The translations under genes were made by a program, and so were the position numbers. The notes beneath the pieces were generated by a model. That model worked only from the letters and a program-made list of their open reading frames with translations. It was not told where the DNA came from and ran no database searches. This document shows, piece by piece, positions 1-64,000 of a stretch of DNA of 64,000 bases. Within the stretch, counting starts at the first letter, position 1, and the number at the start of each line of letters is the position of its first letter. Source of the DNA: Phycicoccus sp. Root101 (GTDB lineage Bacteria; Actinomycetota; Actinomycetes; Actinomycetales; Dermatophilaceae); assembly GCF_001426245.1 (NCBI RefSeq), contig NZ_LMCM01000007.1, positions 1 through 64,000 on the forward strand, read 5' to 3'.

Positions 1-112
1 TGTCCCGTACCGGGTCTGATGGAGGCTCTCATTCCACGGAAGGATGAGAGTCATGGTGTCCCGTACCGGGTCTGATGGAGGCTCTCATTCCACGGAAGGA
101 TGAGAGTCATGG
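1..112. repeat. Tandem 56-bp duplication of the IS left end
   Basis: Bases 1-56 and 57-112 are identical, and both begin with the terminal inverted repeat TGTCCCGTACCGGGT. Only the second copy continues into the transposase gene. The window starts exactly on the first base of the repeat, which suggests a contig end inside a multicopy IS. A 56-bp duplication is also found at the right end, so an assembly join artefact is as likely as a real partial IS copy. Confidence 0.8.
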
Positions 113-429
113 CAGCACCGAGGAAGTATCCCGAGGAGCTTCGGGAGCGAGCGATCAGGATGGCCGTGGATCTGCGGCGTGACCCGGAGACAAGGTCCGG
201 GGCGTTGAAGCGGGTTGGTGATCAGCTCGGGATCAATCCAGAGACCTTGCGCAACTGGGTCGGGCAGGCCGAGATCGACCAGGGTCATCGTCGCGGCGTG
301 AGCACGGCCGAGGCCAAGCGGATTGCTGAGCTCGAGCGGGAGGTCAAGGAGCTGCGGCGGGCCAACGAGATCTTGCGCACCGCGTCAGCTTTTTTCGCCG
401 CGGCGGAGCTCGACCGCAAGCTGAAGTGA
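109..429 (+). CDS. IS3-family transposase OrfA
   Basis: About 106 residues if started at ATG 109; an ATG nine bases upstream is also possible. The N-terminal half is a helix-turn-helix of the transposase_8/HTH type (PEELRERAIRMAV, then GINPETLRNWV), which binds the inverted repeats. The C-terminal half is an alpha-helical leucine-zipper-like stretch (AKRIAELEREVKELRRANEIL), used in IS3 OrfA proteins for dimerisation. It ends in AELDRKLK, overlaps orfB by four bases, and lies in the +1 frame relative to it. Alone it would bind DNA but not catalyse strand transfer; the active enzyme is the OrfAB fusion. Confidence 0.9.
   Translation: MAAPRKYPEELRERAIRMAVDLRRDPETRSGALKRVGDQLGINPETLRNWVGQAEIDQGHRRGVSTAEAKRIAELEREVKELRRANEILRTASAFFAAAELDRKLK
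390..396 (+). other. Programmed -1 frameshift slippery site TTTTTTC
   Basis: The zero-frame codons at this point in orfA are GCT-TTT-TTC. This gives a T-TTT-TTC heptamer that allows both tRNAs to slip back one base. After the slip the reading frame continues without a stop into orfB, whose own first possible start (GTG 426) is in the same -1 frame. IS3 elements make their OrfAB transposase in this way. The function is inferred from sequence only. Confidence 0.65.
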
Positions 430-1373
430 GCACGTCGGTGCTGGTCGAGTACATCGACAGCCACCGCGACAGGTTCGGGGTCGAGCCGATCTGCACCGCC
501 CTCACCCGGGCTGGCACACAGATCGCCCCGAGCACCTACTACGCCGCCAAGACCCGACCCCGGTCCGCCCGGGCAGTGCGCGACGAGGCAACGACGCAGG
601 TCATCAAGGAGGTCCACGGCGCCAACTACGGCGTGTACGGCGTCCGCAAGATCCACGCCGAACTGACCCGTCAAGGACACCCGGTCGCCAGGTGCACGGT
701 GCACCGGTTGATGAAGGCCGCCGGCTTGCGTGGCGCCAACCGGGCCAAGGGGCCTCGGACCACGATCAGTGGCACCAGCCCGGACACCCGACCAGACCTG
801 GTCCAGCGGGCGTTCACCGCGACCGCACCCGATCAGCTGTGGGTCGCGGACATCACGTACTGCCGCACCTTCACCGGGTGGGCATACGCCGCTTTCGTCG
901 TGGACGTCTACTCCCGTCGGGTCGTGGGCTGGCAACTGTCGAAGAACCTGCGCACCGACCTGGCATTGGACGCCCTCGAGATGGGTCTTTGGACACGCAG
1001 GCACGCCGGCCACGACACCAGTGGTCTGATTCACCACTCCGACAAGGGAGTTCAGTACGTTGCCGTGCGCTACACCCAGCGGCTGGCCGACGCCGGCGCC
1101 GTCGCGTCGGTCGGGTCCACCGGTGACAGCTACGACAACGCCCTGGCCGAGGCGTTCAACTCCCTGTTCAAGGCCGAACTGGTCCGCAACAAGGGCCCTT
1201 GGAAGAACATCGACGACCTCGAGATCGCCATCGCCGAGTACGTCGACTGGTTCAACCACCGACGCCTGCACGGCGAGATCGGATTGGTCCCACCAGCCGA
1301 GTACGAGGACAGCTACTACCGTCAAAACCCCGCACTGGCTACCGTCAGAGCGTCAGTTCCGAGCCTCCACTAA
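426..1373 (+). CDS. IS3-family transposase OrfB, DDE integrase core
   Basis: About 315 residues from GTG 426, though it is probably made mainly as an OrfAB frameshift fusion. An HTH_21-like segment (YGVYGVRKIHAEL) precedes an rve integrase core. The DDE triad is visible: D in VADITYCRTF, D in HHSDKGVQY (a small change from the common HSDRG) and E in NALAEAFNSLFKAEL. The C-terminal WFNHRRLHGEIGLVPPAEYE signature of IS3 transposases is complete. The stop codon lies just inside the right inverted repeat. No inactivating change is seen. Confidence 0.93.
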   Translation: MSTSVLVEYIDSHRDRFGVEPICTALTRAGTQIAPSTYYAAKTRPRSARAVRDEATTQVIKEVHGANYGVYGVRKIHAELTRQGHPVARCTVHRLMKAAGLRGANRAKGPRTTISGTSPDTRPDLVQRAFTATAPDQLWVADITYCRTFTGWAYAAFVVDVYSRRVVGWQLSKNLRTDLALDALEMGLWTRRHAGHDTSGLIHHSDKGVQYVAVRYTQRLADAGAVASVGSTGDSYDNALAEAFNSLFKAELVRNKGPWKNIDDLEIAIAEYVDWFNHRRLHGEIGLVPPAEYEDSYYRQNPALATVRASVPSLH

Positions 1374-1581
1374 ACCCGGTACGGGACAGTGCTCGCCGAG
1401 CAAGGCGACCACCAGCCGAGTACGAGGACAGCTACTACCGTCAAAACCCCGCACTGGCTACCGACCACCAGCCGAGTACGAGGACAGCTACTACCGTCAA
1501 AACCCCGCACTGGCTACCGTCAGAGCGTCAGTTCCGAGCCTCCACTAAACCCGGTACGGGACAGTGCTCGCCGAGCAAGGC
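1290..1581. repeat. Scrambled and duplicated right end of the IS
   Basis: The last part of the IS occurs three times: once inside the element (from 1290), as a 56-bp piece (from 1409), and again from 1465 through a second right inverted repeat ending at 1563. The flanking 18 bases GTGCTCGCCGAGCAAGGC also occur twice, at 1389 and 1564, each directly after an inverted repeat. The flanking copy at 1564 continues into the next gene. The 56-base period matches the left-end duplication. Confidence 0.8.
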
Positions 1582-3162
1582 AACGACGCGATCCGCAACT
1601 TCGTCGCATGGCAGCAGGCAGTTCAGGACGAACTGTCCGAGCACGATGAGAGCGCTTTTGTGGCCGAGTCGCTTGACGGTCGACTCACCAACCTCGCGCG
1701 CCTCGCCATCAAGATTCCGAGCGCACTAGCGGTGGTGTCGGAGCAAGCCGATGATCACGGTCTGCTTTCTGCCGGTGTGCGCAGTGTGCTCACCTCCTAC
1801 CCGTACATGCCGGTTCCATGGCTGACTGCGGATGTCGAGGTGCACGCGCCTGAGCAGGCCGACATCGATCTCGTGCGCCAGGCGCTTCTCGAAGCGCTCA
1901 GCGACGGCCACCGCGAGGCGCTGATGAAGTGCTTCCGCACCTGGAGCACGGTTCGGGCCGGCACATTCTCATCAGACCAGCAGACCATCGACCTCCTGAA
2001 GACCTACCCAGACGAAGCAGAGTCCCGGTCCCAGGCGGACTCGGTCATTCGCTCTCAGTGGGGAGCACACAAGGGGATGCTGACGGTCCAGGACCCGAAC
2101 TACTTCGACGGATCAATCAGGTGGGCGCGTGTGTTCTGGGGAGCCAACTCGATGACGTCCCAGTGCGTTCGCAAGAGGGAAGGGGAGAGCGAAACCACCC
2201 TACCGCCAGCACGTGATGGCTCGGCGTGGAACGAGACTCACATGGCCGAGTCCGAAGCCGCGGTGGCCACTGCACCGCCGCAAGCAAGCCCCGATCCAGA
2301 CTCGGAGCCGGAGGCGCGGAACGACGGAGCTGCGGTGGTGGACGACGGCGGCGCGGGCGCGACCCCCGTTCCGTCCGATGGTGCGCACCTACGACAACTC
2401 ACCATGGACCTGTTGTCCAGTTTTGTCGAAGCTCTGGAGACGGCGCCCGCCCGGTTGCACGACAAGGAGCGTCAGGAGGTCGTTTCGGGGTTGGTGTCGC
2501 GGGCCGGGCGAGATCTCATCGCGGTGCTTACAGCGCCCGATCTGTGGTGCATGGAGCACGGCGCCCACATCGTGCGCATGCTGGTGGAAACGAAGATCTA
2601 CCTGCACTGGATGGCGCAGCAGGATCCAGCCATCTACCGCCAGTTCCAGGAATACGGCGCAGGCAAGGCGAAGCTCTACGCCCGCATTGCAGAGGAGGTG
2701 CCGGCAGAAGCACGCACGCCCGGATATCAAGAAGCCATGGACGAGTTCGAACGACTCAGCCACAACCACGGCATCATCGACTACAGGATCGTCGACACCC
2801 GAGACACATTCGCGCAGGGCAAGTCCATTCGCAGCATGGCCGACGAGACAGGTCTCTTGGACTTCTACCGACAGGCCTACTCACAAGCCAGCGGCGTGGC
2901 GCACTCCGAGTGGTGGTCTATCGAGACTCACGCGATGGAACGTTGCCTCAACCTCCTCCACGGTCTACACCTGATACCGAGCCTCTCCCTCAGCCTGGGT
3001 GGCAACGTCCAACTCGCGACGGCGTGGGTGGACCAGTTCTACTCGCTCGTGCGCACAGCCTTCAGCATCCTCGACACCGAGGAGCGCGCGGTCTCCTCGG
3101 CCTTCTCCTGGCTTGAGGAGACGGTGACTGAAGACAGCCTGATCCCCCACCCGACTTCGTGA
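1564..3162 (+). CDS. DUF5677-domain protein, 5' end disrupted by the IS
   Basis: An open frame of 532 codons beginning GTG directly at the IS border, so the native N-terminus is probably lost and this start may not be real. The N-terminal third is soluble and has no recognised motif. A low-complexity linker rich in A, P, D and G (about residues 225-285) leads to a helical C-terminal domain. That domain has the DUF5677 pattern: ETKIYLHWMAQQDP, then FYRQAYSQASGVAHSEWWSIE. The function of this family is unknown. It ends 151 bp before the convergent gajB gene. Placement beside Gabija may be defence-related, but nothing in the protein proves that. Confidence 0.6.
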   Translation: MLAEQGNDAIRNFVAWQQAVQDELSEHDESAFVAESLDGRLTNLARLAIKIPSALAVVSEQADDHGLLSAGVRSVLTSYPYMPVPWLTADVEVHAPEQADIDLVRQALLEALSDGHREALMKCFRTWSTVRAGTFSSDQQTIDLLKTYPDEAESRSQADSVIRSQWGAHKGMLTVQDPNYFDGSIRWARVFWGANSMTSQCVRKREGESETTLPPARDGSAWNETHMAESEAAVATAPPQASPDPDSEPEARNDGAAVVDDGGAGATPVPSDGAHLRQLTMDLLSSFVEALETAPARLHDKERQEVVSGLVSRAGRDLIAVLTAPDLWCMEHGAHIVRMLVETKIYLHWMAQQDPAIYRQFQEYGAGKAKLYARIAEEVPAEARTPGYQEAMDEFERLSHNHGIIDYRIVDTRDTFAQGKSIRSMADETGLLDFYRQAYSQASGVAHSEWWSIETHAMERCLNLLHGLHLIPSLSLSLGGNVQLATAWVDQFYSLVRTAFSILDTEERAVSSAFSWLEETVTEDSLIPHPTS

Positions 3163-3313
3163 CCGTGGCAGGGGAAGTTGTATGTGACCGCCCAGAGTGA
3201 TGAGTGGAATCTGTGGGCGTCCCCGACAGGCGGCATGACGTACCGCCTGACCTCACGATCAACGCTAGGCCTGGTGACTTGCTCAAGGCTGAGAGTGCTG
3301 CGAGCCGCAGCGA

Positions 3314-4999
3314 CTACGTCACGCGGAGGTCGTCCCAGGGCGCATCGTTGAGCCATCGAATGACACCATCACGGTCGCGCGGGCTCGCTGGGCCGAGCTG
3401 AGCTACGAACCGCGATACTGCGCGGGATTTGTCGTGCCCGTCGACTTTCGGCACTACCTCGCTATAGGTGACGACGACGCCGTGCCGAGCTCGCGAGAGC
3501 ATCACACCAAGAATGCGAGCCTCTTCTTCGAGTTCGACGTCACTGTTGTGAGCGCGGAAGAACGGCATGTTGTCATCCTCTGCGCCGACGATGAACACCC
3601 AGTCGAACTGTTGGCCCTTGCCGACATGACCGCTCAATAGATGGATGCCCGGTGCCTTGATGAGTGTCGTCTGGTCACCGACGCGGATCCGTTCCGCGAT
3701 CCGGTCGGGATGTAGACCTTCTCCCAGTCGCTCGAGAGTCCACGTCAGAGCGTCAACCAAATTGCGGCGTGTGTCGTACTCGTCGATGAGATCGATGCCG
3801 GCGAGTTCGCGTAAGAAGGTCAGTTTGTCGGTCGCGAGTCCGAGGTCGGCGACGTTTAGTCGGGTCAGTGTCGACTTGACGATGTTCGCGGTCTCGGTGT
3901 CGAGCATCCCGTCTTCCCAACGGTGGACAGGCACATCCGTACCCCCAAGTTCTGCCTCGACGAAACGGACACGGCTCTTAATGCGCGACATGACTGCGAT
4001 CCGGTGGTTTGGTGCGAGCTTGAGGATGAGTCGCGCGGCTCTGACGACCCAATTGGCCTCGCTCGTTGCGTGAGGGAACGTCATGGCGCCCGCGAGTCCA
4101 CCAGCGGGCCACCGGCTCGGGTCGGCACTCGTGAGGTCTTCGCCGCCTGTGAGCGGATTCATCGCGTTCACCATGTCCAGCACCGCTGGCGAGGAGCGGT
4201 GGGACTCGTTGAAGGTGATGACGTGCTCGCACAGGGGGCGCATCAGCGCGTCGATCTCGGTTGGCGTGGCGCCAGCGAACCGGTAAATGCCCTGCGCAAG
4301 ATCGCCAGCGAACGTGATATTCCCGTCGCTCAAGCGTTGCAGGACGCGCAATTGTTGTGGAGTGAGGTCTTGGTACTCGTCGACGATCACTGCCCCGAAG
4401 TGGCTCCGGTACAGGCCCGCCACGGCGTCGTTGGCGAGAATCAGCTCCGCATACCGGAGTAGGTCGTCGTAGGTGGCCCTGTTAGCAGCCAGTCGTTCAT
4501 GCTCGATCTGGATCGCCCACTTGTTGCCGCGGGCCGCAAGCTCTGCGGCAACTTGAACGTCTGTTGAAGGCAGCTGCTTAACGACGCGGAAGATCTCAGT
4601 GACGGCGTCCTTGCCACCCCAGCCGATGCCTAGCTCGAAGCAGCGTTCTGTCACCCAATCGCTATCGGGCATCTCTAAGCCAGGATCAATGCCGATGACG
4701 GCGCCGTGGGCTCGGATGACTCGGGTCGCGAACCCATGAAAGTTGGCCACAGTGACGTACTCGCGCTGCGTCGCGAGGGGGACGTACTCCCTGAGACGTT
4801 CGCGCAGGTTGTCCTTCGCTCGGTTGGTGAACGTGGTGACCAGGATGCGGCGGGGTCGCGCCACGCGTTGCGCCTCGATCAGACCCGCAACACGGATGGC
4901 AAGCGCCTCTGTCTTGCCACAACCAGCCGGCGCTACCAGAAGGAGCGCTAGGGATTCGTGATCGCGTACCTCCGCCTGGGCGGGCGTGGGTGTTTTCAC
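3314..4999 (-). CDS. gajB: Gabija defence helicase GajB (UvrD/PcrA-like)
   Basis: 561 residues, superfamily 1 helicase. Visible motifs: Walker A APAGCGKT (23-30), Ia TTFTNRAKDNLRERL, II VDEYQD (about 205), III FAGDLAQGIYRFAG, IV FNESHRSSP, V SGHVGKGQQFDWVFIVGAED, VI MLSRARHG (about 497). The open frame runs further upstream, but GTG 4999 is chosen because it overlaps the gajA stop as GTGA and gives a normal N-terminus. In Gabija, GajB associates with GajA and senses or processes DNA during phage infection. The pairing with an OLD-type gene, translationally coupled, separates it from housekeeping UvrD/PcrA. Confidence 0.88.
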   Translation of the reverse strand: MKTPTPAQAEVRDHESLALLLVAPAGCGKTEALAIRVAGLIEAQRVARPRRILVTTFTNRAKDNLRERLREYVPLATQREYVTVANFHGFATRVIRAHGAVIGIDPGLEMPDSDWVTERCFELGIGWGGKDAVTEIFRVVKQLPSTDVQVAAELAARGNKWAIQIEHERLAANRATYDDLLRYAELILANDAVAGLYRSHFGAVIVDEYQDLTPQQLRVLQRLSDGNITFAGDLAQGIYRFAGATPTEIDALMRPLCEHVITFNESHRSSPAVLDMVNAMNPLTGGEDLTSADPSRWPAGGLAGAMTFPHATSEANWVVRAARLILKLAPNHRIAVMSRIKSRVRFVEAELGGTDVPVHRWEDGMLDTETANIVKSTLTRLNVADLGLATDKLTFLRELAGIDLIDEYDTRRNLVDALTWTLERLGEGLHPDRIAERIRVGDQTTLIKAPGIHLLSGHVGKGQQFDWVFIVGAEDDNMPFFRAHNSDVELEEEARILGVMLSRARHGVVVTYSEVVPKVDGHDKSRAVSRFVAQLGPASPRDRDGVIRWLNDAPWDDLRVT

Positions 5000-6606
5000 T
5001 TCCCGGCGACTTTCGTCAGGGTTGCGTTCACGCTCGTGATCTTGCGAGCTGTCGCATCGTCGAGAACTTTGGCCGCGGCCATTGCGGCGCGAACCTTGTG
5101 TCGGTACTTGATGACGAACGTCCTGATGTCGTCGGGAGTAGGCGTGCCGCCGGGTCCTGTCATTACACAGTTGGCGAGCTGGTTCTTTGTGAATAGGCCT
5201 GAGGTTCCGAAAGCCACCCAAGTGTCCAGGGCACCGATCGCGGCGATGTACTCCGCCTCGAGGTCGGGACCGGACACGAAGTGCCCGTTGCTCTCCAGGT
5301 CAGCCGCAGCCACCCCGAGCTTGTTGGCAGTGTCGTTGCGGGCGTCTTCGTCGACAAGCATCGTCATATCGACTTCGAATCCGTCGGCGCCGAATAGCTT
5401 GATGATGGCGCCCATGTCGCCGGCGCCGTCGGTCTCGACGATCGATACACCAAGCCGATCAAGATTCCGATCGGTCAGGTCAGCGACGACCTGGACGATG
5501 ATCCGGTCCGAGACCCCTTCGACTGCCACAACGTGGCTTGCGGTGAGTGGTTCCAGTTTGTCCCGGACCCACCAGTGGACGACCATCTTCTCGTCAGCAG
5601 ACAGGAACCCGGCTTTCGGCTGGACGAGCGTTCCCCCGGCACGTACGGCAACGATCGAGTCTGGCGAGAATGCGCTGACGATGTCTGGTGAATGGGTGGC
5701 GAGCAACTTCTGGTTGGGGCCGTCCCTGAGCAGGCTCGCCAAGCTCCGTTGACTGGTCGGGTGCAAGTGGATCTCGGGTTCATCGACGGCAACCATGTTT
5801 GCTCCGACGCTGAATAGGTCGTAAAGCGCGAGGGCGTAGAGCGCCCGAAGGCCATCGGACTGATCCGTGATGTTCTTAAAGCTGCCGCCGCGTTCGACGT
5901 GGAGCCGAACGTCTGCAAGCACGTCGCCGTCGGCTGTCGCGGCGGTGACGAACTCAAGTGCGCCCTTGTCTATCGCGATGGGGAGTGCTTTCGACAACTG
6001 TCCCGCAAGGTCGTCACGCAGACCTTCCAGAATCTTGGAGTTCTTGAGCCCCTTCTGGACCTGCTCCACCAAGGCATCGAAGCCCGCCTTCTCGGCGCCG
6101 AGGTCGACGCGCTGCAAGATCTCATCGAGCGCGGTGCGGCGGTCGTCGCGCAGGTCGCGTGCCATCGCGGTCGCGCCGAGGAGGGTCCAACCGAGCGCGT
6201 CCATCTGGGCTCGGGACAATTGCCGGTTGGTGCCCGAGTGCGGTGCCAGGCGGTCAATTCCAAGGGTGCCGTTGGCGTCCACGACGACTGCGAGCCGCAC
6301 AGTCAGGGTGATCACACTGGTGATCGGGTCAACGGTGGCCTCGTCCGGGAACAGAGCGTGGTGGTCAGCGCTGAGGCCCGCAAGGTCGGCTTCGACCACG
6401 AAGGGCAGAGCCGGATCAGCAAAGTCTTCGGCAGTGATCCGGTTGTAGAGCTGCGCGTTGCTTGCGCCTAGGAGGAAGTCGAGGCACCTGAGCAACGACG
6501 ACTTCCCGACGTCGTTTGGGCCGACTAGAATCAAATGCTGCCGGACTTCGATCTCAGAGTCTGCAAGGCGGCTGTGGTTCTCGATCTTCACTCTGGTCAG
6601 TCGCAC
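4996..6606 (-). CDS. gajA: Gabija defence nuclease GajA (OLD-family ATPase with TOPRIM)
   Basis: 536 residues. The N-terminal ABC-type ATPase domain has Walker A GPNDVGKSS (29-37) and a Walker B region MVAVDEPEIHLHP (about 270-282) followed by ATHSPDIVSAF. The C-terminal TOPRIM domain has the acidic E in VAVEGVSDR (about 360) and the DxD-type pair in LVDEDARND (about 416). This layout is that of OLD nucleases and of GajA, which nicks phage DNA. The start is GTG with a purine-rich GGGGGG tract seven bases upstream. It is immediately followed by gajB. All catalytic positions I can check are kept, so the pair looks functional. Confidence 0.88.
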   Translation of the reverse strand: MRLTRVKIENHSRLADSEIEVRQHLILVGPNDVGKSSLLRCLDFLLGASNAQLYNRITAEDFADPALPFVVEADLAGLSADHHALFPDEATVDPITSVITLTVRLAVVVDANGTLGIDRLAPHSGTNRQLSRAQMDALGWTLLGATAMARDLRDDRRTALDEILQRVDLGAEKAGFDALVEQVQKGLKNSKILEGLRDDLAGQLSKALPIAIDKGALEFVTAATADGDVLADVRLHVERGGSFKNITDQSDGLRALYALALYDLFSVGANMVAVDEPEIHLHPTSQRSLASLLRDGPNQKLLATHSPDIVSAFSPDSIVAVRAGGTLVQPKAGFLSADEKMVVHWWVRDKLEPLTASHVVAVEGVSDRIIVQVVADLTDRNLDRLGVSIVETDGAGDMGAIIKLFGADGFEVDMTMLVDEDARNDTANKLGVAAADLESNGHFVSGPDLEAEYIAAIGALDTWVAFGTSGLFTKNQLANCVMTGPGGTPTPDDIRTFVIKYRHKVRAAMAAAKVLDDATARKITSVNATLTKVAGK

Positions 6607-6865
6607 TCGTAATCCCCCCGCAGGTCAATCGTCGCCCGCGGTCCGAGCGCAGCGTCCAACCTAGCCATCAAAATCGATGGTCGATGCAGATACGCCTGTT
6701 AGCCACGCTGTAGCGGGTTCTAGGTTGGCGTGTCGAGGGGTCAATCATGGCGTTTCGCCACCTCCGTTTGCCCGAATCCGGCTCGCGGCGGTTCGACACG
6801 GGTCCACACGCGAACCGATTGTCACCGCGGGAGAGTCTTGGGAGTCTGCTGACACTCCAGCTAGG
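6607..6865. other. Intergenic region, gajA upstream side
   Basis: About 260 bp between the gajA start and the stop of the LysM/BTAD gene, both on the minus strand. It should hold the gajAB promoter and the end of the Tad operon. I see no clear hairpin-plus-U-tract terminator, no convincing -35/-10 pair and no convincing small ORF. Confidence 0.4.
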
Positions 6866-9800
6866 TCAGCCGGCCTTTCGGGATCGCTCGTGCCAGTCGC
6901 GTGTGGTGATGACCCGTTTGGTTCGGTCCGACAGCTCGGGCGGGGGGGCCTCGTCGTCGGTGCGGTTACACACCTCGTCACGCAGGATCCGCTCTGCCTC
7001 GCCGGGGTGACCTTCGGCGTCGGCGACCGCGGCGAGGTCCAGTCTGGGGATCTCCTCGTCGGGCGCCGCCAGGGCAGCCGTCTCTGCGGCCAGTCGAGCC
7101 TGGCGGGTATCTCCCGTCTGGAGGCTGTGGGTGGTGACGAGGTGCGCGACGTCAACGATGGCGCAGATCATGTGCTGGTCGAGGCGGTCGCCCTCGGACA
7201 GGAAGGACCATCCGCCGTCGCGGAGCCGATCGAAAGGCCGGCCCTGCACCAGTCGAAGCGCCGTGCGGAGGTCCTCGACGCCGTCCGGTCCACGCGACTC
7301 CCCCCGAACGCGGAGCCTGCGAAACAGGTCCACGTCGACGAGCAGGTCGAGAACCTGGTACACCCCGACGCCACTGGCGATGGCCGCTGGCGCTTTGCGC
7401 GCGTCGGGCAGGTGGGTCTCACCGGTTCGCGGGTTCGTGCCGAGCCAGTCGCGGACGATGCGGACGTAGTCTCGGGCCTTGGCCGGGGTGATGCTGAAGG
7501 CGTATGCCAGCTCTTCCGGGGTCGCCCCGTGCGCGCGGGTGGCCAGGAACGCGAGCATCTCGGTGTAGTACGGCTTGCGCTTGGTGACCGGGGTGCCGCG
7601 GGTCCGGGCGGCGACCGGTCCGAGCAGGGTCAGCCTGGGCAGGGGGCAGTCCTGGGACCACCACATGGCCAGGTCGTCATCCAGGGTGGGGTCAGCGTCG
7701 GCCACCGCGTCGCTCACCCGCTGCGGCACCTGGGGCGCGAGGGTCTCGAGGTCGTCATTCGTGGTGGCGCCCTTGCGCAGGTAGTCCTCGTCGTCGTGGT
7801 CCAGGAGCGAGACCGCCCCGTCGTCGTCGGCCGGGTCGTGTCGGGTAATGGTGTGTTCTTCACGCAGTGCGCCGGCCTCGTCGGACCAGGCGCGCCACCC
7901 GTCGCGGGCGTGCTGGTCGACGGGCATCGGTGCGTCGGCCAGGTCCTCGCTCTGCGCCAGGAGGGCCGCGCAGCCTTGGGCCTCATCGCTGGTCAAGCCG
8001 ACTGCGATCAGGTCGAGGCCGGCATGAGGCAGGATGACCCGGCCGTTGCCGGTGACGCGCAGGACCAGGCCCGGGGTGCCCTTCCGCTCGCCGCGGACGA
8101 CCACACAGGTGCCGGTCTGACCGGCGTGCCGGTAGACGGTCTCGAGCAGCTGCTCCAGGGCTGGTGGCAGCCCACCCCCCGCGGACTCACCAGGGGAGCC
8201 TTCGCTGTCCTCGGCCGCCTCGACCAGCAGGAGCCGCGCCGGCCAGGCCTCGGCCCCGTCCTGGCGTGCCCGGGCGGTGACGATGTCGGCGTCGGCTTCG
8301 GCACTGCGGTCGATCATGGTGATGGCGTCGGCCAGGGCCTGCGCTGCGGGATCCTCTTCACCGGCGGCGTGGACATGGATGCGGTCGGTGTTCATGGCCG
8401 CGACCTCGTGTGCGACGCCGACCAGGTCGACCCGGACCCCGTGCGACCACGGGTTGCAGGCGATCTCGGCGGCCACGTACCGGGCGAAGTCGCGCCCGAA
8501 CGTGGCGTCCCCGGTGATGCTCAGGTCAAGGTCCTCGATGTTGAGCAGCCACACGCCGCCGTCGTCGCCGGCACCAATGGTGACCAGCAAGGGGTACGGG
8601 GCGGGCTGGTCGGGGGTAAGGGGACCGACGTCGCGCAGGTCGGCCCCGGCGGCCAGGGTCCAATGCAGCTGGTCGGCGCTCCCGACCCACGGCGGTTCCA
8701 GTGTCGTCGGGGTCGACAGGTGCAAGGTCAGGGCATGCTGGGCCAGCTCCACAGCCGCCAGTTCCGGCATTCGTGCGGTCGAGGCCGCGGTCTCCACGGC
8801 GAGACGTCGCAAGGCCTCGTCCATGACCTGCACGTTGACGCTGGCCGGGCCACCGACTGCGGTGAGTGTCTTCTCCACGGGCGCGAGCCGTGCCTCCGGG
8901 GCGGCGATGGTGCGCCCCGGGCGCCGGGCCCGGAACTGGGCTTTGCGGCGGCCGCGCAGTGCCAGCAGCATGGCCCCGGCCAGCATCGCTCCCGCACCGG
9001 TCAGACCGGCCAGCATCCACGGCGCATGCGGGGGGTCAGCGTCGTCGTGGGTGTCACCGCTGGTGGCCGCGGGGGTGGGCTCTGGTTGCTGGACTGTCGG
9101 CGCGTCCGCCGGTGGCGTGGTCGGCGACTCCGGTGCCGCCTGTGGGGCAGCTGCCTGCGGGGTCGGCTCCCCTGCGCCGGCCGGCTCGGAGGATCCGAGT
9201 CGTGGGTGCTCGGTGCCGGCTGGCTCGCGGTGCGCGTTGGCCGTCGCAGCGACGGCTGCCTTCATGGCCGGGATGGACAGCTCCCAGCCGGGCAGGATCA
9301 GGTCAGGGTCGCTCAGATGGCGGCCGTCGGGCTGCACGGTGTCCTTGGATGCCTCAAAGATCTCGGGGTACTTGTCCGCGTCGCCGAGCTCTTCCTCGGC
9401 GATCTGCGACAGGGTGTCGCCACGGTGGACGGTCACCCCGTGTTCCACCATCTGTTTATCCGGGTGGGCGCCGGTGGTGGGCGTCGCGGCCGGGACATGG
9501 AGCACCTCCCCGACGGTCAGGAATCCCGGGTTGGGTCCGAGGACGTCACGGTTCAGGTCCGCCAGTTCGGTGTAGCGGCTTCCCGCCCCCAGGTACTGCT
9601 GCGCGAGGGACCAGAGCGTTTCGCCGCGCTGTACGACGTGGTCCAAGGTCGTCGGTTCTGGGCGCGCCGTCGTGGCCTGCGCCTCGGTGTGACGGGCTGT
9701 GGCGCGCGCGGGCTTTGGCGTGGGGCTGCCGTGATGGGCGCCGGTGAGGGGGGTGGCTGCGCGGGCGGGCGCAGCGGTGACCGTCTGGGTGGTCGCCTGC

Positions 9801-10192
9801 GTCGCCATTGGGGCGGCCTGGACGGGGGTGCCGGTCAGGGGGGCGGCCACGAACAGCAGGATCGCCGCGCCGACCAGGCCCGCGGCAGCCGTCTGAGGCA
9901 CGTGCAGGCCCGGCAGCCGCGGGGCGCGGACGCCGCGGGCCCGGGCCAGGATCTCCAGCGCGATCGACCCGGCCAGGAACAGCCACGCCGCCCACCCGAG
10001 AACCGTGAGCGCACCCAGGGCCAGGGTCCCGTCGTCCGGGCTGGTCAGCGCGGTCCGGACCTGGTCGAGTGTGGGCCAGGTGTCGGGTATCGGGTCGGCG
10101 CCGACAGCCACGAGGGTGATCGGCAGGGCGACCACGATGACCACGATGGTCAGGGCTGCGATCAGTCCGGTGAGCCGGGTTCGTAGTGTCAT
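6866..10192 (-). CDS. Large membrane protein with two LysM domains and a C-terminal BTAD-like region
   Basis: 1,108 residues and last gene of the Tad operon; its ATG overlaps the upstream stop (ATGA). Three hydrophobic segments lie in the first 125 residues. After a Pro/Ala/Thr-rich linker come two LysM-like motifs (HVVQRGETLWSLAQQYLGAG and VTVHRGDTLSQIAEEELGDA). A further membrane segment (APWMLAGLTGAGAMLAGAML) precedes a long cytoplasmic part. Its C-terminus has a winged-helix-like stretch (GATPEELAYAFSITPAKARDYVR) and an all-helical BTAD-type end. LysM suggests peptidoglycan contact and BTAD is a regulator module, so it may link the envelope to pilus expression. That role is inference; proteins of this layout commonly sit beside actinobacterial tad loci. 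Confidence 0.75.
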   Translation of the reverse strand: MTLRTRLTGLIAALTIVVIVVALPITLVAVGADPIPDTWPTLDQVRTALTSPDDGTLALGALTVLGWAAWLFLAGSIALEILARARGVRAPRLPGLHVPQTAAAGLVGAAILLFVAAPLTGTPVQAAPMATQATTQTVTAAPARAATPLTGAHHGSPTPKPARATARHTEAQATTARPEPTTLDHVVQRGETLWSLAQQYLGAGSRYTELADLNRDVLGPNPGFLTVGEVLHVPAATPTTGAHPDKQMVEHGVTVHRGDTLSQIAEEELGDADKYPEIFEASKDTVQPDGRHLSDPDLILPGWELSIPAMKAAVAATANAHREPAGTEHPRLGSSEPAGAGEPTPQAAAPQAAPESPTTPPADAPTVQQPEPTPAATSGDTHDDADPPHAPWMLAGLTGAGAMLAGAMLLALRGRRKAQFRARRPGRTIAAPEARLAPVEKTLTAVGGPASVNVQVMDEALRRLAVETAASTARMPELAAVELAQHALTLHLSTPTTLEPPWVGSADQLHWTLAAGADLRDVGPLTPDQPAPYPLLVTIGAGDDGGVWLLNIEDLDLSITGDATFGRDFARYVAAEIACNPWSHGVRVDLVGVAHEVAAMNTDRIHVHAAGEEDPAAQALADAITMIDRSAEADADIVTARARQDGAEAWPARLLLVEAAEDSEGSPGESAGGGLPPALEQLLETVYRHAGQTGTCVVVRGERKGTPGLVLRVTGNGRVILPHAGLDLIAVGLTSDEAQGCAALLAQSEDLADAPMPVDQHARDGWRAWSDEAGALREEHTITRHDPADDDGAVSLLDHDDEDYLRKGATTNDDLETLAPQVPQRVSDAVADADPTLDDDLAMWWSQDCPLPRLTLLGPVAARTRGTPVTKRKPYYTEMLAFLATRAHGATPEELAYAFSITPAKARDYVRIVRDWLGTNPRTGETHLPDARKAPAAIASGVGVYQVLDLLVDVDLFRRLRVRGESRGPDGVEDLRTALRLVQGRPFDRLRDGGWSFLSEGDRLDQHMICAIVDVAHLVTTHSLQTGDTRQARLAAETAALAAPDEEIPRLDLAAVADAEGHPGEAERILRDEVCNRTDDEAPPPELSDRTKRVITTRDWHERSRKAG

Positions 10193-10686
10193 CGCTGCAC
10201 CCCTTGCAGTGCTCTGGTGATGGTTGCCTGCCCGTGGCCGGTCACGGTGAGGTGGTTGATCCCGATGATGGACAGGAACTTGGTGGTGTAGACCGCGCTG
10301 GTTGTGACCTCGATGGTGTCGCCGCCGGTGACCCGGGCGGTGCCGGCGACGTCGCCGGCGGCGAGGTAGCTGCGAGCGGCCTGGACTGCTCGGGAGGTGT
10401 CCGCGATTGCGCCTTCACCGCGGATGGCCGGTGCAGCCTGGAGTTGCTGGCCGCCGACCCGGGCTGCCTGGCGGGCGATGTCTCGGGCGTGCTGTTGGGC
10501 GTACACCTGGCCACCCAGGTCCACGGCCATCCCGACCAGAACGATCATGACGAAGCCGGTGGTCACGATCCAGAGGGTGATGGAGCCGCGCTCCGACGCG
10601 CAGACGACCCCGCCGCCGCCGAGGCCGCGCAGCCGGGCTGTGGGGCGGCGGGTCGAGCTGACGAGCTGGGGGTTCGTGTGGTGCAT
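10189..10686 (-). CDS. TadE/TadG-like pilus assembly pseudopilin
   Basis: 165 residues. After a charged leader comes ERGSITLWIVTTGFVMIVLVGMAVDLGG, the Gly-Ser-(hydrophobic) membrane start typical of TadE/TadG minor pseudopilins. An extracellular part lacking cysteines follows, with a QHARDIARQAARVGGQQL segment seen in the family. It follows another TadE-like gene with a 4-bp gap and overlaps the LysM gene by ATGA, so the two are translationally coupled. Which minor pilin it corresponds to is not clear. Confidence 0.78.
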   Translation of the reverse strand: MHHTNPQLVSSTRRPTARLRGLGGGGVVCASERGSITLWIVTTGFVMIVLVGMAVDLGGQVYAQQHARDIARQAARVGGQQLQAAPAIRGEGAIADTSRAVQAARSYLAAGDVAGTARVTGGDTIEVTTSAVYTTKFLSIIGINHLTVTGHGQATITRALQGVQR

Positions 10687-10690
10687 GGCC

Positions 10691-11143
10691 TCACCGCTCT
10701 CGGTAGGTGTCCAGCGGCGAGGACATGCTCGCTGCCACGGTTCGGGTGCCTGGGACTCCGGGCACGGCCAGGTCGGAGAGGTTGACCACGCAGGTGACGG
10801 TGGCCCGCACGCTGGCGGGGGTGCCCACAGGCGAACCGAAGCCGCTGGTGTCGACGCTGATGGTCATCCGCAGGCAGTTGACTTTCTGGTTGTTCAGGGC
10901 CTGCGTGGCCGCGGCTGTTGCCGTGTCCACGGCCTGGGCCTGGGTCCGCGAGATGGAGGCGGATCGGGCGGCTTCGGTGGCCGCCGAGCCCACGGCCTGG
11001 TTGGCTACGGCTACCCGGCCGGCGAACATGATGAGCCCGACGAAGAGCATGAACGCCGGCACCCCGATGGCGGCCTCGATGACGGCCGACCCTGCCTCGC
11101 GCCCCGCGAGCCAGAGGCGGGGCTGGCGCCGTAGGTGGCTCAC
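10691..11143 (-). CDS. TadE-family minor pseudopilin
   Basis: 150 residues. The N-terminal GSAVIEAAIGVPAFMLFVGLIMFAGR shows the TadE signature, with glutamate five residues after the glycine and a long hydrophobic helix. The downstream RVAVANQAVGSAATEAARSASISR is also typical. Two cysteines (NCLRM and VTCVV) could form a disulphide outside the cell. It overlaps the previous gene by ATGA. It probably helps assemble or anchor the Flp pilus. Confidence 0.85.
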   Translation of the reverse strand: MSHLRRQPRLWLAGREAGSAVIEAAIGVPAFMLFVGLIMFAGRVAVANQAVGSAATEAARSASISRTQAQAVDTATAAATQALNNQKVNCLRMTISVDTSGFGSPVGTPASVRATVTCVVNLSDLAVPGVPGTRTVAASMSSPLDTYRER

Positions 11144-11559
11144 TGGGTGGTCCTCTCGACGGGGGCGCTGGCGCTTTGGGTGATCTTGGGTGCCCAGCCG
11201 GGGATCACGCTGAGCGAGCGTCCGGTGACGGTCACGGTGGCGGTGGTGGTGCTGCGGGAGCTGCGGATCCTGGGCGCCTGGAGCACGTCGTCACCGCCGG
11301 CTGCGGTGATGAAGGCGTAGGCGTCGTGGGCGCCTGTCGCGCCGGATCCGCCCACTCCAGCGGCGGTCCGGACGCCCTCTTGCGCGGCGGCCAGGGCGAC
11401 GGTTCGTGCGTGGTAGATGAGGGCACCTTGCATGCCGAGGAACATCACCGCGAACAGCGCCGGCATCAGCAGCACCATCTGGATCGAGGTCGATCCACGG
11501 TCGTGTTCCGTGACCGCCATCCAGGGGTCACGGGACGCGAACCTGCGGGGCCGGTGCAC
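11140..11559 (-). CDS. TadE-like minor pseudopilin
   Basis: 139 residues. RGSTSIQMVLLMPALFAVMFLGMQGAL is the single membrane helix in TadE position, but glutamine (IQM) replaces the usual +5 glutamate. The region after the helix (ARTVALAAAQEGVRTAA) follows the TadE pattern. The short extracellular part has no cysteines. Stop and next start overlap as ATGA. The missing glutamate suggests a specialised subunit, or one not assembled by the same rule. Confidence 0.8.
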   Translation of the reverse strand: MHRPRRFASRDPWMAVTEHDRGSTSIQMVLLMPALFAVMFLGMQGALIYHARTVALAAAQEGVRTAAGVGGSGATGAHDAYAFITAAGGDDVLQAPRIRSSRSTTTATVTVTGRSLSVIPGWAPKITQSASAPVERTTQ

Positions 11560-11565
11560 GGTTGT

Positions 11566-11766
11566 CTACTTGATCTCTGCGGCCTTGGTGCGCACATAGT
11601 TGGTGATCGCGAGGACGACGATCCCGACGATGGCGATGACGGCCACCGCCCAGATGACGTTCTCGATCGTCACCGAGCCGCGCTCGGGGTCCTTGGTGGG
11701 CTTGCGGATGGCGATGTCGCGCATCGCGATGCCGAGGGTGTGCAGTGTTGCTGCGAGGTAGTACAT
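11566..11766 (-). CDS. Flp-type major pilin candidate
   Basis: 66 residues. A 30-residue leader ends in RG, followed by SVTIENVIWAVAVIAIVGIV. This is a class IVb prepilin cleavage motif with glutamate at position 5 of the mature protein and one hydrophobic helix, then a short charged tail. The mature pilin would be about 36 residues, similar to other Flp pilins. It lies between the secretion genes and the minor pilins. No prepilin peptidase gene is visible in the locus, so processing must rely on a peptidase elsewhere. Confidence 0.78.
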   Translation of the reverse strand: MYYLAATLHTLGIAMRDIAIRKPTKDPERGSVTIENVIWAVAVIAIVGIVVLAITNYVRTKAAEIK

Positions 11767-11861
11767 AGGGTCTCCCCCTGGTTCGGTCCGGTGGTTGGTC
11801 GGGGCCCGGCGCCCCGGAGGTTGGGTCCGTTACATGGGTAGTGGCCCGGTGGGTGAGGTGG

Positions 11862-12776
11862 TCAGGTGCTGCCTGCGATCACGCGCAGCAGGGCAGGTGC
11901 GACGAGGATGGCCAAGAAGATCACCCCCAGCAGGCTCATCGGGATGGACATCTTTTCGCCGACCTCGTTGGCCCTGGCCTTCTCGGTGGCGAGCATCGCG
12001 CTGCGCATCCCTGCGGAGCGGGCGCGCAGGCTGCGGTAGATCTGGGCGCCCTCCTCCCCGGACAGGCGCATGATGTCGGCGAGGTCGTCGAGCTCGGGCA
12101 ACCCCAGCTCGAGGGCCAGGGCGTGCAGGGCATCCCATGGGGTCAGCCCAGACCATCGGGTGCGGGCGAGCTCCTCGCCGAGGCGGCGGAACACCCAGGA
12201 GTCGCCCACGCCCGCGGCCACCTCCATGGCCTGTCGGGGCCCGGCGCCGGAGTTGCGCTCGAGCGCCACGAAGTCGATGTATGCGCCCAGCGCGCGGCTG
12301 AACTCGGCCCGTACCTTCTTGGCGTCGTCGCGGACGTTGTAGTTGGGCAGGAAGAACATGACAGTCGCCAGACCGACGGTCGCGACGGCGGGGATGAAGA
12401 TGGGCAGGCGCGCCCCGAGGAGGGTGAAGAAGGTGGTTAGCAGTGGCGGGATGGCCAGCCCGAGCAGGGCGAACATGATCTTCTCGCCGTAGTAGCGGCT
12501 GACAGGAGTCCGCAGGATCGCCAGCTCCTGGACCGGGATGGTGCCCCAGGTACCGACCGGCAGGGTCTTCATCCCCCAGGCGCCCAACCGTTCGCGGGTG
12601 TCGGCGGCCGGGTGCAGCGCCTCGACGGCGCGCCGCTTGGCGTGCTCGGGTGACAACCGCCCGAGCGCATCGCCCAGGTCGGGGTCGGCAGGGGTCAGGC
12701 GCCAGACCAGCAGCGCCACCCCGAGGCCGATGAGGGCGCCACCGGTCAGCGCTAGCTGCAGACCGGTGGCCATCAT
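11862..12776 (-). CDS. tadC: Tad secretion platform protein TadC (GspF-like)
   Basis: 304 residues from ATG 12776, chosen because it overlaps the tadB stop as ATGA; the frame extends 24 codons further upstream. Hydrophobic segments lie near the N-terminus (LQLALTGGALIGLGVALLVW), mid-protein (MFALLGLAIPPLLTTFFTLLG and IFIPAVATVGLATVMFFLP) and at the C-terminus (MSLLGVIFLAILVAPALLR). The GspF/T2SSF helical core lies between them (GPRQAMEVAAGVG, GLPELDDLADIMRLSGEEGAQI). With TadB it forms the inner-membrane platform on which the TadA ATPase acts. Confidence 0.88.
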   Translation of the reverse strand: MMATGLQLALTGGALIGLGVALLVWRLTPADPDLGDALGRLSPEHAKRRAVEALHPAADTRERLGAWGMKTLPVGTWGTIPVQELAILRTPVSRYYGEKIMFALLGLAIPPLLTTFFTLLGARLPIFIPAVATVGLATVMFFLPNYNVRDDAKKVRAEFSRALGAYIDFVALERNSGAGPRQAMEVAAGVGDSWVFRRLGEELARTRWSGLTPWDALHALALELGLPELDDLADIMRLSGEEGAQIYRSLRARSAGMRSAMLATEKARANEVGEKMSIPMSLLGVIFLAILVAPALLRVIAGST

Positions 12777-13651
12777 CGGGCTGCCTGCCTGCAGGCGGAC
12801 CCGATGAACCGGGGCAGCGGCTTCCCGGTGGACATCGTGCGCATCCACAGCAGCGTCGCCACGTACAGGCCGAGCAGCAGCACCAGGAGCAGCTGCCCGA
12901 TCGGGGTCCCGTAGGGGCGGACGTAGTCCCCGGTCAGCGCCAGGACACCGAGGACTGAGATCGTGATCAGGGTGACCCAGCGCGCGGTCGACCGCGGCCT
13001 GGCCCGGTCCGACTCGATCTCTCGCCTGGCTGCGACGTCGGCTGCGGTGGACTCAGCGAGGGCTTCCAGGACGCTGGCCACGCCGGCGCCTCGGTGGCGG
13101 GCCGCGAGGATGAGGTTGCCGGCGATCAGGTCGCCGGTGGTGTCGTCGAGCTCGTCGGCGAAGGCGCGCAGGGCGTCTTCGGTGGCCCACCGGGCACGCA
13201 GCCGGGACGCCAGGCGGGTGACCTCGGGCCGGATCGCTTCAGGGGTTGAGCGCAGGGTGGAGATCAGTGCCTGCTCGAGGCCGACGCCGGCGGTGAGGAT
13301 GCCCGCCAGGGAACGGGTCCACTCCTCCATCGCTTCCAGCCGGTAGATCTTGCTGGCCGAGGGTGGCGCGGACAGCAGGATGGGCACGCCTGCGGCCGCC
13401 GCAGGCACGAGCGGGATCGCGATGATCCAGCCCGTCAGGAGCGCGACCGCGACGCCCGCCGCGGCGCCTGCGGCCAGCAGGAGCCGGGTGTGCCGGTCCA
13501 GCCCACGGAGTCGACCCAGACTGGCTCCTTTGCCGATGGTGCTGCGCTTCGGCGCCGGGGGTGGGGTGGGGTGGGGCCGCAGACCGGCGACGACGCCCAG
13601 CAGGCCGGCGACGATCAGCGCTCCGGCCACGGCCGGTACCAGCGGGGTCAT
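12773..13651 (-). CDS. tadB: Tad secretion platform protein TadB (GspF-like)
   Basis: 292 residues. Two N-terminal and two C-terminal hydrophobic segments flank a T2SSF cytoplasmic domain (EEWTRSLAGILTAGVGLEQALISTL, then ARHRGAGVASVLEALAES). It is the partner of the downstream tadC, with which it shares an ATGA overlap, and it overlaps tadA in the same way. The order tadA-tadB-tadC is the normal one in tad loci. Confidence 0.9.
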   Translation of the reverse strand: MTPLVPAVAGALIVAGLLGVVAGLRPHPTPPPAPKRSTIGKGASLGRLRGLDRHTRLLLAAGAAAGVAVALLTGWIIAIPLVPAAAAGVPILLSAPPSASKIYRLEAMEEWTRSLAGILTAGVGLEQALISTLRSTPEAIRPEVTRLASRLRARWATEDALRAFADELDDTTGDLIAGNLILAARHRGAGVASVLEALAESTAADVAARREIESDRARPRSTARWVTLITISVLGVLALTGDYVRPYGTPIGQLLLVLLLGLYVATLLWMRTMSTGKPLPRFIGSACRQAAR

Positions 13652-15222
13652 GATGCGGCCTCGCTATGCCCGTAGAACTCCTCGAGAACGAATCCCCACA
13701 CGGCAAGCTCCCGGTACTCATCGGGCAGGACCGCAGGCTCCGCCTGCCGGCTGCCGGGCGGTGCGAGGAAGACCCGCTGGACGGCGTACCCCTTCTCGCG
13801 CTCTCCGGGGGTCAGGGTGAGGATTTCGGTGACCCAGCGGGAGCGTTGCGCGGTGCCGTCGGCCAGTGGGGTGGTTTCCAGGTGGACGTGCACGATGATG
13901 TCGATGCTGGCTGCGATCGCCCGCACGGCGTAGTCGTGGGTGATGTGGGGCCCGGCCTCCATGGCGCAGGTCACCAGCTTGCCGATCGCTCCTTCGGCGT
14001 TCTTGGCGTGGGTGGTGGATATCGAGCCCGCGCCGGACTCCATGGCCTTGAGCATGGCCAGGACCTCCGGTCCTCGAACTTCACCCACGATCTGGCGGGA
14101 GAGGTCGAACCGGAAGCTGTCGAACAGGGCTTGGCTCAGGGTGAACTCGCCGGCCTGGCTGCCGTCGGCGGTCCGCTCGCCGGAGCCGGGGCGCGCCTCC
14201 CACGGGAAGACGTACGGGTGCTGGTCCTTAAGCTCGTGCAGGTGAAGCTCGTACTCGGTTTCGAAGGTGCCGATGATCTCGTGCTGGGGGATCTCCGCGC
14301 ACAGCGCCCTGACCAGGGTGGTCTTGCCTGCTCCCTGGGCGCCGGACACGACGATGCTGCGGCGGGCCTTCACGGCCGCGGACAGGAATGACGCCGCCAG
14401 CTCCGTGAGGGTCCCACGGTCGACCAGGTCGGCCAGGGTGACCCTGCGCAGTCGGTGCCGCCGGATGACCACCGATGGGCGCGGTGTGACCCATGCCGCT
14501 GCGGCCAGCCGTGCGCCGCCGTCCAGACGCAGGTGCAGCCGCGGCTGACCCTCCGAGAAGGGCCGCGCGTTGACCTCCGACCGAGAGGCCAGGAAGACCA
14601 GGAAGTCGATCAGCTCCTGGTCCGAGTTGGCCACGGGCGGCCCGGGGATCACGCGGCCGTCGGTGAGCTCGAGGAACACCGAGTCGCAGCCGAAGATCAG
14701 GATGTTCTCGACCCGGTGGTCGTCGACCAGTGGTTGCAGTCGCCCGAGCCCGAACAGGGAGTCGTCGACGGCCTTGGCCAAGGCGTCCTGCTCGGCGGGG
14801 TCCCACGCCTGTTGGCCAGCGCCGACTCGCTCGTCGTGCTCGTTGTTGAGCAGCTCGAGGATGATCGCGCGGCCGTGCTCTCGCTGCGCGGCCGGGCGCA
14901 GGTGGCCCCGCTCCTCCCCGAGGGCGGCACTGAGACGGTCCGAGGCCTGTCCCCGCAGGGCGGTGACCAGGCCCCAGTCGATGTCGGCGCCGTGCCGATA
15001 GATCCGGGGCATGTTCTGGTCGACGCCGTCGGGCTCGGTCGGGTTTCGCGGGCGCGACGAAGTCGGTGTCGGGCCGGCCGTTGGTGACATCGAGAACGAC
15101 CCCCGCACCCTGCCCGGGCGGACGGTCGGGCGGTCCGTCGGCGGCGCGGCGAACAACGGCAGGAAGGCCGGGTCGGTGGGGTGGCTGCCCGGCTCGCGGT
15201 TCACCGTGGTGTTGTCGGTCAT
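13648..15222 (-). CDS. tadA: Tad pilus assembly ATPase TadA/CpaF
   Basis: 524 residues from ATG 15222, which overlaps the upstream stop as ATGA; the long open frame further upstream is a shadow of the next gene. A proline-rich, probably disordered N-terminus of about 75 residues precedes the secretion ATPase. Motifs: VENILIFGCDSVFLE and NARPFSEGQPRLHLRLDGGARL (N-terminal domain), Walker A GAQGAGKTT, Asp box region FETEYELHL, Walker B-like DLSRQIVGEVRGPE and His box STTHAKNAEGAI. It powers pilin extrusion through TadB/TadC. Confidence 0.93.
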   Translation of the reverse strand: MTDNTTVNREPGSHPTDPAFLPLFAAPPTDRPTVRPGRVRGSFSMSPTAGPTPTSSRPRNPTEPDGVDQNMPRIYRHGADIDWGLVTALRGQASDRLSAALGEERGHLRPAAQREHGRAIILELLNNEHDERVGAGQQAWDPAEQDALAKAVDDSLFGLGRLQPLVDDHRVENILIFGCDSVFLELTDGRVIPGPPVANSDQELIDFLVFLASRSEVNARPFSEGQPRLHLRLDGGARLAAAAWVTPRPSVVIRRHRLRRVTLADLVDRGTLTELAASFLSAAVKARRSIVVSGAQGAGKTTLVRALCAEIPQHEIIGTFETEYELHLHELKDQHPYVFPWEARPGSGERTADGSQAGEFTLSQALFDSFRFDLSRQIVGEVRGPEVLAMLKAMESGAGSISTTHAKNAEGAIGKLVTCAMEAGPHITHDYAVRAIAASIDIIVHVHLETTPLADGTAQRSRWVTEILTLTPGEREKGYAVQRVFLAPPGSRQAEPAVLPDEYRELAVWGFVLEEFYGHSEAAS

Positions 15223-16019
15223 GCCGTCCCCCCGACGATCTGCGTGGCGAGCTGGTCGCGGTTGGTGGTCACCGCGGACTGGATCGAGGTCCGAGCCGCC
15301 GTGAGGCTGCGGACGAGGCGGGAGGAGTCGAATCGGCGCGGTGCCTTGGCTCCCTTGGCGAATACGTTGGAGGCCGCGGGGTCCCAGGCCAGCGAGGCGA
15401 TTACTGGGATCTGCAGGACCTTCTGGACGTCCCGGGCGGGGTAGGGCTCCCCCTCCCCGACGAGCAGCAAGCCCAAAGAGGACGTCCCGCCGACTCCTTC
15501 GAACCCGGTTCGCAGCGTCTCGACCCAAGACCGTGCCCCGGACAGGGACACCAGGTCTGTCCGGGTCACCATCAGGGCCAGATCCGCCGCGTAGATCAGA
15601 GGCTCGGGGCTCCCGACCAGGCCGAGCCGGCCCGCGTCGACGATGACGTCCTGGCCCGTGGCCTCTAGTGCCATCAGCTCCGCGGCGAGCGTCTGCCACA
15701 ACGGCAGCAGGCTGCGCGCTTGCCCGTGCGCGCGGGTGCCCGGCAGCAGGGAGACCGCCGCGTTGGGCAGGCCTGGCATCCGCACCGTGGACTCGGCGAT
15801 CGCCTCGCGCAGCTGGCCGTGCCGCTGCGCCAGCGCCAAATCGATCAGCGAGTTCGTCGGCGTCGACTCGCCACGCAGGTAGCCGGCGAAAACAGCCGAA
15901 CCGCCGGTCGGGTCGGCTTCGACCAGCAGCACCGGCCGCGACCAAGTCAGGGCCAGCCCCAGGGCCGAGGCCGTGACCCCGGGCGACCCGGAGGCGGAGA
16001 ACAGCACGATCAGGGCCAT
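15219..16019 (-). CDS. tadZ: TadZ/CpaE-like ParA-family protein with degenerate P-loop
   Basis: 266 residues. The MinD/ParA fold is suggested by the N-terminal LIVLFSASGSPGVTASALGLALTW, the LLVEADPTGGSAVF Walker A' region and QDVIVDAGRLG. The P-loop has SGSPGVTAS instead of KGGxGKTT, so the catalytic and signature lysines are missing. ATP hydrolysis is therefore doubtful, as in several atypical TadZ proteins. In Tad systems TadZ localises the machine to a site in the cell. It is followed by tadA with an ATGA overlap. Confidence 0.75.
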   Translation of the reverse strand: MALIVLFSASGSPGVTASALGLALTWSRPVLLVEADPTGGSAVFAGYLRGESTPTNSLIDLALAQRHGQLREAIAESTVRMPGLPNAAVSLLPGTRAHGQARSLLPLWQTLAAELMALEATGQDVIVDAGRLGLVGSPEPLIYAADLALMVTRTDLVSLSGARSWVETLRTGFEGVGGTSSLGLLLVGEGEPYPARDVQKVLQIPVIASLAWDPAASNVFAKGAKAPRRFDSSRLVRSLTAARTSIQSAVTTNRDQLATQIVGGTA

Positions 16020-16022
16020 GGC

Positions 16023-16742
16023 TCAGCGTTCCCGGCTGTCCAGGACCAGCGCCACCTTGCCAGTCGCCGCCCGAGCCGCCAGCTCGGCGGCCTGCTCTTG
16101 CGGCACCTCGACGGAGACCACCGTCTGCTCGTTCTCGCCGTTCGGGTGGAGACCCACCACGGTCGCGGAGATGGCTTCAGGCGGCTCCTGACCCACGTCG
16201 CCTTGCTGACCTGGGGTCGCCACGATGCGGACTTGGTCGCCGGCCAGCAACTTCTCTCCCGGCATCAGTGAGGGCGGCAACGCGACCCCTACCACCGACC
16301 TGCCCTTCCCAGGCAGGACGGTGGTGGTCACGTCCGCGGCCGTGATCAGGCTGCCGGCGGCCATGTCCATCGCCGCGCGCTGGCCCACCAGGCTTCCCAG
16401 GCGGTCGCCCGGCATGCTCTTGAGGGCGGGATCCAGCCCCACTTGGACCGTCATCAGGTCGCCTCGGGTGATCGCCTCCCCGCGGGTGACGGTCTGGCGC
16501 ATCGCCACCACCTCGTGGGTGTTGGCCGTCGACGACCACGTCCATGCCCCCAGCAGGGCGCCGAGGATGACGGCCGCAACCGACGCGGCGACCAACGCCG
16601 GTCGACGACGAAGCTTTGGCGCCGGCGTCACGGACGCCTGCCCGCCGTCGGCGCCGCTCTTGGCTCGACGCCGGCGGACCGGTCGCGTGCCTGCTCCCTC
16701 GCTCACGGCGGCGGAGTCGGCCGTCTCGGTGGTCAGCGCCAT
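16023..16742 (-). CDS. SAF-domain protein, CpaB/RcpC-like
   Basis: 239 residues. A charged cytoplasmic N-terminus with RRRR and KLRRR is followed by one membrane segment (PALVAASVAAVILGALLGAWTW). A SAF domain comes next (VVAMRQTVTRGEAITRGDLMTVQV, then AAMDMAAGSLITAADV). In RcpC/CpaB proteins this domain is thought to bind glycans and guide the pilus through the wall. RBS: AGGGGGAACAG before the ATG. Three bases separate it from tadZ. Confidence 0.83.
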   Translation of the reverse strand: MALTTETADSAAVSEGAGTRPVRRRRAKSGADGGQASVTPAPKLRRRPALVAASVAAVILGALLGAWTWSSTANTHEVVAMRQTVTRGEAITRGDLMTVQVGLDPALKSMPGDRLGSLVGQRAAMDMAAGSLITAADVTTTVLPGKGRSVVGVALPPSLMPGEKLLAGDQVRIVATPGQQGDVGQEPPEAISATVVGLHPNGENEQTVVSVEVPQEQAAELAARAATGKVALVLDSRER

Positions 16743-16761
16743 CTGTTCCCCCTAGAGCTGC

Positions 16762-17691
16762 TCAGCTGCTCAGCACCTGGGCTTCGCCCATGGTGATCGT
16801 GGTCGTGTCGGTGAAGTCCAGCGGGATCGTGCCGGTCAGGCCGATCCCTACCCAGGTGACGACCCAGTAGGTCGTGGCCCGCACCGTGTAGGTGCCTTGC
16901 CGGGTGTAGGTGTGCCCGCAGGTCGGGGACGACTGTTTGCCGTAGGAGTCGGCATACGCCGTGCCTGGCCCGGTGCACGTGATCTTGGCGCCGTCGCCCA
17001 TCGTCCAGACGGTGCGTTGAGCCTTCGCTGTTGCCGTGACCGTGAAGCCACCTGCCGTCGCGGACTGGGTTTGCGGCCCCCACGTCGTCGCCCCAGGATT
17101 CTGTGCCCACATCCACGTCGGCATCCCTATGATCCCAACGTTTCCCGCTCCGGACTCCGGCACGATGCCGATGTTGATGGCGCGGAGGTTCATCCGCGCG
17201 ACCGCCTGCCGCGCCAGCACCTGCGGGTCCGGCGGCGCGCCGTTCGGTGGCTTGGCCAGCCAGAGCCAGAAGGCAATCCCGGAAACCGGACCGATACCCA
17301 CCGGTCGCGTGCACACGTAGACCTGACCGGTCGTGCGCCCACCCCAGGCCGGGTCACTGAACGGCGGCTTCGGCTGCAACACCTTGGCGTAGCACTGCTG
17401 CGACTGCACCCACCATCCATCCGACGAGGAGCAGGGCACCACCTTCGTCGGCGAGGTCAAGGCCAGGGTGCACGTTGGCAGGGAGACGGGCTTGGCGTCA
17501 CCCCCGGCGCCGCCACCCCCACCACCCCCGCCACCACCGGGGCCGGTGACGACGATGATGCACTCCCCACTCCAAGGATCAGGACTCGTGCCGGGAAGGC
17601 ATGTGACCGGCAGGGCCGCTGCGTACTCTGGCGCTGCCCAACCAAGCAGTGCAACAGCAATCGCTAGGGCGGACGGGGCGGGCCTCAGCAT
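16762..17691 (-). CDS. Secreted protein of the Tad operon with glycine-rich linker
   Basis: 309 residues from ATG 17691; the upstream part of the open frame overlaps the lipoprotein gene and is not used. A signal peptide (LAIAVALLGWAAPEYAAALP) leads to a short Cys-containing segment, a run of about ten glycines (near residue 60) and a Cys-rich domain with PTCTLALTSPTKVVPCSSSDGWW and a later CGHTYTRQGTYTVRATTYW. The last motif resembles a PKD-type beta-sandwich. I do not recognise a function. Its position suggests an exported pilus accessory or surface protein. Confidence 0.65.
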   Translation of the reverse strand: MLRPAPSALAIAVALLGWAAPEYAAALPVTCLPGTSPDPWSGECIIVVTGPGGGGGGGGGGAGGDAKPVSLPTCTLALTSPTKVVPCSSSDGWWVQSQQCYAKVLQPKPPFSDPAWGGRTTGQVYVCTRPVGIGPVSGIAFWLWLAKPPNGAPPDPQVLARQAVARMNLRAINIGIVPESGAGNVGIIGMPTWMWAQNPGATTWGPQTQSATAGGFTVTATAKAQRTVWTMGDGAKITCTGPGTAYADSYGKQSSPTCGHTYTRQGTYTVRATTYWVVTWVGIGLTGTIPLDFTDTTTITMGEAQVLSS

Positions 17692-18260
17692 GGCTTCCCC
17701 TTGAGCTTGTCGACGGTGACGAAGAACCCCTGCGGCGCCTTCACAACGGTGTAGGGATACCGCTGACGATCTGGGCGCTCCGGCCGCACGACGGACTTGC
17801 CCGCCTTGTCCACGATGTTGACCTTGCTGACGTCGATGCACGCGGAAACCGAGAAGGCCTTACCGTTCTTCGTGGTCGCGGTCGGAGAGTCAACAATCGT
17901 TCGACCCACCAGGGTCCAGCCTTTGGCTTGATAGGTTCCAAGGGTGTTGCGGGCCTGAATCGCCGCTTGGTCGCGTGCCACGTTGGCGACTTGGTTCAGA
18001 CTCTTCGTCGGATCGGCGGCTAGCTCGTCGAGGACACCCCAGTAGCGCCCAATCGTCTCCTCCGCCGACGTGAGATCCTTCTCGGCCGGAGTGAGCGACG
18101 TTGGGGACGACGTGGTGCCAGTCGTCGAGGTGGGCGCCACGGTGGTGCTGGTTGTCGAGGTCGCTGAAGGTGGCGCGGGGTCGTTGCAGGCCGAGGTCAG
18201 CACCACTGCGGACAGGGTCACGGTGAGACCGACGGCGCAGCTTCGGCTTCGGGTCGCCAT
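17685..18260 (-). CDS. Lipoprotein, probable first gene of the Tad operon
   Basis: 191 residues. A lipoprotein signal peptide ends in the lipobox LTSAC, followed by a Ser/Thr-rich linker and a small domain with ACIDVSKVNIVDKAGKSV and a C-terminal cysteine. The ATG has a strong RBS (GAGGAGGAACAG). It overlaps the next gene by seven bases. The fold resembles small actinobacterial secreted proteins of unknown function; a role in pilus biogenesis is only suggested by position. Confidence 0.72.
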   Translation of the reverse strand: MATRSRSCAVGLTVTLSAVVLTSACNDPAPPSATSTTSTTVAPTSTTGTTSSPTSLTPAEKDLTSAEETIGRYWGVLDELAADPTKSLNQVANVARDQAAIQARNTLGTYQAKGWTLVGRTIVDSPTATTKNGKAFSVSACIDVSKVNIVDKAGKSVVRPERPDRQRYPYTVVKAPQGFFVTVDKLKGKPC

Positions 18261-18647
18261 CTGTTCCTCCTCGACTTCCTTGCTCTAAGGCTCCGAATGG
18301 CCCCTGAGGGGACACCTACGGCTGAGTCGATCGCGAGCAACCAGTGCTCTACCGGCGCCACAGAACGCACCCTCTAGGCGTGATCTCACAGCGTGTACCT
18401 CGCGAGGCTGCTGCCGCGACCAGCCGGAGGCAGCGGGGATTTGGCTTTCATCGAGGTCGCGGCTGGTCGCCAAGGGCCTCGACAGGAGGTAGTGGTCGGC
18501 GTCCACCCCTCGGGGTTGGCCTGCGTTTGGGGAGTCCGGTGAAAGCACCACCCCAAACATGATAGACCATCGGCGCGTTTGATGCTTTTTTGGCTTAACT
18601 TAATATATCTGGAGATGCATTTCGTGGGGCGTGAGTACTATCGGACT
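18261..18647. promoter_or_regulatory. Divergent intergenic region between Tad operon and XRE operon
   Basis: The only large gap between divergent units in this part. On the plus strand a candidate promoter TTGATG - 16 bp - TAATAT lies at about 18,578-18,605, in a local AT-rich patch 43-70 bp upstream of the XRE start. The Tad promoter on the minus strand must also lie here, but I cannot place it. No ORF in the region looks real. Confidence 0.45.
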
Positions 18648-19061
18648 ATGGACAGTGCGGGCATCCCAAATCTCGCGAACAAACTCCAGCGCCTCTTCCG
18701 GACCATCCCTCAGCCCGACGGACGGGGCTGGTACACGAATGAGGTCGTGGTACGTGAACTGGCTGCCGACGGCGTGCCCGTAACAGTTCAGCACCTCAGC
18801 AACCTGCGTAACGGTCGTCGCGACAACCCGTCAGCGCGCCTCCTCGCGGGCATCGCGAAGGTCTTCGGCGTCCCCGTGGGCTACTTCTTCGACAGCGCCG
18901 AGGAGAAGCGCGTGAATGAGGACCTTGAAACCCTCTCTCAGCTTCGTCGTATGGGCGGCCTGCGCCTCCGCGGAGACCTAGATGCGGAAGGTCTGGTGCA
19001 ACTGCTCGGCGCGCTCAAGGAGATTCAGCGCATGGAAGGCAAAGGCAATGGCGAGGAGTGA
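18648..19061 (+). CDS. XRE-family transcriptional regulator
   Basis: 137 residues from ATG 18648; the frame is open further upstream through the promoter-like AT-rich patch, so the shorter start is preferred. The helix-turn-helix is VVVRELAADGVPVTVQHLSNLRNGRRDNPSARLLAGIAKVFGVPVGYFF, of the kind seen in Streptomyces regulators paired with ImmA/IrrE proteins. The C-terminal helix (LVQLLGALKEIQRME) may dimerise or contact the partner. Its end overlaps the metallopeptidase gene by 14 bp. It is likely to repress its own promoter, with cleavage by the neighbour relieving repression, as in ImmR/ImmA pairs. This is inference. Confidence 0.85.
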   Translation: MDSAGIPNLANKLQRLFRTIPQPDGRGWYTNEVVVRELAADGVPVTVQHLSNLRNGRRDNPSARLLAGIAKVFGVPVGYFFDSAEEKRVNEDLETLSQLRRMGGLRLRGDLDAEGLVQLLGALKEIQRMEGKGNGEE

Positions 19062-19557
19062 ACGTCATCGCGCGAGCGTTCGGCTGCGCCAGGCGGTGCG
19101 CACGGGGCGGGCTTTGATCCGCGAGAGCGGCACGATCGACGGCCTGGTTGACAGCTTGGCTCGTTCCCGCGAGAGGGACGTGCGAGTCATTGAGGTCCCT
19201 CTAACGGGTAACGCGCCCTCGGGCGCCTGGATCCCCACCCTCCAGTACGACTACTTGCTCGTCCCATTGGGTGCGTCACCGACCAGGCGCTGTGCCGTCC
19301 TCTGCCACGAAGTTGGTCACCTACTGCTGCACCACGACCCGGCGTTCCACAGCAGCCTGAACCCGAAACTTCTTGCCGCCCTAGCACCCTCTCTCCCAAT
19401 AGACACGACGCGGAAGATGCTGCAACGCACCGGGTACAGCAACCACGAGGAAGCTGCAGCTGAGTACGTCGGAACATCACTCGCGGTCGCACTCGATGAC
19501 TGTGCCCGCGCGGCAGAGTGGCAAGCCTCTTCAAGGTTATCCACGCGACTGAGATGA
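19048..19557 (+). CDS. ImmA/IrrE-like zinc metallopeptidase
   Basis: 169 residues from ATG 19048. The zinc motif HEVGH is present in AVLCHEVGHLLLHHD (near residue 86), and the downstream NHEEAAAEYVG helix supplies the probable third ligand. Family members such as ImmA and IrrE cleave a partner XRE repressor; the XRE gene here overlaps directly upstream. The start choice avoids a longer frame that would overlap the XRE gene more. Its stop overlaps the next start as ATGA. In annotation this family is often called toxin, but a peptidase role is better supported here. Confidence 0.85.
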   Translation: MARSERHRASVRLRQAVRTGRALIRESGTIDGLVDSLARSRERDVRVIEVPLTGNAPSGAWIPTLQYDYLLVPLGASPTRRCAVLCHEVGHLLLHHDPAFHSSLNPKLLAALAPSLPIDTTRKMLQRTGYSNHEEAAAEYVGTSLAVALDDCARAAEWQASSRLSTRLR

Positions 19558-20633
19558 CCGCTCTCGAAGTGCTCACGGTCGCGGCGCTCTGGGGCGCTGG
19601 GGCTTACAGAGGCGTCCGGGCACTCCGCAGACCCGCCACCTGGCGCACCGCTTTGGCAGTCTCCGTGATGGCGCTCGCCATGGCCGCCACCGCTCACTTC
19701 AACCGCATCCGGCTGGACGAGTGGGTGAACATCTCCAACGTCACAAACCTTGGCAGCCGCTTAGCGCTATGCGTTGCCGTGGCCAGCGCGCAGATCTACC
19801 TCTTGGGCACTCGTCACTCGGACATACCTGACGGCCAACGCCGCACCGTCTACGCCGTCAGCGCGGCCACGGCGGCAACATCCTCCGCGGCGTGGCTCGC
19901 AGCCCCGATCCACACCGTCGAGCTAGCAGACCTGGGCGAGGCCCCCCGCCACTTGGCAAGCCTCGTCTACATCGTGACGATCTACCTCTACCTAGCATGG
20001 TTCGAGGTTGGCGTGGCCCGCTACGCCCACCAGAGCTTTCGTTCGGCTCGGGGCACAGACCCTCCGGCAGCCGTGGCCATAGCCCTCATCGGGGCCTCGG
20101 CCTGGTCCGGGATCGCGGTCCTCTTGATGTGGACGACGCACAGTTCCGTCGCCCAGATCGTAGGGCGGTCGACGCCCTACCTCGACCGCACAGCGACCCT
20201 GCTCTTCCCAGTTCCTCTCATCTTGTTGGCGTCCGGCCTGCTCGCGCTCCCGGTACTGCCGGCACTCGCGCACCGTCTGGCAGCACGACGGCTGACCATC
20301 AGGCTGGATCCTCTGTGGCGGCTGATCGTGAACCAACATCCCCATGTGCAGCTCCCGCTACGGCAGGACCGGATCACGCAAGTTCTCGATCCGCGGCTCA
20401 AAGCTCAGCGACGCCTCATCGAGATCTCCGATGGACTCGAGGAACACCAAGTCGCAATGCCGAGCACCCTCATGGAACTCGCTCGGGCCATGGGTAAACC
20501 TCTGGCCAGGATGCCAGGTGCCGTCTCCGCGAAGGACGCCCTGACCCAGTTGGACCGGGCACCGTGGCCCCGCCCACTACTCAGCCTGAGCGACGCCCTC
20601 AGAAGCGCCGAACGCTCGCCAAGGAGAGACTGA
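19554..20633 (+). CDS. MAB_1171c/DUF6545-like integral membrane protein
   Basis: 359 residues from ATG 19554 (ATGA overlap). About seven hydrophobic segments fill the first 240 residues, followed by a soluble C-terminal domain of about 115 residues with LDPLWRLIVNQHPHVQLP and DPRLKAQRRLIEISDGL. This soluble part matches the pattern of the actinobacterial MAB_1171c/DUF6545 family, which regularly follows XRE and ImmA/IrrE genes. Molecular function is unknown. A substrate cannot be inferred from the sequence, so a transporter label is not justified. Confidence 0.75.
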   Translation: MTALEVLTVAALWGAGAYRGVRALRRPATWRTALAVSVMALAMAATAHFNRIRLDEWVNISNVTNLGSRLALCVAVASAQIYLLGTRHSDIPDGQRRTVYAVSAATAATSSAAWLAAPIHTVELADLGEAPRHLASLVYIVTIYLYLAWFEVGVARYAHQSFRSARGTDPPAAVAIALIGASAWSGIAVLLMWTTHSSVAQIVGRSTPYLDRTATLLFPVPLILLASGLLALPVLPALAHRLAARRLTIRLDPLWRLIVNQHPHVQLPLRQDRITQVLDPRLKAQRRLIEISDGLEEHQVAMPSTLMELARAMGKPLARMPGAVSAKDALTQLDRAPWPRPLLSLSDALRSAERSPRRD

Positions 20634-21254
20634 ATGCGGACCGATGTGGACGACCATTCGCGGTTGAACAACGCCCGAAGCACCCCTGCGGCCCGGCTGA
20701 TCGCAGGTGCCCTGACACCCGCGAACGTAGTCCTTGCGCTCATGGCCTACCTCGCCGTCAAGTACACCGCCAGCCTGTTGGCCGCTGCCGCGTGGTGGCT
20801 AGCCGCTCTCGTTCTCGTGGTTGGCGTTCCCTACCTCATCCTCTTCCGCGCCCTTCGTAACGGATCGGCCGACGATCGACAGGTCGTCCGCCGCTCTCAG
20901 CGACCCGCCCTTATGGCATCCGCCGCCGGCGCGGTCACCTTCGCGCTGGTCGTGCTGTACCTGGCCGGTGCTCCCCGGCCACTGGTCTGGCTCATCCTTG
21001 CGATGATCTGCGGTCTCGTCGCCATGGGGCTCACCACCATGGTGTGGAAGGCCTCGATGCACATGGCCGTCGCCGCTGGGGCAATCGCCGTTCTCGCCAT
21101 CGAACTTCCCAGCGCCGGCATCGCCGCAGCCTCGCTCTTGCCGGTGCTCGGATGGGCAAGGTGGCGCGACGGACGGCACAGCGTCATGCAGCTGGCAGGT
21201 GGAGCCGTCATTGGCGCCGCCGTCGCCGGCGTCGTGTACGGCTTCCTCCGGTGA
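20634..21254 (+). CDS. PAP2-like integral membrane protein
   Basis: 206 residues with about five membrane segments. The later half has TTMVWKASMHMAVAAGA and GWARWRDGRHSVMQLAGGAVIGAA, which correspond to the second and third parts of the PAP2 phosphatase signature (the latter being SRxxxxxH-like). The classical KxxxxxxRP motif is not clear, so activity on lipid phosphates is uncertain. ATG follows the preceding stop directly (TGAATG), making it the last gene of a four-gene coupled unit. Confidence 0.65.
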   Translation: MRTDVDDHSRLNNARSTPAARLIAGALTPANVVLALMAYLAVKYTASLLAAAAWWLAALVLVVGVPYLILFRALRNGSADDRQVVRRSQRPALMASAAGAVTFALVVLYLAGAPRPLVWLILAMICGLVAMGLTTMVWKASMHMAVAAGAIAVLAIELPSAGIAAASLLPVLGWARWRDGRHSVMQLAGGAVIGAAVAGVVYGFLR

Positions 21255-21731
21255 CGCCGTAACCATGTCTGCCTCAAAACGGACTTCGGCTCACGCTCCA
21301 CCATGCTTGGCGGCTTGCACTACTCGCCCGAACACGGACGCGTCGCCCTCACCGTCCCAGGCATGACCGACTTCCTTCGCCGCCGGGACCCCACGATTCT
21401 TCGCAGCCGGTGACGCATCGACCCGGTCAGATTCATCGGCAGGCCCCACAGCCGGTCCGCGCCGCGTCACGCTCGGCGCGATCGGACAACGCTGACCCGG
21501 CGGCACTCTGCACAACGTGTCTTGAGATGCCCGCGCCGGCCAGCAAACCGCCACCACGGAGTGCATGGGCGTGCCCGGTTACTCACGTCGGCCTCGGGGC
21601 CGGAGGCCGCGGTGCAATAGTGGTGCAGTTGCCGGCTTCCGCCCGAAGGCTCATCTACGTATGCTGAGCGTGCTTGAGCACGACTAGCGACCGTACGAGT
21701 CCGTCTGAGACTGGGTCCTGAGAACTTTTAA
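21255..21731. other. Gene-poor stretch with a possible coding remnant
   Basis: No complete gene is convincing. One plus-strand frame (about 21,261-21,413) reads LKTDFGSRSTMLGGLHYSPE and ends FLRRRDPTILRSR. It looks protein-like but has no start or upstream part, so it may be the tail of a deleted gene. The rest, up to the tRNA-like repeat, shows no feature I can name. Confidence 0.4.
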
Positions 21732-21767
21732 TCCGTAGGTTGTGGGTTCGAGCCCCACGGGGCCCAC
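21732..21767 (+). repeat. Attachment-site repeat 1: 3' half of a tRNA-Lys gene
   Basis: A tRNA 3' part is readable: anticodon loop CTTTTAA just upstream (anticodon TTT, Lys), variable region, T arm GTGGGTTCGAGCCCCAC and acceptor strand GGGGCCC. The 5' half (acceptor strand, D arm) is absent, so this is not a functional tRNA. The same 36 bases recur at 23,338 with one mismatch in direct orientation. An integrase fragment lies 78 bp inside the pair. This is the classical arrangement of att sites of elements integrated in a tRNA 3' end. Confidence 0.78.
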
Positions 21768-21844
21768 AAACACGCAGGTCAGCGCCCTGACTAGTGCAGT
21801 CAGCCGCTCGATGGGCGCCCAGCAGGACACGAAGCAGGACACGC

Positions 21845-22312
21845 TCACGGCGCCTCGCCCAGCTCAGGACCGCGGCCGGCGTCCGGGTCGAAGCCCTCCA
21901 GCGCCAGTGCCACGCTCGGGTCGACGGCTCGCCGGCCCAGGTAGACGTCCTGGGTCATGGACACGCGGGAGTGCCCCAGCTGGTCAGCGATCAGCCGTGC
22001 CGTCGCGCCACTGCCGTCCAGCAGGGTCGCGACCGTCTTGCGGTAGGTGTGCGGCTTCACCCAGTCGAACTCGGTGCCGGCCCGCACCTCCCGGAAGGCC
22101 CTGCCGGCTTTGTTCCGATCCCGGTAGCCACCCTTGCTGCCGGCGAAGACCGGGCCGTCGAAGGCCCCCAGTCGCACGCGCCGAGCCTTCAACATCGCTA
22201 GGCCCCACCCGGGCAGGAGCAGCACGCGGTACGACGTCTTGGACTTGAGTCGCGACGCGCGCAGCCCTTTGCCCTTAACCCGGATGACCCAGCCCTCACG
22301 ATCAGCGCCACA
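21845..22312 (-). pseudogene. Tyrosine recombinase (phage-type integrase), truncated
   Basis: An open frame of about 156 codons covering only the C-terminal catalytic part of a phage integrase. Readable: EGWVIRVKGKGLR, the HxxR box HTYRKTVATLLDGSG, the LGHSR box and the nucleophile context DVYLGR. The N-terminal arm and SAM-like domains and the first catalytic arginine are missing, so it cannot recombine DNA. Frame continuity beyond GTG 22,225 shows the true reading frame is longer than that start implies. It points toward the adjacent att repeat, as integrases of tRNA-targeted elements usually do. Confidence 0.8.
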
Positions 22313-22476
22313 GCAGTCGTCAGACCCGTGTGGTTGGCTCCCGCACCGGCATCGCAGCCGGTCGCCGTCGCTTCCTCATCCGTTCGGTCACTGCGCAGAC
22401 CCGCGGCCTCACCCGTTTGGTTGGAGTGCAGCCGATCGATGGGAAGCAGGGTCGTCCATTGCCTATACATGACGAA

Positions 22477-23118
22477 ATGTCCGATCCGAATCCTGAGCTG
22501 ATGTACCAGCAGCTGCGCCACACCGCTGATGCGCGGCTGTCGAAATGGAAGCGGCTCAAACTTCTTCGCTGGGCTTCTCGGCTTATGGCCTACTTCGGCA
22601 CGGTCATCGCCATGATCGGAGGCAACTTCGTCCGTGGCTACCGTGACTTGAGCGGCGGGCGTTTGGACAAGTGGGCGGGATGGCCACCGTGTCGGATGTG
22701 TGGCAAGCAGTTGCCCCAACGGTGCGCCTACTGCGTGCACTGTTTTAGCTTCACCCCTGTGGACATCCGCATCCCGTCGCGAAACAGCTCTGTCGTCCTC
22801 TTCACCACACCTGGCATGGCCGCCGCCATTTCCATCGGTGATGCGGTGCTGACGGGCTCGCTGCAGCGTAGAGCGGTGACAAGGGCGGTAGGCCTGGAGC
22901 GCGTTTCCATGCTCCCGGGGGCAATCGTGGTCGTTCCCCTTCTTGTCCTGTCGGGCTACCTGAATGGCAGCGGTCACTCTGCCTTGTCGTACACCGCTGG
23001 AATCGGTGGGCTCGCCCTGTGGCTCCTGCTGTGGCTCTGGGGCAGCGCTTCCAAGGAACTCCTGCAACGGGAGCTTGACGCTCGCCTCTTCCAAGCAAAG
23101 ATGGCAGAAAGCCGTTGA
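22477..23118 (+). CDS. Zinc-ribbon membrane protein, hypothetical cargo of the mini-element
   Basis: 213 residues from ATG 22,477; the frame is open upstream but overlaps the integrase promoter side, so the start is uncertain. After a helical segment comes a cysteine cluster PCRMCGKQLPQRCAYCVHC (CxxC ... CxxCxxC), a probable zinc ribbon. Two strong membrane helices lie near the C-terminus (MLPGAIVVVPLLVLSGYL and GLALWLLLWLWG). No family is recognised. It is the only whole gene between the two att repeats. Confidence 0.55.
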   Translation: MSDPNPELMYQQLRHTADARLSKWKRLKLLRWASRLMAYFGTVIAMIGGNFVRGYRDLSGGRLDKWAGWPPCRMCGKQLPQRCAYCVHCFSFTPVDIRIPSRNSSVVLFTTPGMAAAISIGDAVLTGSLQRRAVTRAVGLERVSMLPGAIVVVPLLVLSGYLNGSGHSALSYTAGIGGLALWLLLWLWGSASKELLQRELDARLFQAKMAESR

Positions 23119-23337
23119 ACCTCCTCGCTGTGGGCAACTGCCATCTCGGCCTTCGTTGGCCGGGCGCACCCCATGGGCTCCATCGGCCACCAAGAGCCGA
23201 CGTGGCAAGCGCCGATGCGGAAGGACACCGAGCAGGACACGAGGGCCGATTCGCGACCCGAACAACCACGACCACGCACCAGCCACCAAGCACGGAAAAG
23301 CGGCCAAAATCCTCACGAACGCACACCTGACGGGCAC

Positions 23338-23373
23338 TCCGTAGGTTGTGGGTTCGAGCCTCACGGGGCCCAC
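23338..23373 (+). repeat. Attachment-site repeat 2: tRNA-Lys 3' half
   Basis: 35 of 36 bases match the repeat at 21,732; the difference is CCCCAC to CCTCAC, which weakens one T-stem pair to G-U. Here even the anticodon loop is missing, so it is only an att remnant. It marks the boundary between the element and the core-like region to the right. Confidence 0.78.
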
Positions 23374-23442
23374 CTGACGTGCTCTTCGGCTTCACCTGCC
23401 GCTCGACGGTGTTTTCGGTTGGTCCCTGACACCACCATCCCG

Positions 23443-23811
23443 CTACCGGCAGCCGGGAGGCTCCCGGTCGTCAGCGTTCCGCTGGAACACGACCTCCTCC
23501 CCGTGGGCGCGGAAGACCGCCCGGCTTGCGGACTCGAGGGTCAGGCGTCCTTGCTGGTACGGGTCGTCCCAGCCGGGTGGCGCTGACCCACCTTCCCCGG
23601 TGGAAAGGGGTTCCTGGGCCGTCCACCAGTGGCCGCCGATGCGCGCGTGCTCGACCCCGCAGTGGGTGAGCGCGTAGAAGGTCACCGTCTCGCCGGCGGG
23701 AGGCACGGTCTCCGAGTAGGCCGCCAGCACCTCCCGGTCGGGAAGCCCACCGGAACCACTGCACGCGGACACCAGCGCCACGAGCACGCCTGCCAGCACC
23801 ACGTTCGACAT
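23443..23811 (-). CDS. Small lipoprotein, unknown function
   Basis: 122 residues if started at ATG 23,811, which places the signal peptide VVLAGVLVALVSAC correctly with lipobox LVSAC; the longer frame would bury it. The mature part has two cysteines (THCGVEHARIGGHWW and PPGC at the end) and a WW-containing strand pattern seen in small actinobacterial secreted proteins. No function is recognised. It is the first gene to the right of the att site. Confidence 0.6.
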   Translation of the reverse strand: MSNVVLAGVLVALVSACSGSGGLPDREVLAAYSETVPPAGETVTFYALTHCGVEHARIGGHWWTAQEPLSTGEGGSAPPGWDDPYQQGRLTLESASRAVFRAHGEEVVFQRNADDREPPGCR

Positions 23812-24042
23812 CCTCGACACGGCCACTCGCCTCACCCCGTCCGTCAGTATCGGGGCGCACCCACGGAATGCGCGAGAGTTCGTCGCGGACAGGACTCGAA
23901 CAGTGATCCCGGAAGGAACCGGACCGGACGAGAAATCTCGGCCCAACCGTCAGAGGATGTCGAGGACGCCGCCGCAGCCTCGTCCTCGGGGTGTCCGTGC
24001 ACCGCGCGACCGCGCACCGCACACGAGAACGGAGAAACGCCC

Positions 24043-24486
24043 ATGACCCGCTACCTGCTCGCGGTCGACTTCCAGTCCGGCCCCGACGACACCCCGATGG
24101 AGCAGTGGCAGCCCGAGGAGGTCACCGCCCACCTCGACTACTACCGCGCCCTGTACGCCGAGCTCGAGGCCTCCGGTGAGCTGGTCGACCACACGATCCT
24201 CACCGGACCCGACCTCGCCAAGGTCGTCACGTCCGACGGCACCCGGTCGGTGGTCACGGACGGCCCGTTCCAGGAGATCAAGGAGTGGGTCGCCGGCTTC
24301 CAGATCGTCGACGTGGAGACCGAGGAGCGCGCCCTCGAGATCGCCGCCCGCGTGTCCGCGGTGCCCGGTCGCGGCGGGGTCCCCACCCAGCAGCCCATCC
24401 AGGTGCGCCGCGTCATGGACGAGGGCCCGGCCGATGCCGCGGCGATGGACGACTTCCTCGCGACCGTGACCCACGACCACCACTGA
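24043..24486 (+). CDS. YCII-related DGPF-domain protein, partner of ECF42
   Basis: 147 residues with a purine-rich GAGAACGGAGAAA upstream of ATG. The YCII-like fold is seen in MTRYLLAVDF, and the signature VVTDGPFQEIKEWVAGFQIVDVE contains the DGPF motif that names the family. DGPF proteins are regularly encoded next to ECF42 sigma factors and are thought to act with them or be their target. Enzymatic function is unknown. The sigma gene starts six bases after the stop. Confidence 0.85.
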   Translation: MTRYLLAVDFQSGPDDTPMEQWQPEEVTAHLDYYRALYAELEASGELVDHTILTGPDLAKVVTSDGTRSVVTDGPFQEIKEWVAGFQIVDVETEERALEIAARVSAVPGRGGVPTQQPIQVRRVMDEGPADAAAMDDFLATVTHDHH

Positions 24487-24492
24487 GCCGGC

Positions 24493-25761
24493 GTGACCGA
24501 CGCCGATCACGAGGTCGAGGACCTGCTGCGCACCCTGGCGCCGCAGGTCCTTGGTGCCCTCGCGCGTCGCACGGGTGACTTCGACGCGTCCGAGGACGCC
24601 GTCCAGGAGGCGTTGATCGTCGCGGCGGACCGGTGGCCACGCGACGGCATACCCGAACGTCCGCGCGGGTGGCTCCTGCAGACCGCGCAACGAAAGCTCG
24701 TGGACCACTGGCGCAGCGACGACGCGCGGCGGCGGCGCGAGCGCCTCACCACCGCCCGCGAGGTGGTCGGTGGCCCCGAGGTCGTCAACCACGACGACAC
24801 CCTGACCGTGCTCCTCCTGTGCTGCCACCCCGCCCTCACCCCCGCGTCCGCCATCGCGCTCACGTTGCGTGCCGTCGGTGGCCTGACCACGGCGCAGGTC
24901 GCGAGCGCCTTCCTGGTGCCCGAGGCCACGATGGCGCAACGGATCAGCCGGGCGAAGGCAACCATCCGCGCGGCCGGTGCCACCTTCGAGGAACCCGGCG
25001 CGGAGGAGCTGCCGCAGCGGGTGCGTTCGGTGCTGCGCGTCCTCTACCTGGTGTTCAACGAGGGGTATGCCGCGAGCAGCGGGGAGGGCGTGCACCGCAC
25101 CGACCTCACGGACGAGGCGATCCGCCTCACCCGCGCCGCCCACCGTCTGCTGCCCGCCGAGCCCGAGGTGACGAGCCTGCTGGCGCTCATGCTGCTCACC
25201 GACGCGCGCAGGTCGGCGCGCACCACCCCGGCGGGCGACCTGGTGCCCCTCGCAGAGCAGGACCGCCGACTGTGGGACCGGGACAAGATCCGCGAGGGGA
25301 CGGCACTCCTCGACGGGACCCTGGGTGCGGGAAGGGGGTTCATCGGCGAGTACCAGGTGCAGGCCGCCATCGCGGCCGTCCACGACCGCGCGGAGAAAGC
25401 AGCCGCCACCGACTGGCCGCAGGTCCTCGCCCTCCAAGGGATGCTCGAGGACCTCACGGCCAACCCGCTGGTGACGCTGAGCCGGGCCGTGGCGACCGCG
25501 AACGTCCACGGACCCGAGGCAGGTCTCGCTGTTCTCGACGGCCTCGGGGAACGGCTCGACGGGTCCCACCGGTTCGACGCCGTGCGGGCCCACCTGCTGG
25601 AGCTGGCCGGATGCGACGAAGAGGCGGCCGCGGCATACCGAAAGGCGGCCGCGCGCGCCACGAACCTCCAGGAGCAGCGCCACCTCTCGGCCCGGGCGGC
25701 GCTCGCCGCGCACCGAGCGCCGGCACCGCGGCTCGACCGCGTGGCGCACCGCACCGACTGA
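24493..25761 (+). CDS. ECF42-group RNA polymerase sigma factor with long C-terminal extension
   Basis: 422 residues, about twice the length of a simple ECF sigma. The sigma-2 region includes VQEALIVAADRWPRDGIPERPRGWL. The sigma-4 helix-turn-helix is in GGLTTAQVASAFLVPEATMAQRISRAK. The remaining 230 residues are helical repeats (NEGYAASSGEGVHRTDLTDEAIRL, LLALMLLTDARRSAR), as in ECF42 proteins, whose extension takes the place of an anti-sigma factor. It is encoded directly after a DGPF gene, which is the defining neighbourhood of the group. Confidence 0.88.
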   Translation: MTDADHEVEDLLRTLAPQVLGALARRTGDFDASEDAVQEALIVAADRWPRDGIPERPRGWLLQTAQRKLVDHWRSDDARRRRERLTTAREVVGGPEVVNHDDTLTVLLLCCHPALTPASAIALTLRAVGGLTTAQVASAFLVPEATMAQRISRAKATIRAAGATFEEPGAEELPQRVRSVLRVLYLVFNEGYAASSGEGVHRTDLTDEAIRLTRAAHRLLPAEPEVTSLLALMLLTDARRSARTTPAGDLVPLAEQDRRLWDRDKIREGTALLDGTLGAGRGFIGEYQVQAAIAAVHDRAEKAAATDWPQVLALQGMLEDLTANPLVTLSRAVATANVHGPEAGLAVLDGLGERLDGSHRFDAVRAHLLELAGCDEEAAAAYRKAAARATNLQEQRHLSARAALAAHRAPAPRLDRVAHRTD

Positions 25762-25794
25762 ACGGCGGACCTGCGGAGGGCCCGACCGACCTCG

Positions 25795-26613
25795 TCAGAC
25801 GGCGGCTGAACGCACGAGTGCCGCGACCTCGTCGGGATGGGGGAAGACGTTGTTGTGCGAGCCCACGAGGACGTGCGCCCGGCCGCCGGCACCGGCCCTC
25901 GCCGCCAGCTCGCCGAGCCATTCGGGAGGAGCGAACGAGTCCGCCTCGCCCGCCGTCGTCGTCAGCGGGACGCGGAGGTGCTCCACCCGTTGCTCCGGTC
26001 GGTGCCGGAGGCCGGAGACGACGAGGCGGACCACATCGGTGCGGACCCGGGCGAGGTTCTTCAGGACGACCAGCTCGGTCGGCGGGTCCTTGCGCCAGGC
26101 GGTCAGCCCCGCCGGGACGAGGTGGCGCAGGTGCCGCTGGGCAGGGGTGAACGTCGGCCCGGCCATGACCAGGGCGCCCACCCGACCGGTGTGCTGGACG
26201 CCCAGCACGACCTCGAGCGCGACCTGGGCGCCGGTCGAGTGGCCGAGCACCACCACCGGCCCACCGGCGGTGAGGGGGGTGCCGACGAGGGAGCCGCTGG
26301 CGGCTGAGACAGCGACGAGCTCGATGAGCCACTGCTGCCCGGCGGTCGACAGACCCGGGATGGTCGGGCGCACGCGTCGGCGGCGTCCGCGGAACGCCAG
26401 CGCGTCGAACACCACGACCTGCACGCCACCTCCCGCCAGGGTGCGGGCCAGGGGCGTGAGGTAGCGCGGCAGGCCCAGACCCGGGAAGACGACGACGGTC
26501 GCCGTCGCCGCCCGCTCCGCCGGGGAGAACCACAACGAACGCACCGGACCTGCCTCGAGCTCGTGCCAGCGCACGCCCTCGACGACACCGGGCACCGTCC
26601 CAGCTGCAGCCAC
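25795..26613 (-). CDS. Alpha/beta hydrolase
   Basis: 272 residues if GTG 26,613 is used; the longer frame would overlap the divergent pirin gene. The nucleophile elbow is GHSTG in VVVLGHSTGAQVALEVVLG. The oxyanion region is VVVFPGLGLPRYLTPLARTL. The C-terminal histidine is probably in VLVGSHNNVFPHPDEV. An acid residue is likely in TTTAGEADSF. The substrate is unknown. It is divergent from the pirin, with 56 bp between starts. Confidence 0.72.
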   Translation of the reverse strand: MAAAGTVPGVVEGVRWHELEAGPVRSLWFSPAERAATATVVVFPGLGLPRYLTPLARTLAGGGVQVVVFDALAFRGRRRRVRPTIPGLSTAGQQWLIELVAVSAASGSLVGTPLTAGGPVVVLGHSTGAQVALEVVLGVQHTGRVGALVMAGPTFTPAQRHLRHLVPAGLTAWRKDPPTELVVLKNLARVRTDVVRLVVSGLRHRPEQRVEHLRVPLTTTAGEADSFAPPEWLGELAARAGAGGRAHVLVGSHNNVFPHPDEVAALVRSAAV

Positions 26614-26669
26614 CTGCCCACCCCCTCTCGCCTCACCCTCGCACAGGGTCGGCGGTGCAGACTGTGCGG

Positions 26670-27659
26670 GTGAGCAATCTCGAGACCGCCCCCGAGGAAA
26701 CCGCGTGCACGGACGGCCCACCGGTCGGCGAGGTCGAGGTCCTCGAGCCTCGCGACGTCCCCCTCGGCGGCCCCCGGGCGATGACGGTGAGGCGCACCCT
26801 GCCCCAGCGGCAGCGGTCGCTCATCGGCGCGTGGTGCTTCGCCGACCACTACGGGCCCGACGACGTCGCGTCGTCCGGCGGCATGGACGTGCCCCCGCAC
26901 CCGCACACCGGGCTGCAGACGGTCAGCTGGCTCTTCGCCGGGGAGGTCGAGCACCGCGACAGCCTCGGCACCCACGCGGTGATCCGCCCGGGTGAGCTCA
27001 ACCTCATGACCGGTGGGCACGGCATCGCCCACTCCGAGGTCTCCACGCCCGGTACGAGCGTGCTGCACGGGGCCCAGCTGTGGGTGGCGTTGCCGGACGC
27101 AGATCGCCACGCCCCCAAGGACTTCCAGCACTTCGCCCCGACGCCCGTCCGGCTCGACGGCGCGACGATCTCGGTCTTCCTCGGCAGCCTCGCCGGCCAG
27201 ACGTCACCGGTCGTGACCTTCACGCCGCTGCTCGGCGCCGAGGTGGTGCTTGACGCGGGGGCGACGGTCGAGCTCGGTCTCGACGCTGCATACGAGCACG
27301 GGGTGCTGGCCGACACGGACGGGCTCACCGTCGACGGCACGGACCTGGCTCGCAGCGCCCTGGCCTACCTGCCCACGGGAGGCGCCCGCCTGACCCTCAC
27401 CAACCGCAGTGACGAACCGGCCCGGGCCCTGCTGCTCGGCGGCGCACCGTTCGACGAGGACATCCTCATGTGGTGGAACTTCGTGGGGCGCACCCACGAG
27501 GAGATCGTCGAGGCGAGGGAGGAGTGGATGGCGCACTCCGATCGGTTCGGTGAGGTGGAGGGGTATGCCGGCGATGTCCAGCACCTGCCCGCCCCCGCAT
27601 TGCCCGCGGTGCGGATCCGCCCGCGCCACAACGCTTCCCGCGCCCACCGGGACTCGTGA
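26670..27659 (+). CDS. Pirin-family cupin protein
   Basis: 329 residues from GTG 26,670; GTG 26,655 is also possible. The downstream start is preferred because a CAGACT hexamer ends six bases before it, as for other leaderless-looking genes here. The N-terminal cupin metal site is in PPHPHTGLQTVSWLFAGEVEHRDSLG, and the later HGIAHSE motif supplies more ligands. The C-terminal part has the pirin_C pattern ALLLGGAPFDEDILMWWNFVGRTHEEI. Pirins bind Fe; some are quercetinases, some are regulators. Confidence 0.88.
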   Translation: MSNLETAPEETACTDGPPVGEVEVLEPRDVPLGGPRAMTVRRTLPQRQRSLIGAWCFADHYGPDDVASSGGMDVPPHPHTGLQTVSWLFAGEVEHRDSLGTHAVIRPGELNLMTGGHGIAHSEVSTPGTSVLHGAQLWVALPDADRHAPKDFQHFAPTPVRLDGATISVFLGSLAGQTSPVVTFTPLLGAEVVLDAGATVELGLDAAYEHGVLADTDGLTVDGTDLARSALAYLPTGGARLTLTNRSDEPARALLLGGAPFDEDILMWWNFVGRTHEEIVEAREEWMAHSDRFGEVEGYAGDVQHLPAPALPAVRIRPRHNASRAHRDS

Positions 27660-28740
27660 AGCGAACGACGGCGATCCGGCTCGACGAGACCGCCGCGATC
27701 CTGCTGACGGTCGGCCTGTTGGCCCTGCTCGTCTTCGCGGGCTATGCGTTCGTCCCCCGCACCAAAGCCCTGTCGGCCGACTGGTCCGCACCGGCCACGG
27801 ACGGCGACGTCGTGGCAGGGCGGACCCTCGTCAGTGGCGGCAACGCGGCCCTCGACCTGCGCACCGGGAAGTCGGTCCGGCTGGGCTCGGTGGTGGGCGG
27901 CGACGCCGCCTACGCCGACGGTCGCCTCGTCGTGGTCAAGGGTGAGCGCGTGGACTCGGTGCGGCTGGACGGCTCGGCCCGCTGGACCTGGCGGGCCACG
28001 ACCGGCCACGTCGTCACCCCCCTCGCCGCCTCCGGGGGCAGCACCTTGGTCGCCGACTGCCCGGACGCGCAGCGCCGGACCTGCCGCCTCGTCGGGATCG
28101 ACGGTGCGGGGAAGCAGGACTGGGAGCAGACCGGCGCCGAGCGCCCCCCCCCGCCCCGGCCGGGGGATCCCTACCACGGGTGCACGCGCAGCGGGTCGAG
28201 GGGGGCGGGGTGCTGCTGACCGACCCGACAAGCGGACGGACCTCGTTGCAGCCGGGCTCCTCCTTCGTGGCGGTCCCCGACGGGCCCGTCGTCGTCCCCG
28301 TGGTGCAGGACGCGCAGTGCGTCGTCTCCCTGTATGCCGAGCTCGACCCCCTGTGGACCCGTGTCCTCGGACCCTGTCCCGGAGGACGGCTCCCCGAGGT
28401 CGCCGTGCGTGGCGAGGGCGTCGTCCTCACGTGGCCCGGACGGACCGAACGCCTCTCGACGGCCACCGGTTCGAGCCTGCCGCCGCGGGCCCCGTCCACC
28501 GTCCCCGGAGCGCTCGCCGCCGCGGGGACGGTGGTGGCGACCCGCCGGGTCTACTCCCCCCGCGACCGGGTCATCCTGCCCTGGCAGGATCGCAACGGGC
28601 TCGAGCTGCGCGATGCGGCCTCGGGGGACGTGCGGGCCCGGCTGGTGACCGACGAACCGGTCGCCCTCCTGCTGCTCGAACCCCGGGCTGTCGTCGTCCG
28701 CGAGGGCGACCGCATCGTCCGCTACGACGTCGACGACTGA
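27656..28740 (+). pseudogene. Membrane-anchored beta-propeller-like protein, frameshifted at a C9 run
   Basis: The first part (187 codons, from ATG 27,656, overlapping the pirin stop) has one N-terminal membrane helix (AAILLTVGLLALLVFAGYAF) and then PQQ-type beta-propeller strands (GDAAYADGRLVVVKGERVDSVRLDGSARWTW). It runs out of frame at CCCCCCCCC (28,144-28,152). The second part, in the -1 frame from about 28,154 to 28,740, continues the same strand pattern (GRTSLQPGSSFVAVPDG ... VVVREGDRIVRYDV). Adding one C restores a single protein of about 361 residues. The loss may be real, phase-variable, or a sequencing error. Confidence 0.8.
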
Positions 28741-28775
28741 CCGGTCCGGAGCCACGCATCGGTCACACTGGTGCC

Positions 28776-29006
28776 ATGAACACCGCACCCGGCGACCGCA
28801 CCGCCACCCGTCGACCGTTCGTCGTCCCGTTCCTGCTCGGCCTGTGCAGCCTGCTGCTGGTCCGCGGCGGGCTGGAGAAGTTCGTCCCCGGCGTGAACGA
28901 GTGGGTCGTCTTCGTCGCGGGCCTCGCCGTCGGGTGGGGCGTCTTCACCCTGGCCGAACGCGTCATCGTCCGGCGCGCCGCAGCGAAGCAGGAGGGTCTC
29001 AAGTGA
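28776..29006 (+). CDS. Small two-helix membrane protein
   Basis: 76 residues from ATG 28,776. Two hydrophobic stretches are visible, PFLLGLCSLLLVRGG (weak) and VVFVAGLAVGWGVFTLA, followed by a basic tail. I do not recognise a family. Its stop overlaps the start of the SDR gene (GTGA), so the two are co-translated. Confidence 0.55.
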   Translation: MNTAPGDRTATRRPFVVPFLLGLCSLLLVRGGLEKFVPGVNEWVVFVAGLAVGWGVFTLAERVIVRRAAAKQEGLK

Positions 29007-29842
29007 CGGCCTCCCCCACCGGCGCGGTCCTCGTCACCGGCTGCTCGTCGGGGATCGGCGCGGCAACGGCGGACCTCCTCGTCAAGGCCGGGCACACCGT
29101 CTACGCGACGGCCCGCCGCACCGACACCCTCGCCGGGCTCGAGGCCGCGGGCGCGCGCGTCCTGCCCCTCGACGTCACGTCCGAGGACTCCATGTCGGAG
29201 GCCGTCCGCACCGTCGAGGCTGAGCACGGCCGGGTCGGCGTGCTCGTCAACAACGCGGGTTACGGCGAGTACGGCACCATCGAGGAGACCGACCTCGACC
29301 GGGTGCGGATGATGTTCGAGACCAACGTCTTCGGCCTCTCCCGCCTGACCCAGCTGGTCCTCCCGGCGATGCGCGAGGCGCGCGCCGGACGCATCGTCAA
29401 CATCGGCTCGATGGGTGGCAGGTTCACCTGGCCGGTGGGCGGCTACTACCACGCGACCAAGTACGCGGTGGAGGCCATCACCGACGCCCTGCGCAACGAG
29501 GTCCGCCCCTTCGGCATCCACGTCAGCCTCGTCGAACCGGGCCTGATCCGGACCAGGTTCGAGGAGACGGCCCTCACCTCCGACGCCGCCACGGTGGACG
29601 ACGACTCCCCGTATGCCGCGCTGCTCACCGCGAGCGCGAGGGCCACCGCGAGCGGGTACGCCAACCCGAGGCTGGCCACGGGGCCTGAGTCGGTGGCCCG
29701 GGCCGTGCTCAAGGCGGTCGAGTCGAGCAGCCCCCGGTCGCGGTACGTCATCACGCCCGCCGCACGCGCCATGATCGCCGCCCGCACGCTCGGTGGGGAC
29801 CGCGTCTGGGACGGCATCGTCCGGCAGCAGTTCAAGGGATAG
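29003..29842 (+). CDS. Short-chain dehydrogenase/reductase
   Basis: 279 residues from GTG 29,003 (GTGA overlap). Classical SDR: cofactor loop TGCSSGIG, NNAGYGE (NNAG motif), catalytic Ser in NIGSMGG, and the YxxxK pair in YYHATKYAVEAI. ATARR after the second strand suggests NADP(H) preference. A PGLIRTRF loop follows the active site. The substrate is unknown. Confidence 0.9.
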   Translation: MTASPTGAVLVTGCSSGIGAATADLLVKAGHTVYATARRTDTLAGLEAAGARVLPLDVTSEDSMSEAVRTVEAEHGRVGVLVNNAGYGEYGTIEETDLDRVRMMFETNVFGLSRLTQLVLPAMREARAGRIVNIGSMGGRFTWPVGGYYHATKYAVEAITDALRNEVRPFGIHVSLVEPGLIRTRFEETALTSDAATVDDDSPYAALLTASARATASGYANPRLATGPESVARAVLKAVESSSPRSRYVITPAARAMIAARTLGGDRVWDGIVRQQFKG

Positions 29843-29876
29843 CGAGCACGAACCGGGGCCGGACGGCCTTCACGCC

Positions 29877-31331
<1,455 letters not shown>

Positions 31332-31346
31332 GCAAGGGATCCACCC

Positions 31347-32399
31347 GTGGTTGCCACAGTCACCCCGCTCTCGGCCCCTGTCGCGCCCGACGAGGCGCTT
31401 CGACGCATCGCGTTCCTGCTGGAGCGGGAGCGGGCGGGGTCGTACCGTGTCGAAGCGTTCCGCAAGGCCGTCGTCACGGTCCGTGAGACTCCCTCGGACG
31501 AGCTCGCCGAGCGGGCGGCGGCCGGCACCCTGCAGGAGCTGTCCGGCATCGGGAAGTCCACTGCCGGGGTGATCGCCGAAGCGGTCGCCGGCGAGCTGCC
31601 GGCCTACCTGGACACGTTGCAGGACAAGGCGAAGCCCCTCGTGAGCGGCGGCGAGGACCTGTTCGCGGCCCTGCGCGGCGACTGCCACTCGCACTCCAGC
31701 TGGTCCGACGGTGGCAGCCCCATCGAGGAGATGGTGCTCACGGCCGTCGAGCTCGGCCACGAGTGGCTCGTCCTCACCGACCACTCGCCGCAGCTTCGCG
31801 TCGCGAACGGCCTCACCGTCGAGCGCCTGACCAAGCAGCTCAAGGTCGTCGACGCCGTGAACGCCTCACTGGGCGACGGGTTCAGGCTGCTCAAGGGCAT
31901 CGAGGTGGACATCCTCGACGACGGCGGGCTGGACCAGACCGAGGCCATGCTGGCGCAGCTCGACCTCGTCACCGCGAGCGTCCACTCCAAGCTGAAGATG
32001 AACGCCGCACCCATGACGAAGCGGATGGTCGCCGCCGTCTCCAACCCCCGCGTCAACGTCCTCGGCCACTGCACCGGCCGCCTGGTCGAGGGCAGCCGCG
32101 GAACTCGTCCGCAGTCGGACTTCGACGCCCGCGCCGTCTTCCAGGCCTGTGCCGAGCACGGGACCGCGGTCGAGATCAACAGCCGCCCGGAACGCCAGGA
32201 CCCGCCTGACGACCTGCTCCTGATGGCCCTGGAGATCGGGTGCCTGTTCGCCGTCGACTCCGACGCGCACGCCCCAGGCCAGCTCGAGATGAAGGCCTAC
32301 GGCTGCGAGCGGGCCGAACGGCTCGGTGTGCCCGCTGACCGCATCGTCACGACGTGGGACGTGGACCGGCTGCTGGCCTGGACCCGGGGCGACGCGTGA
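31347..32399 (+). CDS. PHP-domain phosphoesterase with N-terminal helix-hairpin-helix
   Basis: 350 residues. The first 110 residues resemble the DNA PolX-type helical domain (EALRRIAFLLERERAGSYRVEAFRKAV, then TLQELSGIGKSTAGVIAE). The PHP metal site follows: DCHSHSSWSDG, LTDHS, EVDIL, SVHSKL, NVLGHCTGR and AVDSDAHAPGQL. It lacks the nucleotidyl-transferase domain of full PolX. A hydrolytic role on DNA ends or nucleotides is plausible but unproven. It starts 15 bp after guaB1 and overlaps the GntR gene by GTGA. Confidence 0.85.
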   Translation: MVATVTPLSAPVAPDEALRRIAFLLERERAGSYRVEAFRKAVVTVRETPSDELAERAAAGTLQELSGIGKSTAGVIAEAVAGELPAYLDTLQDKAKPLVSGGEDLFAALRGDCHSHSSWSDGGSPIEEMVLTAVELGHEWLVLTDHSPQLRVANGLTVERLTKQLKVVDAVNASLGDGFRLLKGIEVDILDDGGLDQTEAMLAQLDLVTASVHSKLKMNAAPMTKRMVAAVSNPRVNVLGHCTGRLVEGSRGTRPQSDFDARAVFQACAEHGTAVEINSRPERQDPPDDLLLMALEIGCLFAVDSDAHAPGQLEMKAYGCERAERLGVPADRIVTTWDVDRLLAWTRGDA

Positions 32400-32770
32400 G
32401 CGCCCCGCGCATCACCGTGGACGACGCGGCCGGCATCGCCCCGTTCGAGCAGGTCCGCGAGCAGTTCGCCGACCTCATCGCCTCCGGCGCCCTCGCCGAG
32501 GGCGACAAGCTCCCGACGGTGCGCGGCCTGGCCGCGGACCTGCAGCTGGCACCGGGCACGGTGGCCCGCGCCTACAAGGAGCTCGAGGCGCAGGGCCTCG
32601 TGGTCTCGCGCAGCCGCGCCGGCACCGTCGTCGCCCCCAGCGCGCAGGCCGCCGAGGTCGCGCTGCGCCACCTCGCCGACGCCCTCGCCGAGCGCGCCGT
32701 CCAGGCCGGGGCGGACGACGCGGCCGTGCTCGCGATCGTGCGATCGGCCCTCTCGGAGGCTCGCCGTTGA
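32396..32770 (+). CDS. Small GntR-family (YtrA-like) regulator
   Basis: 124 residues from GTG 32,396. The winged helix is IAPFEQVREQFADLIASGALAEGDKLPTVRGLAADLQLAPGTVARAYKELEAQGLVVSRSRAGTVV, a complete GntR DNA-binding domain. Only about 50 residues of helical tail follow, as in the YtrA subfamily, with no ligand-binding domain. Regulators of this size often control neighbouring ABC transporters; none is adjacent here. Confidence 0.88.
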   Translation: MSAPRITVDDAAGIAPFEQVREQFADLIASGALAEGDKLPTVRGLAADLQLAPGTVARAYKELEAQGLVVSRSRAGTVVAPSAQAAEVALRHLADALAERAVQAGADDAAVLAIVRSALSEARR

Positions 32771-32777
32771 CCCCGTT

Positions 32778-32807
32778 TTGGAGTTCACGGCATTCAACCC
32801 CTATGCT
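32778..32807 (+). promoter_or_regulatory. Predicted promoter of the tRNA-Glu/tRNA-Asp operon
   Basis: TTGGAG (32,778-32,783), an 18-bp spacer and TATGCT (32,802-32,807) lie 60 bp upstream of tRNA-Glu. The region between promoter and tRNA has no ORF. Predicted from sequence only. Confidence 0.45.
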
Positions 32808-32866
32808 TTCCGAGTCCTCGACGGATCCGAGCTGCTGCTCGCTAGCGGCGAGGGACCGTTCGTTCG

Positions 32867-32939
32867 GTCCCCATCGTCTAGCGGCCCAGGACCCCGCCCT
32901 TTCACGGCGGTAGCACGGGTTCGAATCCCGTTGGGGATA
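32867..32939 (+). tRNA. tRNA-Glu (TTC)
   Basis: 73 nt. The acceptor stem pairs GTCCCCA with TGGGGAT (one G-U). The anticodon stem-loop CCGCC-CTTTCAC-GGCGG has anticodon TTC. T arm CGGGTTCGAATCCCG. Discriminator A; CCA is not encoded. It is followed 19 bp later by tRNA-Asp. Confidence 0.95.
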
Positions 32940-32958
32940 CGCACCACAGCACCACCAA

Positions 32959-33032
32959 GGCCCCGTAGCGCAGTTGGTTAGCGCGCCGCCCTGTCACGGC
33001 GGAGGTCGCCGGTTCGAGCCCGGTCGGGGTCG
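32959..33032 (+). tRNA. tRNA-Asp (GTC)
   Basis: 74 nt. The acceptor stem pairs GGCCCCG with CGGGGTC (one G-U), D arm GCGCAGTTGGTTAGCGC, anticodon stem-loop CCGCC-CTGTCAC-GGCGG with anticodon GTC, T arm CCGGTTCGAGCCCGG. Discriminator G, as expected for Asp. CCA is not encoded. Confidence 0.96.
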
Positions 33033-33042
33033 CTCGAGAAAC

Positions 33043-33074
33043 AAGAAGGCCCACACGAGAGTGTGGGCCTTCTT
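33043..33074. terminator. Strong hairpin terminator after the tRNA pair
   Basis: A perfect 14-bp stem (AAGAAGGCCCACAC and its complement) with a GAGA loop, ending in TTCTT. It lies between the plus-strand tRNA operon and the minus-strand oxidoreductase gene, and can end transcription from both sides. Confidence 0.85.
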
Positions 33075-33088
33075 GCGTCTCCGGCTGG

Positions 33089-34012
33089 TCAGCTGCGGAC
33101 CTCGATGATGACCTTGCCGCGGACGTGGCCGCCCGCGCTGGTCGTGAACGCGTCCGCCGTCTGGGCCAGCGGGAACACGTCGGCCACCGGGACGGTGAGC
33201 TTCCCCGCATCGGCGAGGTCGGCCAGGGCCGCGAGGTCGTCGGAGTTCGGGCGCACCCAGAGGTAGAGACCGCCCTCCTCGAGCACCTCGGCCTCGACGA
33301 CGGACCCGTGACGACCACCGTCGGCGAGGACCGCCTTGGTCGTGTCGAGCACGCCACCCACGAAGTCGGCCACCACGTCGACGCCGTCGGGCGCCAGCCC
33401 ACGCACGCGCTCGGCCAGCCCGTCGCCATACGTCACGGGCTCGGCACCCAGGCCGCGCAGGAACTCGTGGTTCTTCTCGGAGGCCGTGCCGATCACGCGC
33501 GCCCCGAGGGACGTCGCGATCTGGACGGCGAGGATGCCCACGCCCCCGGCCGCGGCGTGCACGAGGACCGTGTCGCCCGCCTTCGTGCCGAGCCGCGTGA
33601 GCAGCTGGTATGCCGTGAGGCCGGCGAGCGGGAGGCCGGCGGCCTGGTGCCAGTCGAGGGCCTTGGGCTTCTTCGCGACCGTGCGCGCGGGAGCCGTGAC
33701 GAGCTCGGCGTACGTGCCACCGTGGACCCAGTCCTTGCGGGCGTAGGCGATGACCTCGTCGCCGACCTCGAACTCAGGGGTGTCGAAGCCGACCTTCTCG
33801 ACGACACCGGAGACGTCCCAGCCGGGGATGGCGGGGAGCTCGGCGTTCATCATCGGGTCGAGGTAGCCGGCCACGATCTTCCAGTCGACGGGGTTGACCG
33901 ACGCGCTGCGCACGCGGATCAGGACCTCACCCGGCCCGACCTTCGGGTCAGGGACGTCGGACAGGGTGAGGACGCTGGGGTCGCCGTACTCGGCGTAGGT
34001 GATGGCCTTCAT
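33089..34012 (-). CDS. NADP-dependent quinone oxidoreductase-like protein (zinc-free MDR)
   Basis: 307 residues from ATG 34,012; the huge open frame continuing upstream is a shadow of the ABC genes. An N-terminal GroES-like domain (MKAITYAEYGDPSVLTLSDVPDP, RVRSASVNPVDWKI) precedes a Rossmann domain with VLVHAAAGGVGILAVQIA. No zinc-binding cysteines are seen. The pattern matches the quinone reductase/zeta-crystallin group of medium-chain reductases. It is the last gene before the terminator shared with the tRNAs. Confidence 0.88.
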   Translation of the reverse strand: MKAITYAEYGDPSVLTLSDVPDPKVGPGEVLIRVRSASVNPVDWKIVAGYLDPMMNAELPAIPGWDVSGVVEKVGFDTPEFEVGDEVIAYARKDWVHGGTYAELVTAPARTVAKKPKALDWHQAAGLPLAGLTAYQLLTRLGTKAGDTVLVHAAAGGVGILAVQIATSLGARVIGTASEKNHEFLRGLGAEPVTYGDGLAERVRGLAPDGVDVVADFVGGVLDTTKAVLADGGRHGSVVEAEVLEEGGLYLWVRPNSDDLAALADLADAGKLTVPVADVFPLAQTADAFTTSAGGHVRGKVIIEVRS

Positions 34013-34041
34013 GCCTGCGACAACGGCGACGGCCCCGGGGG

Positions 34042-35457
34042 CTATTCCGGGCGGCGCTCGTCCGCGCTCGCCGGGTCGAGGCCCTCGGGAAGGCCCTCCT
34101 CCCGCCGCCGGGCCACGTGGGTCACCCCCGTCGGGGTGGCGACCTCGTCCGCCCTGACCGGAGTGGGCGACGCCGTTGTGGCCGCCGTCGGGCCACTGCG
34201 CCCGCCGAAGCCCTTCATGAGCATCCCGATGAAGCTCGGCTTCCCCTGCGACTTGCTGTAGACGTCGAAGGCCACCGCGCCCAGCAGGACCAGGCCCTTG
34301 ATGATCTGGACGAAGTTCGAGTCGACGCTCATGTTGGCGAGACCGAGGTTGAGCACGCCCATGACCAGTCCACCGATCATCGACCCCGTGACGGTGCCGA
34401 CACCACCGGCGACCGCCGCGCCACCGACGAACACCGCAGCGATGGCGTCCAGCTCGAAGTTGACCCCGTCCTTGGGGTTGGCGGCGTTGAGGTAGGCGGT
34501 GAAGACCATGCCGGCGATCGCCGCGAGGACACCCATGTTCACCATGACGAAGAGGTCGACCCGTCGGGTGTCGACGCCCGAGAGGCGGGCGGCGTTCGCG
34601 TTGCCGCCCACGGAGTAGATGTGGCGGCCGAGGACGGTCCGCTGCGTGACGAAGGTGTAGAAGATGATGAGCGCGCCGAGGATCAGGCCCACCACGGGGA
34701 CACCCTTGTACGACGCCAGGAGCAGGCCGAAGGTCATGAGCAGGCCGCACACCACGACGAGCTTGACGATGGTGAGCGCCATGCGGGGGACGACCATCCC
34801 GTAGGTGCGCAGGTCGGCCCGCTTCTTGAGCTCCAGCCAGACGATCACGGCGACCGCGAGCAGCGTGAGGACCAGCGTGGGGTTGTGGTACCCCGTCACC
34901 GGCCCCATCTCGGGCAGGTAGCCGTTGGCGATCTTCTGGAACGACTCGGGGACGGGGATGCTCTCGGCGTTGAGGATCATCAGGTCCAGGCCGCGGAAGA
35001 GCAGCATGCCGGCCAGCGTGACGATGAAGGCGGGGATCCCGACGTAGGCGACCCAGAAGCCCTGCCACACCCCGACCAGGATGCCCAGCGCCAGGCCGAG
35101 CAGGATCGCGGCCGGCCACGGCAGGTCGAACCGCTGCATCGACAGGGCCACGGTCGCGCCCACGAACGCCGAGACGGACCCGACCGACAGGTCGATGTGC
35201 CCGGCGATGATCACCATGACCATCCCGATGGCCAGGATGAGGATGTAGCCGTTCTGGACGAGCAGGGAGGTGACGTTGCGCGGCTGCAGGAACAGTCCGT
35301 CGGTGAAGATCTGGAACATCACCACGAGCAGCAGGAGCGCGATCATCATCCCGTACTGGCGGATGTTGCCGCTCATCGTGCGACGGATCTCGACCGCCAG
35401 CGAGGTGGTGGGAGCCGCTCGCTCCTCCGTCCGCGGGGGTGCGGTGTGGGTGGCCAT
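34042..35457 (-). CDS. mmsB: Monosaccharide ABC transporter permease (MmsB/GguB-like)
   Basis: 471 residues with about ten or more membrane segments. The family motif is visible in IIAGHIDLSVGSVSAFVGATVA and again in NANAARLSGVDTRRVDLFVMVNMG and AVAGGVGTVTGSMIGGLVMGVL. The length and long C-terminal tail fit the MmsB/GguB branch rather than RbsC. It works with the ATPase and binding protein encoded just upstream. The arabinose genes beside it suggest L-arabinose, with galactose or xylose possible. Three bases separate it from the ATPase gene. Confidence 0.88.
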   Translation of the reverse strand: MATHTAPPRTEERAAPTTSLAVEIRRTMSGNIRQYGMMIALLLLVVMFQIFTDGLFLQPRNVTSLLVQNGYILILAIGMVMVIIAGHIDLSVGSVSAFVGATVALSMQRFDLPWPAAILLGLALGILVGVWQGFWVAYVGIPAFIVTLAGMLLFRGLDLMILNAESIPVPESFQKIANGYLPEMGPVTGYHNPTLVLTLLAVAVIVWLELKKRADLRTYGMVVPRMALTIVKLVVVCGLLMTFGLLLASYKGVPVVGLILGALIIFYTFVTQRTVLGRHIYSVGGNANAARLSGVDTRRVDLFVMVNMGVLAAIAGMVFTAYLNAANPKDGVNFELDAIAAVFVGGAAVAGGVGTVTGSMIGGLVMGVLNLGLANMSVDSNFVQIIKGLVLLGAVAFDVYSKSQGKPSFIGMLMKGFGGRSGPTAATTASPTPVRADEVATPTGVTHVARRREEGLPEGLDPASADERRPE

Positions 35458-35460
35458 GGC

Positions 35461-36993
35461 TCAATCTGCCTTTCGCTGGGTCATGAAACGCATGAGGACT
35501 TCCTGGTCTGCCTCGGCCCGGGGGACGTCGGCGGTGATGACGCCCGCGGAGAGGGTGTAGATGCGGTCGCAGAGGCCGAGCAGCTCGGGCAGCTCGGAGG
35601 AGATCACAAGCACGCCGCGCCCGCTGTCGGCGAGCTGGTTGATGATCTCGTAGATCTCGTACTTGGCCCCGACGTCGATGCCGCGGGTGGGCTCGTCGAG
35701 GATGAGGACGTCGGGTTCGGTGAACATCCACTTGCCGAGGACGACCTTCTGCTGGTTGCCACCCGACAGCTTGCCGACGCCCGCCTCCACCGACGGCGTC
35801 TTGATGTTCATGCTGGTGCGGTAGCGGTTGGCCGCCACCACCTCGGCGTGCTCGTCGACCCGTCCCCTGCGCCGGATCTTCTTGAGCCCGGCAGAGGTGA
35901 TCGACACCTTGACGCTGTCCAGCAGGTTGAGGCCGAGGCTCTTGCGGTCCTCGGTGACGTAGGCGAGGCCTGCGTCGATCGCCTGCTGCACCGTGTTGGC
36001 CTTGACCGGCTTGCCTTCCTTGAGCAGCTCGCCGGTGACCTTGCGACCGTACGACTGCCCGAACACGCTGCGCGCCAGCTCGGTGCGGCCCGCGCCCATC
36101 AGGCCGGCGAGCCCCACGATCTCGCCGCGGCGCACGGTCATCGAGGCGCCCTTGACGACGAGGCGGGACGAGTCGTCCGGGTGGGCGACCGTCCAGTCGC
36201 GGATCTCCAGCAGGGTCTCCCCCACGGTGGACTCGTGCGGCGGGAAGCGGTGGTCGAGGTCGCGGCCGACCATCCCGCGGATGATGCGGTCCTCGTTGAC
36301 CTCGCCACGTCGCACGTCGAGGGTCTCGATGGTGCGCCCGTCGCGGATGATCGTGATCGAGTCGGCGATCTCCTCGATCTCGTTCAGCTTGTGGGAGATC
36401 ATGATCGAGGTGATGCCCTTGGCTTTCAGCCCGAGGAGCAGGTCCAGGAGGTGCCGGGAGTCGGTGTCGTTCAGCGCGGCGGTCGGCTCGTCGAGGATGA
36501 GCAGCTTCACGTCCTTGGCCAGGGCTTTGGCGATCTCGACGAGCTGCTGCTTGCCGATGCCGATGCTCCGGATCGGGGTGGCGGGGTCCTCCTGCAGGCC
36601 CACCCGCGCGAGGAGCTCCAGGGCTCGTTGTCGCGCGGCGTTCCAGCTGATGACCCCGGCCCGGCTCTGCTCGTTGCCGAGGAACAGGTTCTCCACGATC
36701 GAGAGCTCGGGCACGAGCGCGAGCTCCTGGTGGATGATGACGATCCCCGCGGCCTCGCTCTCGCGGATACCCTTGAACTCGCAGGGGCTCCCCTCGAACT
36801 CGATGTCGCCCAGGTAGGTGCCGTGCGGGTAGACCCCGGACAGGACCTTCATCAGGGTCGACTTCCCGGCGCCGTTCTCGCCGCAGATCGCGTGGATCTC
36901 GCCGCGCTGGACGTCCAGGCTGACGTCCGAGAGTGCCTTGACTCCCGGGAACTCCTTGGTGATGGACCGCATCGACAGGATGGGGTTGGTCAT
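35461..36993 (-). CDS. mmsA: Monosaccharide ABC transporter ATPase, two nucleotide-binding domains (MmsA/GguA-like)
   Basis: 510 residues from ATG 36,993, preferred because a GAGG lies seven bases upstream; the open frame extends another 49 codons. First ABC domain: Walker [10 protein letters not shown], signature region [14 protein letters not shown], Walker [12 protein letters not shown]. Second domain: degenerate Walker [10 protein letters not shown], signature LSGGNQQKV, Walker [14 protein letters not shown]. This doubled, asymmetric layout is standard for the CUT2 sugar family. It energises uptake through MmsB. Confidence 0.92.
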
Positions 36994-37054
36994 CGGCATG
37001 CCTCGTCGCATCGTCGGGTGGGACCGCGCGGTCCCGGGAGAGGTGCTGGGCGGA

Positions 37055-37143
37055 ACCCGGTGGCAGTGGCTGCATGGTGCCGCTGCCACCGGGTGGCCCG
37101 GGGAGTGCCGGTGGCAGCGGCGGAGACGTGCCGCTGCCACCGG
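37055..37143. promoter_or_regulatory. Two tandem near-identical hairpins between binding-protein and ATPase genes
   Basis: Hairpin 1 (37,055-37,094): 16-bp stem with one G-U/C mismatch position and an 8-nt loop. Hairpin 2 (37,108-37,143): perfect 14-bp stem CCGGTGGCAGCGGC with an 8-nt loop. Both share the core GGTGGCAG. They lie downstream of the binding-protein gene and upstream of the ATPase gene in transcription order. Such structures typically protect the upstream mRNA from 3' decay, or cause partial termination, giving more binding protein than membrane components. Confidence 0.75.
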
Positions 37144-37160
37144 ACCTCAGTGGTGACCGG

Positions 37161-38270
37161 CTACTTGAGCTGGTCCTCGGTGTAGTACTTCGCGTCCAGC
37201 AGGACCTTCGAGACGTTGTCCTTGTTGACCGAGACCGGCTCGAGCAGCTGGGTCGGCACGGTCTTGACACCGTTGTTGTACGAGGACGTGTCGTTGACGG
37301 TCACGGTCTTCTTGTCGGCGATTTCCTGGATCATCTTCACCGTGGCCTGCGCCAGGTCACGGGTGTTTTTGAAGACGGTGGAGTACTGCTCGCCCGCGAG
37401 GATCGACTTGACCGACTCGAGCTCGGCGTCCTGCCCGGTGACGACCGGCAGGGTCTTTCCACCGCTGCCGTAGCCGCTGCCCTTGAGCGCCGCGATGATG
37501 CCGCGGGAGAGGCCGTCGTACGGGGACAGCACCCCGTTGACGTCCTTGTTGGAGTAGGACTTGGTCAGCAGGTTCTCCATGCGCTTCTTGGCGACCGCGG
37601 CGTCCCAGCGCAGGGTGGCCACCGTCTTGAACGCGGTCTCGCCCGAGGCGATCTTGATCTCGCCGGCATCGATCTTCGGCTGCAGGACCTGCATCGCGCC
37701 GTTGAAGAAGAAGGTCGCGTTGTTGTCGTCCGGCGAACCGGCGAAGACCTCGACGTTCCACGGCTTCGGCGCGCCGCTGGCCGCGAGCCCCTCGAGGAGG
37801 GACTCGGCCTGCAGCTTGCCGACCTTGAGGTTGTCGAACGTCGTGTAGTAGTCCACGGCGTCGGTGTCACGAAGCAGCCGGTCGTAGGCGATCACGGGGA
37901 TGCCGGCGTCCTTGGCCTCCTTGAGGGCGCCCTTGAGAGCCGTGCCGTCGATCGAGGCGACGACCAGGACCTGGTTCTGCTTGGTCACCATGTCGTTGAC
38001 CTGGGTGACCTGGGTCGGGATGTCGTCGTTGGCGTACTGGAGGTTGACCTTGTAGCCGGCCGCCTCGAGCTGGGACTTGATGTAGTCGCCGTCCTTGATC
38101 CAGCGCTCGGACGTCTTGGTCGGCATGGCGACCCCGATCGTCCCCTTCTCGGTCGAGCCGCTCTTGGCGGCACCCCCGGTGTCGGTCTGGCGACCGCACG
38201 CACTCAGGCCGAAGGCCAGGGCCCCGGCCGCTACGACCGCAACGATTCTGCGCACCACTGTGTGCTCCAT
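37161..38270 (-). CDS. chvE: Sugar-binding lipoprotein, ChvE-like (CUT2 family)
   Basis: 369 residues from ATG 38,270. The lipobox is GLSACG after a short signal peptide. The periplasmic-binding fold (type 1) shows IGVAMPTKTSERWIKDG, VLVVASIDGTALKGALKEAKDAGIPVIAYDRLL, VEVFAGSPDDNNATFFFNGA and LPVVTGQDAELESVKSILAG. This is the ChvE/multiple-monosaccharide branch, which binds arabinose, galactose and related sugars. It is the first gene of the transporter group and lies 78 bp downstream of araA. Confidence 0.9.
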   Translation of the reverse strand: MEHTVVRRIVAVVAAGALAFGLSACGRQTDTGGAAKSGSTEKGTIGVAMPTKTSERWIKDGDYIKSQLEAAGYKVNLQYANDDIPTQVTQVNDMVTKQNQVLVVASIDGTALKGALKEAKDAGIPVIAYDRLLRDTDAVDYYTTFDNLKVGKLQAESLLEGLAASGAPKPWNVEVFAGSPDDNNATFFFNGAMQVLQPKIDAGEIKIASGETAFKTVATLRWDAAVAKKRMENLLTKSYSNKDVNGVLSPYDGLSRGIIAALKGSGYGSGGKTLPVVTGQDAELESVKSILAGEQYSTVFKNTRDLAQATVKMIQEIADKKTVTVNDTSSYNNGVKTVPTQLLEPVSVNKDNVSKVLLDAKYYTEDQLK

Positions 38271-38348
38271 TCTTGTGCAGGCCAACCTGCCCTTGTGCCG
38301 GTTGATCCAGATGTTGTGCGTATTCAGTTGTCCTGCAACGGCTTCCGA

Positions 38349-39854
38349 TCAGGCGAGCCCTTGGGCGAGCCGGTGGTAGGCGTTGTTCCACCGCAGCTCG
38401 CGACCGAAGCCGCGCACGGTGGTGTCAGCGTCGATGTGGGCGAGCTCCACGCCCGCCATCTCGCTGAAGTCCTCGAGGTGCTCCCGGTCCAGCGCGGTCG
38501 ACAGGACCGTGTGGTGGGGGCCGCCGGCCATGAGCCACGACGTGGTGGAGGTGCGCAGGTCCGGCTGCGGGCGCCACACGGCTCGCGCCACCGGCAGCCG
38601 GGGAAGGTCCTCGGGGGGCGTCACGACCTCGATGTCGTTGGCCACCAACCGGAACCGGTCTCCCATGTCGGCCATGCCCACGGTGAAGCCGGAGCCCGGG
38701 GCAGCGGTGAACACCAGGCGTACCGGGTCCTCACGTCCACCGATGCCGAGCGGGTGGATCTCCACCGTCGGGCGGGCCGCCGCGATCGAGGGGCAGACCT
38801 CGAGCATGTGCGCGCCCAGGATGAGCTCCGCGCCCGGGGCGAGGTGGTAGGTGTAGTCCTCCATGAAGGACGTGCCGCCAGGCAGGCCGCGACCCATGAC
38901 CTTGAGCCCGTGCAGCAGGACCGAGGTCTTCCAGTCGCCCTCGCCGCCGAAGCCGTAGCCGTCGGCCATGAGGCGCTGGACCGCGATGCCGGGGAGCTGG
39001 CGCAGGCCCCCGAGGTCCTCGAAGTTCGTCGTGAACGCCCCGTAGCCACCCTCGACGAGGAACTGTCGCATGCCCAGCTCGATCCGCGCGGCATACCGCA
39101 GCGAGTCGTGCCGCTCGCCGCCCGCGCGCAGGGGCGCGGCCACGTCGTACTCGTCGGCGTAGGTGGCGACGAGCGCGTCGATGTCGGCATCGCCGATGGC
39201 GTCGACCACGGTGACGAGGTCGTTGACGCCATAGGTGTTCACCGAGACGCCGAACCGGCGCTCCGCCTCGACCTTGTCACCGTCCGTCACCGCGACGTTG
39301 CGCATGTTGTCGCCGAAGCGCACCAGTCGCAGCGACCGCACCGCCGCGAGACCGCAGGCCGCCCGGCTCCACGCGGCCACCCCTGCCAGGACGGCCGGGT
39401 CGCTGACGTGGCCGGCGACGGTCTTGCGGGTGACCCCGAGCCGGGACTGGACGTACCCGAACTCCCGGTCGCCGTGCGCGGCCTGGTTGAGGTTCATGAA
39501 GTCCATGTCGATGCTGGCCCAGGGCAGGTCGCGGTTGACCTGGGTGTGCAGGTGCAGCAACGGCTTCTGGAGCCGCTCGAGTCCGGAGATCCACATCTTG
39601 GCGGGCGAGAAGGTGTGCATCCAGGCGATGACCCCGACGCAGCTGTCGTCGCTGTTGGCCTCGAGCATCACCCGCCGGATGGCGTCGGCGTCAGTGAGGA
39701 CCGGCTTGGCCACGACCTCGGCGATGATGCCGTCGTGACCCGCGAGCGCGTCCGAGATCGTCGCCGACTGGGCCGCCACCTGGGCCAGGACGTCGTCCCC
39801 GTAGAGGCCCTGGCTCCCGGTGAGGAACCAGACGTGTGCAGGGGTCGCGGTCAT
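38349..39854 (-). CDS. araA: L-arabinose isomerase
   Basis: 501 residues, the usual length. Starts at ATG 39,854, overlapping the araD stop as ATGA. Motifs: [17 protein letters not shown] at the N-terminus, [35 protein letters not shown] and [34 protein letters not shown], which carries metal ligands. It converts L-arabinose to L-ribulose, the first step of the pathway completed by araB and araD. Confidence 0.96.
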
Positions 39855-40543
39855 GGTGTGGTGTCCTTCTGTCCGTAGACGTTCTGGTAGCGGTCGTAGA
39901 GCTGGGTGACGTCGGCCTGGTCCAGGGGCCAGGTCCGCCCCAGCTGCTGGGCGACGTGCACGGTGCGGGCCACGTCCTCGAGCATCACGGCCGCCTTCAC
40001 CGCTGCGCGGGCGGTGGCGCCGATGGTGAAGGGGCCGTGGCCACCCATGAGGACGGCCGGCGACCGGTGCCCTCGCAGGGTCGAGACGATGCCGCGCCCG
40101 ATGGAGTCGTCGCCGATGAGGGCGAACGGACCGACGGGGACGTCGCCGCCGAACTCGTCGGCCATCATCGTCAGGACGCAGGGAATGGGCTCGCGTCGGG
40201 CGCACCACGCCGTCGCGTAGGTCGAGTGCGTGTGGACCACGCCGCCCACCTCCGGCATCTCCCGGTACACGTAGGCGTGGGCCGCGGTGTCGGAGGACGG
40301 CGAGCCGTCACCCTGGACCACCCGGCCCTCGAGGTCGCAGACGACCATGGCCTCGGGGGTCAGCTCGTCGTAGGAGATGCCGGACGGCTTGATCACGAGA
40401 AGGTCGGCGCCCGGGACGCGCGCCGAGACGTTGCCCGCGGTCCACACCACGAGCTGGTTGCGCGTGAGCTCGGCGTGCAGCTCGGCCACCTCGGCCCGCA
40501 ACCGGTCGACCGTCGCGCGGACGGTGCCGGGGATGGTCGTCAT
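39851..40543 (-). CDS. araD: L-ribulose-5-phosphate 4-epimerase
   Basis: 230 residues, class II aldolase/adducin fold. Motifs: [57 protein letters not shown] (zinc histidines in HTHS), and [17 protein letters not shown] with a third histidine. It makes D-xylulose 5-phosphate from L-ribulose 5-phosphate, the last step before the pentose phosphate pathway. It is coupled to araB upstream and araA downstream by 4-bp overlaps. Confidence 0.95.
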
Positions 40544-42213
40544 GCCCCCACCGCCCGCCGCTGGAGGGCCCGCAACCGGCGCATCACGTCGGTCCCGCCC
40601 CGCCCGAAGTGGTCGTGCAGGGCGCGGTACTCCGCGTACAGCTCGTCGTACGCGGCGGCGTTGGCCGCGATCGGCTCGTATGCCGCGACGCGGCGCCCGC
40701 CCATGGCCTGGGCGGCCTTGTGGATGTCGGGGTAGGCCCCGGCAGCCACCGCAGCGTGGATCGCGGCACCCAGGGCGGGGCCCTGCGTGGAGGAGATGAC
40801 CGACAACGGCATACCGAGGACGTCGGCGTAGATCTGCATGAGGAGCTCGTTGCGCATCAACCCGCCCGCGACGATGAACTCGGTCACGGGGACGCCCGAG
40901 TGGGCGAACGTCTCGACGATGGTGCGCGCGCCGAACGCGGTGGACTCGAGGAGCGCCCGATAGTTGTCCTCCGGCCGGGTCGCCAGCGTCTGGCCGACGA
41001 CCAGTCCCGAGAGCTCGTGGTCGACCAGCACCGAACGGTTGCCGCTGTGCCAGTCGAGGGCCACGAGACCGTGCCCACCGATCGGCTGGCGGGCCGCGAG
41101 CTCGGTCAGGTGCTCGTGGACCGAGAGGCCGCGCTCGGCGGCTGCGGCGTGGTACTCCGGCGGCACACCGTTGCCGACGAACCAGCCGAAGATGTCACCG
41201 ACCCCGGACTGCCCCGCCTCGTAGCCCCAGAGGCCGGGGACGATCCCGCCCTCGACCACGCCACACATCCCGGGGACCTCGCGCAGGACCGCTGCGCTCA
41301 TGACGTGGCAGGTCGAGGTGCCCATGATGGCCACCATCTGTCCGGCGTCGACCGCCTGGGCGGCCGGGGCGGTCACGTGGGCGTCGATGTTGCCGACCGC
41401 GACAGCGATCCCCTCCGGCAGCCCGGTCCAGCGCGCCGCCTCCGCGGTCAGCGAGCCCGCGGCCTCGCCGAGCTGCCCGATCCGGTGGGCCAGCTTGTCC
41501 TCGACGAAGGAGGCGAACTCCGGGTTGAGGGCGGTCAGGAACTCGCGCGACGGGTACTCCCCGTCCTGGTAGATGCCCTTGTACCCGGCGGTGCAGGCGT
41601 TGCGGACGTAGGTACCGCACAGCTGCCACACGATCCAGTCCGCAGCCTCGACGAAGTGGGCCATCGCGGCATACACCTCGGGGGCCTCCTCGAGGATCTG
41701 CAGACCCTTGGCGAACTCCCACTCCGAGGAGATCAGGCCGCCGTAGCGCGGCAGCCAGCGCTCGCCGCGCTCCTTGGCGAGGACGTTGATGCGGTCGGCC
41801 TGCGCCTGGGCCGCGTGGTGGCGCCAGAGCTTGACGTAGGCGTGCTTCTCGGACGCCCCGGAGGCGGTCTCGCACAGCGGCGTCCCGTCCGAGGTGACGG
41901 GGAGCATCGTGCAGGCGGTGAAGTCGGTGGCGATGCCCACGACGCTGCCCGGGTCGATCCCGGCCGCTGCGAGGGCCTCGGGGACCGCGGTGCGCAGGAC
42001 GTGCACGTAGTCGGTGGGCACCTGCAGCGCCCACTCCGGGGGGAGCTGCTCGCCGCTGCCGGGCAGGACCTCCGAGACGACCCCGTGGGGGTAGGTCGCG
42101 ACGGCGGTCCCGAGCTCGGCGCCGTCGCTGACCCGGACAACCAGGGCCCGACCGGACAGGGTGCCGAAGTCGACACCGACCACATGGGTCTCCCGGGCTT
42201 CCGGCTGGGCCAT
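40540..42213 (-). CDS. araB: Ribulokinase
   Basis: 557 residues, FGGY kinase. N-terminal VVGVDFGTLSGRALVVRV is the phosphate-binding start typical of AraB. Central KLWRHHAAQAQADRIN and PRYGGLISSEWEFAKGLQ follow. C-terminal FIVAGGLMRNELLMQIYADVLGMPL is the second FGGY signature. It phosphorylates L-ribulose. First gene of the araBDA group. Two LacI-type operators lie 24-58 bp upstream of its start. Confidence 0.95.
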   Translation of the reverse strand: MAQPEARETHVVGVDFGTLSGRALVVRVSDGAELGTAVATYPHGVVSEVLPGSGEQLPPEWALQVPTDYVHVLRTAVPEALAAAGIDPGSVVGIATDFTACTMLPVTSDGTPLCETASGASEKHAYVKLWRHHAAQAQADRINVLAKERGERWLPRYGGLISSEWEFAKGLQILEEAPEVYAAMAHFVEAADWIVWQLCGTYVRNACTAGYKGIYQDGEYPSREFLTALNPEFASFVEDKLAHRIGQLGEAAGSLTAEAARWTGLPEGIAVAVGNIDAHVTAPAAQAVDAGQMVAIMGTSTCHVMSAAVLREVPGMCGVVEGGIVPGLWGYEAGQSGVGDIFGWFVGNGVPPEYHAAAAERGLSVHEHLTELAARQPIGGHGLVALDWHSGNRSVLVDHELSGLVVGQTLATRPEDNYRALLESTAFGARTIVETFAHSGVPVTEFIVAGGLMRNELLMQIYADVLGMPLSVISSTQGPALGAAIHAAVAAGAYPDIHKAAQAMGGRRVAAYEPIAANAAAYDELYAEYRALHDHFGRGGTDVMRRLRALQRRAVGA

Positions 42214-42236
42214 CGTGAACTCCTCATCGAGTCGGT

Positions 42237-42271
42237 GTTAGCGCTAACGCTGTGCAGAAGTTAGCGCTAAC
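42237..42271. promoter_or_regulatory. Two LacI-type operators upstream of araB
   Basis: GTTAGCGCTAAC occurs twice (42,237-42,248 and 42,260-42,271). Each is a perfect 12-bp palindrome with the central CG typical of LacI-family sites. The centres are 23 bp apart, about two helical turns, so two dimers could bind the same face. They lie between araB and the lacI-type gene, so the regulator most likely represses araBDA and the transporter. Confidence 0.9.
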
Positions 42272-42377
42272 ACCGCCCTGCGTGTCAAGGGTTTCGCTCG
42301 AACTTCCCGTCGAGCGAGGTGGACGAACACCTCGGGGGCGACGGCTCGGACGCCGCTCGGACCCTTCCGCAGAGGGC

Positions 42378-43409
42378 TCAGGCGCGGGCGCGTCGGGCGG
42401 TCGAACCCCGCACCACGAGCTTCGGCGGGACGAGGACCGCGCCGTCGCCCGGCTCGCCGTTGATGGCGCCGAGCAGCTCCCGCAGCGCCGCCCTCCCGAG
42501 GGCGACGAAGTTCTGGTGGACCGTGGTGAGCGGCGGGAAGAGGTACTCCGCCTCGGGCAGGTCGTCGAAGCCCACGACACTCACGTCCTCGGGCACCCTG
42601 CGCCCGGCCTCGGCCATGGCCCGCAGGACCCCGATGGCCATCTGGTCGTTGGCCACGAAGACCGCGCTGACATCCCGGTCGGCGGCCAGCCCGACACCGT
42701 GCCGGTAACCGCTCGAGGCGGTCCAGTCCCCCGTGAGCACCGGCCCCGGCGTCAGCCCAGCGGAGGCGAGCGCCGAACGCCAGCCCTCGAGGCGGCACTC
42801 CGCCTGGTACCAGTTGGCCGGCCCGCCGATGTGGGCGATGTGGCGGTGCCCGAGGTCGATGAGGTGCTGGGTCGCCAGCCGCGCACCCTGCGCGTGGTCG
42901 ACCCCCACGCTGAGCCCGGCCCGAGCAGGGTCGGAGTCCAGCACCACCAGGGGCAGCGGCACCTGGGCCCCGGGGCCGAGGTCCAGCCCGGCGTCGTCCG
43001 GGGCGATCATCACCAGCGCCTCCACGGACTCGCCGATGAGGTGCTCGATCGCGTCCTGGGTCGCCCGGTTGCTCGCCTCGGGACTCGTCTCGGACACCGA
43101 CACGAGGACCAGGCTGTAGCCCTCGGCGCGGGCCGCCGCCTCGAGGCCCACCACGGTGCTGGAGGGCCCGAAGTAGCCGAGCCCGGCGACGACGACCCCG
43201 ATCGTCCCGGACCGCCTGGTGGCCAGGGCCCGTGCGGCACTGTTGCGCCGGTACCCCAGCTGGTGGATCGCCTCGAGGACGCGGTCACGGGTGGCGGGAG
43301 CGACGCTCGGCGACCCGTTGACCACCCGCGAGACCGTCTGGTGGGAGACGCCGGCGACCTCGGCCACGTCCTGGAGGCTCGGGCGACGACGCGGTGCCGG
43401 CTTCGTCAT
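42378..43409 (-). CDS. LacI-family repressor of the arabinose genes (AraR-like)
   Basis: 343 residues. The N-terminal LacI helix-turn-helix is SLQDVAEVAGVSHQTVSRVVNGSPSVAPATRDRVLEAIHQLGYRRNSAARALATRRSGTIG, including the hinge helix. The periplasmic-binding-like effector domain follows (FVANDQMAIGVLRAMAEAGRRVPEDVSVVGFDDLPEA). It is adjacent to araB with two palindromic operators in the gap. The effector is probably L-arabinose or a phosphorylated intermediate. The name AraR is not used because this is not the GntR/LacI chimera of Bacillus. Confidence 0.9.
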   Translation of the reverse strand: MTKPAPRRRPSLQDVAEVAGVSHQTVSRVVNGSPSVAPATRDRVLEAIHQLGYRRNSAARALATRRSGTIGVVVAGLGYFGPSSTVVGLEAAARAEGYSLVLVSVSETSPEASNRATQDAIEHLIGESVEALVMIAPDDAGLDLGPGAQVPLPLVVLDSDPARAGLSVGVDHAQGARLATQHLIDLGHRHIAHIGGPANWYQAECRLEGWRSALASAGLTPGPVLTGDWTASSGYRHGVGLAADRDVSAVFVANDQMAIGVLRAMAEAGRRVPEDVSVVGFDDLPEAEYLFPPLTTVHQNFVALGRAALRELLGAINGEPGDGAVLVPPKLVVRGSTARRARA

Positions 43410-43679
43410 GGCGCTCCTCGGGGACCGGTCGGGGGACTGGGGGTAGACACGGGCGGGGTCGGTGCCGTTGCCTCGCGGCAGACTCTAGGACCTGCGGAGC
43501 CCGCGTCGGCATAACGCCTGCACCGAGGGGCGGTGTGGCGCTCCGCGAGCCCCAGCCGACGCCCGAGAGGGCGTCACCACCACCGTTGGCGATGGGATAT
43601 GATCGACGCGCCGCGACAGGCCTACCCCGGAGATCAACCGGAGCAGACCGGTCGCGAACGCATGTTGTGCGTGCTTCAC

Positions 43680-43756
43680 GGCCAGGTAGCTCAGTTGGTA
43701 CGAGCGTCCGACTGAAAATCGGAAGGTCGGCGGTTCGACCCCGCCCCTGGCCACCA
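43680..43756 (+). tRNA. tRNA-Phe (GAA)
   Basis: The acceptor stem GGCCAGG pairs perfectly with CCTGGCC. D arm GCTCAGTTGGTACGAGC, anticodon stem-loop CCGAC-TGAAAAT-CGG with anticodon GAA, T arm GGCGGTTCGACCCCGCC. Discriminator A at 43,753 and an encoded CCA at 43,754-43,756. Confidence 0.95.
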
Positions 43757-43761
43757 CGAGG

Positions 43762-43792
43762 AACCGCCGCCACCCGTGAGGTGGCGGCGGTT
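43762..43792 (+). terminator. Hairpin terminator of tRNA-Phe
   Basis: A perfect 13-bp stem (AACCGCCGCCACC and its complement) with a 5-nt loop, starting five bases after the CCA and ending in TTT. It probably ends the tRNA-Phe transcript. Confidence 0.8.
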
Positions 43793-43857
43793 TCGTCCTG
43801 TCCGAGCCAGTTCGCACGCCCTGCGGGGCTGTGCGTCCTGCTCGCGACGCGCCCGCA

Positions 43858-43928
43858 ACACGGCGGTTGCTGGGCAAAACCAGCACAAATAACTGCCGTT
43901 TCGCCCAGCAACTGCCGTCTTGCCGTGT
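43858..43928. repeat. Imperfect inverted repeat in an empty intergenic region
   Basis: ACGGCGGTTGCTGGGCAAAA (43,860-43,879) is almost the reverse complement of 43,899-43,918 (18 of 20), separated by 19 bases. AACTGCCGT occurs twice in direct orientation within it. Flanking ACACGGC and GCCGTGT allow a second pairing. No gene covers it. It may be an extragenic palindrome or a structured RNA; it is too far from tRNA-Phe to be its primary terminator. Confidence 0.65.
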
Positions 43929-43980
43929 CGTCCGGGACCGGCAGGTCGGCTGGGAAGTCGGCCCAGCGGTCCGGCGGCGG

Positions 43981-44289
43981 TCAGGCGTCGGTGGGTTGGA
44001 GCTCGGCGCGCAGCGCGACCAGGTCGTCGCGCAGGCTGGCCGGTGCCGGAGCCTCGGAGCGCAGGGCGTCCTCGAGGGCGTGCTCGATCTGGCGGGCCAG
44101 GCGGGAGGCCTCGTCGTACCCGAACGTTCCGGCGGCCCCGGCCACCGAGTGGGCCACCGCACGGCCGGCGTCGACGACCTCGCGCGGGGCGCCGTCCGCG
44201 AGCGCAGGCTCGATCTGGTCGGTGCGGGCGAGGTTCGTGGCTCGGGCGCGCTCACGCATCTTGGCCCACATCAGGGCCTCGTCGCTCAC
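43981..44289 (-). CDS. Free-standing histidine phosphotransfer (HPt) protein
   Basis: 102 residues from GTG 44,289, which overlaps the receiver gene stop as GTGA. Helical throughout. The phosphorylatable histidine is in RAVAHSVAGAAGTFGYDEASRLARQIEHAL, the HPt signature, about residue 47. As an HPt it would shuttle phosphate between kinase and receiver proteins encoded nearby. Confidence 0.85.
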   Translation of the reverse strand: MSDEALMWAKMRERARATNLARTDQIEPALADGAPREVVDAGRAVAHSVAGAAGTFGYDEASRLARQIEHALEDALRSEAPAPASLRDDLVALRAELQPTDA

Positions 44290-44687
44290 GCGGTCCACCC
44301 GAGCATGGTGCTGAGCTGGGCCGGCAGCGTCATCGGGTCGAACGGCTTGGCCAGCACCCCGACGACCGGAAGCCCCGACTTCTGGGCGTCCTCGGCGGCC
44401 TGGGCCTTGGCGGTCAGCAGCACGACCGGGATGTGGCTGATGGCGGGGTCCTGGGACATCAGCACCGCAGCGGTCGACCCGTCCATGCCAGGCATCATGA
44501 CGTCCATGACCACGGCGTCGGGCAGCTCGCGGGCGCAGCGGTCCAGCGCCTCCTGACCACCCGTGGCGGTGGTGACCTCCCAGCCTCCGACCATCGACAG
44601 GCTCATCTCGGCCACCTCGAGGATCAGCTCGTCGTCGTCGACCACCAGGACCCGCCGCGGGCCACCTGACGGCAGCGCGGGGGTCAT
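44286..44687 (-). CDS. Single-domain response regulator receiver
   Basis: 133 residues from ATG 44,687, chosen because the extra 11 upstream codons precede no recognisable structure. Receiver features: acidic pair in VLVVDDDEL, phospho-acceptor Asp in AVVMDVMMPGMDG, conserved Thr in VLLTAKA and Lys in VLAKPFDP. No output domain, so it passes phosphate on or acts by protein contact. It is co-transcribed with the HPt gene and divergent from the kinase genes. Confidence 0.9.
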   Translation of the reverse strand: MTPALPSGGPRRVLVVDDDELILEVAEMSLSMVGGWEVTTATGGQEALDRCARELPDAVVMDVMMPGMDGSTAAVLMSQDPAISHIPVVLLTAKAQAAEDAQKSGLPVVGVLAKPFDPMTLPAQLSTMLGWTA

Positions 44688-44928
44688 GCGGGGAGAGGGA
44701 CTGATCCCCCGGGTCGGCACATCATGCGGACATAGTGCATCAACCCGAGGTCCCTCGGGGCAACTGCACGCAACATCCTGTCCACACAGCCGATCGACGT
44801 CTCCGTCCTACGGGCTGACAAGGAGACCCGACTCAGACCAAAGGGTGCACATCGGACAGTTCGGCTTCTACCATCGAACTCGTTGGTCGCCCGTCACGGA
44901 TGACATGGCCACGCATCGAGGGAGCGAC

Positions 44929-47900
44929 ATGGTGGTAGGGGAGGGACCCTTCACGCAGTGGTCCGAGCGCCCCGTCCTCCAACCCGAGGACCGGGCCCTG
45001 GCCCACCGCCTCGGCGTGGCCGTCTACGTCGCCGAACCGGGTGCCGCAGGGCGCTGGTTGCACGCCAGCCCGGCAGTGACCGCCATGATCGGGCTCACCC
45101 CCGAGGCCCTCGTCGCCGACCCCGACCTCTGGCTGCGCCACCTGCACCCCGACGACCGCGAGCGGGTGCTCGACCGCGAGTCCCGACTCCAGGTCGACGG
45201 CCGCGTCCGCTCCGAGTACCGCATGATCCGTCCCGACGGCCAGATCGTCTGGCTCGTCGACGACGCCGCCATGGCGCGGACGGCGGAGGGCCGGATCGTC
45301 CAGGACGGCTTCCTCGTCGACATCACCGACCAGAAGCGGTCAGGGTTCATGCTCGCCGCCCAGGCCGAGCTGGTCGAGGCGCTGGCCGGCCCGACGTCGT
45401 TGGCGGAGGTGCTCGCGGGGCTGGCCCGCAAGGTCATGGGTATGGCGTCCGCCCACCGCTGCGTGATCACGGTCAAGGACCTGCCGCAGGTGGTCCACCC
45501 CCCGGTCACCGCGACGTTCGTGGGCGCCACCCACTCCTCCCCCATCAAGGGGCAGGACGGCAGCGAGATGGGCTGCGTCACGCTCCACTACATGCCGGGC
45601 ACGCCGCCTCCCGAGGGCGACCTCGACCTCCCCGAGTGGGCGGCGCAGCTCGCGGCGCTCGCCGTGACCCGGGCCGGGGAACGCGAACGCGCAGCCACCT
45701 CGCGCGCCCTGCTGGCCGCCACCCTCGAGTCCACCGTCGACGGGATCCTCGTCGTCGACCGTGACGGCCACATCGTCGGTCACAACGAGCGGTTCGCGTC
45801 CATGTGGCGCATCGACCGGGAGGTGATGAACTCCGGCGACGACGGCAAGGTGATGGGCTCGGTGCTCGAGCAGCTCGTCGACCCCGACGGGTTCGTGGCG
45901 CAGGTGCGCGACCTGTACGACCACCCGGAGCAGACCAGCTTCGACGAGCTGAGGTTCCTCGACGGCCGGATCTACGAGCGCTACTCCCAGCCGCAGCGGG
46001 TCGACGGCACGACCATGGGGCGGGTGTGGAGCTTCCGCGACGTCTCGGACGAGCGACGCCTGCAGGACGACCTGCGGCACAGCGAGGCCAACCTCGACAT
46101 GCTCGTCACCCAGGTCCGCGACTACGCCATCCTCAACCTCGACCCGCACGGGCACGTCATCACCTGGACCGAGGGCGCCCTGCGCATCCACGGCTTCACC
46201 GAGGACCAGATCCTCGGGCGCTCCCACGCCGCCTTCTACCCCCAGGAGGACCTGCAGGCCGGCCGTCCCTGGCAGCTGCTCGAGCAGGCCCGCTCGGAGG
46301 GCCGCGCGACGGACGAGGGATGGCGCGTGCGCCAGGACGGCTCCCGGTTCTGGGCCAGCGTCGTGCTCACCGCCCTGCGCGACGAGTCGGGCGAGCTGCG
46401 CGGCTTCGGCAAGGTCACCCAGGACATCACCGAGCGGCGCAACGCCGAGCTGGCTCTCGCCCGCCAGGCCCGGACGCTCGAGCTGCTCGGGTCGGTGGCC
46501 ACCGCGTCCAACACCGCGTCCGGCGTCGAGGAGGCCCTGCACGCGACGCTCGAGGCGTTCTGCGACTATGGCGGCTGGCAGCTCGCGCACGCCTACCTCG
46601 CCGACCACGACACCGGCATCCTCCAGCACTCCGAGTGGTACTCCCGGGACTCGGGGTGCTGCTCCGAGTTCCGCGCCCGCACCGAGATGCTGCCGGTCAG
46701 CGAGCTGGGGCTCCCCCGCACCGTCTTCGAGCAGGCCAAGCCCCAGTGGATCGACCGGCTCGACGAGCGCGCCCAGCGGGGCCGCGCCGTCGAGGGCACG
46801 GCTGCGGGCCTCGTCTCGGGGTGCGCCTTCCCGCTGATGATCCGCGAGGAGCCGGTCGGCGTCCTGGAGTTCTTCAGCACCGAGATCCGCGAGCTCGACA
46901 GCGCGACGATCCAGATCATGCGTCACCTCGGCACGCAGCTGGGACGCGTCGTGGAGCGCGCCCGGGCCGAGCACCACCTCGGTCGCCACGCCCTCGAGCT
47001 GCGCCGGCTCTCCAAGCGGCTGGAGACCGTCCTCAACTCCGCCGGCGAAGGCATCTACGGCGTCGACGACACCGACCACGTCACCTTCATCAACGAGGCC
47101 GGGGCCGCCCTGGTGGGCCGACGCCGCGAGGAGATCATCGGCCGACCGGTGCAGGTCGTGCTGCGGGCCGAGGTGGACACCACCCCCCGGCGGCTCCCGG
47201 CCGGGAGCCAGCCCGACGCCATACCGGGCTCGCAGGGGTCGGCCACTGCGGGGTCGGCCACGCAGAGGTCGGCCACGCAGGGGCAGGACGGCACCCCCGT
47301 CCCGCTGGCGACGCGCGTCCTCGGGCGGCACACCCGGGCCGACGGGTCCGCGTTCGACTCCGAGTGGATCTCCGCCCCCATCGTCGCCGAGGGGGTCGAG
47401 AGCGGGGCGGTCGTCGTGTTCCGCGACGTCAGCGAGCAGCGTGCGGTCGAGCGGATGAAGGACCAGTTCCTCGCGGTGGTGAGCCACGAGCTGCGTACGC
47501 CGCTCACGTCCATCCGGGGCGCCCTCGGCCTGCTCGGTGGCGGCGCGGCCGGCGAGCTCCCGGCAGCCGCGGGGCGGATGGTGGACCTCGCGACCGTGAG
47601 CACCAACCGGTTGATCCGGCTGGTCACCGACATCCTCGACATCGAGCGCCTCGCGGCCGGCCAGATGGCGCTGTACCCGCAGGCCTGCGACACCAGCGCG
47701 CTCGTCGCGGCCAGCCTGCAGGACACGGCGGCGTTCGTGGCCGAGCGGCGGGTTCGCATCGACGCGGAGGGGCCGCCGGCCCGGGTCATGGCCGACCCGG
47801 ACCGCGCCATCCAGGTGCTCACCAACCTCATCACCAACGCGGTGAAGTTCTCCGACCCCGGCTCGGTCGTCCAGGTGACCACGCGCGAGATCGGGCGGCA

Positions 47901-48156
47901 GGTCTGCTTCGAGGTCCGCGACCACGGTCCCGGGCTGCCCCCCGACCAGTTCGAGGTGATCTTCGAGCCGTTCCGGCAGGCCGACGCATCCGACACGCGG
48001 CGCCACGGAGGCACCGGCCTCGGTCTGGCGATCTGCCGGGGGCTCGTCGAGCAGCACGGCGGACGCATCTGGGGCACCAACCACCCCCAGGGCGGGGCAC
48101 AGTTCTCGTTCACACTCCCCCTGGCACCAACCGAAGAGATGATTTCCAGCGTTTAG
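44929..48156 (+). CDS. PAS/GAF sensor histidine kinase
   Basis: 1,075 residues from ATG 44,929, preferred over ATG 44,905 because of the RBS GGGAGCGAC. Order: PAS domain with MIGLTPEALVADPDLWLRHLHPDDRERVL, a helical/GAF-like part, two PAS domains (VDRDGHIVGHNERFASMW; LDPHGHVITWTEGALRIHGFTEDQILGR), a GAF-type domain (about 510-690), another PAS (DDTDHVTFINEAGAALVGRRREE), HisKA with the His in VVSHELRTPLTSIRGAL (about 850), and HATPase with NLITNAVKFSDPG and GTGLGLAICR. A five-residue repeat (GSATx) lies in the linker near 770. No membrane segments, so it is a cytoplasmic sensor. Confidence 0.9.
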   Translation: MVVGEGPFTQWSERPVLQPEDRALAHRLGVAVYVAEPGAAGRWLHASPAVTAMIGLTPEALVADPDLWLRHLHPDDRERVLDRESRLQVDGRVRSEYRMIRPDGQIVWLVDDAAMARTAEGRIVQDGFLVDITDQKRSGFMLAAQAELVEALAGPTSLAEVLAGLARKVMGMASAHRCVITVKDLPQVVHPPVTATFVGATHSSPIKGQDGSEMGCVTLHYMPGTPPPEGDLDLPEWAAQLAALAVTRAGERERAATSRALLAATLESTVDGILVVDRDGHIVGHNERFASMWRIDREVMNSGDDGKVMGSVLEQLVDPDGFVAQVRDLYDHPEQTSFDELRFLDGRIYERYSQPQRVDGTTMGRVWSFRDVSDERRLQDDLRHSEANLDMLVTQVRDYAILNLDPHGHVITWTEGALRIHGFTEDQILGRSHAAFYPQEDLQAGRPWQLLEQARSEGRATDEGWRVRQDGSRFWASVVLTALRDESGELRGFGKVTQDITERRNAELALARQARTLELLGSVATASNTASGVEEALHATLEAFCDYGGWQLAHAYLADHDTGILQHSEWYSRDSGCCSEFRARTEMLPVSELGLPRTVFEQAKPQWIDRLDERAQRGRAVEGTAAGLVSGCAFPLMIREEPVGVLEFFSTEIRELDSATIQIMRHLGTQLGRVVERARAEHHLGRHALELRRLSKRLETVLNSAGEGIYGVDDTDHVTFINEAGAALVGRRREEIIGRPVQVVLRAEVDTTPRRLPAGSQPDAIPGSQGSATAGSATQRSATQGQDGTPVPLATRVLGRHTRADGSAFDSEWISAPIVAEGVESGAVVVFRDVSEQRAVERMKDQFLAVVSHELRTPLTSIRGALGLLGGGAAGELPAAAGRMVDLATVSTNRLIRLVTDILDIERLAAGQMALYPQACDTSALVAASLQDTAAFVAERRVRIDAEGPPARVMADPDRAIQVLTNLITNAVKFSDPGSVVQVTTREIGRQVCFEVRDHGPGLPPDQFEVIFEPFRQADASDTRRHGGTGLGLAICRGLVEQHGGRIWGTNHPQGGAQFSFTLPLAPTEEMISSV

Positions 48157-48175
48157 CGACGCTTGGCCCCTGTTG

Positions 48176-51100
48176 ATGCATGAAGATCGGAGGGTGCAGC
48201 ACCCCGCCCTCGCCAACGTCGACCCCGGTGACCTGAGTCGCTGGCTGGTCCAGGCATCTCCCGACGGGCTGTGGGTGTTCGACGAGCACGGCATGACGGT
48301 GTTCGCCAACGACCGACTCGGTGAGCTCCTCCGACGGACCCCGGAGCAGATGCGCACCCTGTCGGTCTACGACTGCATGGACGAGCAGGGCAAGGACGAC
48401 CTCTCCCGCCACCTCGCCAACCTCGCCACCACCCGGACCCCCGGGAGCAACCTCGAGTGTCGCTTCCTGTGCGGCGACGGGTCGGACATCTGGGCCCTCG
48501 TCAGCCACACCCCCGTCCTCGACGACGACGGCGACCACGTCGGGTGGCTGCACCGGGTCACCGAGTACAGCGAGCAGCGCCGCCTCCTCGACACCCTGCA
48601 GCACCGCGAGCAGCAGCTCGCCGAGGCCCAGCGGATCGCCAAGATCGGCAGCTGGGAGTGGGACGTCCGCGCCGACGTCGTCACCTGGTCCGACGAGCTC
48701 TACCGGATCTACGAGATCGAGCGGGGCAATGAGCCCGTCCCCAACTACCGAGCGTTCATCGAGCGGCTCCACCCGGACGACCGGGACCGGGTCAACGCGG
48801 CGATCGGCGAAGCCCTGGCCGGTCGCGACGCGTTCGAGTTCGACGCCCGAACGGTGCAGGTGGACGGCGAGATCATGTGGATCCGCGGCCGCGGCCAGGT
48901 GACCCGGGACGCCGACGGCCAGGTCCTCCGGCTGGGTGGCACGTCCCAGGACATCACCGCCACCAAGGACGCCGAACAGGCGTTGGCCCTGCTCTCGGCG
49001 ATGGCCACGACGGCCAACCAGGCCAACAGCCTCGTCGAGGTCGTCCCCACGGTCATCGCAGACGTCGCCACGCACACCGGGTGGCGTCCGGTCGCCGCGT
49101 GGATGGTCTCCGAGGACGGTCGCCTCGACCCGGTCGACGGCGATCTGCGGCAGACGCCCCAGGACGACCGCGAGGAGGCCCTGCGCCTGGCCCGTCAGGC
49201 CGTCCAGCAGCGCACCCCAGCCGTCGGCTCCACCTCGGAGGGCACGACCCTGGTGGCAGCCCCGATCGTGGCCGAGGGCCGCGCCGCCTGCGTCATCGTC
49301 ATGGACAGCCGCGCCACGACGCCGCCGACCGAGAGCGACGCGGTCACCATCAGCCAGGCCGCCGCCCTCTTCAGCCGCGTCGCCGAGCGTGAGTGGACGC
49401 GCGAACGCCTTGCCACCGCTCGCGACGACGCCATGGCCGCCTCGGTGGCCAAGTCGCAGTTCCTCGCCACCATGAGCCACGAGATCCGTACCCCCCTGAA
49501 CGGTGTCATCGGGCTCTCCGAGCTGCTCAACCGCACCGAGCTCACCGAGCGCCAGCGCCGGCTCGCCGACGGCATCGACAACGCCGGGCGCCAGTTGTTG
49601 GCCCTGGTCAACGACATCCTCGACCTGTCCAAGATCGAGGCCGGCCGGCTCGAGCTGGAGCAGGTCGACTTCGACCCGCGCACGGTCATCGAGCAGAGCA
49701 GCACCGTCGTGGCCGAGCTGGCCCGGCGCAAGTCGCTCGAGCTCGTGGTGTCCTGCCAGCCCGACCTGCCGACCGCCGTGTGCGGCGACCCCGTCCGGTT
49801 CGGACAGGTCGTCGCCAACCTCACCTCCAACGCCGTGAAGTTCACCGCGAGCGGCGAGGTCGTCGTGCGGGCCTCCCTCGAGCGCGGGACGCCGGACGAC
49901 TCGGTGGTCCTGCGGGTCGAGGTGACCGACACCGGCTACGGCATGACGCCCGAGGTGCAGAGCCGCCTGTTCACCGCCTTCTCCCAGGGCGACACCTCGA
50001 CGACGCGCGAGTTCGGGGGCACCGGCCTCGGACTGGCCATCTGCCGCCAGATCGTCACGGCCATGGGTGGCGAGATCGGGGTCACGAGCGCCCGCGGTCG
50101 CGGGAGCACGTTCTGGTTCACGGCGCCGTTCGCCCCCGCCACCGAGGTGTCCGTGCCTGCGACGATGGGAACGGCGATCGTCTCCGGCCTGCGCGTCCTG
50201 GTCATCGACGACAACGAGACCAACCGCTTCATCCTCGAGGAGCAGCTGGGCTCGTGGAAGGTCGACACGTCCCTGGCCGCCTCCGGCGTCGAAGGGCTCA
50301 GCCTGCTCGACGAGGCGAACCGGCACGGCACGCCGTTCGACATCGTGCTGCTCGACTACCTCATGCCGGGCGTCAACGGTGAGCAGTTCGCCCGGATGGT
50401 GCGCGGCGACGGCCGGTTCGCCGCCACCCGCATCATCTTGTTGAGCTCGTCGATGGACCTCAAGTCCTCGACCCTGACCGAGGCCGGCATCGACCTCGCC
50501 CTGACCAAGCCGGTGTTCGCTTCGAGCCTGTTCGACAGCCTCGCGACCGTGGCCGCGTCGGCCCCGACGCCGCTCGGCTCTGCCGCCCACGCGCGCGGAG
50601 TCGCGCCGAGCCCGCCCGCGGCAGCCGGCCCCGCAGGCCACCTCGGCCGGGTCCTCGTGGTGGAGGACAACGCCGTCAACCAGATGGTCGCCGTGGGCAT
50701 CCTGGAGAGCCTCGGGTATGCCGCGTCCGTCGCCGAGAACGGCGTCATCGGTGTGGCCACCTTCGTGGAGGACCCCGGCGCCTACGACGCGATCCTCATG
50801 GACTGCCAGATGCCGCAGATGGACGGCTACGAGGCGACGCGGGCGATCCGTGCCCACGAGGCCAACGCGTCCCGGGTGCCGATCATCGCCATGACCGCCG
50901 CCGCGATCGCCGGGGAGCGCGAGCGCTGCCTGCTCGCCGGGATGGACGACTTCCTCACGAAACCCGTCGACGTGGGCCTGCTCCGCTCGACCCTGGCCCG
51001 CTGGGTCCAGCCGGACCCCGAGCGAACGAGCGGGGCCGCCGGTGCGCCGGCATCCCTGTCGGCGCCGGCTTCGGCGCAGGGGTCGGCTCCCCTGTCGGCA

Positions 51101-51535
51101 CCGACCGCTGCGACGCCTTCCGGCGAGACCGGCGAGACCGGCGGCACCGGCGCGAACCTCGTTCCCGACGCCGACACGGACGTCCTCGACCGAGACCGGC
51201 TCGGGGAGCTGCTCGACCTCGAACCCGGTGACCCGTCGATGCTGCTGCGGTTCATCGACCGCTTCGACGTGAACTCAGGTCAGACGATGCGCGAGCTCGT
51301 GCGGGCCCGCGACACCGGAGCCGCCCAGGAGATGGGCCGTGCCGCGCACAGCCTCAAGGGCAGCTCGGCCAACCTGGGCGCGACCGCCCTGGCCGCGCTG
51401 TGCAAGGAGGTCGAGGACCTCGGCGACCAGGGTGAGCTCGTCGACGACCGCGTGCTCGACAACCTGGCCCGGGAGCGCCAGCGGGCCGTGGCCGCCCTGG
51501 AGGGGCTGGCTTCGGCCCTGCGCCGCGACGCCTGA
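48176..51535 (+). CDS. Hybrid histidine kinase with two receivers and an HPt domain
   Basis: 1,119 residues from ATG 48,176; GTG 48,194 is an alternative. Order: PAS (LVQASPDGLWVFDEHG), PAS/PAC (IGSWEWDVRADVVTWSDELYRIY), GAF-like region, HisKA (ATMSHEIRTPLNGVIGLSELL, His about 432), HATPase (NLTSNAVKFTASG, GTGLGLAICR), receiver 1 (IVLLDYLMPGVNG, Asp about 726), receiver 2 (ILMDCQMPQMDG, Asp about 877), Ala/Pro/Ser linker, HPt (RAAHSLKGSSANLGA, His about 1,059). A complete internal phosphorelay, ending in HPt without DNA-binding output. No membrane segments. It starts 20 bp after the upstream kinase. Confidence 0.92.
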   Translation: MHEDRRVQHPALANVDPGDLSRWLVQASPDGLWVFDEHGMTVFANDRLGELLRRTPEQMRTLSVYDCMDEQGKDDLSRHLANLATTRTPGSNLECRFLCGDGSDIWALVSHTPVLDDDGDHVGWLHRVTEYSEQRRLLDTLQHREQQLAEAQRIAKIGSWEWDVRADVVTWSDELYRIYEIERGNEPVPNYRAFIERLHPDDRDRVNAAIGEALAGRDAFEFDARTVQVDGEIMWIRGRGQVTRDADGQVLRLGGTSQDITATKDAEQALALLSAMATTANQANSLVEVVPTVIADVATHTGWRPVAAWMVSEDGRLDPVDGDLRQTPQDDREEALRLARQAVQQRTPAVGSTSEGTTLVAAPIVAEGRAACVIVMDSRATTPPTESDAVTISQAAALFSRVAEREWTRERLATARDDAMAASVAKSQFLATMSHEIRTPLNGVIGLSELLNRTELTERQRRLADGIDNAGRQLLALVNDILDLSKIEAGRLELEQVDFDPRTVIEQSSTVVAELARRKSLELVVSCQPDLPTAVCGDPVRFGQVVANLTSNAVKFTASGEVVVRASLERGTPDDSVVLRVEVTDTGYGMTPEVQSRLFTAFSQGDTSTTREFGGTGLGLAICRQIVTAMGGEIGVTSARGRGSTFWFTAPFAPATEVSVPATMGTAIVSGLRVLVIDDNETNRFILEEQLGSWKVDTSLAASGVEGLSLLDEANRHGTPFDIVLLDYLMPGVNGEQFARMVRGDGRFAATRIILLSSSMDLKSSTLTEAGIDLALTKPVFASSLFDSLATVAASAPTPLGSAAHARGVAPSPPAAAGPAGHLGRVLVVEDNAVNQMVAVGILESLGYAASVAENGVIGVATFVEDPGAYDAILMDCQMPQMDGYEATRAIRAHEANASRVPIIAMTAAAIAGERERCLLAGMDDFLTKPVDVGLLRSTLARWVQPDPERTSGAAGAPASLSAPASAQGSAPLSAPTAATPSGETGETGGTGANLVPDADTDVLDRDRLGELLDLEPGDPSMLLRFIDRFDVNSGQTMRELVRARDTGAAQEMGRAAHSLKGSSANLGATALAALCKEVEDLGDQGELVDDRVLDNLARERQRAVAALEGLASALRRDA

Positions 51536-51630
51536 GGGACCCTCGCCCGAGTCCTGAGGGTCACGGGTCTGGACGTCAGCGGCCCGCGGCTGGCCCCCGG
51601 CCCACGCGCCCTCCGGCGGGGAATGCCAGA

Positions 51631-51678
51631 GCCCCTCGTGGTGGAGCCTGAGGACACGCAGGCCCCACCACGAGGGGC
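51631..51678. terminator. Hairpin between hybrid kinase and convergent HTH gene
   Basis: A perfect 14-bp stem (GCCCCTCGTGGTGG and its complement) with a 20-nt loop, lying between two converging genes. No clear U-tract. It could act as a two-way terminator. Confidence 0.6.
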
Positions 51679-51719
51679 GGGCAGTTCTTGGGGTCCGAGG
51701 TGGGTCCTCGGGCATCCGT

Positions 51720-51756
51720 GGCCAGGGAGGGGCCAGGGAGGGGCCAGGGAGGGGCC
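51720..51756. repeat. 11-bp tandem repeat
   Basis: Three copies of GGGCCAGGGAG, the first lacking one G. It lies in the 260-bp gap between the hybrid kinase and the HTH gene. No function is apparent. Confidence 0.7.
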
Positions 51757-51794
51757 GAGGACCGGCCAAGGAGGCTCGGACGGGTACTGCGGGG

Positions 51795-52175
51795 TCAGAC
51801 GGCTTCGACGTCCCAGTGCTGGGCCGGGGCGGCGAGGTAGCCACCGGTGCGGGCGCCCAGCGCGAGCCGGCGACGCACCTCCCGCATGAGCTCGTCGTTC
51901 GAGGCGAGGAGCAGGGTCTCGGTGGGGCTCAGCGGCGCCATCACGTGCAGGCCGCACCCCTCGGCGGAACGGAGGACGATCTCACGCACCGGCATCGAGA
52001 ACGCCCGGGCGAGGGCCACGATGTCGTCGGTGTCGGGCGACCCGGGGAGGACGTGGGAGTCCAGGATCGTGGCCAGCGTCCACTCATCGATCCCGGTGCG
52101 CTCGGAGAGGACTTCGCGGGTCCATCCGAGCAGGCTCATCTGCTCCTGGACGAAAAGGCCGAGGCTGTTGATCAC
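51795..52175 (-). CDS. HTH (XRE-like) protein
   Basis: 126 residues from GTG 52,175, chosen for the GGGAG seven bases upstream; GTG 52,196 is also possible. The helix-turn-helix is in LGLFVQEQMSLLGWTREVLSERTGIDEWTLATILDSH, followed by a short helical C-terminal region (SPTETLLLASNDELMREVRRRLAL). A DNA-binding role is probable; no ligand domain is seen. The neighbours (kinase and CoA-transferase) give no clear target. Confidence 0.7.
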   Translation of the reverse strand: MINSLGLFVQEQMSLLGWTREVLSERTGIDEWTLATILDSHVLPGSPDTDDIVALARAFSMPVREIVLRSAEGCGLHVMAPLSPTETLLLASNDELMREVRRRLALGARTGGYLAAPAQHWDVEAV

Positions 52176-52369
52176 TACGAGCTCCCTAGAAGACACCTGC
52201 GTAAGTTATGTGATGATCGAACACTTCTTGGGAGGTCGGGGATAGGAACTTTGCCAATACTTGAACGTGATGTCGTCCGTTCGGCCAGCACCTCCTAGTC
52301 CCAACTCGCCGAGCCTGTCAGCCGAAGCGCTTCGTCCGCGTTCGTCCGGGGCTCGCCGCACTCATCCCT

Positions 52370-53449
52370 TCACCGGGGTGCACTGGCCGTGCCCGCGGAC
52401 CCCGGAGTGGCCGAGAACCGCGGCATGACGCCGGGGTGGACCACGGACCCCGCCCGGGCGGCATACGTATGGCGCGCAGCCAGGTGGGGGTCCTCCCTCG
52501 CCTCCTGCAGGCTGAGCACGGGCGCCACACAGGCGTCGAGGTCCGCGAACACGCAGACCCACTCGGCCCGGGTGCGACGGGCGAACTCCTTCGCCAGCAG
52601 CTCGCTCGTCGCCGGCCACGCCGCAGCATCCATCTGGGCGGTGGCCAGCTCGGCGGAGTGGAGGCCCAGACCCTGCAGGAGGCGGCCGTAGAAGACCGGT
52701 TCGATCGCGCCGACCGCCATCCACCGGTCGTCCGCGGTGCGGTAGCAGCGGTAGAACGGAGCTCCACCGTCGAACAGGTTGTGGCCCCGTGGCCCCGACC
52801 ACGCCCCGGAGGCGAGGAGCGACTGCTGCATCGCCGTCATCGCCGCGACGCCGTCGACGATCGCGGCGTCGACCACCTGGCCCTCGCCGGTGGCGCGAGC
52901 GTGCAGCACGCCGGCCAGCACCCCGAAGGCCAGCAGCGCCCCACCCCCACCGAAGTCGCCGAGGAGGTTGAGGGGTGGCACGGGTCGGCCGCCGTCCCCG
53001 ACGAACGCGTCCAGGACCCCGCTGATCGCGAGGTAGGTGATGTCGTGGCCGGCCAGCGCGGCATACGGCCCGTCCTGTCCCCACCCGGTCATCCGGCCGT
53101 AGACGAGGCGCGGGTTGCGCGCGAGGGCGACCTCGGGTCCGAACCCCAGCCGCTCGGCCACGCCGGGGCGGAAGCCCTCGAGCAGCACGTCGCTGGCCTC
53201 GACCAGGCGCAGCACCTCCGTCCGACCCTCGTCGGACTTGAGGTCGAGCACCACCGACCTCCGCCCACGCAACAGCACGGCGTGGGTGCCGCTCAGGTCG
53301 TCCAGGGGACGGTCGACACGCACGACGTCGGCCCCCAGGTCTGCCAGCAGCATGGCCGCGAACGGCACGGGACCGATCCCACCGACCTCGACCACACCCA
53401 CATCGGTGAGCGGGCCCTGACGGGCAGCAGGCAGCGCGTGGTCGACCAT
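52370..53449 (-). CDS. Class III CoA-transferase / alpha-methylacyl-CoA racemase family
   Basis: 359 residues from ATG 53,449; a GTG three codons upstream is possible. N-terminal VGVVEVGGIGPVPFAAMLLADLGADVVRVDRP is the family start. The later GTHAVLLRGRRSVVLDLKSDEGR and VLLEGFRPGVAERLG are conserved, and GQDGPYAALAGHDITYLAISG is the active-site region with catalytic D/H characteristic of the AMACR branch. A racemase (GHDITYL) is therefore likelier than a general CoA-transferase. Genomic context does not name the substrate. Confidence 0.85.
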   Translation of the reverse strand: MVDHALPAARQGPLTDVGVVEVGGIGPVPFAAMLLADLGADVVRVDRPLDDLSGTHAVLLRGRRSVVLDLKSDEGRTEVLRLVEASDVLLEGFRPGVAERLGFGPEVALARNPRLVYGRMTGWGQDGPYAALAGHDITYLAISGVLDAFVGDGGRPVPPLNLLGDFGGGGALLAFGVLAGVLHARATGEGQVVDAAIVDGVAAMTAMQQSLLASGAWSGPRGHNLFDGGAPFYRCYRTADDRWMAVGAIEPVFYGRLLQGLGLHSAELATAQMDAAAWPATSELLAKEFARRTRAEWVCVFADLDACVAPVLSLQEAREDPHLAARHTYAARAGSVVHPGVMPRFSATPGSAGTASAPR

Positions 53450-53624
53450 GGTCCGCAACGTACCGTCGCGGGGCCGCGGACGAGGCCAGGCAGGTCCGGA
53501 CCGTCAAGGCCCTGACCCCACCGACCTTCCCGAGCCGGTGGTGACCTCACCCGTGGGTGAGCGGTGATGGAGAGCCGCTGGTGGTCCAGCGCCCGGGCCC
53601 TGCCCCCGGACGCCGGTCAGCGGC

Positions 53625-53813
53625 TCAGATCACGTCAGTGAGAAGGGCGCGAACCTCGGCCTCTCGGTAGCGGCGGTGGCCGCCGAGCGTGCGGATCGAG
53701 TTGAGCTTGCCGGCCTTGGCCCAGCGGGTGACCGTCTTGGGGTCGACGCGGAACAGTGACGCGACTTCCGCGGGGGTGAGCAACTTCTCGACCTCGGTGG
53801 TGCGAGTAACCAT
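53625..53813 (-). CDS. bldC: BldC, MerR-like DNA-binding protein
   Basis: 62 residues from ATG 53,813, with RBS GAGGAGAAAG upstream. LLTPAEVASLFRVDPKTVTRWAKAGKLNSIRTLGGHRRYREAEVRALL is nearly identical to Streptomyces BldC over the winged-helix core. In Streptomyces it binds DNA cooperatively at repeated sites and controls the entry to development; in non-sporulating actinobacteria the targets differ. It lies opposite the valine dehydrogenase gene, as in Streptomyces. Confidence 0.95.
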   Translation of the reverse strand: MVTRTTEVEKLLTPAEVASLFRVDPKTVTRWAKAGKLNSIRTLGGHRRYREAEVRALLTDVI

Positions 53814-54014
53814 GACTTTCTCCTCGTGCAGGGGACGTCTCTCCATAATCGGACAAGGGGGATGCTTTGGGAACATTCCATACGGGTCATCCCCCATGGC
53901 TCGTTGGGACTAGTCACACGACCACCAGGTGGTCAGGAATACGCTGGGGTGGGCGCGTGACCCGCGCCATCCCGTTCCCGTCCAGCGCCCCACCGAGCTC
54001 CAGGAGTCACCACC

Positions 54015-55139
54015 GTGACCACGTCCTCGTCGCCGTCCAGCCCCGTGCTGACCACGCCCCCCGGCCCCTTGGCCGCGATGGCCCAGCACGAGCAGGTCGT
54101 GTTCTGCCACGACCGCGCCACCGGCCTGCGGGCCATCATCGGCATCTACAGCACCGCCCTCGGGCCGGCCCTCGGCGGGACGCGGTTCTACCCGTACGCC
54201 TCCGAGGAGGCAGCCCTGGCCGACGTCCTGCGCCTCTCGCGCGGCATGGCCTACAAGAACGCGGTCGCCGGGCTCGACCTCGGTGGGGGCAAGGCCGTCA
54301 TCATCGGCGACCCCGCGACCGACAAGACCCCGGAGCTGCTGCGCGCCTACGGCCGGTTCGTCGAGAGCCTCGGCGGCCGGTACGTCACCGCCTGCGACGT
54401 GGGCACCTACGTCGCCGACATGGACGTCGTCAGCGAGACGACCCGCTTCGCCACCGGGCGCTCGGAGAGCAACGGTGGCGCGGGCGACTCCTCCGTCCTG
54501 ACCGCGTACGGCGTGTTCCAGGGCCAGCGCGCGTGCGCCCAGCACCTGTGGGGCGAGGCCACCCTCAAGGGCCGGACCGTGGGCATCGCCGGCGTCGGCA
54601 AGGTGGGTCGCATCCTCACCGGCCACCTCCTCGAGGACGGCGCGCACGTCGTGGTGACCGACGTCAACGAGCAGGCCGTCGCGGCGCTCAAGGCCACCCA
54701 CCCCCAGATCGACGTCGTCGCCGACACCGACGCCCTGGTCCGGTCCGACCTGGACGTCTACGCCCCCTGCGCGCTCGGAGGGGCGCTCGACGAGCAGACC
54801 GTCGCCGCCCTGCGGGCCACCGTGGTGTGCGGTGGCGCCAACAACCAGCTCGTGACCGAGGGCCCGGGCGGGACCGCCGACCAGCTCAAGGCCCGCGGCA
54901 TCACCTACGCCCCCGACTTCCTCGTCAACGCCGGTGGCGTCATCCAGGTCAGCGACGAGCTGCACGGGTTCGACTTCGAGCGGGCGAAGAAGGGCGCCGC
55001 GGCGATCTTCGACCACACCCTCGAGGTCCTCGAGACCGCGACATCACGCGACATCACGCCTGCAGCGGCCGCCGACCACATCGCCGAGGAGCGGATGGCG
55101 GCCGGGGCAGCCGGCGGGATCTGGCTGCCGGCACGCTGA
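54015..55139 (+). CDS. vdh: Valine/leucine dehydrogenase (Glu/Leu/Phe/Val dehydrogenase family)
   Basis: 374 residues from GTG 54,015, with AGGAG upstream. Motifs: [46 protein letters not shown] with the catalytic Lys in LGGGK, the substrate region [12 protein letters not shown] and the NAD-binding [29 protein letters not shown]. It converts valine (and other branched amino acids) to the keto acid with NAD. Its place next to bldC is conserved in many actinobacteria. Confidence 0.92.
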
Positions 55140-55306
55140 TCTCGTCCCGTCAGCCGGGAGTCCTGCCGCCAAACTTGCCACGCTCATGTAGCGTTGGCCC
55201 CACGACAAATACACGATTCCCGGGACCGCTCCGCGGAGTCGAGCCGTCATCACGACGACTCGGACCCAGCGATGCCGTCCCGCCAGACGCATGAGGGGGT
55301 CACGCC

Positions 55307-55504
55307 ATGGGGCGCGGCCGGGCCAAAGCCAAGCAGACCAAGGTTGCCCGGGAGCTGAAGTACTTCTCTCCCAACACCGACCTGAGTGCGCTTGAGCAAG
55401 AACTGCACGGGTCCTCCTACGCGGAGCCGGACCGAAAGTCCGACACCTCCGTCAGCGAGGACGAGTACGACGAGTACGGGAAGTGGGCCTCGGGTCAAGC
55501 TTGA
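55307..55504 (+). CDS. DUF3073 protein
   Basis: 65 residues. N-terminal MGRGRAKAKQTKVARELKY and the later TDLSALEQELHG are characteristic of DUF3073, a small, charged protein found widely in actinobacteria with unknown function. An acidic C-terminus (SEDEYDEYGKWA) follows. ATG has no strong RBS in the eight bases upstream (GTCACGCC). Confidence 0.92.
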   Translation: MGRGRAKAKQTKVARELKYFSPNTDLSALEQELHGSSYAEPDRKSDTSVSEDEYDEYGKWASGQA

Positions 55505-55569
55505 CCCGGACGCTCGACCGACCACACCACCTCATGCGCGGGCCCTGCCCGTGTGTCATCACCGCCGCA

Positions 55570-55601
55570 CCACGGCACGTCGTCATGGCGTCGTGCCGTG
55601 G
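55570..55601. terminator. Hairpin between DUF3073 and the NCS1 permease
   Basis: A perfect 10-bp stem (CCACGGCACG and its complement) with a 12-nt loop, extendable with mismatches. It lies 66 bp after the DUF3073 stop and 41 bp before the permease start. Probably a terminator for DUF3073, though no U-tract follows. Confidence 0.6.
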
Positions 55602-55641
55602 CGCATGAGTGGTGGGGGCCGTCAGGGCCTACGCTCGCGCC

Positions 55642-57144
55642 ATGAGCACTGACACGCGCGAGCAGACGCGCCGTCTCGGGGTCGAGACCACCGGCATCGA
55701 GATCATCGACGAGGCCGAGCGCACCGCCCGGCCCTCCGACCTCTTCTGGCCGTGGTTCGCGGCCAACGTCTCGGTGTTCGGGCTGTCGTACGCCGGATTC
55801 GTCCTCGGGTTCGGCATCTCGTTCTGGCAGGCGTTCGTCGTGACGGTCGTCGGGGTCGTCGTGTCGTTCGCCCTGTGCGGCGTGATCGCCATCGCCGGCA
55901 AGCGGGGCTCCGCACCGACGATGGTGCTTTCGCGAGCCGCGTTCGGCGTGACCGGCCAAAAGGTCCCCGGCGTCATGTCGTGGCTGACCTCGATCGGCTG
56001 GGAGACCTTCCTGGTCATCACCGCGACCCTCGCGACCGCCACGATCTTCACCCAGCTCGGGTGGAGCGGCGGCACCGCCACCAAGATCGTGGCGAGCCTC
56101 GTGACGGCGGCGCTGGTCGTGGCGGCCTCCGTCGCCGGGTACCACGTGATCATGCGGCTGCAGTCCTGGCTGACCTGGATCACCGGTGCGGTCAGCGTCG
56201 TCTACATCGCGCTCACGGTGGGACACATCAACTGGTCCACGGTCTCCGACCTCCCCTCGGGCTCCACCCAGCAGGTCGTCGGCGCCCTTGTCCTGGTGAT
56301 GACCGGCTTCGGCCTGGGCTGGATCAACATCGCCGCCGACTGGTCCCGCTACCAGCGGCGCGACGCCTCCGGCGCCTCCATCGTCGGGTGGAACACCTTC
56401 GGCGGCGCGCTCGCGCCCGTGCTGCTCGTCGTCTTCGGGCTGGCCCTCGCCGGCTCCGACAAGAAGCTGCTGGAGGGCATCGGGTCCGACCCGGTGGGCA
56501 CCCTGGCCACGATCCTGCCGACCTGGTTCCTCGTGCCGTTCCTGCTCGCAGCGATCCTGGCCCTGGTCAGCGGTGCCGTCCTCGGCATCTACTCCTCGGG
56601 CCTGACGCTGCTGTCCCTCGGCGTGCGCATCTCGCGACCGCGGGCCGCGATCGTCGACGGGGTCATCCTCACCGTCGGCACGATCTACGTCGTCTTCTTC
56701 GCCGACAGCTTCATCAACCCGTTCCAGTCGTTCCTCATCACCCTGGGCGTCCCGCTCGCCTCGTGGGCCGGGATCATGATCGCCGACATCGTCCTGCGCA
56801 AGCGCGACTACGACGAGGCGGCGCTGTTCGACCCGGCCGGCCGGTACGGCGCATGGGACTGGGTCTCGATCGGCACGATGGTCGTGACGTCCGTGATCGG
56901 CTGGGGCCTGGTCGTCAACAGCTTCGCCAAGGACGCCTCCTGGAACAACTGGCAGGGCTACCTGCTGGAGCCGCTCGGTCTGGGCAAGTTCGTCGACGAC
57001 CCCGCCGGCGCGTTCTGGGAGGGCAACTGGCCGTACGCCAACCTCGGCGTGCTCCTCGCGCTGATCCTGTCGTTCGTCGCGACCCTGGTGCTGCGCCGCG
57101 GGACCGTCCGGCGCCAGGAGGAGGGCACGGGGTCCCGCGCGTGA
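55642..57144 (+). CDS. NCS1-family cytosine/purine permease
   Basis: 500 residues from ATG 55,642, with about twelve membrane helices. TACGCT ends six bases before the ATG, so the mRNA may be leaderless. Family features: SDLFWPWFAANVSVFGLSYAGFVLG and the SRAAFGVTGQKVPGVMSWLTSIGWE loop, as in the cytosine/purine/uracil/thiamine/allantoin group. The substrate is likely a nucleobase or related compound. The next gene, a cysteine hydrolase, overlaps as GTGA, which may suggest amidohydrolysis of the imported compound. Confidence 0.88.
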   Translation: MSTDTREQTRRLGVETTGIEIIDEAERTARPSDLFWPWFAANVSVFGLSYAGFVLGFGISFWQAFVVTVVGVVVSFALCGVIAIAGKRGSAPTMVLSRAAFGVTGQKVPGVMSWLTSIGWETFLVITATLATATIFTQLGWSGGTATKIVASLVTAALVVAASVAGYHVIMRLQSWLTWITGAVSVVYIALTVGHINWSTVSDLPSGSTQQVVGALVLVMTGFGLGWINIAADWSRYQRRDASGASIVGWNTFGGALAPVLLVVFGLALAGSDKKLLEGIGSDPVGTLATILPTWFLVPFLLAAILALVSGAVLGIYSSGLTLLSLGVRISRPRAAIVDGVILTVGTIYVVFFADSFINPFQSFLITLGVPLASWAGIMIADIVLRKRDYDEAALFDPAGRYGAWDWVSIGTMVVTSVIGWGLVVNSFAKDASWNNWQGYLLEPLGLGKFVDDPAGAFWEGNWPYANLGVLLALILSFVATLVLRRGTVRRQEEGTGSRA

Positions 57145-57689
57145 GCGGGACGACCTGGTTCGTGGGGATCGACCTCCAGCGCGTCTTCGGCGACCCGTCG
57201 AGCGCCTGGTGCGCCCCCCGGTATGCCGCCGCGGCGAGCTCCGCGCGCCGGCTCGCCGCGGCATACCCGGACCGCACGGTCCTCACCCGGTTCGTGGCAC
57301 CGGCGGCCCCGGACGGTGCGTGGAAGCCGTACTACGAGGACTTCCCGTGGGCGCTCGTCGGTGACGACGACCCGCTGTACGCGCTGACCGACGAGGTGGC
57401 CGACCTGCCGGCGCGCGTCGTGACGGCACCGACGTTCGGCAAGTGGGGGGTGCTGCGTCCCGCCGTGGGCGAGCACCCCCGCCTCGTGGTCGCCGGGGTC
57501 GCGACGGACTGCTGCGTGATCTCGACCGTCCTGGCCGCGGCGGACGCCGGCGCGTCGGTCACCGTGGTGACCGACGCCTGCGCGGGCTCGACCGACGAGA
57601 ACCACACCAAGGCGCTGGACGTCATGGCCCTCTACGGTCCGCTCGTCCACCTCGCGACCACGGACGAGGTCCTCGCGACCTGCGGCTAG
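57141..57689 (+). CDS. Cysteine hydrolase (isochorismatase-like)
   Basis: 182 residues from GTG 57,141. Catalytic triad of the isochorismatase/nicotinamidase family: Asp in FVGIDLQRVF, Lys in APTFGKWGVL and Cys in GVATDCCVISTVLAAADAG. The family cleaves amides or ureido bonds (nicotinamide, N-carbamoylsarcosine and others). Coupling to an NCS1 permease suggests the substrate is a nucleobase breakdown product. Its last 4 bases overlap the convergent gene. Confidence 0.88.
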   Translation: MSGTTWFVGIDLQRVFGDPSSAWCAPRYAAAASSARRLAAAYPDRTVLTRFVAPAAPDGAWKPYYEDFPWALVGDDDPLYALTDEVADLPARVVTAPTFGKWGVLRPAVGEHPRLVVAGVATDCCVISTVLAAADAGASVTVVTDACAGSTDENHTKALDVMALYGPLVHLATTDEVLATCG

Positions 57690-58207
57690 CCGCCGCTGGT
57701 GCCCCACGTGCTGACGGCCGCGGCGTGTCCGTAGGCGAACGCCTTGGCCTCGGCGGCAGGGTCGCCCCGGTCCACCGGGTGCGCTCCTCCGTGGTCCACC
57801 CCGAGGTCGGCGGGCTCCGGATCGGCGCCGTCCCACGCGGCATACCCGGTGAACAGGCCGAACACGGCCTCGGACGCCACGACGGCCTCTGCCAGCCGGC
57901 GCCGCGGACCGGCCGGGCAGGCGGCGAGGAACACCCCGGGCGCCCGTCGCTCACCGGCCGTCACCAGCCGCGCGATCGCGCGACGGTCACCCGTCGTGAG
58001 CCGCTGCCCGGCGACCAGGGCGTCCTGGACCGTGCGGAGCACAGCGTCCCGCACCTGCTCGGTGACCGCCTCGAGGGCCTCGACGTGCGCCTCCTCCAGG
58101 GCATCGGTGGGGGCGGTGCGCAACAGGTACCGGTACTGCCGCTCGACCGGGTCCTCCGCGTGGGCGGCCGGCTGCACGGACACCTTGGCCCGACCGAAGA
58201 TCGTCAT
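57686..58207 (-). CDS. Hypothetical protein, paralogue A
   Basis: 173 residues. Shares with the next gene RQYRYLLRTA, a following helical region with VRDAVLRTVQDALVAGQRLT, an ERRAPGVF element and YAAWDGADPEP. No family is known to me. Helical, soluble, with a variable low-complexity tail (HGGAHPVDRGDPAAEAK). Tandem with its paralogue, so probably a duplication. Confidence 0.65.
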   Translation of the reverse strand: MTIFGRAKVSVQPAAHAEDPVERQYRYLLRTAPTDALEEAHVEALEAVTEQVRDAVLRTVQDALVAGQRLTTGDRRAIARLVTAGERRAPGVFLAACPAGPRRRLAEAVVASEAVFGLFTGYAAWDGADPEPADLGVDHGGAHPVDRGDPAAEAKAFAYGHAAAVSTWGTSGG

Positions 58208-58261
58208 GATCGAGGGTAGGACCGTGGTCGTCCCGGGCGCCAGGCATTCGCGAGGTCGGGG

Positions 58262-58714
58262 TCAGGCACCCCGACGGAGCTGCTCCGGCGGCGGCGACAG
58301 GCGCCGTGCGCTGGTGGCGAGGTCGGGGTCCACACCGTCCCAGGTGTCGTACCCGTCGAGGAGGTCGGTCTGCGCTGCCTGCCGGAGCACGGCACGGGCG
58401 AGGCGTTCGTGCGCGATGTCGACCAGGCCCGACACCAGCACCCCGGGGGTGCGGATCTCCGCGACGGTCATGAGGCGGGCGAGGCGGTGGATGTCGTCCA
58501 CGGTGAGGTCGCGCCCGGTCTGGAGGCGTTCCTGCGCCGTCCGCAGGATGATCGCGCGGACCGCCGGGTCGAGGACCAGCAGGGCGTCGAGGTGCAGGGC
58601 GTCGAGGGCTTCGGGTGAGGCCGTCCGCAACAGGTAGCGGTACTGGCGCAGCTCGTGGCGCTCGACCGGCGCCGGCTCCTCGGGCTGCTTGCGCAGGAAG
58701 TGCATGAGGCTCAC
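58262..58714 (-). CDS. Hypothetical protein, paralogue B
   Basis: 150 residues; an ATG four codons in (MHFLRKQ) is also possible. Aligns with the neighbouring gene through RQYRYLLRTASPEALDALHLDALLVLDPAVRAIILRTAQERLQTGRDLT, EIRTPGVLVSGLVDIAHERLARAV and YDTWDGVDPD. The conserved helices and the WDG.DP motif define a small unnamed family. Function unknown. Confidence 0.65.
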   Translation of the reverse strand: MSLMHFLRKQPEEPAPVERHELRQYRYLLRTASPEALDALHLDALLVLDPAVRAIILRTAQERLQTGRDLTVDDIHRLARLMTVAEIRTPGVLVSGLVDIAHERLARAVLRQAAQTDLLDGYDTWDGVDPDLATSARRLSPPPEQLRRGA

Positions 58715-58851
58715 GCTTCGAGGCTAGGCAGGCCGTCGGCGGTCGCCCTCCACCAGAACGCGGCCCAGCCCTGCGTCAGGTGGTGGAGTCCGGAGCACGG
58801 TATAGGGGTTTCGCCCCGGGATCGCCCGAGGTCACCCCGTCGCGTCGGCCA

Positions 58852-58920
58852 GGCCGATCACGCCGGTCAGGCCGATCACGCCGGTCAGGCCGATCACGCC
58901 GGTCAGGCCGGTCAGGCCGA
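58852..58920. repeat. 18-bp tandem repeat at the purM 3' end
   Basis: Three complete copies of GGCCGATCACGCCGGTCA (58,852, 58,870, 58,888) plus a partial, changed fourth that includes the purM stop codon. Copies are almost perfect, suggesting recent expansion and a possible length polymorphism between strains. Confidence 0.85.
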
Positions 58921-60027
58921 GGGGTGGTCCCCGACGACCTGCACCGAACCACCGTCGACGCCCTTGGCCCCGTGGACGACCTCGACGCCGTCGGCGATCG
59001 CAGCTCCCTCGAGGTCGCTCACCTCACCGATGGCCCACGCCGGTATGCCGCGCGCGGCGAGCTCCCGGGTCGCCGCGTCGACCTGGTCGGCCGGGAGCAT
59101 GGCGACGAAACCGACCCCCATGTTGAGGGTGCGTTCGAGGTCGGCGCGGGGGACGCCACCGAGGCTGCCGACGGTCGAGAAGACGGCGGGCGGGGTCCAG
59201 GTGGAGCGGTCCAGCCTGGCGAAGACGTCGCGGGGCAGGACGCGCGCGAGGTTCGCGGCGAGCCCACCACCGGTCACGTGCGAGAGGGCGTGCACGTCCA
59301 CGCCGTCCGTGCGGATGAGGTCGAGCAGGTCGGCGGAGTAGACGCGGGTCGGGGTGAGCAGCTCCTCCCCCAGCGACTGCCCGAACTCCTCGACGTGACG
59401 GTCGAGCTGCCAACCGGCCGCCCCGATCACCTTGCGCACCAACGAGTACCCGTTGGAGTGCAGCCCGCTCGAGCCGAGGGCCAGCACGACGTCGCCGGGA
59501 CGCACCCGGTCGGGACCCAGCACGTCGGCATGCTCGACGACCCCGGTCGCGGCACCTGCCACGTCGTACTCGTCGGGCTCGAGCAGTCCGGGGTGCTCCG
59601 CGGTCTCGCCGCCCACGAGGGCGACCCGGGCCTGCTCGCACGCTGCGGCGATGCCGGAGACGATGGCTGCGATGCGCTCGGGGACCACGCGTCCCGTGGC
59701 GATGTAGTCGGTCATGAACAGCGGCTCCGCGCCACAGACCACGATGTCGTCGACGACCATGCCGACCAGGTCGAACCCGATGGTGTCGTGGCGGTCCAGC
59801 GCCTGGGCGATGGCGACCTTGGTGCCCACGCCGTCGGTGCTCGTGGCGAGGACCGGGCGGGTCATCCGCGCGATCGCGCTGGCGTCGAACATGCCCGCGA
59901 ACCCGCCCAGGCCGCCCAGCACCTCGGGGCGGGTGGCCCGACGGACCGAGGCCTTCATCAGCTCGACGGCCTTGTCACCGGCCTCGACGTCGACGCCGGC
60001 GGAGGCATAGGTGATCGGTTCGCTCAC
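58912..60027 (-). CDS. purM: Phosphoribosylformylglycinamidine cyclo-ligase (AIR synthetase)
   Basis: 371 residues. Motifs: ITYASAGVDVEAGDKAVELMK, VLATSTDGVGTKVAIAQALDRHDTIGFDLVGMVVDDIVVCGAEPLFMTDYI, VALVGGETAEHPG and VLALGSSGLHSNGYSLVRKV, all typical of PurM. It forms aminoimidazole ribonucleotide in purine synthesis. Normally next to purF; here the two are separated by the inverted-repeat cassette. Confidence 0.97.
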   Translation of the reverse strand: MSEPITYASAGVDVEAGDKAVELMKASVRRATRPEVLGGLGGFAGMFDASAIARMTRPVLATSTDGVGTKVAIAQALDRHDTIGFDLVGMVVDDIVVCGAEPLFMTDYIATGRVVPERIAAIVSGIAAACEQARVALVGGETAEHPGLLEPDEYDVAGAATGVVEHADVLGPDRVRPGDVVLALGSSGLHSNGYSLVRKVIGAAGWQLDRHVEEFGQSLGEELLTPTRVYSADLLDLIRTDGVDVHALSHVTGGGLAANLARVLPRDVFARLDRSTWTPPAVFSTVGSLGGVPRADLERTLNMGVGFVAMLPADQVDAATRELAARGIPAWAIGEVSDLEGAAIADGVEVVHGAKGVDGGSVQVVGDHPSA

Positions 60028-60059
60028 GCGGCCAGCCTAGCCCCCGCACCGCTCCCCCC

Positions 60060-60108
60060 CGTTCGAGGTATTCGCCTACCGGGATGCGGTAGCCGAATAC
60101 CTCGAACG
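60060..60108. repeat. Inverted-repeat terminus, left copy
   Basis: An imperfect palindrome: CGTTCGAGGTATTCG, one mismatch, CTACCG, a 4-nt loop, and the complement. It is almost identical to the reverse complement of the right copy, with 25 bases (from GTTCGAGGTATTC) perfectly shared. It lies 32 bp upstream of purM. Each copy alone can fold into a hairpin, and the two also form terminal inverted repeats of the segment 60,060-61,209. Confidence 0.85.
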
Positions 60109-60210
60109 GATGGAGGGCGCCCGTCCACAGGGGGGTCAGGCGGTGCCGTGGCCTCCACAGCTCGTCGGTGCAGGCCACTCCGCACGGGCTTCACGGGACA
60201 GCGTCGTCGC

Positions 60211-61194
60211 ATGACCACGGCAGACGTCCTGACCCCACGGACGACCGGCTGGCGGAGGAGTGCTGCCGCCCAGCTGCCCGACGCCGTCGATGGCGTCCTG
60301 TCCCGAGACCTGCTGGCAGGGATCGGCATCGACGACCGCATGATCCGTCGGGAGGTGTCTGCCGGACGCTGGCGCCTGCACGGCAGGCAGACCGTCGCCC
60401 TGCACACCGGCCCGCTGGGTCCCGGCGGCTGGCGACGACGGGCGGTGTGGGAGGTGGGCGTCGGGATCGCTGCCCTCGACGGGGTGAGCGCCCTGCAGGC
60501 GGCCGGCCTCACCGGGTTCGAGGACGCGATGGTCCATGTGTCGGTCAAGCACACCGCGGCAGTCCAACCCGTCGTAGGCGTGCGCGTGCACAAGCTGGCC
60601 CGGAGAGTCGAGGACGAGGTGATGACGCCGGGGGTGCCGAGAACCCGCCCGGCGCTGGCCGCGGTGCGAGCTGCCCGATGGGCCACCAGCGACCGCCAGG
60701 CGGCGCTCCTCCTGGTGATGCCCGTGCAACAGCGCCTCTGCACCGGTGCCCAGCTGCTCGAGGCAGCCCACACGACCCGCGGGCGCACGCGCAGGCGGCT
60801 CATCCCGATGCTGGCACGCGACATCGCCCTCGGCGCAGAGTCGCTCGGGGAGCTCGACTTCGCCCGACTCTGCCGGAACCGTGGCCTGCCGGAGCCGAGC
60901 CGCCAGGTCCTGCGCCACGGCGTGCGCGGACGGGTGTACCTCGACGTGGCGTGGGAGGACATCGGTCTCGCCGTGGAGATCGATGGCGCCGGCCACCAGA
61001 TGGGCTTGTCCGTGACTGACGACCACCTCCGCCAGAACGAGCTCGCCCTGACCGATCACACCGTCCTGCGCATGAACCTCGTCGGGCTGCGACTCGAGGA
61101 ACGGCGCTTCATGGACCAAGTGGTCACCGCCCACGCTCGGCTGAGCGTCGGCCACCTGCCTCGTTCGAGGTATTCAGCCACCAGATCCCGGTAG
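60211..61194 (+). CDS. AbiEi-like HTH fused to DUF559/Vsr-like nuclease
   Basis: 327 residues from ATG 60,211. The N-terminal part resembles the AbiEi antitoxin wing-helix (VLSRDLLAGIGIDDRMIRREVSAGRWRLHGRQTVAL). The C-terminal part is DUF559-like, of the Vsr/PD-(D/E)XK fold: GRVYLDVAWEDIGLAVEIDG (D and E of the active site), then DDHLRQNELALTDHTVLRMNLVGL. It is opposite to purF and purM in strand. Its last codons run into the right terminal repeat. The function is unknown; a DNA-cutting or repair-like activity is plausible from the fold. Confidence 0.75.
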   Translation: MTTADVLTPRTTGWRRSAAAQLPDAVDGVLSRDLLAGIGIDDRMIRREVSAGRWRLHGRQTVALHTGPLGPGGWRRRAVWEVGVGIAALDGVSALQAAGLTGFEDAMVHVSVKHTAAVQPVVGVRVHKLARRVEDEVMTPGVPRTRPALAAVRAARWATSDRQAALLLVMPVQQRLCTGAQLLEAAHTTRGRTRRRLIPMLARDIALGAESLGELDFARLCRNRGLPEPSRQVLRHGVRGRVYLDVAWEDIGLAVEIDGAGHQMGLSVTDDHLRQNELALTDHTVLRMNLVGLRLEERRFMDQVVTAHARLSVGHLPRSRYSATRSR

Positions 61195-61209
61195 GCGAAT
61201 ACCTCGAAC
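61163..61209. repeat. Inverted-repeat terminus, right copy
   Basis: Palindrome GTTCGAGGTATTCAGCCACC, a 7-nt spacer and GGTAGGCGAATACCTCGAAC, with a few mismatches. Its reverse complement matches the left copy. The nuclease gene's stop codon lies in this repeat. The distance to purF is only 10 bp. Confidence 0.85.
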
Positions 61210-61219
61210 CGGGGGAGTC

Positions 61220-62758
61220 CTAGGGGCGGGTGAGGGCGTCCGCGGCGCCGCCGCCGACACCCAGGGTCACCCCGTCGACGTCGAGGGGCAGGGTCTCGAA
61301 CAGGTTCTTGCCCAGCCGGCTGGAGTCGGGGAGCTCGAGCGGGTACTTGCCGGAGAAGCACGCGGTGCACAGCTGGTCGGCCGGCTGCTCGGTCGCCGCG
61401 ATCATGCCTTCCTCGCTGATGTAGCCGAGGGAGTCGGCGCCGATCGAGGTGCAGACCTCCTCGACGCCGATGCCGGTCGCGATGAGCTCCGCCCGAGTGG
61501 CGAAGTCGATGCCGTAGAAGCAGGGCCAGCGCACCGGCGGGCTCGAGATCCGCACGTGCACCTCGGCCGCCCCGGCCTCACGCAGCATCCGCACGAGGGC
61601 CCGCTGGGTGTTGCCGCGGACGATCGAGTCGTCGACGACGACGAGGCGCTTGCCCTTGATGACCTCGCGCAGCGGGTTGAGCTTGAGCCGGATGCCGAGC
61701 TGGCGGATCGTCTGCGACGGGGCGATGAAGGTGCGCCCCACGTAGGAGTTCTTCACCAGGCCCTGGCCGTAGGGGATGCCCGACTCCTGGGCGTAGCCGA
61801 TGGCCGCAGGTGTTCCCGACTCCGGCGTCGGCATGACCAGGTCGGCCTCGACGGGGTGCTCACGGGCCAGGGTGCGACCCATCTCGACGCGGGACTCGTG
61901 GACGCCGCGCCCGTTGATCGTCGTGTCGGGGCGGGCGAGGTAGACGTACTCGAAGACGCAGCCCTTGCGCGCGGTCTCGGCGAACCGCTGTGAGCGCAGG
62001 CCGTCCTCGTCGATGGCGATGAGCTCACCGGGCTCGACCTCGCGGATGAGCGAGGCGCCGACGATGTCGAGGGCGGCGGTCTCGGAGGCGACGACCCAGC
62101 CACGGTCCAGGCGGCCCAGGACCAGGGGACGGATCCCCTGCGGGTCGCGCGCGGCATACAGGGTGTGCTCGTCCATGAACACGAAGCAGAAGGCGCCCTG
62201 CAGCTTGGGCAGGATGTCCATCGCCGCCGCCTCGAGCGAACGGTCGGGGTCGTCAGCGAGCAGGGCGGTGACCAGGGCGGTGTCGGTCGTGTTGCCCCGG
62301 ACCAGCTCGCCGCCGCCGTGGGCGAACCCCTCCTCGGCGCGGGAAGCGACCAGCTCGCGCAGCTCGGCGGAGTTGATGAGGTTGCCGTTGTGGGCCAGGG
62401 CCACCGTCGACTCGGCGTGGCCGCCGAGGGTGGGCTGGGCGTTCTCCCACGTGGAGCCGCCGGTCGTGGAGTAGCGGCAGTGGCCGACGGCGAGGTGTCC
62501 GCGCAGGGAGGCGAGCGACCGCTCGTCGAACACCTGGGACACCAGGCCCATGTCCTTGTAGACGAGGATGCTGCGCCCGTCGGAGGTCGCGATGCCGGCC
62601 GACTCCTGCCCGCGGTGCTGCAGGGCGTAGAGGCCGTAGTAGGTGAGCTTGGCGACCTCCTCCCCGGGAGCCCAGACGCCAAAGACCCCGCAGGCGTCCT
62701 GCGGGCCCTTCTCGTTCGGAAGGAGGTCGTGCGTCAGCTGTCCGTCGCCACGTGCCAC
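61220..62758 (-). CDS. purF: Amidophosphoribosyltransferase
   Basis: 512 residues from GTG 62,758. A propeptide precedes the nucleophile Cys in DACGVFGVW (about residue 23); glutaminase motifs YGLYALQHRGQESAGI and AVGHCRYSTTGGSTW follow, and the PRPP-binding motif is in KRLVVVDDSIVRGNTQ. It makes 5-phosphoribosylamine, the first committed step of purine synthesis. An FGHSTASGxx-type site is absent, but all class II Gln amidotransferase motifs are visible. Confidence 0.97.
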   Translation of the reverse strand: MARGDGQLTHDLLPNEKGPQDACGVFGVWAPGEEVAKLTYYGLYALQHRGQESAGIATSDGRSILVYKDMGLVSQVFDERSLASLRGHLAVGHCRYSTTGGSTWENAQPTLGGHAESTVALAHNGNLINSAELRELVASRAEEGFAHGGGELVRGNTTDTALVTALLADDPDRSLEAAAMDILPKLQGAFCFVFMDEHTLYAARDPQGIRPLVLGRLDRGWVVASETAALDIVGASLIREVEPGELIAIDEDGLRSQRFAETARKGCVFEYVYLARPDTTINGRGVHESRVEMGRTLAREHPVEADLVMPTPESGTPAAIGYAQESGIPYGQGLVKNSYVGRTFIAPSQTIRQLGIRLKLNPLREVIKGKRLVVVDDSIVRGNTQRALVRMLREAGAAEVHVRISSPPVRWPCFYGIDFATRAELIATGIGVEEVCTSIGADSLGYISEEGMIAATEQPADQLCTACFSGKYPLELPDSSRLGKNLFETLPLDVDGVTLGVGGGAADALTRP

Positions 62759-62788
62759 GTGGCTCAGTGTCCCACAGGGGGAACGGCG

Positions 62789-63016
62789 TCAGTCGCGGCG
62801 TTCCAGAAGCACGGCCACCACCGCGGCCAGGAGCCCGAACACGCAGGCGCCGAGGACCCCCAGGAACAGCACCGACGACGACTCGCTGTAGGAACGGCCG
62901 AACTCCGTGGTGTTGCTGCCGCCGTAGTAGGCGAACACCGAACCGACGATGAAACCGAGGATCGCCCCGGTGGAGATGAAGGCGACGAAGTTCGGGTAGC
63001 GACGGGTGGGAGGCAC
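62789..63016 (-). CDS. Small membrane protein upstream of purF
   Basis: 75 residues. Two membrane helices (FVAFISTGAILGFIVGSVFAYYG and SSVLFLGVLGACVFGLLAAVVAVLL) separated by a polar loop. Small proteins of this type are often found upstream of purF in actinobacteria. Function unknown. Confidence 0.75.
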   Translation of the reverse strand: MPPTRRYPNFVAFISTGAILGFIVGSVFAYYGGSNTTEFGRSYSESSSVLFLGVLGACVFGLLAAVVAVLLERRD

Positions 63017-63112
63017 GGGTCCACGCTACCTCCCCCTCCCAGAGGCCTTGCCGGGCCCTGATCGACGCCACCCCTACCCATCCGTTGCCCCCGGCGGGTA
63101 CGAATGGAGGTC

Positions 63113-64000
63113 ATGGAACCCACTTCGAAGAGCCAACGCCTCAGGTATGCCGTCAGCGGCCTGCTCGCGGCCCTCACCGGTATGGCCGTGGGTCACCTCG
63201 TCGCAGCCCTGGTCAACCCGGCGGCCTCGCCGGTGCTGTCCGTGGGTTCGACGGTCATCGACGCCACCCCGACCCCGGTCAAGGAATGGGCGATCCAGCA
63301 TTTCGGCACCAACGACAAGCCCGTCCTGCTCTCCAGCGTCGCTCTGGTCACGGCCCTCGCGGCCCTCGGCATCGGCCTGCTGGCCCGCAAGCGGCCGAGT
63401 GCAGCCGGCGTCCTCGTCGTGCTGCTCGCCGGCCTGGCCGGACTGGCCGCGATGCTGCGACCCACCGCCTCGCCGGTCGACATCCTGCCCGCGTTCGCCG
63501 CGGCGGTCGTCGGCGTCGGGGTCCTGTTCGGGCTCCTGCGCCTGCTGAGCACCGGCGCCACCGAGGCGGCCGCTCACGAGTCCCCGCTCGACCACTCCGC
63601 GCAGGCCCCGGGGGTCGCCTCGACGACCGGGCGACGCAACTTCCTCATCGGTGCGGCCGGCGCCACGGTCGGTGCAGCCGCCGTCGGCACGCTCGGCCAG
63701 AAGCTGGCCGTTCCGCCCACGCTGCCGTCCTCGGTGTCCCTGCCCACCCCGCAGAACACCGCGCCGGCCCTGCCGGCCGGGCTGGAGACCAAGGTCAAGG
63801 GCATCAGCGCCTTCAGCACCCCGATCAAGGACTTCTACCGCGTCGACACGGCCCTGGTCATCCCGCGCATCGACGTGAAGAGCTGGAAGCTCGAGATCGG
63901 CGGGGACGTGGACAAGCCCTACTCGATCACCTTCGACGAGCTGCTCAAGATGCCGATGATCGAGAAGTACATCACCCTCAACTGCGTCAGCAACGAGGTC
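63113..64000 (+). CDS. Molybdopterin-dependent oxidoreductase (sulfite-oxidase type), 5' part
   Basis: 296 codons, open at the window edge. ATG 63,113 has GGAGGTC upstream. Four or so membrane helices at the N-terminus (YAVSGLLAALTGMAVGHLVAAL; VLLSSVALVTALAALGIGLLA; AGVLVVLLAGLAGLAAML; LPAFAAAVVGVGVLFGLLRLL) are followed by GRRNFLIGAAGATVGAAAVG and then the oxidoreductase domain ending in ITLNCVSNEV, which contains the cysteine that binds Mo-pterin. The membrane-anchored, YedY-like enzyme is probably exported; its substrate is unknown. Confidence 0.85.
   Translation, partial: MEPTSKSQRLRYAVSGLLAALTGMAVGHLVAALVNPAASPVLSVGSTVIDATPTPVKEWAIQHFGTNDKPVLLSSVALVTALAALGIGLLARKRPSAAGVLVVLLAGLAGLAAMLRPTASPVDILPAFAAAVVGVGVLFGLLRLLSTGATEAAAHESPLDHSAQAPGVASTTGRRNFLIGAAGATVGAAAVGTLGQKLAVPPTLPSSVSLPTPQNTAPALPAGLETKVKGISAFSTPIKDFYRVDTALVIPRIDVKSWKLEIGGDVDKPYSITFDELLKMPMIEKYITLNCVSNEV

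Follow-up and report, generated by a model that had tools for sequence, protein, structure and literature searches.

A palindrome-bounded gene for an AbiEi-like protein between purF and purM points to a possible selfish or REP-like DNA unit of a previously undescribed kind

Introduction

Between the purine genes purF and purM of Phycicoccus sp. Root101 lies a single gene enclosed by two inverted palindromes, and this arrangement raises the question of whether the gene and its palindromes form one unit and, if so, of what kind. An earlier note on the window (the whole stretch of 64,000 nucleotides analysed here) had proposed a self-contained cassette whose own nuclease may act on the palindromes, either a REP-like or mobile unit or a selfish nuclease. 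The natural standard of comparison is the REPtron, which consists of a RAYT (REP-associated tyrosine transposase) gene and its REPs (PMC2817692, PMC3733652). The genomic copy number of REPs is usually > 100, but REPtrons are also known in species without abundant REPs (PMC3733652), so that a high palindrome copy number is a typical rather than a strict feature. The main text of PMC3733652 describes REPs and tyrosine transposases and contains neither 'Actinobacteria' nor 'Vsr'. The comparisons reported here suggest that the palindromes belong to the lineage of the gene, and that the two together may represent an undescribed kind of selfish or REP-like DNA unit.

Results

Layout of the purF-purM locus

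The cassette gene P0001 (60211..61194, plus strand, 327 aa, with ATG at 60211 and the stop at 61192-61194) is antisense, as had been described, to both of its neighbours, of which purM (58912..60027, minus strand, 371 aa, GTG start at 60027) is the downstream and purF (61220..62758, minus strand, 512 aa) the upstream member of the purine gene pair. The palindrome upstream relative to the nuclease gene occupies 60059..60109 (51 nt with a 5-nt loop, arms CCGTTCGAGGTATTC.. and ..GAATACCTCGAACGG), and the downstream one occupies 61163..61209 (47 nt) and overlaps the last codons of P0001. These lengths bear out the two inverted palindromes of about 48 bp that had been reported at the gene ends, as do the 25 bases identical between them, GTTCGAGGTATTCGCCTACCGGGAT; as inverted copies the two match over 54 nt (60055-60108 against 61162-61215) with 91% complementarity. 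The reported spacing of 10 bp to the purF stop (61220) was likewise recovered, whereas the distance to the purM start codon is 31 bp and not 32.

Folded as single-stranded DNA, the upstream palindrome reached -25.6 and -29.1 kcal/mol on its two strands (z -10.5 and -10.9) and the downstream palindrome -17.7 and -19.5 kcal/mol (z -6.4 and -6.9), and in no case did any of 200 shuffles fold as well. A hairpin scan of the 64-kb window passed six hairpins at a score of 13, with the upstream palindrome at the top, and the downstream palindrome fell below this threshold and scored 11 by a slightly looser rule. The 12-base core was matched six times at ≤ 2 mismatches, against 1.21 expected and at most five in 100 shuffles, and its four exact matches all lie inside the two flanking palindromes. 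Calls of sigma-70-like promoters in 59900-61400 returned none. Elsewhere in the window, a palindrome at 42233-42275 (CGGTGTTAGCGCTAAC..GTTAGCGCTAACACCG) resembles a pair of LacI-type operators, and a further strong hairpin of 48 nt lies at 51631-51678 (GCCCCTCGTGGTGGAGCC...).

Domains of the P0001 protein

The PADLOC AbiEi model matched residues 25-196 of P0001 (60283..60798) with an E of 1.3e-4, over a winged helix and an AbiEi C-terminal-like domain. An AlphaFold model built from 10 sequences, the best of five with a mean pLDDT of 80.8 (49.8-68.9 for the other four; < 50 at residues 267-274), was used for a Foldseek search, which returned the AbiEi antitoxin 6y8q_A (E 5e-5) and Rv2827c 1zel_A (E 3.4e-3); among the best 50 of its 280 matches AbiEi-like proteins were present and a nuclease was absent. 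The predicted nuclease domain covers residues ~205-300 (60823..61110). It holds D245, E256, D258, G259 and H262, invariant in 10 aligned homologues as the block D...E-x-D-G-x-x-H, and the conserved acidic motif expected of a PD-(D/E)XK nuclease is thereby present in this family of 10 sequences; from the D245/E256/D258/H262 block we infer a PD-(D/E)XK-like nuclease role. The same block likens the protein to the DUF559 (PF04480) and MTES_1575 predicted endonucleases, of which DUF559 has the Vsr fold, but the Pfam matches of P0001 to both are sub-threshold (for DUF559, E 0.018 and 15.4 bits under a cut-off of 20.6), and DUF559 was matched at E ≤ 0.1 in two of the 10 family members. These weak matches were the only ones in the Pfam scan of P0001 and nine homologues, in which Transposase_17 (PF01797) and other transposase families were unmatched. 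The Pfam AbiEi models did not match P0001, and AbiEi_4 rose above its cut-off in one of four more distant homologues scanned. P0001 had no match in PHROGs and one weak, implausible match in NCBIfam, and a PDB sequence search with profile A1 gave weak matches alone, two of them to PvuRts1I (E 0.12-0.13). The AbiEi assignment is therefore better supported than the DUF559 assignment: of the two domains read from the letters by the earlier note, the AbiEi-like N-terminus held, and the DUF559-like C-terminus stayed below the Pfam threshold.

Matched flanks across the gene family

Homologues at E ≤ 1e-3 were found in 146 of the 186 genomes of the window's taxonomic family, and each of these genomes has one to seven divergent copies. 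From three rounds of searching 73 distinct loci were taken (31 + 40 + 2), after eight loci (L010-L017) had been removed as duplicates of genomes already counted. For the flank score, ≤ 350 upstream bases were compared in either orientation with 360 bases surrounding and following the gene end, and the highest-scoring local match was kept; the null was provided by 1500 random sites of the window, with a maximum of 20.0. The flank match exceeded this maximum in 65 of the 73 loci and the 99th percentile in 68, and stayed at or below the maximum in eight, while the same test applied 700-1100 bp further out gave ≤ 17.5 in 66 loci. By eye, without a count, most of the matched pieces are palindromes, whose types differ among lineages, and several loci (e.g. 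L026, L035, L042 and L111) carry tandem palindromes at both ends. An earlier control compared flanks across loci (972 pairs; mean 14.9, 95% at 31.5, maximum 127.5). Its outcome was much poorer, with p < 0.05 in 47 of 81 loci and p < 0.005 in none, but it was set aside and the random-site control was used, since palindrome types and sites common to many loci, as well as loci present in duplicate, inflate it.

Supportively, the second copy of the gene in the window's own genome (56% identical) is bounded by a matched pair of another palindrome, TTTGGGTGCCCAGACGG..., which indicates a rule rather than an accident. Across the order, profile A1 at E 1e-10 matched 56 of 297 genomes, of which 35 belong to other families. 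Among part of the matches listed, flanks scored > 20.0 in 28 of 35 further closer loci (9 from the same family, 26 from others) and in 13 of 20 distant homologues (29-35% identity; every one from another family within the order), with a downstream stretch 30 bases longer than that of the null, which is slightly favourable, and with some of the genomes closely related. The association of the gene with cognate palindromes, and its generality across the family, are thus well supported. The claim of a self-contained gene with its palindromes is strongly supported by the 65 of 73 loci above the null maximum, and most of the relatives examined have matched flanks rather than a gene without palindromes.

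Carriage of the gene as plasmid or phage cargo was considered and rejected, with no plasmid match and one match to a phage record. A 50% identical homologue lies at MT837139.1:3673-4542, in an unannotated 7.6-kb record labelled phage.

Palindrome type and gene lineage

Palindrome labels, taken from motifs picked by eye, were placed on a gene tree of 70 rows from which L100, L112 and L116 (broken genes) had been left out. The labels required 40 changes against a mean of 57.1 in shuffles, none of 200 being as low, and 21 changes in the 51 of 70 rows with a label on both sides; since near copies cluster anyway and lower the count, such clustering on the tree alone is no proof of co-evolution. A partial Mantel analysis was performed on 65 rows, the five weak-flank loci of the 70 having been dropped and the automatic palindrome extraction being poor in a few rows. 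With the other two regions removed, palindrome distance followed AbiEi-CTD distance with a partial r of 0.41 (0 of 500 permutations), and the corresponding values for the nuclease (0.22) and the winged helix (0.18) kept a signal in both. These results support the view that palindrome type changes with gene lineage, and that gene and palindromes go together across the family.

Apparent replacement of units at fixed sites

By clustering of the outer flanks, purF is the neighbour of 29 of the 73 loci (18 and 11 on the two strands), a share that is not a family-wide frequency because the sample leans to the close relatives of P0001. On the other side, purM was seen in 22 of the 29, and in the remaining seven it lay outside the 1.5 kb fetched or the contig ended. 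The 73 loci occupy 20 distinct sites, namely purF and nineteen others; ten of the nineteen hold at least two loci, and both strands occur at six of them. On the gene tree 23 site changes were counted, where the least possible is 18. In the window's genus purM was found in all 11 genomes, and seven have a cassette in the purF-purM gap. An empty site of the kind that the earlier note had proposed to look for in close relatives is provided by G140, in which 48 bp separate the purF stop from the purM start codon. G146 and G147 have other sequence and no cassette in the gap, and G145 has no cassette within 1.5 kb of purM, where the fetched stretch ended before purF. No target-site duplication was visible at purF-purM, where the gaps are too diverged for a firm negative.

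Other features were observed at this site. The G147 gap contains a 75-nt palindrome of another type (L075:2695-2769) without a cassette gene, and also a sequence that resembles FG-GAP-type repeats. A similar gene, membrane-protein-like by eye, lies just upstream of purM and reads against it in G139, G141, G144, G145 and G146 (L021, L078, L032, L073 and L076), beside a cassette or without one, and is missing in the window. At G143:C8:203843-204728 (L100) the gene is split by a frame change and both palindromes are kept, a decaying copy at the same site.

Comparison of the trees indicated exchange in place. The purF proteins of the window's genome (G000) and G138 are 99% identical (residues 74-512 compared), whereas their cassette proteins are 62% identical, lie on opposite strands and have different palindromes; the whole cassette thus differs beside a near-identical purF, and any exchanged tract looks short. 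The two trees conflict: by purF, G000 groups with G138 and G139 with G144, but by cassette, G000 groups with G139 and G138 with G144. When four purF sister pairs, chosen after both trees were known, were forced on the cassette data, each was rejected (p 7e-6 to 5e-46). In-place inversion as the main cause of the strand differences is disfavoured, since strand fits the cassette tree, with 5 changes, more closely than the purF tree, with 11. Over 28 loci, with L100 left out, cassette and purF distances were correlated (Mantel r 0.64, 0/2000), which points to much vertical descent beside purF, with replacements. Collectively, these sequence comparisons make it well supported that, at fixed intergenic sites and on either strand, one whole unit took the place of another.

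Solo palindromes

The 13-base arm occurs seven times in its own genome, four times in the flanking palindromes and three times elsewhere, each within a complete hairpin. The strict GAGGTATT pattern was found in six of the 11 genus genomes and in none of the other five, with no hit of the reversed-pattern control. G000 (5 copies, 2 in the cassette and 3 solo), G139 (4) and G143 (5) have a purF-purM cassette of that type, to which two copies belong in each, and G144 (3), G140 (1) and G141 (1) are without a cassette of that type. A looser BLAST search also found diverged copies where the cassette type is absent, at eight places in G144 and at some in G138 and G142. At the solo sites themselves the relatives differ: at L007 G138 has no palindrome and G147 one of a different type, near L002 G144 and G139 have a different type, and at L001 the palindrome is common to G143, one arm is present in G138, and no complete one occurs in G139, G145 or G146.

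A second type, TCGAAGAAG, was found in 13 of the 186 genomes, 12 of them in two genera, at 1-10 copies, with a reversed control of 0; the thirteenth genome (G023) and one copy in G063 resemble coding coincidences by eye. An identical 42-mer stands at three unrelated sites of G093, whose mutual similarity is confined to 45-60 bp. Both TCGAAGAAG arms are present on both sides (≤ 1 mismatch per arm) in six of 27 gene loci (28 matches minus L388, an assembly twin), and these are also the six that match the L101 protein best. Evidence against a tight link comes from G058 and G091, with four copies each and no gene so flanked. In a filled/empty pair of G064 and G058 the flanks are 96-97% identical and the difference amounts to ~75 bases including the palindrome, which fits insertion or deletion alike. 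No target-site duplication was visible in this pair either, so the target duplications that the earlier note had suggested looking for were seen at neither place. Its REP-like reading gains support from the solo palindromes and from the identical 42-mers at unrelated sites of one genome, and the five strict copies in the window's genome are far from the hundreds of unrelated places that it had named as evidence to the contrary.

Repeats of other kinds were met in the same genomes. The solo site L311 of G064 and many places in genus g27 hold a separate dispersed repeat of ~90 bp with dozens of matches, and similar letters stand beside L313 and L314. G057:C1 gave duplicate matches at a constant offset of 90,678 bp near the contig end. 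Transposition as the source of its identical genes at 24931 and 115609 was rejected; because the same 90,678-bp period explains the duplicate matches, the genes were read as an assembly repeat, probably an artefact.

Discussion

The reading we prefer, at a probability of roughly 55%, is that 60059-61209 is a self-bounded cassette whose protein recognises and cuts its palindromes and drives their copying. Such a unit would combine a cognate palindrome at each end with a single gene, whose product joins an AbiEi-like DNA-binding protein to a predicted PD-(D/E)XK nuclease. The AbiEi-like part would recognise the palindrome, and the nuclease would nick or cut it, either in duplex form or once extruded as a hairpin. 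If repair then drew on a copy that bears the cassette, the palindrome or the whole unit would spread, and the same repair process would keep both ends alike. The solo palindromes would be side products or remnants, a proposal already made for REP/RAYT units, and by this analogy the best explanation is that the cassette works like those units with an unrelated enzyme.

The analogy can be followed feature by feature. Like the RAYT/REPtron of the accessible literature, the unit has a single gene between two inverted palindromes (as in the 65 of 73 loci), gene and palindromes change together, orthologous units keep their site, the gene evolves faster than its neighbours, and palindrome copies occur elsewhere in intergenic DNA. 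Unlike the RAYT/REPtron, its protein is AbiEi-like and PD-(D/E)XK-like with no match to the HUH/tyrosine transposase family, the pattern searches here found 1-10 palindrome copies per genome, and the units occur in Actinobacteria, have many unrelated palindrome types and seem to replace each other at one site on either strand. As for the DUF559/MTES_1575 family, a palindrome partner was not found in the open-access literature searched. Vsr-like homing endonucleases offer a further comparison, in that short replacement tracts at a fixed site would fit homing, but the cassette is intergenic, in neither intron nor intein, and has full palindromes at both ends. A precedent for palindrome recognition is given by AbiEi, the antitoxin of the type IV AbiE system, which binds two inverted repeats in its own promoter according to the accessible text of PMC3985639. 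P0001 shares with AbiEi the winged helix and the C-terminal domain, and palindrome binding is proposed by analogy; unlike AbiEi, it has a fused C-terminal nuclease-like domain, its palindromes flank both ends and occur solo, and the gene fills the purF-purM gap with no room for a partner AbiEii gene.

The same precedent feeds the main rival, which combines autoregulation with ordinary exchange and which we consider unlikely, though well ahead of the other alternatives. Here the AbiEi-like part would be an autorepressor and the palindromes its operators, and a chromosomal nuclease, for example one of defence, would be swapped at a hotspot by ordinary homologous recombination, with nothing selfish or self-mobilising. 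The PADLOC match and the repression by AbiEi of its own promoter via two inverted repeats (PMC3985639, as far as its accessible text goes) speak for an operator, but an operator alone leaves the downstream copy unexplained, as well as the tandem pairs at both ends of L026, L035, L042 and L111 and the identical palindromes at unrelated sites without a cassette. The fast divergence and the exchange between conserved neighbours would suit a hotspot. Defence hotspots show both features too; against ordinary recombination, however, stands the pair of G000 and G138, in which the whole cassette differs beside a purF that is 99% identical and the tract looks short.

Much less probable is that the palindromes are bidirectional terminators or insulators, hairpins that stop the transcription of an antisense gene inside an operon and are unlinked to the protein. 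Their strong hairpins would suit this role, as would the several solo copies that sit, by eye, between convergent stop codons; but no T-run (intrinsic) terminator, a hairpin followed by a T-run, was called in 59900-61400, and a terminator needs neither a long sequence common to both gene ends nor a change of type with gene lineage. Least probable of all is a conventional insertion sequence of the DDE or HUH kind, which would have hairpin ends, move by cut-and-paste and duplicate its target: inverted ends do bound the gene, and the 20 sites and 23 site changes would fit, but the sole catalytic-looking motif is of the PD-(D/E)XK kind with no transposase family matched, plasmid and phage-record matches number zero and one, the one to seven copies per genome are divergent, and the hallmark duplication was visible neither in the diverged purF-purM gaps nor in the G064/G058 pair.

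Beyond the palindrome-cutting cassette itself, we put forward more tentatively, at somewhat short of even odds, that these cassettes form a new class of selfish units in prokaryotes, found widely across the order searched. In such a class an AbiEi-guided PD-(D/E)XK nuclease would recognise the palindromes at its own ends, convert or replace rival cassettes at fixed intergenic sites by short tracts, keep the ends alike and seed solo palindromes, and would have switched specificity many times. Made from antitoxin and restriction-enzyme parts, it would parallel REP/RAYT by convergence. A prior description of such a unit was not found in the open-access literature searched, and an account elsewhere is possible. 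If the proposal is true, REP-like palindromes arose a second time, alongside an unrelated enzyme, and many apparent AbiEi antitoxins and uncharacterised endonucleases would in fact carry a palindrome system, selfish or domesticated. The origin of a class of small palindromes in these genomes would be explained, and the family would illustrate how gene units can be exchanged in situ while the genes beside them stay nearly identical. Because protein and palindrome type are paired in so many natural combinations, recognition is open to direct test, and nucleases with long and varied sites could result.
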